Shown: positions 1 through 12,887 of the stretch, one piece after another
Layout: each line of letters begins with the position of its first letter
Numbering within the stretch: position 1 is the stretch's first letter
Assembly (NCBI GenBank): GCA_022508685.1
Contig: JAFLUS010000022.1
Span: 1 to 12,887 of the forward strand
DNA from: Prevotellaceae bacterium
GTDB taxonomy: Bacteria; Bacteroidota; Bacteroidia; Bacteroidales; Bacteroidaceae
Direction of reading: 5' to 3'
Length of the DNA: 12,887 nt
The notes under the pieces: generated by a model
What the model saw: only the letters and a program-made list of their open reading frames with translations
Databases searched by the model: none
What the model was told of the DNA's origin: nothing
Translations under genes and position numbers: made by a program

Positions 1-15
1 ATTTCATAAACTGGC

Positions 16-63
16 GCGAGGGTGTATCGACGTTGAACTATAGATACACCCTCGCCATGTTTT
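16..63 (+). terminator. Rho-independent terminator of an upstream gene
   Basis: A perfect 13-bp inverted repeat (arms 16-28 and 43-55, core GAGGGTGTATC) encloses a 14-base loop and is followed within four bases by a short T run. It sits upstream of the promoter of the next gene, so it most likely ends a plus-strand gene lying left of the window. The loop is longer than usual for an intrinsic terminator, so a regulatory hairpin is possible. Confidence 0.6.
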
Positions 64-158
64 CTTCCGCAATTCACTGACTGGCGGCTGTCATTTCGTA
101 CAAATACCGTTAAAACATTTTAATTTTCCAAACAAAAGTTTAAGAAATGATAAAACAT

Positions 159-189
159 TTTGCCACACCAAACGAAAATCGTACTTTTG
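159..189 (+). promoter_or_regulatory. Bacteroidetes-type promoter of the lipoprotein gene
   Basis: TTTG at 159-162 and TACTTTTG at 182-189 match the Bacteroidetes housekeeping -33 and -7 elements, separated by 19 bp. Transcription would start near 193-196, leaving a leader of about 25 bases before the ATG at 221. The -33 box overlaps the second copy of an 11-base direct repeat (TAAAACATTTT at 111-121 and 151-161). Confidence 0.8.
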
Positions 190-220
190 TGAGCCGTTCG
201 GAAAAAACGAACTGAATGAC

Positions 221-946
221 ATGATGAATAAAACAGTACGCCACATCGCTCTTGCTGCAGGATTGCTCACGCTCGCGTCCTGCACCACGATGTACGACTC
301 GCAGTATTCCGTCACGGGAACGTCCTCGCAGTCGTACCTCGACGGCAACGTCGCCTATATACGGCGCATGGACCGTGGCTACTACCAGAACGTCGATTCG
401 TGCGAAGTCATTCACGGCAATTTCCAAATGTCGGGCCCACTCGACTCCGTCATGTGCGTTTCCCTCGTGATGGGCAGTACCTATCAGGCCGGAAACCAAC
501 CTATTCTCGTGGTGCTCGAACAGGGCGACGTCAAGGTGAACATTGACTATGCATCCGTCCGTGCGGGCGGAACGCCGCTCAACGACATTCTCTATTCTTT
601 CCTCGCTACGCGCGATTCTATCGGCATGATGCTGACCGACCCTGCACTGACGCAACTCGAAATGATGGTTGACGGATATTCCGGCGACGCCATCCGCACG
701 CGACTGCAGCAGGTGGAACGCGCCAACCGGAAAGTGTACGACGAACTCCACCGCCTCGACGTCCGTTTTGTCGAGAAGAATTACGACAACGTCTTGGGCG
801 TTACATGGTTCTTGCAAATGTGCGACGACGCACTCATCCGCACCGGTACACCCGTCACGCCGCAAATTCGCAAGATATACAACCGCGCACCGGAGTCATT
901 CAAGCAGAATCCCGATATTCGCCGTTGCATGATGATGTTCCGATAA
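221..946 (+). CDS. DUF4369-type lipoprotein without a thioredoxin domain
   Basis: This encodes a 241-residue predicted lipoprotein. Residues 1-20 form a signal peptide with a hydrophobic core and a lipobox LASC, so Cys21 would be lipidated. Residues about 31-115 resemble the N-terminal DUF4369 beta domain of Bacteroidetes TlpA-like proteins, with YIRRMDRGYYQNVDS and VLEQGDVKVNI matching the usual pattern. Residues about 120-240 are helical and resemble the spacer that normally precedes a thioredoxin-like domain, but no CxxC thioredoxin domain follows. A strong terminator lies just after the stop, so the short form looks genuine rather than frameshifted. Residues after Cys21 (TTMYDS) lack the acidic surface-export signature, so a periplasm-facing location is the simpler inference. 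The start could be 221 or 224 (two adjacent ATGs). The molecular function is unknown. Confidence 0.8.
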   Translation: MMNKTVRHIALAAGLLTLASCTTMYDSQYSVTGTSSQSYLDGNVAYIRRMDRGYYQNVDSCEVIHGNFQMSGPLDSVMCVSLVMGSTYQAGNQPILVVLEQGDVKVNIDYASVRAGGTPLNDILYSFLATRDSIGMMLTDPALTQLEMMVDGYSGDAIRTRLQQVERANRKVYDELHRLDVRFVEKNYDNVLGVTWFLQMCDDALIRTGTPVTPQIRKIYNRAPESFKQNPDIRRCMMMFR

Positions 947-959
947 GGACATACTGATA

Positions 960-1007
960 AAACTGCAGGGCGCAGACATCGCTGATGATGTCTGCGCCCT
1001 GCGGTTT
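960..1007. terminator. Bidirectional terminator between lipoprotein and rho
   Basis: A 16-bp perfect stem (arms 965-980 and 987-1002, loop GCTGAT) is extended by an A tract on the left and a GGTTT tract on the right. It therefore presents a U run to transcripts from either side. It lies between the convergent stops at 946 and 1028 and probably ends both genes. Confidence 0.88.
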
Positions 1008-1027
1008 GTCGGCACCTGAACGCCTCC

Positions 1028-3010
1028 TTATCCGTTCATCGAAAGGAGGAGTTCGTCGTTGTTGCGCGTCCGTTCGATGTAGTTCTTCATGAGGTCCATG
1101 GCTTCCATCGGCGTCATGTCGGAGATGTGCTTGCGCAGAATCCACATGCGGTTGAGCGTCGTCTGGTCCTGCAGCAGTTCGTCGCGACGAGTCGACGATG
1201 CCACGAGATTGACGGCAGGGAATACGCGCTTGTTGGCAAGCGTGCGGTCGAGTTGGAGTTCCATGTTACCCGTTCCCTTGAATTCTTCGAAGATGACTTC
1301 GTCCATTTTCGAGCCTGTATCGATGAGTGCCGTAGCAATGATGGTGAGCGAACCGCCGTTTTCGATGTTGCGTGCCGCACCAAAGAAACGCTTGGGCTTC
1401 TGCAGGGCATTGGCATCGACACCACCCGAGAGCACCTTTCCGCTGGCCGGGCTGACGGTGTTGTAAGCACGTGCCAGTCGCGTAATGGAGTCGAGGAAGA
1501 TGACCACGTCGTGTCCGCATTCCACCATGCGCTTGGCTTTTTCGAGCACGATGCCGGCAATCTTCACGTGGTTCTCGGCAGGCGCGTCGAAGGTTGACGC
1601 CACCACTTCGGCCTTGACGGTGCGTGCCATGTCGGTCACTTCCTCCGGACGTTCGTCGATGAGGAGCATGATGAGATAGGCTTCGGGATGGTTCTTCGCG
1701 ATAGAGTTGGCGATGTCCTTCATGAGGAGCGTCTTACCCGTCTTGGGCTGCGCCACGATGAGTGCGCGTTGCCCTTTTCCGATTGGTGAGAACAGGTCGA
1801 CGATGCGCGAAGAATGGCTGTCGGATGCATCGCCTGTGCACAGGTTGAACTTCTCGTTCGGGAACAACGGCGTGAGGAATTCAAACGACACGCGGTCGCG
1901 TACCACTGCAGGGTCGCAGCCGTTGATTTTGCGGATATTGACGAGCGGGAAATACTTTTCGCCTTCTTTCGGCGGACGTACCGTACCTTCGACCACGTCG
2001 CCGGTTTTCAACCCATAGAGTTTCACTTGCGATTGGTTGACATAGACGTCGTCGGGCGAAGCGAGGTAGTTGTAGTCAGAAGAACGCAAAAATCCGTAAT
2101 TGTCCACCGTTTCGAGCACACCCGTTACGGTGATGATGTCGTCGAAGTCGTATTTCTTCTCTTTTGCAGCCTGTGCCGCACCATTCTGCTTCGCCGGCTG
2201 TGCGGCTGCACCTTTTCCTTGCTCTTGCTTGCGGACAAGCGTGGCATCGGGTTGCACATCGTGGCGGAAGGAAGGCCTGAAGAAGGGCTGCGGCTGATAC
2301 TCCGGCTGTATATTGCCCAGTTGAGGAATATCTTCGAGGATGATGAAGTCGTCCGCCGTCGACGGATAGGTATTGCCTACGGCGAATGCCATTTCCGGTG
2401 CGTCGAGCACATGGTTTTCGGCTGGTGTCGTGGCTGCGGTCGGTTGCGCTTCGACAGCCACGTCGGCAGTGTCCGTAGCCGCATCGTCGGTTTCGCCTTG
2501 AGTGGCAGCGGCTTCTGCAGCCTCACGTTCCAACGTCTTCTTGTTCTTTGAACCGGGCTTGCGACCGCGGCGTTTGGGTTCGGGCGTTACGGCTGCTTCT
2601 TCTTCGGCAGCCACGTCGGCAGCCTTCTCTTCTGCGGCTTTCTGTTCGGCTTCCTTCTTCTGCAACTCGGCTTGCTCGTTCTTCTGCGTCTGCATCATGA
2701 GCGACTGCTCTTCCTCACTGAGCGAACCGAACAGCGAATCGTCGACAGTCTTTGCCATGGTCTTGTCCACCTTCTTGGCTTTCTCCTGATTGGCGGTGTA
2801 GACGCGGTCGACCGTCTTGATGCGTGTGCGTTTGCGCGACGTCGTCTTCACTGACACATTGTCGGCTGCCGATGCTTCGGCGGACTTATCCAGAATTTCG
2901 TACACGAGGTCGAGTTCGGACAGGTTGCCGGTATTGATACCTAAATCGGAGGCTATCGAACGCAATTCGTCGATACCCATACTTTTCAGTTGGTCTTTGG
3001 TATATTTCAT
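1028..3010 (-). CDS. rho: Transcription termination factor Rho with large insertion
   Basis: Rho is the hexameric RNA helicase that releases RNA polymerase at factor-dependent terminators. From the ATG at 3010 the protein has 660 residues, against 419 in E. coli. Residues 1-40 form the Rho_N helical domain ([16 protein letters not shown]). Residues about 45-285 are a charged, Ala/Glu/Lys-rich low-complexity insertion with an AT-hook-like patch [13 protein letters not shown] at 146-158. Residues about 290-365 are the RNA-binding cold-shock fold. The ATPase core has Walker A QPKTGKT (421-427), DERPEEVTD (452-460), Walker B VVIFLDSI (502-509), a Q-loop near [10 protein letters not shown] (528-537) and an R-loop near DTGSKMDE (564-571). 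The frame stays open 54 bases upstream, but the family's N terminus begins at this ATG. Insertions of this kind are known in Bacteroidetes Rho, and in Bacteroides thetaiotaomicron a disordered one has been linked to phase separation. Confidence 0.97.
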
Positions 3011-3209
3011 AAGTCGATTTGATGTTATCATCGGTCGGACAGATTCTTTCTTTCGCCAACACACTCCTATTCATCGTTGCGCAGGGAGCATTGACTGTTC
3101 GCTGCAGCATGGGCATAGGGGTAAGAATCCGGAAAAGAATCTTGGGGAGTAAGATGTTTTTGCATGCGCTTTCCGTCAGTCAAATGCAGAAAGTGCTTGA
3201 AAAACGTTG

Positions 3210-3217
3210 CAAAATTA
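3210..3217 (-). promoter_or_regulatory. Probable -7 box of the rho promoter
   Basis: On the minus strand TAATTTTG followed by CAACG matches the Bacteroidetes TAnnTTTG element. I see no good TTTG 19-21 bp upstream, so the -33 half is weak. If used, transcription starts near 3204 and rho has a leader of roughly 190 bases with no convincing ORF of its own. Such a leader would leave room for autoregulation, but that is inference. Confidence 0.5.
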
Positions 3218-3293
3218 GTAATTTCTGCCGACATCTCCGCACATTTTCTCCTTTTTTTTCATCAAGCAAGGGAGAAAAGGGCGTTTTCGCAGT

Positions 3294-3905
3294 TCATGCG
3301 TTTTGGGAAGCAAGCGAGCGGTTGATGCTGTCGATGTAGTCGAGCAGTTCGTCACGGCCGAGCGCGGTCGCTGCACTGGTGACGAAATGTGGCGGCAGTT
3401 CTTCCCACGAGTCTTCGAGGCGGTGGAGATAGTTCTGCACATGGGTGCCGATTTGATTGCGATTGAGTTTGTCGGCTTTCGTGAACACGATGGCAAAGGG
3501 TATGCCGTTTTCGCCGAGGAACTGCAGAAAGTCGAGGTCTTTGCGCTGAGGTTCGTGCCGGATGTCTATTAAGACGAAGAGGCAGATGAGTTGCTGCCGT
3601 TCGAGCACATAGTGGCTGATGAGGTTCCACAGTTTGTCCATTTCTCGCTTTCCTCGCGCCGCATAGCCGTAGCCGGGGAGGTCGACGAGATACCATTCTT
3701 CGTTGATGAGGAAATGGTTCACCAGCATGGTCTTGCCGGGCGTGGACGACGTCATTGCCAGTTTCCCGTTCCGGGTGAGCATGTTTATCAGACTCGACTT
3801 GCCTACGTTGGAGCGCCCGATGAAGGCATATTCGGGTTCGGTGGTGGCGGGACACATATCGGCTCGCGGACTGCTGCACTTGAATACGGCTTGCTTTATC
3901 TTCAT
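3294..3905 (-). CDS. engB: Ribosome-assembly GTPase EngB/YsxC
   Basis: This 203-residue protein is the essential-type TRAFAC GTPase (EngB, YsxC or YihA) that binds the 50S subunit during late assembly. The GTPase motifs are all visible: G1 GRSNVGKSS at residues 31-39, the G2 threonine in the following STPGKT segment, G3 DLPGYG near 75-80, G4 TKAD near 142-145 and G5 TSAA near 174-177. Length and motif order match the family. Its ATG lies inside the stop of uup in an ATGA overlap (3902-3905), so the two are probably co-transcribed and translationally coupled. I found no strong intrinsic terminator after it; a weak AT-rich hairpin lies at 3244-3278. Confidence 0.96.
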   Translation of the reverse strand: MKIKQAVFKCSSPRADMCPATTEPEYAFIGRSNVGKSSLINMLTRNGKLAMTSSTPGKTMLVNHFLINEEWYLVDLPGYGYAARGKREMDKLWNLISHYVLERQQLICLFVLIDIRHEPQRKDLDFLQFLGENGIPFAIVFTKADKLNRNQIGTHVQNYLHRLEDSWEELPPHFVTSAATALGRDELLDYIDSINRSLASQNA

Positions 3906-5695
3906 GACGGAGAGGATTGGGGATTGGATGATGATTCGATTTCGCTCAGTTCGAGCCAGCGCATGGACTTTTCGTCGAGTTCCTGCGTCAGCACGGGCAG
4001 GCGTTTGGAGAGTGTCGTGATGTCGGCCACCGACGCCGTGCCGCTGCTCAGGACACGTTCGATGTCTTTCTGTTCTGCCTCCAAGCGTTCGATGTCCGTT
4101 TCCAGTTGTTCCATTTCGCGACGCTCGTTGAACGTGAGCCTGCGCTTGCGGTTGGCGTTACGCATCGAGGCGGAGGCGGGTGCGGATGCTGTCTTTTCTT
4201 CCGCTGCGGGCTTGGGCTGCAGCCGTTTCCATTCGCGGTACTGGGTGTAGTTGCCGGGGAAGTCGCGGACGGCACCCTGTCCGTCGAACACCAGCAGGTG
4301 GTCGACGATTTTGTCCATGAAGTAGCGGTCGTGGCTCACGACGATGAGGCAGCCATGGAATTGCTGCAGGTATTCTTCCAGTATCTGCAGCGTGACGATG
4401 TCGAGGTCGTTGGTCGGCTCGTCGAGGATGAGGAAGTTGGGCGACCGCATCAGCACGGAACAGAGGTGGAGACGGCGCAGTTCGCCTCCGCTCAACTTTC
4501 TCACCGGCGCATACTGCTGTTCGGGTTCGAAGAGGAAGTGCTGCAAGAGTTGTGAGGCTGACAGCCGGCTGTTGCCCCAGTCCACGTATTCGGCGATGTC
4601 GCGGATGACGTCGATGACGCGTTCGTCGTGGCGCAGCGTCATTCCTTGTTGCGAGTAGTAGCCGAAGCGCACGGTCGTACCGATGTCGAAGCAGCCTTCG
4701 TCGGGTTGCAGTTCGCCGAGCAGCAGACGCAGGAACGTGGTTTTCCCTGTGCCGTTGCTGCCGACGATGCCCATTTTCTCAAAGCGGCTGAAGGTGTAGG
4801 AGAAATGTTTCAGGATGACGTTGTCGCCGAAGGCGTGGCTCACGTCCTTGGCTTCAAAGATTTTGGAACCGATGTAGGTTTTTCCGGCAGTGAGCCGCAC
4901 GTTCTGTTCGGCAATGCGCTGCTTGGCAATCCGTTCCAGTTCGTAGAATGCCTCTTCGCGGTAGCGTGCCTTGTGGCCGCGTGCCTGTGGCATTCGGCGC
5001 ATCCATTCCAGTTCTGTCCGATAGAGGTTGTTGGCGCGTTCGATGGCCTGTGCGCGTTGCTGCATCCGTTCCTGACGGCGTTGGAGATAGTAGGAGTAGT
5101 TGCCTTCGTAGGTGTAGATGGTGCTGTCGTCCATTTCCATGATGGAACTGCATACGCGGTCGAGGAAGTAGCGGTCGTGCGTCACCATGAGCAGGCTCTT
5201 CGTCGTGCGGCTGAGGTAGGTTTCGAGCCATTCTATCATCTCCACGTCCAAGTGGTTGGTAGGTTCGTCGAGGATGAGCAGGTCGGGGTCTTTCTCCAGT
5301 ACGCGGGCGAGGGCGATGCGTTTCAGCATTCCGCCGGACAGATGCTTCATCTGCTGCGTCATGTCGGTGATGCGCAGTTGCGTGAGTATCTGGCGTGTGC
5401 GCAGTTCGTCAGCATGTCCGAGACAGGCTTCTCCCACCGTCTGTTCGGGGTCGAAGGCGGGGGCTTGCGGAAGGTAGCCTACTTTCAGGTCGCGCCGACA
5501 CACGATGGAGCCGGCTTCGTAGCCTTCTTCGTCGGCGAGGATGCGGAGCAGCGTCGACTTGCCCGTGCCGTTCTTGGCAATGAGCCCCACGCGCTCGCGT
5601 TCGTTGATAGTGAACGTGAGGTCGTGGAACAGGGTGCGGTCGCCGATGCGTTTCGTCAGCCCCATTACTTCCATCTGTGGGTTCTGCGTTGCCAT
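3902..5695 (-). CDS. uup: ABC-F ATPase, Uup-like
   Basis: This encodes a 597-residue soluble ABC-F protein with two ATPase domains and no membrane segment. Domain 1 has Walker A KNGTGKST (41-48), signature LSGGMLKR (119-126) and Walker B LLILDEPTNHLD (139-150). A charged linker rich in Arg and Gln follows (about 200-270). Domain 2 has Walker A GSNGTGKTT (312-320), signature LSGGELRR (401-408) and FLILDEPTNDLD (421-432). Residues about 515-585 form the C-terminal coiled coil typical of Uup (RKRRLTFNERREMEQLE). ABC-F proteins act at the ribosomal E site. Uup is also linked to ribosome rescue and to precise excision of transposons. The frame is open to 5866, but that extension overlaps the neighbouring gene and is Pro/Arg-rich; the ATG at 5695 starts the conserved protein and follows a promoter directly. 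An antibiotic-resistance ABC-F is less likely given the Uup tail. Confidence 0.92.
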   Translation of the reverse strand: MATQNPQMEVMGLTKRIGDRTLFHDLTFTINERERVGLIAKNGTGKSTLLRILADEEGYEAGSIVCRRDLKVGYLPQAPAFDPEQTVGEACLGHADELRTRQILTQLRITDMTQQMKHLSGGMLKRIALARVLEKDPDLLILDEPTNHLDVEMIEWLETYLSRTTKSLLMVTHDRYFLDRVCSSIMEMDDSTIYTYEGNYSYYLQRRQERMQQRAQAIERANNLYRTELEWMRRMPQARGHKARYREEAFYELERIAKQRIAEQNVRLTAGKTYIGSKIFEAKDVSHAFGDNVILKHFSYTFSRFEKMGIVGSNGTGKTTFLRLLLGELQPDEGCFDIGTTVRFGYYSQQGMTLRHDERVIDVIRDIAEYVDWGNSRLSASQLLQHFLFEPEQQYAPVRKLSGGELRRLHLCSVLMRSPNFLILDEPTNDLDIVTLQILEEYLQQFHGCLIVVSHDRYFMDKIVDHLLVFDGQGAVRDFPGNYTQYREWKRLQPKPAAEEKTASAPASASMRNANRKRRLTFNERREMEQLETDIERLEAEQKDIERVLSSGTASVADITTLSKRLPVLTQELDEKSMRWLELSEIESSSNPQSSPS

Positions 5696-5702
5696 TTCGA
5701 TG

Positions 5703-5734
5703 CAAAAGTAGGTATTTCCGCGCAATTTTCCAAA
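5703..5734 (-). promoter_or_regulatory. Promoter of uup-engB, giving a nearly leaderless mRNA
   Basis: On the minus strand TTTG (5734-5731) and TACTTTTG (5710-5703) are separated by 20 bp, an excellent match to the Bacteroidetes consensus. Only seven bases (CATCGAA) separate the -7 box from the uup ATG, so the transcript would have a leader of a few bases at most. The promoter also sets off uup-engB from the HMA gene upstream, which ends at 5748. Confidence 0.8.
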
Positions 5735-5747
5735 TGGTGCGCGCTGC

Positions 5748-6071
5748 TTATTTCTTTGCGGCAGGGGCTTTTGCGGCTTTCGCTTCGGCGGTCTTGACGG
5801 TCGTTGCCTGATAGCCGAACTTTTCGAAGCCTTTGCGGAGTTGTTCGGGCGTGGTCTTGTCGGCATCGTATGTCACCGTCACGGTCTGTGCTTCGATGCT
5901 GGTTTCGATTTTCTTCACGCCTTTCTCGAAACGGAGGTTCCCCTTGATTTTGTTTTCGCAGTTCTGGCAGTGCATCTGCGGTGCGGTGGTGAAGACGGCG
6001 GTCTTGATGTTCTTTGCCACTGCTGCCGACGTAGCCAGCAGCAGGAGGGCGAGGGCAAGGATTTTCTTCAT
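5748..6071 (-). CDS. Periplasmic heavy-metal-associated (HMA) domain protein
   Basis: From the ATG at 6071 this is 107 residues: a signal peptide (1-19, MKKILALALLLLATSAAVA), then an HMA ferredoxin-like domain (about 23-93), then a lysine/alanine-rich tail (about 94-107). The metal-binding loop MHCQNC places cysteines at 35 and 38, the CxxC used for Cu(I) and similar soft metals in CopZ and MerP families. GVKKIETSIEAQTVTVTYDADKT continues the usual HMA pattern. It lies 67 bases downstream of the TonB-dependent receptor with no promoter visible between, so co-transcription is likely. The signal peptide places it outside the cytoplasm, where it could accept metal brought in by the receptor; the metal and direction of flow are inferred. 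An ATG three codons upstream (6080) is possible but makes a poorer signal peptide. Confidence 0.88.
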   Translation of the reverse strand: MKKILALALLLLATSAAVAKNIKTAVFTTAPQMHCQNCENKIKGNLRFEKGVKKIETSIEAQTVTVTYDADKTTPEQLRKGFEKFGYQATTVKTAEAKAAKAPAAKK

Positions 6072-6138
6072 GATGTGCATGGTTTTTGTCTGTATCGTTT
6101 CCTTATTATATATATGTATGTGCGCAATCGGGATGGCG

Positions 6139-8145
6139 TCAGAGGCGGCCTACGTTGATGCGGATGCCCATGTAGCCTACGGCGCCATGGACGGGGCCCC
6201 AAACCATCGTGGGGTCGAAGCGGCTGCCCCATGGGTTGGCGGCATCGATGATGAGTTGGCGCTGACGCACGCCGGTGAGGTTTTCGCCGCCGACGTAGAC
6301 GGAGAAGTGGCGGAACCATCGGGTGACTTGTGCCGACAATTGTTCGAAACTGCCGAAGCGGGGGTGCCACGACAGCGTGCCGTCGTCGCAGACGTAGGGC
6401 TGCGGCATCCGTCCGCTGCCGTTCAGCGTGAGGGTGGCGTCGAACTGCCAGAGCCCGAGCGGCGTCTTGTAGGATGCCGTGAGCAGTCCCTTGTAGCGGT
6501 TGGTGAGGGGTTTGCGTCGCAGCACGCCTCCGTAGGTGGTCTTGACGTTCTGCCAGCGCCATGCTGCCGTGAGGGAGAGTCCTTCGAGCAGCGGATAGGT
6601 GGCGTCGGTCTGGAACGTGTGCGAAAATGAACGTCCGTCGAGATTGCCGATGTGCAGCACGGCGGGGTCGGTGTCGTAGTCCAGCACCATTTGCCGGCGG
6701 AAGCGGGTGTAGTAGTATTCGGCGTTGAGTTGCAGCGTCTTGCCGAACAGCGGAACGTAGAAGGCGGCACTGCTGCCGACGTTCCATGCCTCTTCCTGCC
6801 GCAGGCGGTCGATGCGCACGGCGCGTCCCGTGGCGAGGAGATTGAAGTTTTCGGCGAGTGCGTGGGGCGTGCGGTAGCCTTTCCCTGCCGACAGACGGAG
6901 GGTGAAGAAGTCTGCCGGCGCGAGTTTGACATGCAGCCGCGGCGTGCAGAACGTGCCGTAGATGCTGCTGTGGTCGGCTCGGACGCCTGCCATGGCGACG
7001 ATGCGCTCGCTATGGTTGAACGTGTACTGAACGTAGGCACCGGGGGTGGTTTCGTCTTCGACGGCGCGGACGGCGTCGAGCGTCGGACGCGAGCGGTCGT
7101 AGTTGAGCGATGCGCCCGCCGAGAGGTGGTGGTCGCGCCCGAACTTCGATTCGTACATCAGGTGGGCGTAGAGGTTGCGCTCCTCGTCGGTGAAGGCGTG
7201 GCTGCCGAGCAGGGCATCGACGTCGTGCAGGGCGGCAGATGCCATGAGGGCGATGTTCGAACCGCGTTCGGGGTCGATGATGAAGGCGTGCTTCATGTAG
7301 CCTTCGTAGCGGTCGGTGGTGATGCCGATGAGATAGGGGCTGACGGGATGCAGCGGAGCGGCGTTCGCGGCGTGGTGGCCGACGCGCTGTCCGCCGGTGC
7401 GCCGTTCGCGCAGCAGACTGACGCCGGCATGGAAGAGGTAGCGGTCGGCGGCAAGTTTCCAGCGGTTCTGCACGTTCCATTGGCGCACGGAAGGCTGGTC
7501 TTGAAATCCGTCGGCGTTGGCGTCGTGGCGTTCAAAGTCCTTGTCGTAGTGGAGCAGCACTGCGGTCGAAAGCGTGGGGCTGAGGCGGACGGAGGCATCG
7601 GCGTTGGCTTCGAAGCGGCTCTGCGTGTTGCCGTAGAGATTGAGGGTGACGCCTTCGTCGGCATCGGGCTTGAGGTATTCCACGTTGATTTGTCCCGTCA
7701 TGCTTTCGTAGCCGTTCTTGACGGAGGCGGCTCCCTTCGACACCTGAATGGACTGCATCCACGGGCCGGGAATGTAGCCCAAGGCGAAGGGGGCGGCTGC
7801 GCCACGGAAGGCGGGGAGCGTCTCGGTGAGCATCTGCACATACGTGCCCGCGAGGCCGAGCAGACGGATTTGGCGTGCTCCGGTGGCGGCGTCGCTGTAC
7901 GATACATCGACCGACGGGTTGGTGACGAAACTCTCGCCCAGATTGCAGCAGGCTGCACGGAAGAGTTCCTGCCGTCCCGTCACGGTGCCGTTCTCTGCGC
8001 CGCTCATGCGCAGCACGCGGGGACGGAGCGTCGTGACGTTCACTTCCTGAAGGTCGTGCTCCATCTGTGCGGAGTCGGCAGGCGTCTGCCCCACGGCACG
8101 GAGGGCGAGGAGCGTCAGTATGGAAAACAGGATGCGTCGGTTCAT
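6139..8145 (-). CDS. TonB-dependent outer-membrane receptor
   Basis: From the ATG at 8145 the protein has 668 residues. Residues 1-20 are a signal peptide (MNRRILFSILTLLALRAVGQ). A possible TonB-box-like stretch, LQEVNV, lies at 32-37. The plug domain (about 40-158) contains AACCNLGESF (65-74), SVDVSYSDAATGARQIRLLGL (near 78-98) and the plug-end motif SIQVSKGAASVKNGYESMTG (132-151). The rest is barrel, rich in alternating aromatic strands and ending with INVGRL. There is no N-terminal carboxypeptidase-regulatory-like domain and no adjacent SusD, so it is not a SusC-type glycan importer. This plug family is commonly found beside HMA proteins, and that arrangement holds here, suggesting uptake or handling of a metal such as copper. 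The frame extends ten codons upstream, but the signal peptide and promoter spacing favour 8145. Confidence 0.9.
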   Translation of the reverse strand: MNRRILFSILTLLALRAVGQTPADSAQMEHDLQEVNVTTLRPRVLRMSGAENGTVTGRQELFRAACCNLGESFVTNPSVDVSYSDAATGARQIRLLGLAGTYVQMLTETLPAFRGAAAPFALGYIPGPWMQSIQVSKGAASVKNGYESMTGQINVEYLKPDADEGVTLNLYGNTQSRFEANADASVRLSPTLSTAVLLHYDKDFERHDANADGFQDQPSVRQWNVQNRWKLAADRYLFHAGVSLLRERRTGGQRVGHHAANAAPLHPVSPYLIGITTDRYEGYMKHAFIIDPERGSNIALMASAALHDVDALLGSHAFTDEERNLYAHLMYESKFGRDHHLSAGASLNYDRSRPTLDAVRAVEDETTPGAYVQYTFNHSERIVAMAGVRADHSSIYGTFCTPRLHVKLAPADFFTLRLSAGKGYRTPHALAENFNLLATGRAVRIDRLRQEEAWNVGSSAAFYVPLFGKTLQLNAEYYYTRFRRQMVLDYDTDPAVLHIGNLDGRSFSHTFQTDATYPLLEGLSLTAAWRWQNVKTTYGGVLRRKPLTNRYKGLLTASYKTPLGLWQFDATLTLNGSGRMPQPYVCDDGTLSWHPRFGSFEQLSAQVTRWFRHFSVYVGGENLTGVRQRQLIIDAANPWGSRFDPTMVWGPVHGAVGYMGIRINVGRL

Positions 8146-8172
8146 TTTGATGTCTATGTCGAAATTGTCGGG

Positions 8173-8204
8173 CAAAGGTACGCATTTTCCGTAGGGTGCG
8201 CAAA
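8173..8204 (-). promoter_or_regulatory. Promoter of the receptor-HMA transcription unit
   Basis: On the minus strand TTTG (8204-8201) and TACCTTTG (8180-8173) are spaced by 20 bp, matching the Bacteroidetes consensus closely. The start site would be near 8168, giving a leader of about 22 bases before the ATG at 8145. Confidence 0.85.
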
Positions 8205-8228
8205 GTAGGGTAACATCGGCCGCTGCTT

Positions 8229-8244
8229 TTTAACGCTCTTTAAC
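8229..8244. promoter_or_regulatory. Pair of TTTAAC half-sites upstream of the receptor promoter
   Basis: TTTAAC occurs at 8229-8234 and 8239-8244, starts exactly 10 bases apart, about one helical turn. The pair lies roughly 25-40 bases upstream of the receptor -33 box, a position suited to an activator. A ten-base match covering the second copy (TTTAACCTTT) recurs at 8789-8798. The identity of any binding protein is unknown. Confidence 0.3.
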
Positions 8245-8270
8245 CTTTGGCAGTGCCGTCGGGCTGCCTT

Positions 8271-8305
8271 CGCGCGCGCGTGCGCGTTCCTTATAATATA
8301 TAAGG
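8271..8305. other. Alternating CG tract next to an AT-rich palindrome
   Basis: Positions 8271-8286 are 16 bases of strict pyrimidine-purine alternation, nearly all CG, a sequence type that can adopt Z-form DNA under supercoiling. Two bases later comes CCTTATA-ATA-TATAAGG (8289-8305), a perfect 7-bp palindrome around three bases that could melt or extrude. It lies between two divergent genes, where negative supercoiling is expected. No gene function is evident. Confidence 0.5.
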
Positions 8306-8369
8306 GAGTTCGGAGGAGGTGGTTTTCCTGTTCGGACGAAAAGTTGCCCGACCGCAGACGAGGGACAAA

Positions 8370-8545
8370 AGTGTCGCGACGGGGTTGAAATTGTGTCGCG
8401 ATGCAAGTGAAATTCTGTCGCGACGCGGCTGAAATTCTGTCCCTGACAAAATAAAATTCCGTCCCTAACAAATTTCACTTGCGTCGCGACAAAATTTTAC
8501 TTGCTTCCCTGAGAAAAAAAACTTTGTCAGGGACGAAATTTTCGG
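8370..8545. repeat. Tandem array of eight imperfect 22-base units
   Basis: Eight units of 22 bases run without spacers at 8370, 8392, 8414, 8436, 8458, 8480, 8502 and 8524. Each has a core near its fourth base: GTCGCGAC in units 1, 3 and 6, GTCGCGAT in unit 2, GTCCCTGAC or GTCCCTAAC in units 4 and 5, TTCCCTGAG in unit 7, and the reverse form GTCAGGGAC in unit 8. Cores start at 8373, 8395, 8417, 8439, 8461, 8483, 8505 and 8526. The rest of each unit is AT-rich (GAAAT, AAAAT, TTTTACT). The 22-base period is not a multiple of three, so it does not look coding. It could be a multi-site operator, since 22 bp is close to two helical turns, or an intergenic element of a dispersed family; the sequence alone does not decide. 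Confidence 0.8.
8386..8499. repeat. Long inverted repeat inside the 22-base array
   Basis: Arm 8386-8414 pairs with arm 8471-8499 over 29 positions: 26 Watson-Crick pairs, two G-T pairs (8387/8498 and 8402/8483) and one mismatch (8393/8492). The innermost 12 pairs are perfect (GCAAGTGAAATT with AATTTCACTTGC). The 56-base interior holds units 3 to 5. A second pair, 8432-8450 with 8523-8541, matches at 17 of 19 positions, so alternative folds compete. As RNA from either strand this would form a strong hairpin; as DNA a cruciform. Confidence 0.75.
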
Positions 8546-8960
8546 CTCATCGCGGCATTTTGTAAATCGTTCAGTATCAACGTGTTGAAAAATCGGCTTT
8601 TTCGGCAGTTTTTCGCTTCGGCAGCCGTTCCGAGGGGCAGGATGCTGCCGACGGCGGAGGTGCGGATGTGGCAGAATGGGGTCGCAGAGGGGGTGTTCCG
8701 GCTCCGAAAAGCGCTCGAAACCCTGTCGCGGACGACGGCCGACGGCGATGCAGACAAATTGCCGTACTTTGGCACAATGTTTACAAATTTTAACCTTTCG
8801 GAGGGTGCTGCCGACGCGATGTCAATGATTTTTCCCAACGGAACAAAAAGTTTTCCGAAACGAAACAACGGGCATTTCCGTGCCATCCGACCGATTGCGC
8901 TCTGCCGACCGTCATTTGCCCCCATGCAGACGAAAAACGGCGGCGCAGTAGTTAAAGTTT
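8546..8960. other. Intergenic stretch with no recognised gene
   Basis: Open frames on both strands here have no recognisable domains, no convincing start signals and mutually overlapping compositions. One isolated degenerate core (GTCGCGGAC at 8725-8733, preceded by GAAACCCT) resembles the array units. I see no RNA gene or mobile element. A small RNA cannot be excluded. Confidence 0.55.
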
Positions 8961-9005
8961 GTTAATATCGAAGCATGAACTGCACCGATTTTCGAAAAAT
9001 GTGCG

Positions 9006-9013
9006 TAAATTTG
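9006..9013 (+). promoter_or_regulatory. -7 box for the large secreted protein gene
   Basis: TAAATTTG matches the Bacteroidetes -7 element exactly. No good TTTG lies at the right distance upstream (TTTG at 8958-8961 is too far), so the promoter may need an activator or another sigma factor. The start site would be near 9018, leaving an AT-rich leader of about 44 bases to the ATG at 9062, favourable for initiation in this group. Confidence 0.6.
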
Positions 9014-9061
9014 GGCGTATTTCAAATTTTCTAATACTACACAATTCTAACATTTTATCAC

Positions 9062-11992
9062 ATGAAGAAACTCTACAAACTGATGGCTGTCGGCGCCCTC
9101 TTTGCCGGCAGTGCAGCCACGATGCAGGCCGTAGACTTCCCCACCACGACGGCGGGAGGCGCACCTGTGGACGGCGGCAAGTATGTACTGGTGAACGCCA
9201 TGAAGGTGACGGGCTACATGAGCCGCACCGGCTGGGACGGCGCTTTCTACTTTAACGGAAACACCATCAATCCCGCCCATGCCCTCACGGCACAGGACAA
9301 CGGCGACGGAACGTGGTCGTTCTACATCACCGAAAGCAACGGCGACAAGACGTATGTCGGCATTCCCTCGGGAACGCCCAACCTCCACGCACGCGCCAAC
9401 GAAATGAAGGAACCTATCTGCTGGACCATCGAGGAAGGCAGCATCGAAGGCTACTACGGACTGCGTGCCGGCGAGGGCAACGCTGACCCCGCCAACGGCA
9501 TCCTGCTCCACCTCAATGCCGGCGTGGAATACTTTGTGATATCCGTTCCCGCATTCCCGTGGTATCCCGACTATGCCGGCGGCGCACAGGAGGAAGGCGA
9601 CGGCACGGACGACGTGCACGTATGGATTGAAGACGAGAACGGCCGTGCACTGATGAACGACCACACGTCGGAGAACTGGAAATTCCTCTCCATCGACGAC
9701 ATCGACGCCTACTACCTGCCCTTCACCGCCTACGACCTGCTGACGCAACTCGAAAACGAGTATCTCGAACTCGACGGGTTTGCAACCGGTTTCCAAAAGA
9801 CCTATGACGACGCCCTCGTCATCTACAACGCAGGTGCCGACATGGACGCACAGGCCATCATCGACATGGTGAACGCCAAAATCGCCCTCTACGAACTCAT
9901 CGTACAGGCTTCCGACCTCGATGCCGACGCCATGCTCGAAGCAGCCATCACGAAGGCACAGACGACGTTCGACACCGTCAGTGACCCCGCTGCCATCGAA
10001 GCCGCAATCGCTGAACTGACGGAAGCCATCCGCCTGTTCCAGTTAGGCGGTGGCGACTACACCAGTTTCGGACAGAACATGAGTTTCGAAGACCTCTCCG
10101 CACAGGGCGGCAGCACCACCACCGGCGTGGCAGCACCTCCCGCAGGCTGGAACGTCTTCATCGAAGGCAAGCAAGTGACCACCGCAGCCGAAGTCACGGC
10201 AGCAGGCATCGGCAACTGGCACGGCGTGAACGCCGACTGCGCCGGCGAAGCGAAAGACGGCAACTACGGCTTCGGCATCTGGGCTGCAGGCATCCCCGAC
10301 TACGAAATCTCCCAAACCATCACCGACTTGGAGAACGGAACCTACATCGTCACCGCAGGCATGATGGTCGGCGCCAACAACAGCGGTTCGCGCCGCACCA
10401 CACAGCGCATCTTCGGTAACCTCAACGCCTGCTACTTCGGCTACTCTGACGACTACGACGAAGAAAAACTCAACATCCTCGAAGTGCCGGCATACCAGAA
10501 CAACGTCGAGACAGTGACCGACACCGACCTCTCTCCCATGGAACTGCGTGCCTACGTCTACGACGGAACGCTCACCTTCGGTCTGCGCACCGACGGCAAC
10601 ATCGCAGCAGCCTATCGCGACACCAAGAACAGCGCAGGCGGTGACGGATGGTTCAAGGTCGACAACTTCCGCATACAGAAAGTGGGATACGTCGGCGAAG
10701 ACGCAGCCAACGTAGCCAACTACTTCCTCGAAGCCTTCAACCGACTGGCAGGCGAACCGATGGAAGCCAACCTGTCGAACACCGTCGACGAAATCACGTC
10801 GACCTACGACTACCTCGACGCCGACACGCCCGCAGACGACATCAATGCACGCATACAGGAACTGACGGCACTGCTGAAGGACGTGAAGGCAAGTTGTGAC
10901 GCCTACGAAATGCTGCGCCAAGCCATCGACGCCGCATACGAAAAGGCAGCCGAATACCAATACTACGGAGGCTACGAAGACTTCCTCATGACCATTTACG
11001 ACGTGGAAGACAACTACTCCGAAGGCATGTACGACCTCGACGGCGTGGCTGCAGCCATCCAGCGACTGCAGGAAGCCGAAGACGCATGCGCGAAGAGCGG
11101 AATTGCCGTCGGCGAATACATGAACATCATCAAGAACCCCGGCTTCGAAGACCTCTCCGCACAGGGCGGCAGCGTCAGCGACGGCGTACAGAACACACCC
11201 GCAGGCTGGGACCTCTACATCGACGGTGAGAAAGTCAGCCGCGCTCCATTCGGAGGCTGGTGTGCCATCAACCACGGCGACCCCATCAACGAAGTGGACG
11301 AAAACGGAACCGATTGGACAACGCAATACACCGAAGGCGAACACCTCTGGGGTATCTGGACCGAAGTCGTGCCCGAAGTTCAACTCTCGCAGACCTTCAC
11401 CGGAATACCCGCCGGCACCTACGTTCTCTCCTGCGACATGGTCGTACAGTACAACTGGGCAGGCCCGTGCGTTACCACACAACGCATCTTCGCCAACAAC
11501 TACATACAGATGTATGGCGACGAGTACACGTATGCCGAAGGCCTGAACGACACGCCCGACATGACACTCGCCAAGACACTCGACGGCGACACGCCCGATG
11601 CTGAAACTCCGTACATGAACTACGCCGGCTACATCAACGCATCGCAAGGTGGTGCCACCTCGTGTCCGCACCCCATGAGCCTGCGCTTCGGCGTCGGTGA
11701 AGACGGAAACCTCACCATCGGCTTCCGCACGAACAACGTCGCTCCCGACGGTACGGTACAGCCCTACTCCGGTGCCGGATGGTTCAAACTCGACAACTTC
11801 CGCCTCTTCTACGAGACCGAAGACACCCCGACCGGCGTCAGCACCGTCAACGGCAATGCTGTCGAAATGGTTGGCCGCCAGTTCTTCACCGTAGACGGCG
11901 CACAAATCCAACAACCGCAACGCGGCATCACTATCGTGAAGAACATCATGAGTGATGGCAGCGTGAAGGTGACGAAGGTTATGAACAAGTAA
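9062..11992 (+). CDS. Large secreted modular protein with two binding-like domains
   Basis: This 976-residue protein has a signal peptide (about 1-23, MKKLYKLMAVGALFAGSAAT) and no transmembrane segment after it. Modules in order are an N-terminal beta-rich domain (about 25-215); a helical, acidic FIVAR-like linker (about 222-328); a beta-sandwich domain (about 335-542); a second helical linker (about 546-684); a second beta-sandwich (about 687-918); and a C-terminal tail (about 936-976, GRQFFTVDGAQIQ then GITIVKN) resembling Bacteroidetes secretion or sorting tails. The two sandwiches are paralogous: both open with NxxFEDLSAQGGS, share PAGW, TTQRIF and GWFKxDNFR, and resemble carbohydrate- or galactose-binding-like folds. 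No catalytic motif is visible. A role in surface adhesion or glycan binding is inference. Export by the type IX system is possible but depends on whether the genome encodes it. It stands alone, with no SusCD pair or hydrolase beside it. Confidence 0.85.
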   Translation: MKKLYKLMAVGALFAGSAATMQAVDFPTTTAGGAPVDGGKYVLVNAMKVTGYMSRTGWDGAFYFNGNTINPAHALTAQDNGDGTWSFYITESNGDKTYVGIPSGTPNLHARANEMKEPICWTIEEGSIEGYYGLRAGEGNADPANGILLHLNAGVEYFVISVPAFPWYPDYAGGAQEEGDGTDDVHVWIEDENGRALMNDHTSENWKFLSIDDIDAYYLPFTAYDLLTQLENEYLELDGFATGFQKTYDDALVIYNAGADMDAQAIIDMVNAKIALYELIVQASDLDADAMLEAAITKAQTTFDTVSDPAAIEAAIAELTEAIRLFQLGGGDYTSFGQNMSFEDLSAQGGSTTTGVAAPPAGWNVFIEGKQVTTAAEVTAAGIGNWHGVNADCAGEAKDGNYGFGIWAAGIPDYEISQTITDLENGTYIVTAGMMVGANNSGSRRTTQRIFGNLNACYFGYSDDYDEEKLNILEVPAYQNNVETVTDTDLSPMELRAYVYDGTLTFGLRTDGNIAAAYRDTKNSAGGDGWFKVDNFRIQKVGYVGEDAANVANYFLEAFNRLAGEPMEANLSNTVDEITSTYDYLDADTPADDINARIQELTALLKDVKASCDAYEMLRQAIDAAYEKAAEYQYYGGYEDFLMTIYDVEDNYSEGMYDLDGVAAAIQRLQEAEDACAKSGIAVGEYMNIIKNPGFEDLSAQGGSVSDGVQNTPAGWDLYIDGEKVSRAPFGGWCAINHGDPINEVDENGTDWTTQYTEGEHLWGIWTEVVPEVQLSQTFTGIPAGTYVLSCDMVVQYNWAGPCVTTQRIFANNYIQMYGDEYTYAEGLNDTPDMTLAKTLDGDTPDAETPYMNYAGYINASQGGATSCPHPMSLRFGVGEDGNLTIGFRTNNVAPDGTVQPYSGAGWFKLDNFRLFYETEDTPTGVSTVNGNAVEMVGRQFFTVDGAQIQQPQRGITIVKNIMSDGSVKVTKVMNK
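10085..10114 (+). repeat. 30-base direct repeat, copy 1
   Basis: These 30 bases, starting TTCGAAGACCTCTCC and encoding FEDLSAQGGS, recur without a single change at 11144-11173. They mark the start of the first beta-sandwich module. Flanking sequence diverges at once, so the identity is local. Confidence 0.85.
11144..11173 (+). repeat. 30-base direct repeat, copy 2
   Basis: This is the exact second copy of the 30 bases at 10085-10114, 1059 bases downstream and in the same reading frame, at the start of the second beta-sandwich module. Recombination between copies would delete 353 codons in frame, removing one module and one helical linker. Confidence 0.85.
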
Positions 11993-12012
11993 GACGCACA
12001 CGCACTGAATAA

Positions 12013-12050
12013 AGAAAACCGCCGTAGCATGTGGGCTACGGCGGTTTTCT
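12013..12050. terminator. Bidirectional terminator between secreted protein and purN
   Basis: A perfect 16-bp stem (arms 12013-12028 and 12035-12050, core ACCGCCGTAGC) closes on a six-base loop ATGTGG. The A run on the left and T run on the right let it act in both directions between the convergent stops at 11992 and 12071. Confidence 0.9.
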
Positions 12051-12070
12051 ATATCCGTCTTCCTGTCCCG

Positions 12071-12646
12071 TCAGTCCGGCAACGCAGCAATGACCTGCTC
12101 AACGACCGACGGAAAATGCGCCATTTCCAATTCGTGCTCCTTCCGCGCAATGTCCTCCGGCGTGTCCTCCGCAGACAACGCCACCGAGAACTGCGCAATC
12201 ATTTCACCGCCGTCGCACACCTCGCTCACATAGTGCACCGTCATTCCCGTCTCCGTGTCCCCAGCCGCCTTCACGGCCTCGTGCACGTGGTGTCCCCACA
12301 TGCCGCGACCGCCATGCTTCGGCAGCAACGCCGGATGCAAGTTAATCATGCGACGCGGAAACGCCGCTATCAAGTACGAGGGAATCATCAGCAGAAAACC
12401 TGCCAGCACGATGAAGTCCACACCGTATTCCTCCAAGAGCGGCAGCATCACGTCCGCATCCTGCAACTCCGCCTTCGTCACCACCCGCGTAGGCACGCCC
12501 AATCGCTGTGCCCTCACCAACGCATAGGCATCGCTGCGGTTGCTCACCACCACCACCGGCCGTCCGAGTTCGCTCTGTTCAAAATGCCGAATCAATTGCT
12601 CGCAGTTCGTACCGCTGCCACTCACAAAAATCGCAAATCTTGTCAT
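12071..12646 (-). CDS. purN: Phosphoribosylglycinamide formyltransferase PurN
   Basis: PurN transfers the formyl group of 10-formyltetrahydrofolate to GAR, the third step of de novo purine synthesis, in the cytoplasm. The 191-residue length is normal. Visible features are the phosphate-binding GSGTN loop (10-14), the formyltransferase motif NLHPALLPKHGG (102-113) with catalytic Asn102 and His104, and the catalytic-loop Asp145 in CDGGEMI (144-150). MTVHYV (135-140) is the usual strand before that loop. The enzyme is the folate-dependent PurN type, not the ATP/formate PurT. It converges on the large secreted protein gene and diverges from the next gene at the right edge. Confidence 0.97.
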   Translation of the reverse strand: MTRFAIFVSGSGTNCEQLIRHFEQSELGRPVVVVSNRSDAYALVRAQRLGVPTRVVTKAELQDADVMLPLLEEYGVDFIVLAGFLLMIPSYLIAAFPRRMINLHPALLPKHGGRGMWGHHVHEAVKAAGDTETGMTVHYVSEVCDGGEMIAQFSVALSAEDTPEDIARKEHELEMAHFPSVVEQVIAALPD

Positions 12647-12689
12647 CGTTCAGTGTTCTATTTTCAATTCAACAATGTCATTTCTCCGG

Positions 12690-12720
12690 CAAATGTACGC
12701 ATTTCCACCTGAAAAACCAA
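12690..12720 (-). promoter_or_regulatory. Promoter of purN
   Basis: On the minus strand TACATTTG (12697-12690) fits the Bacteroidetes -7 box. Upstream there is TTGG (12720-12717) at 19 bp, or a perfect TTTG (12724-12721) at 23 bp, so the -33 element is weaker than the -7. The leader would be about 40 bases. No purine riboswitch or PUR-box-like repeat is evident. Confidence 0.6.
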
Positions 12721-12792
12721 CAAAGAGGGCAATTCCGTAGGACATTCGGCATAAAAAGTGCAAATTCTCTGCATTGTCTTTGCTTTTTTTCG

Positions 12793-12800
12793 TACCTTTG
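12793..12800 (+). promoter_or_regulatory. -7 box for the gene at the right edge
   Basis: TACCTTTG matches the Bacteroidetes -7 element. Upstream TTTG (12779-12782) is too close at 10 bp; ATTG (12773-12776) at 16 bp is the nearest alternative. Start near 12805 would give a leader of about 60 AT-rich bases before the ATG at 12868. Confidence 0.65.
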
Positions 12801-12867
12801 TGCGGTTTTATATACACACATTTCGGTAAAGTAAATTCTTACTTATTTTATATAAACGAAAAAACTA

Positions 12868-12887
12868 ATGGCTAACAGAGAAAAACT
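12868..12887 (+). CDS. 5' end of a gene cut by the window edge
   Basis: Only six full codons are present (MANREK). They follow an AT-rich leader with A-rich sequence just before the ATG, typical of translation starts in this group, and a -7 box 68 bases upstream. It is transcribed divergently from purN. Too little is present to name the product. Confidence 0.55.

Follow-up and report, generated by a model that had tools for sequence, protein, structure and literature searches.

An array of cores spaced at 22 bp in a Prevotellaceae genome appears to be one copy of a lineage-specific dispersed intergenic element

A regularly spaced array of short, near-palindromic cores lies between two divergently oriented genes in a stretch of 12,887 nucleotides from a Prevotellaceae bacterium (GCA_022508685.1, contig JAFLUS010000022.1; the whole stretch that was analysed is referred to here as the window), and its position raises the question of whether the array is an operator of one of its neighbours or one copy of an element that recurs throughout the genome. 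The initial annotation, made from the letters of the window, gave these two readings equal weight, and proposed in addition that the spacing of the cores is under selection.

The core starts in Table 1 bear out the spacing that had been annotated, with six steps of 22 bp followed by one of 21 bp across eight cores, as well as the divergent intergenic setting and the inversion of the last unit, whose core GTCAGGGAC is the reverse complement of GTCCCTGAC. While the array and its period stood, the strict alternation of two core types did not, as GTCGCGAC-like and GTCCCTGAC-like words follow one another in mosaic order. Two features are absent from the annotation: the A+T-rich spacer (AAGTGAAATT-like) keeps one direction over four places and is reversed at the next two (>>>><<), and the array is also an imperfect inverted repeat whose arms are 84% complementary. 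Relative to column-permuted controls, the dyad symmetry of the whole array had a p value of 0.005, and 5 of 11 arrays in the same genome had p <0.05. Identity across 8372-8548 was 0.61 at lag 22 and 0.59 at lag 44, and the best 110-nt segment of the array had 78 matches at lag 22, compared with 45 on average and 54 at most in 500 dinucleotide shuffles of 8176-9061 in which all lags from 12 to 59 were searched. TRF also detects the array, with periods of 22 and 44.

Table 1. Units of the 22-bp array, the inverted repeat within it and the two neighbouring genes (window coordinates).
Feature	Position	Strand	Description
Unit 1	8372..8393	+	core GTCGCGAC at 8373, forward spacer
Unit 2	8394..8415	+	core GTCGCGAT at 8395, forward spacer
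Unit 3	8416..8437	+	core GTCGCGAC at 8417, forward spacer
Unit 4	8438..8459	+	core GTCCCTGAC at 8439, forward spacer
Unit 5	8460..8481	+	core GTCCCTAAC at 8461, spacer inverted
Unit 6	8482..8503	+	core GTCGCGAC at 8483, spacer inverted
Unit 7	8504..8525	+	degenerate core TTCCCTGAG at 8505
Unit 8	8526..8547	-	inverted core GTCAGGGAC at 8526, after one 21-bp step
Imperfect inverted repeat inside array	8400..8507	no strand	arms 8400-8436 / 8471-8507
TonB-dependent receptor gene	6139..8175	-	divergent neighbour, outside element
Gene of 976-aa protein	9062..11992	+	divergent neighbour, outside element; Pfam match weak, below cut-off

BLAST of the array against its own assembly (2.06 Mb in 350 contigs, 86% complete) resulted in 15 matches on ten contigs including that of the window, and thus on nine others, while a degenerate core pattern allowing up to two mismatches matched 129 times in the genome, compared with 20 matches for the reversed control pattern. 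These results uphold the dispersed-element side of the initial annotation, and support the conclusion that the window array is one copy of a dispersed element and not evidently an operator. Ten own-genome arrays were chosen because they resemble the window array; of their 51 scored steps, 49 were best at lag 22 and the other two at lag 23 (lags 16-28 were compared, and a further two steps, weak and likewise best at 22, did not reach the threshold and were left out). The arrays differ in their core, with GTGCCTAAC, TTCGCGAC, TCTTCGACG and CTCTGCGGAG all represented. A simple count gave seven units for the window array, 5-10 for eight others and two for L043, that is, about 5-10 cores per copy in nine of the ten. 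No shared ends were seen by eye in the flanks of own and genus arrays, with the exception of two own arrays (L041 and L042) whose common right flank of ~200 bp runs to the contig ends, suggesting that it is part of a longer repeated segment.

An operator of the TonB receptor gene or of the gene of the 976-aa protein would be in keeping with the divergent location of the array and with near-palindromic cores that share one helix face. On the receptor side, however, none of 80 receptor relatives from public genomes (52-64% identity) has a 22-bp array in the 1 kb or less examined upstream (less upstream sequence was covered for L089, L139 and L140), and neither do any of three clear same-genus orthologues, one of which (L235) has arrays downstream of the receptor. 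Control of the receptor was rejected on these 80 relatives and three same-genus loci. Arrays also adjoin many different genes and are rarer than expected in divergent regions, and we regard an operator role for either neighbour as extremely improbable.

The location of the arrays was evaluated with a simple home-made gene caller. Of the 34 genus arrays, none lies mostly inside a predicted gene. Among 47 placed arrays (three predicted-coding arrays were excluded from the 47, and one edge array from a set of 33), 16 sit between convergent genes, where 7.4 would be expected (p 0.002), and 6 sit between divergent ones, where 12.1 would be expected (p 0.045). In G101, a related genome of the same family, only 2 of 27 copies are divergent, though divergent regions make up 45% of the sampled intergenic length. 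The arrays thus avoid both genes and divergent intergenic regions, and since the latter are disfavoured, the divergent place of the window copy is unusual. As a separate observation, a ribD-like gene is followed directly by a 22-bp array in each of two genera, the two arrays being unrelated (L290 and L329, which are one place in G101, and L214 in G005).

Searches of 13 genomes from the genus, 60 from the order and 81 from the family each matched the letters of the window array in a single genome, its own; judging from these sequence comparisons the letters appear to be species-specific, and the period of 22 does not, as intergenic arrays with this period and unrelated letters are found repeatedly in the window's genus and family. 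An unbiased scan of lags across 40 stretches from the genus (626,544 b) identified 34 arrays at lag 22, seven at 21 and three at 24, with none at lags 19, 20, 23, 25 and 26. Twenty-three of the 34 come from a single genome, G001 (56% complete), from which six extra stretches were added after it looked dense; the first genus batch alone (237,573 b) gave 11 arrays at lag 22, three at 21, one at 24 and none at 20 and 23. Four of the seven period-21 arrays look by eye like 7-mer-like units (L147:4911-5063, L147:8495-8619, L208:9380-9519 and L209:7970-8097). In the family, the first 18 stretches (340,549 b, unselected) held four arrays at lag 22, one at 21 and none at 23. The family total (1,140,549 b) was 20, three and two at lags 22, 21 and 23, respectively, and includes 40 further stretches, 20 from G101 and 20 from G073 and G142, where G101 and G073 were picked after an array had already been observed in each. 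The 80 receptor loci (826,027 b) held nine arrays at lag 22, four at 21 and two at 23. Some of the stretches called for in these scans were nonexistent or short.

In 19 stretches from other Bacteroidales families (346,677 b), lag 22 gave no array and lag 23 gave one, and the same scan of 200 kb of E. coli K-12 gave no array of any period from 17 to 27. The zero in the other families is weak, because the unselected family rate (4 in 340,549 b) predicts only about four arrays there. At lower stringency, TRF reported two arrays of period 22 and five of period 23 in this control and 11 and nine, respectively, in the receptor loci, so that 22 is not exclusive. One 23-bp-period array in another Bacteroidales family (L187:9615-9775) has 62 of 66 matches and, together with the 23-nt units of the BrickBuilt element discussed below, raises the possibility of a 23-bp lattice in other lineages.

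Autocorrelation of intergenic DNA in G001 peaked at lags 22, 44, 66 and 88 (z 11.7, 8.8, 5.6 and 4.3), with a z of 0.1 at lag 23 and a lag-22 identity of 0.365 versus a baseline of 0.270. Lag 22 was the top lag between 12 and 120 in G005 (z 3.6) and G010 (z 3.5) and the second in G011 (z 5.5, behind lag 66), and was not leading in G002 (z 2.6, with lags 21 and 14 higher) or G004 (z 0.7); the other-family control had a z of 0.5. Array density per 100 kb was 15.5 in G001 and 1.7-5.0 in G002, G005, G010 and G011, with no array found in 80 kb of G004. Dyad symmetry exceeded a z of 1.5 in 38% of the 47 arrays, and arrays of some other periods score equally high; as it is present in part of the arrays only, general dyad symmetry was rejected as a rule.

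The best-defined form of the element was found in G101, a near-complete genome (two contigs, 99% complete), where a sequence of ~90 bp occurs at a minimum of 40 places with 79 BLAST matches, 40 of 80 candidates having been scored. Thirty-one of the 40 places were read letter by letter (nine are unread), and four cores were counted at all of these except L330, which has three. A script returned a run of exactly four cores at 22-bp steps in 28 copies. It missed L295, which has four cores by eye, and its 5-core run at L268 was judged to be four cores and one outside match; among the 32 runs, two 3-core runs (L320 and L325), which supply all three of the 23-bp steps, were judged spurious. The ends of the element, the inverted pair GAATTATTT / AAATAATTC, are conserved, and conservation drops outside both. 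No such pair was seen at the window array, and common ends were not seen by eye in the 120-bp flanks of the genus arrays.

A second species of the same genus, G167, has ends similar to those of G101, and all 14 of its entries (13 loci, as L254 and L277 are one place) carry four cores at steps of 22, 22 and 22, only 22-bp steps having been sought. Its core has changed from TTTTCATGAAAA to a TTTACRYGTAAA-like word, and the congener therefore keeps the architecture with a changed core. No element site common to the G167 loci and the compared G101 copies was found, many of the flanks being only ~500 bp long. L254 of G167 and L286 of G101 share a gene that is ~1.3 kb from the element in one genome and beside it in the other; the other G167 loci have no gene in common with the compared G101 loci, except for a weak similarity of L254/L277 to L293. 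G101 also holds several further, unrelated core families on the same 22-bp lattice. In G142, which belongs to another genus, a four-core-looking array (L359:4874-4970) has the inverted ends TATTATTAGGGTC / GACCCTAATAATA and a sequence unrelated to the G101 element.

Selection on spacing, which had been suggested from the window array, is supported, and best so in G101, where length is held through 303 substitutions in 28 copies that diverge by 13% from their consensus. Alignable intergenic DNA from 18 related pairs had 1077 substitutions and 237 gap openings, or 4.5 substitutions per indel, although these pairs overlap and range from 1.5 to 21. At 4.5 per indel, 303 substitutions lead one to expect ~67 indels in the 28 copies, which were selected for exact spacing. 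Among the 79 BLAST matches, to which no spacing filter was applied, only three, at 3 of the 40 places, differ in length from the query, bearing in mind that local alignments can stop at indels; 38 of the 40 places gave a match of 83-101 bp. These sequence data support the conclusion that array length is constrained despite the 13% divergence.

We favor, with a probability of roughly 55%, the explanation that the window array belongs to a lineage-specific, dispersed, non-autonomous intergenic element that is recognized cooperatively by a putative factor. Such an element would have no protein-coding gene of its own and would consist of a lattice of short, often palindrome-like cores 22 bp, or two helical turns, apart; copies have four cores in the best-studied relative, and nine of the ten own-genome arrays have about 5-10. 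The sequence of cores and spacers turns over between species while the lattice stays. A putative multimeric DNA-binding protein would bind adjacent cores cooperatively along a single helix face and would probably be the factor that spreads or keeps the element, such that copies losing the spacing would no longer be recognized. The copies themselves show the dispersal, the sharp period, the fixed core number (in those read of two genomes), the turnover of sequence, the constraint on length and the avoidance of genes and of divergent regions; protein binding, a single shared factor and mobility of the element are what we infer from this pattern. Cooperative recognition fits the two-turn spacing, the interchangeable cores of either orientation, the fixed core number and the finding that substitutions are tolerated and indels are not, while non-autonomous spread fits the fact that sister species carry the element at different places.

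Several observations count against this explanation. A single sequence-specific protein would not explain the several unrelated core families of G101; much of the genus sample is biased towards G001, while G002 and G004 have no leading peak at lag 22; dyad symmetry is not universal, and the window copy itself is divergent; sharp ends were seen only in G101 and G167. In addition, no clear target-site duplication was seen around the copies read by eye and no partner enzyme was found. A linked transposase-like gene, which the initial annotation proposed to look for, was not found, and no recurrent flanking gene emerged when 298 flanking ORFs were compared all against all. Groups of ribD, SusD-like protein and ABC ATPase genes, with at least three locus names each, each reduce to two independent places, and a linked gene was rejected, as no flanking family occurs at more than two.

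The literature, which was covered through titles and the start of abstracts with few subscription papers, describes no such 22-bp arrays in Prevotella. With their short, non-coding, dispersed copies the arrays resemble MITEs, and the nearest described elements are BrickBuilt and PINSR. In the available part of its description, BrickBuilt is a MITE found at 19 places in Porphyromonas gingivalis, with 1 to 22.8 tandem units of 23 nt per copy; IS5-like terminal repeats belong to its leader and tail, and 4 of 19 copies have both ends intact. The same text notes that tandem direct repeats of 41, 23 and 22 nt had been reported in P. gingivalis W83, with no locations given (PMC4596501). BrickBuilt is likewise an intergenic, dispersed and lineage-restricted array of short tandem units in Bacteroidales. 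It differs, as described there and not by comparison of letters, in its 23-nt unit (49 of 51 own steps here are 22) and in its leader and tail, the like of which was not recognized by eye in the flanks of own and genus arrays. PINSR of Prevotella intermedia and P. nigrescens, according to the portion of the report available, is also a non-coding intergenic repeat of high copy number (177-184) in one Prevotella lineage with no known mover, and by that description it differs in its 188-bp consensus and its lack of terminal inverted repeats (PMC4755523).

The main rival, which we consider possible though clearly the less probable account, is that a nucleoid or chromosome-organizing protein docks on the arrays, which would be useful to the host and maintained by selection on it, with core and protein co-evolving. 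It is consistent with the length held through many substitutions, with the change of core across the G167 copies read, and in part with the uneven placement in G101, where 35 copies are on contig C1 and five on C2. The C1 copies cluster towards the skew origin of that contig (Rayleigh p 6e-5), with none listed from 0.66 to 1.11 Mb. Only 40 of the 80 G101 candidates were scored, however; other core families, of which there are several unrelated ones per genome, do occur inside this gap; and four of the five C2 copies, at 604-711 kb, are far from dnaA at the start of C2, against an origin rule. Marking of origin-proximal DNA, suggestive on C1 and not on C2, was rejected on this half-scored sample. 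Of the two contigs, only C2 gave a DnaA match, located at its start, and C1 (1.80 Mb) is skewed as if replicated from its end. The lack of a shared element site between the G167 loci read and the compared G101 copies, within limited flanks, and the wide variation in density, from 15.5 per 100 kb in G001 to none found in 80 kb of G004, also speak against docking sites.

Ordinary minisatellites, which would arise from slippage and have neither function nor recognition, are an improbable alternative. Some arrays (L219:13199 and L203:18377 among them) do look like simple tandem repeats with similar units, and the unit number in G001 varies from 3 to 14 by simple count. Slippage, however, does not account for a sharp period of 22 in unrelated sequences, for four cores with few indels in the copies read of G101 and G167, or for a core mosaic that is kept in register.

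Plasmid iterons of Rep_3 origins are arrays of ~20-bp sites and in this respect similar to the arrays described here, which Rep_3-type replication initiators could accordingly bind as decoys, relics or origins. One G101 copy matched a Pantoea plasmid over 80 bp (83%, E 2e-10) at a site immediately upstream of a RepB gene, and the second chromosome of P. intermedia encodes a Rep_3 protein, as stated in the available part of its report (PMC4755523). The repeats of the Pantoea ananatis plasmid (L342:2441-2589, TTTCATG) resemble the G101 core family. Nonetheless, they have a period of 21 and a single orientation, whereas the arrays here are dispersed over chromosomes with cores in both orientations, and neither the window array nor three other families had a plasmid match. 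No recurrent family of replication initiator genes lies beside the arrays, the neighbours in the window being other genes. Two phage searches were empty, and nothing useful came from searching plasmids for the receptor. The iteron reading was rejected, as the sole plasmid match has period 21 and the window array is unmatched, and we hold it to be decidedly improbable.

REP, BIME and REPIN elements, described in part in PMC3733652, are short, intergenic, dispersed and lineage-specific palindromes, all of which applies here too; they differ from the strict 22-bp lattice without hairpin covariation described here. Movement of such elements by RAYT, a Y1 transposase, is highly unlikely for these arrays. 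RAYT genes occur in 7 of 13 genus genomes, and two of the three strongest RAYT loci in the genus have a 22-bp array within ~1.5 kb (L223:1101-1286 and L224:2664-2775, near two strong RAYT-like transposase genes). Against this, arrays lie near only 2 of 11 RAYT loci, one of ten genomes tested has a Y1_Tnp match, the window's genome has one weak RAYT match, and none was found in G001 (56% complete), the genome densest in arrays. Neither G101 nor G167, the carriers of the best-defined element, has a Y1_Tnp match, and a RAYT mover was rejected for their family on this basis, barring a diverged Y1 enzyme that escaped the search.

An RNA hairpin, terminator or cruciform, to which near-palindromic cores and the excess between convergent genes might point, has next to no likelihood and is disfavoured for the G101 family, as G101 copies matched their own reverse complement at 0.76 compared with 0.80 for the reverse complements of other copies, and pairing within core dyads was 0.795 compared with a shuffled expectation of 0.816, leaving no sign of compensatory change or of selection for a hairpin, and the window has no Rfam match at gathering scores.

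A broader form of the favored explanation is that the Bacteroidaceae share a sequence-tolerant 22-bp ruler, in which one conserved machine would read or build arrays by spacing and core symmetry, and on whose multi-core, two-turn lattice unrelated sequences and several families per genome would converge. We regard this as a speculative and rather unlikely extension. Dispersed repeats are usually recognized by their sequence, and here the letters change from species to species and even between the arrays of one genome, while what recurs through the changed letters is the spacing of 22 bp and, in two genomes, also the number of four cores per copy. Spacing therefore appears to matter more than sequence. 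Should a single factor prove to be responsible, it would represent a new way to mark or spread DNA in abundant bacteria of the gut and mouth; even without one, the arrays account for a share of intergenic DNA, as the elevated lag-22 identity of G001 illustrates.
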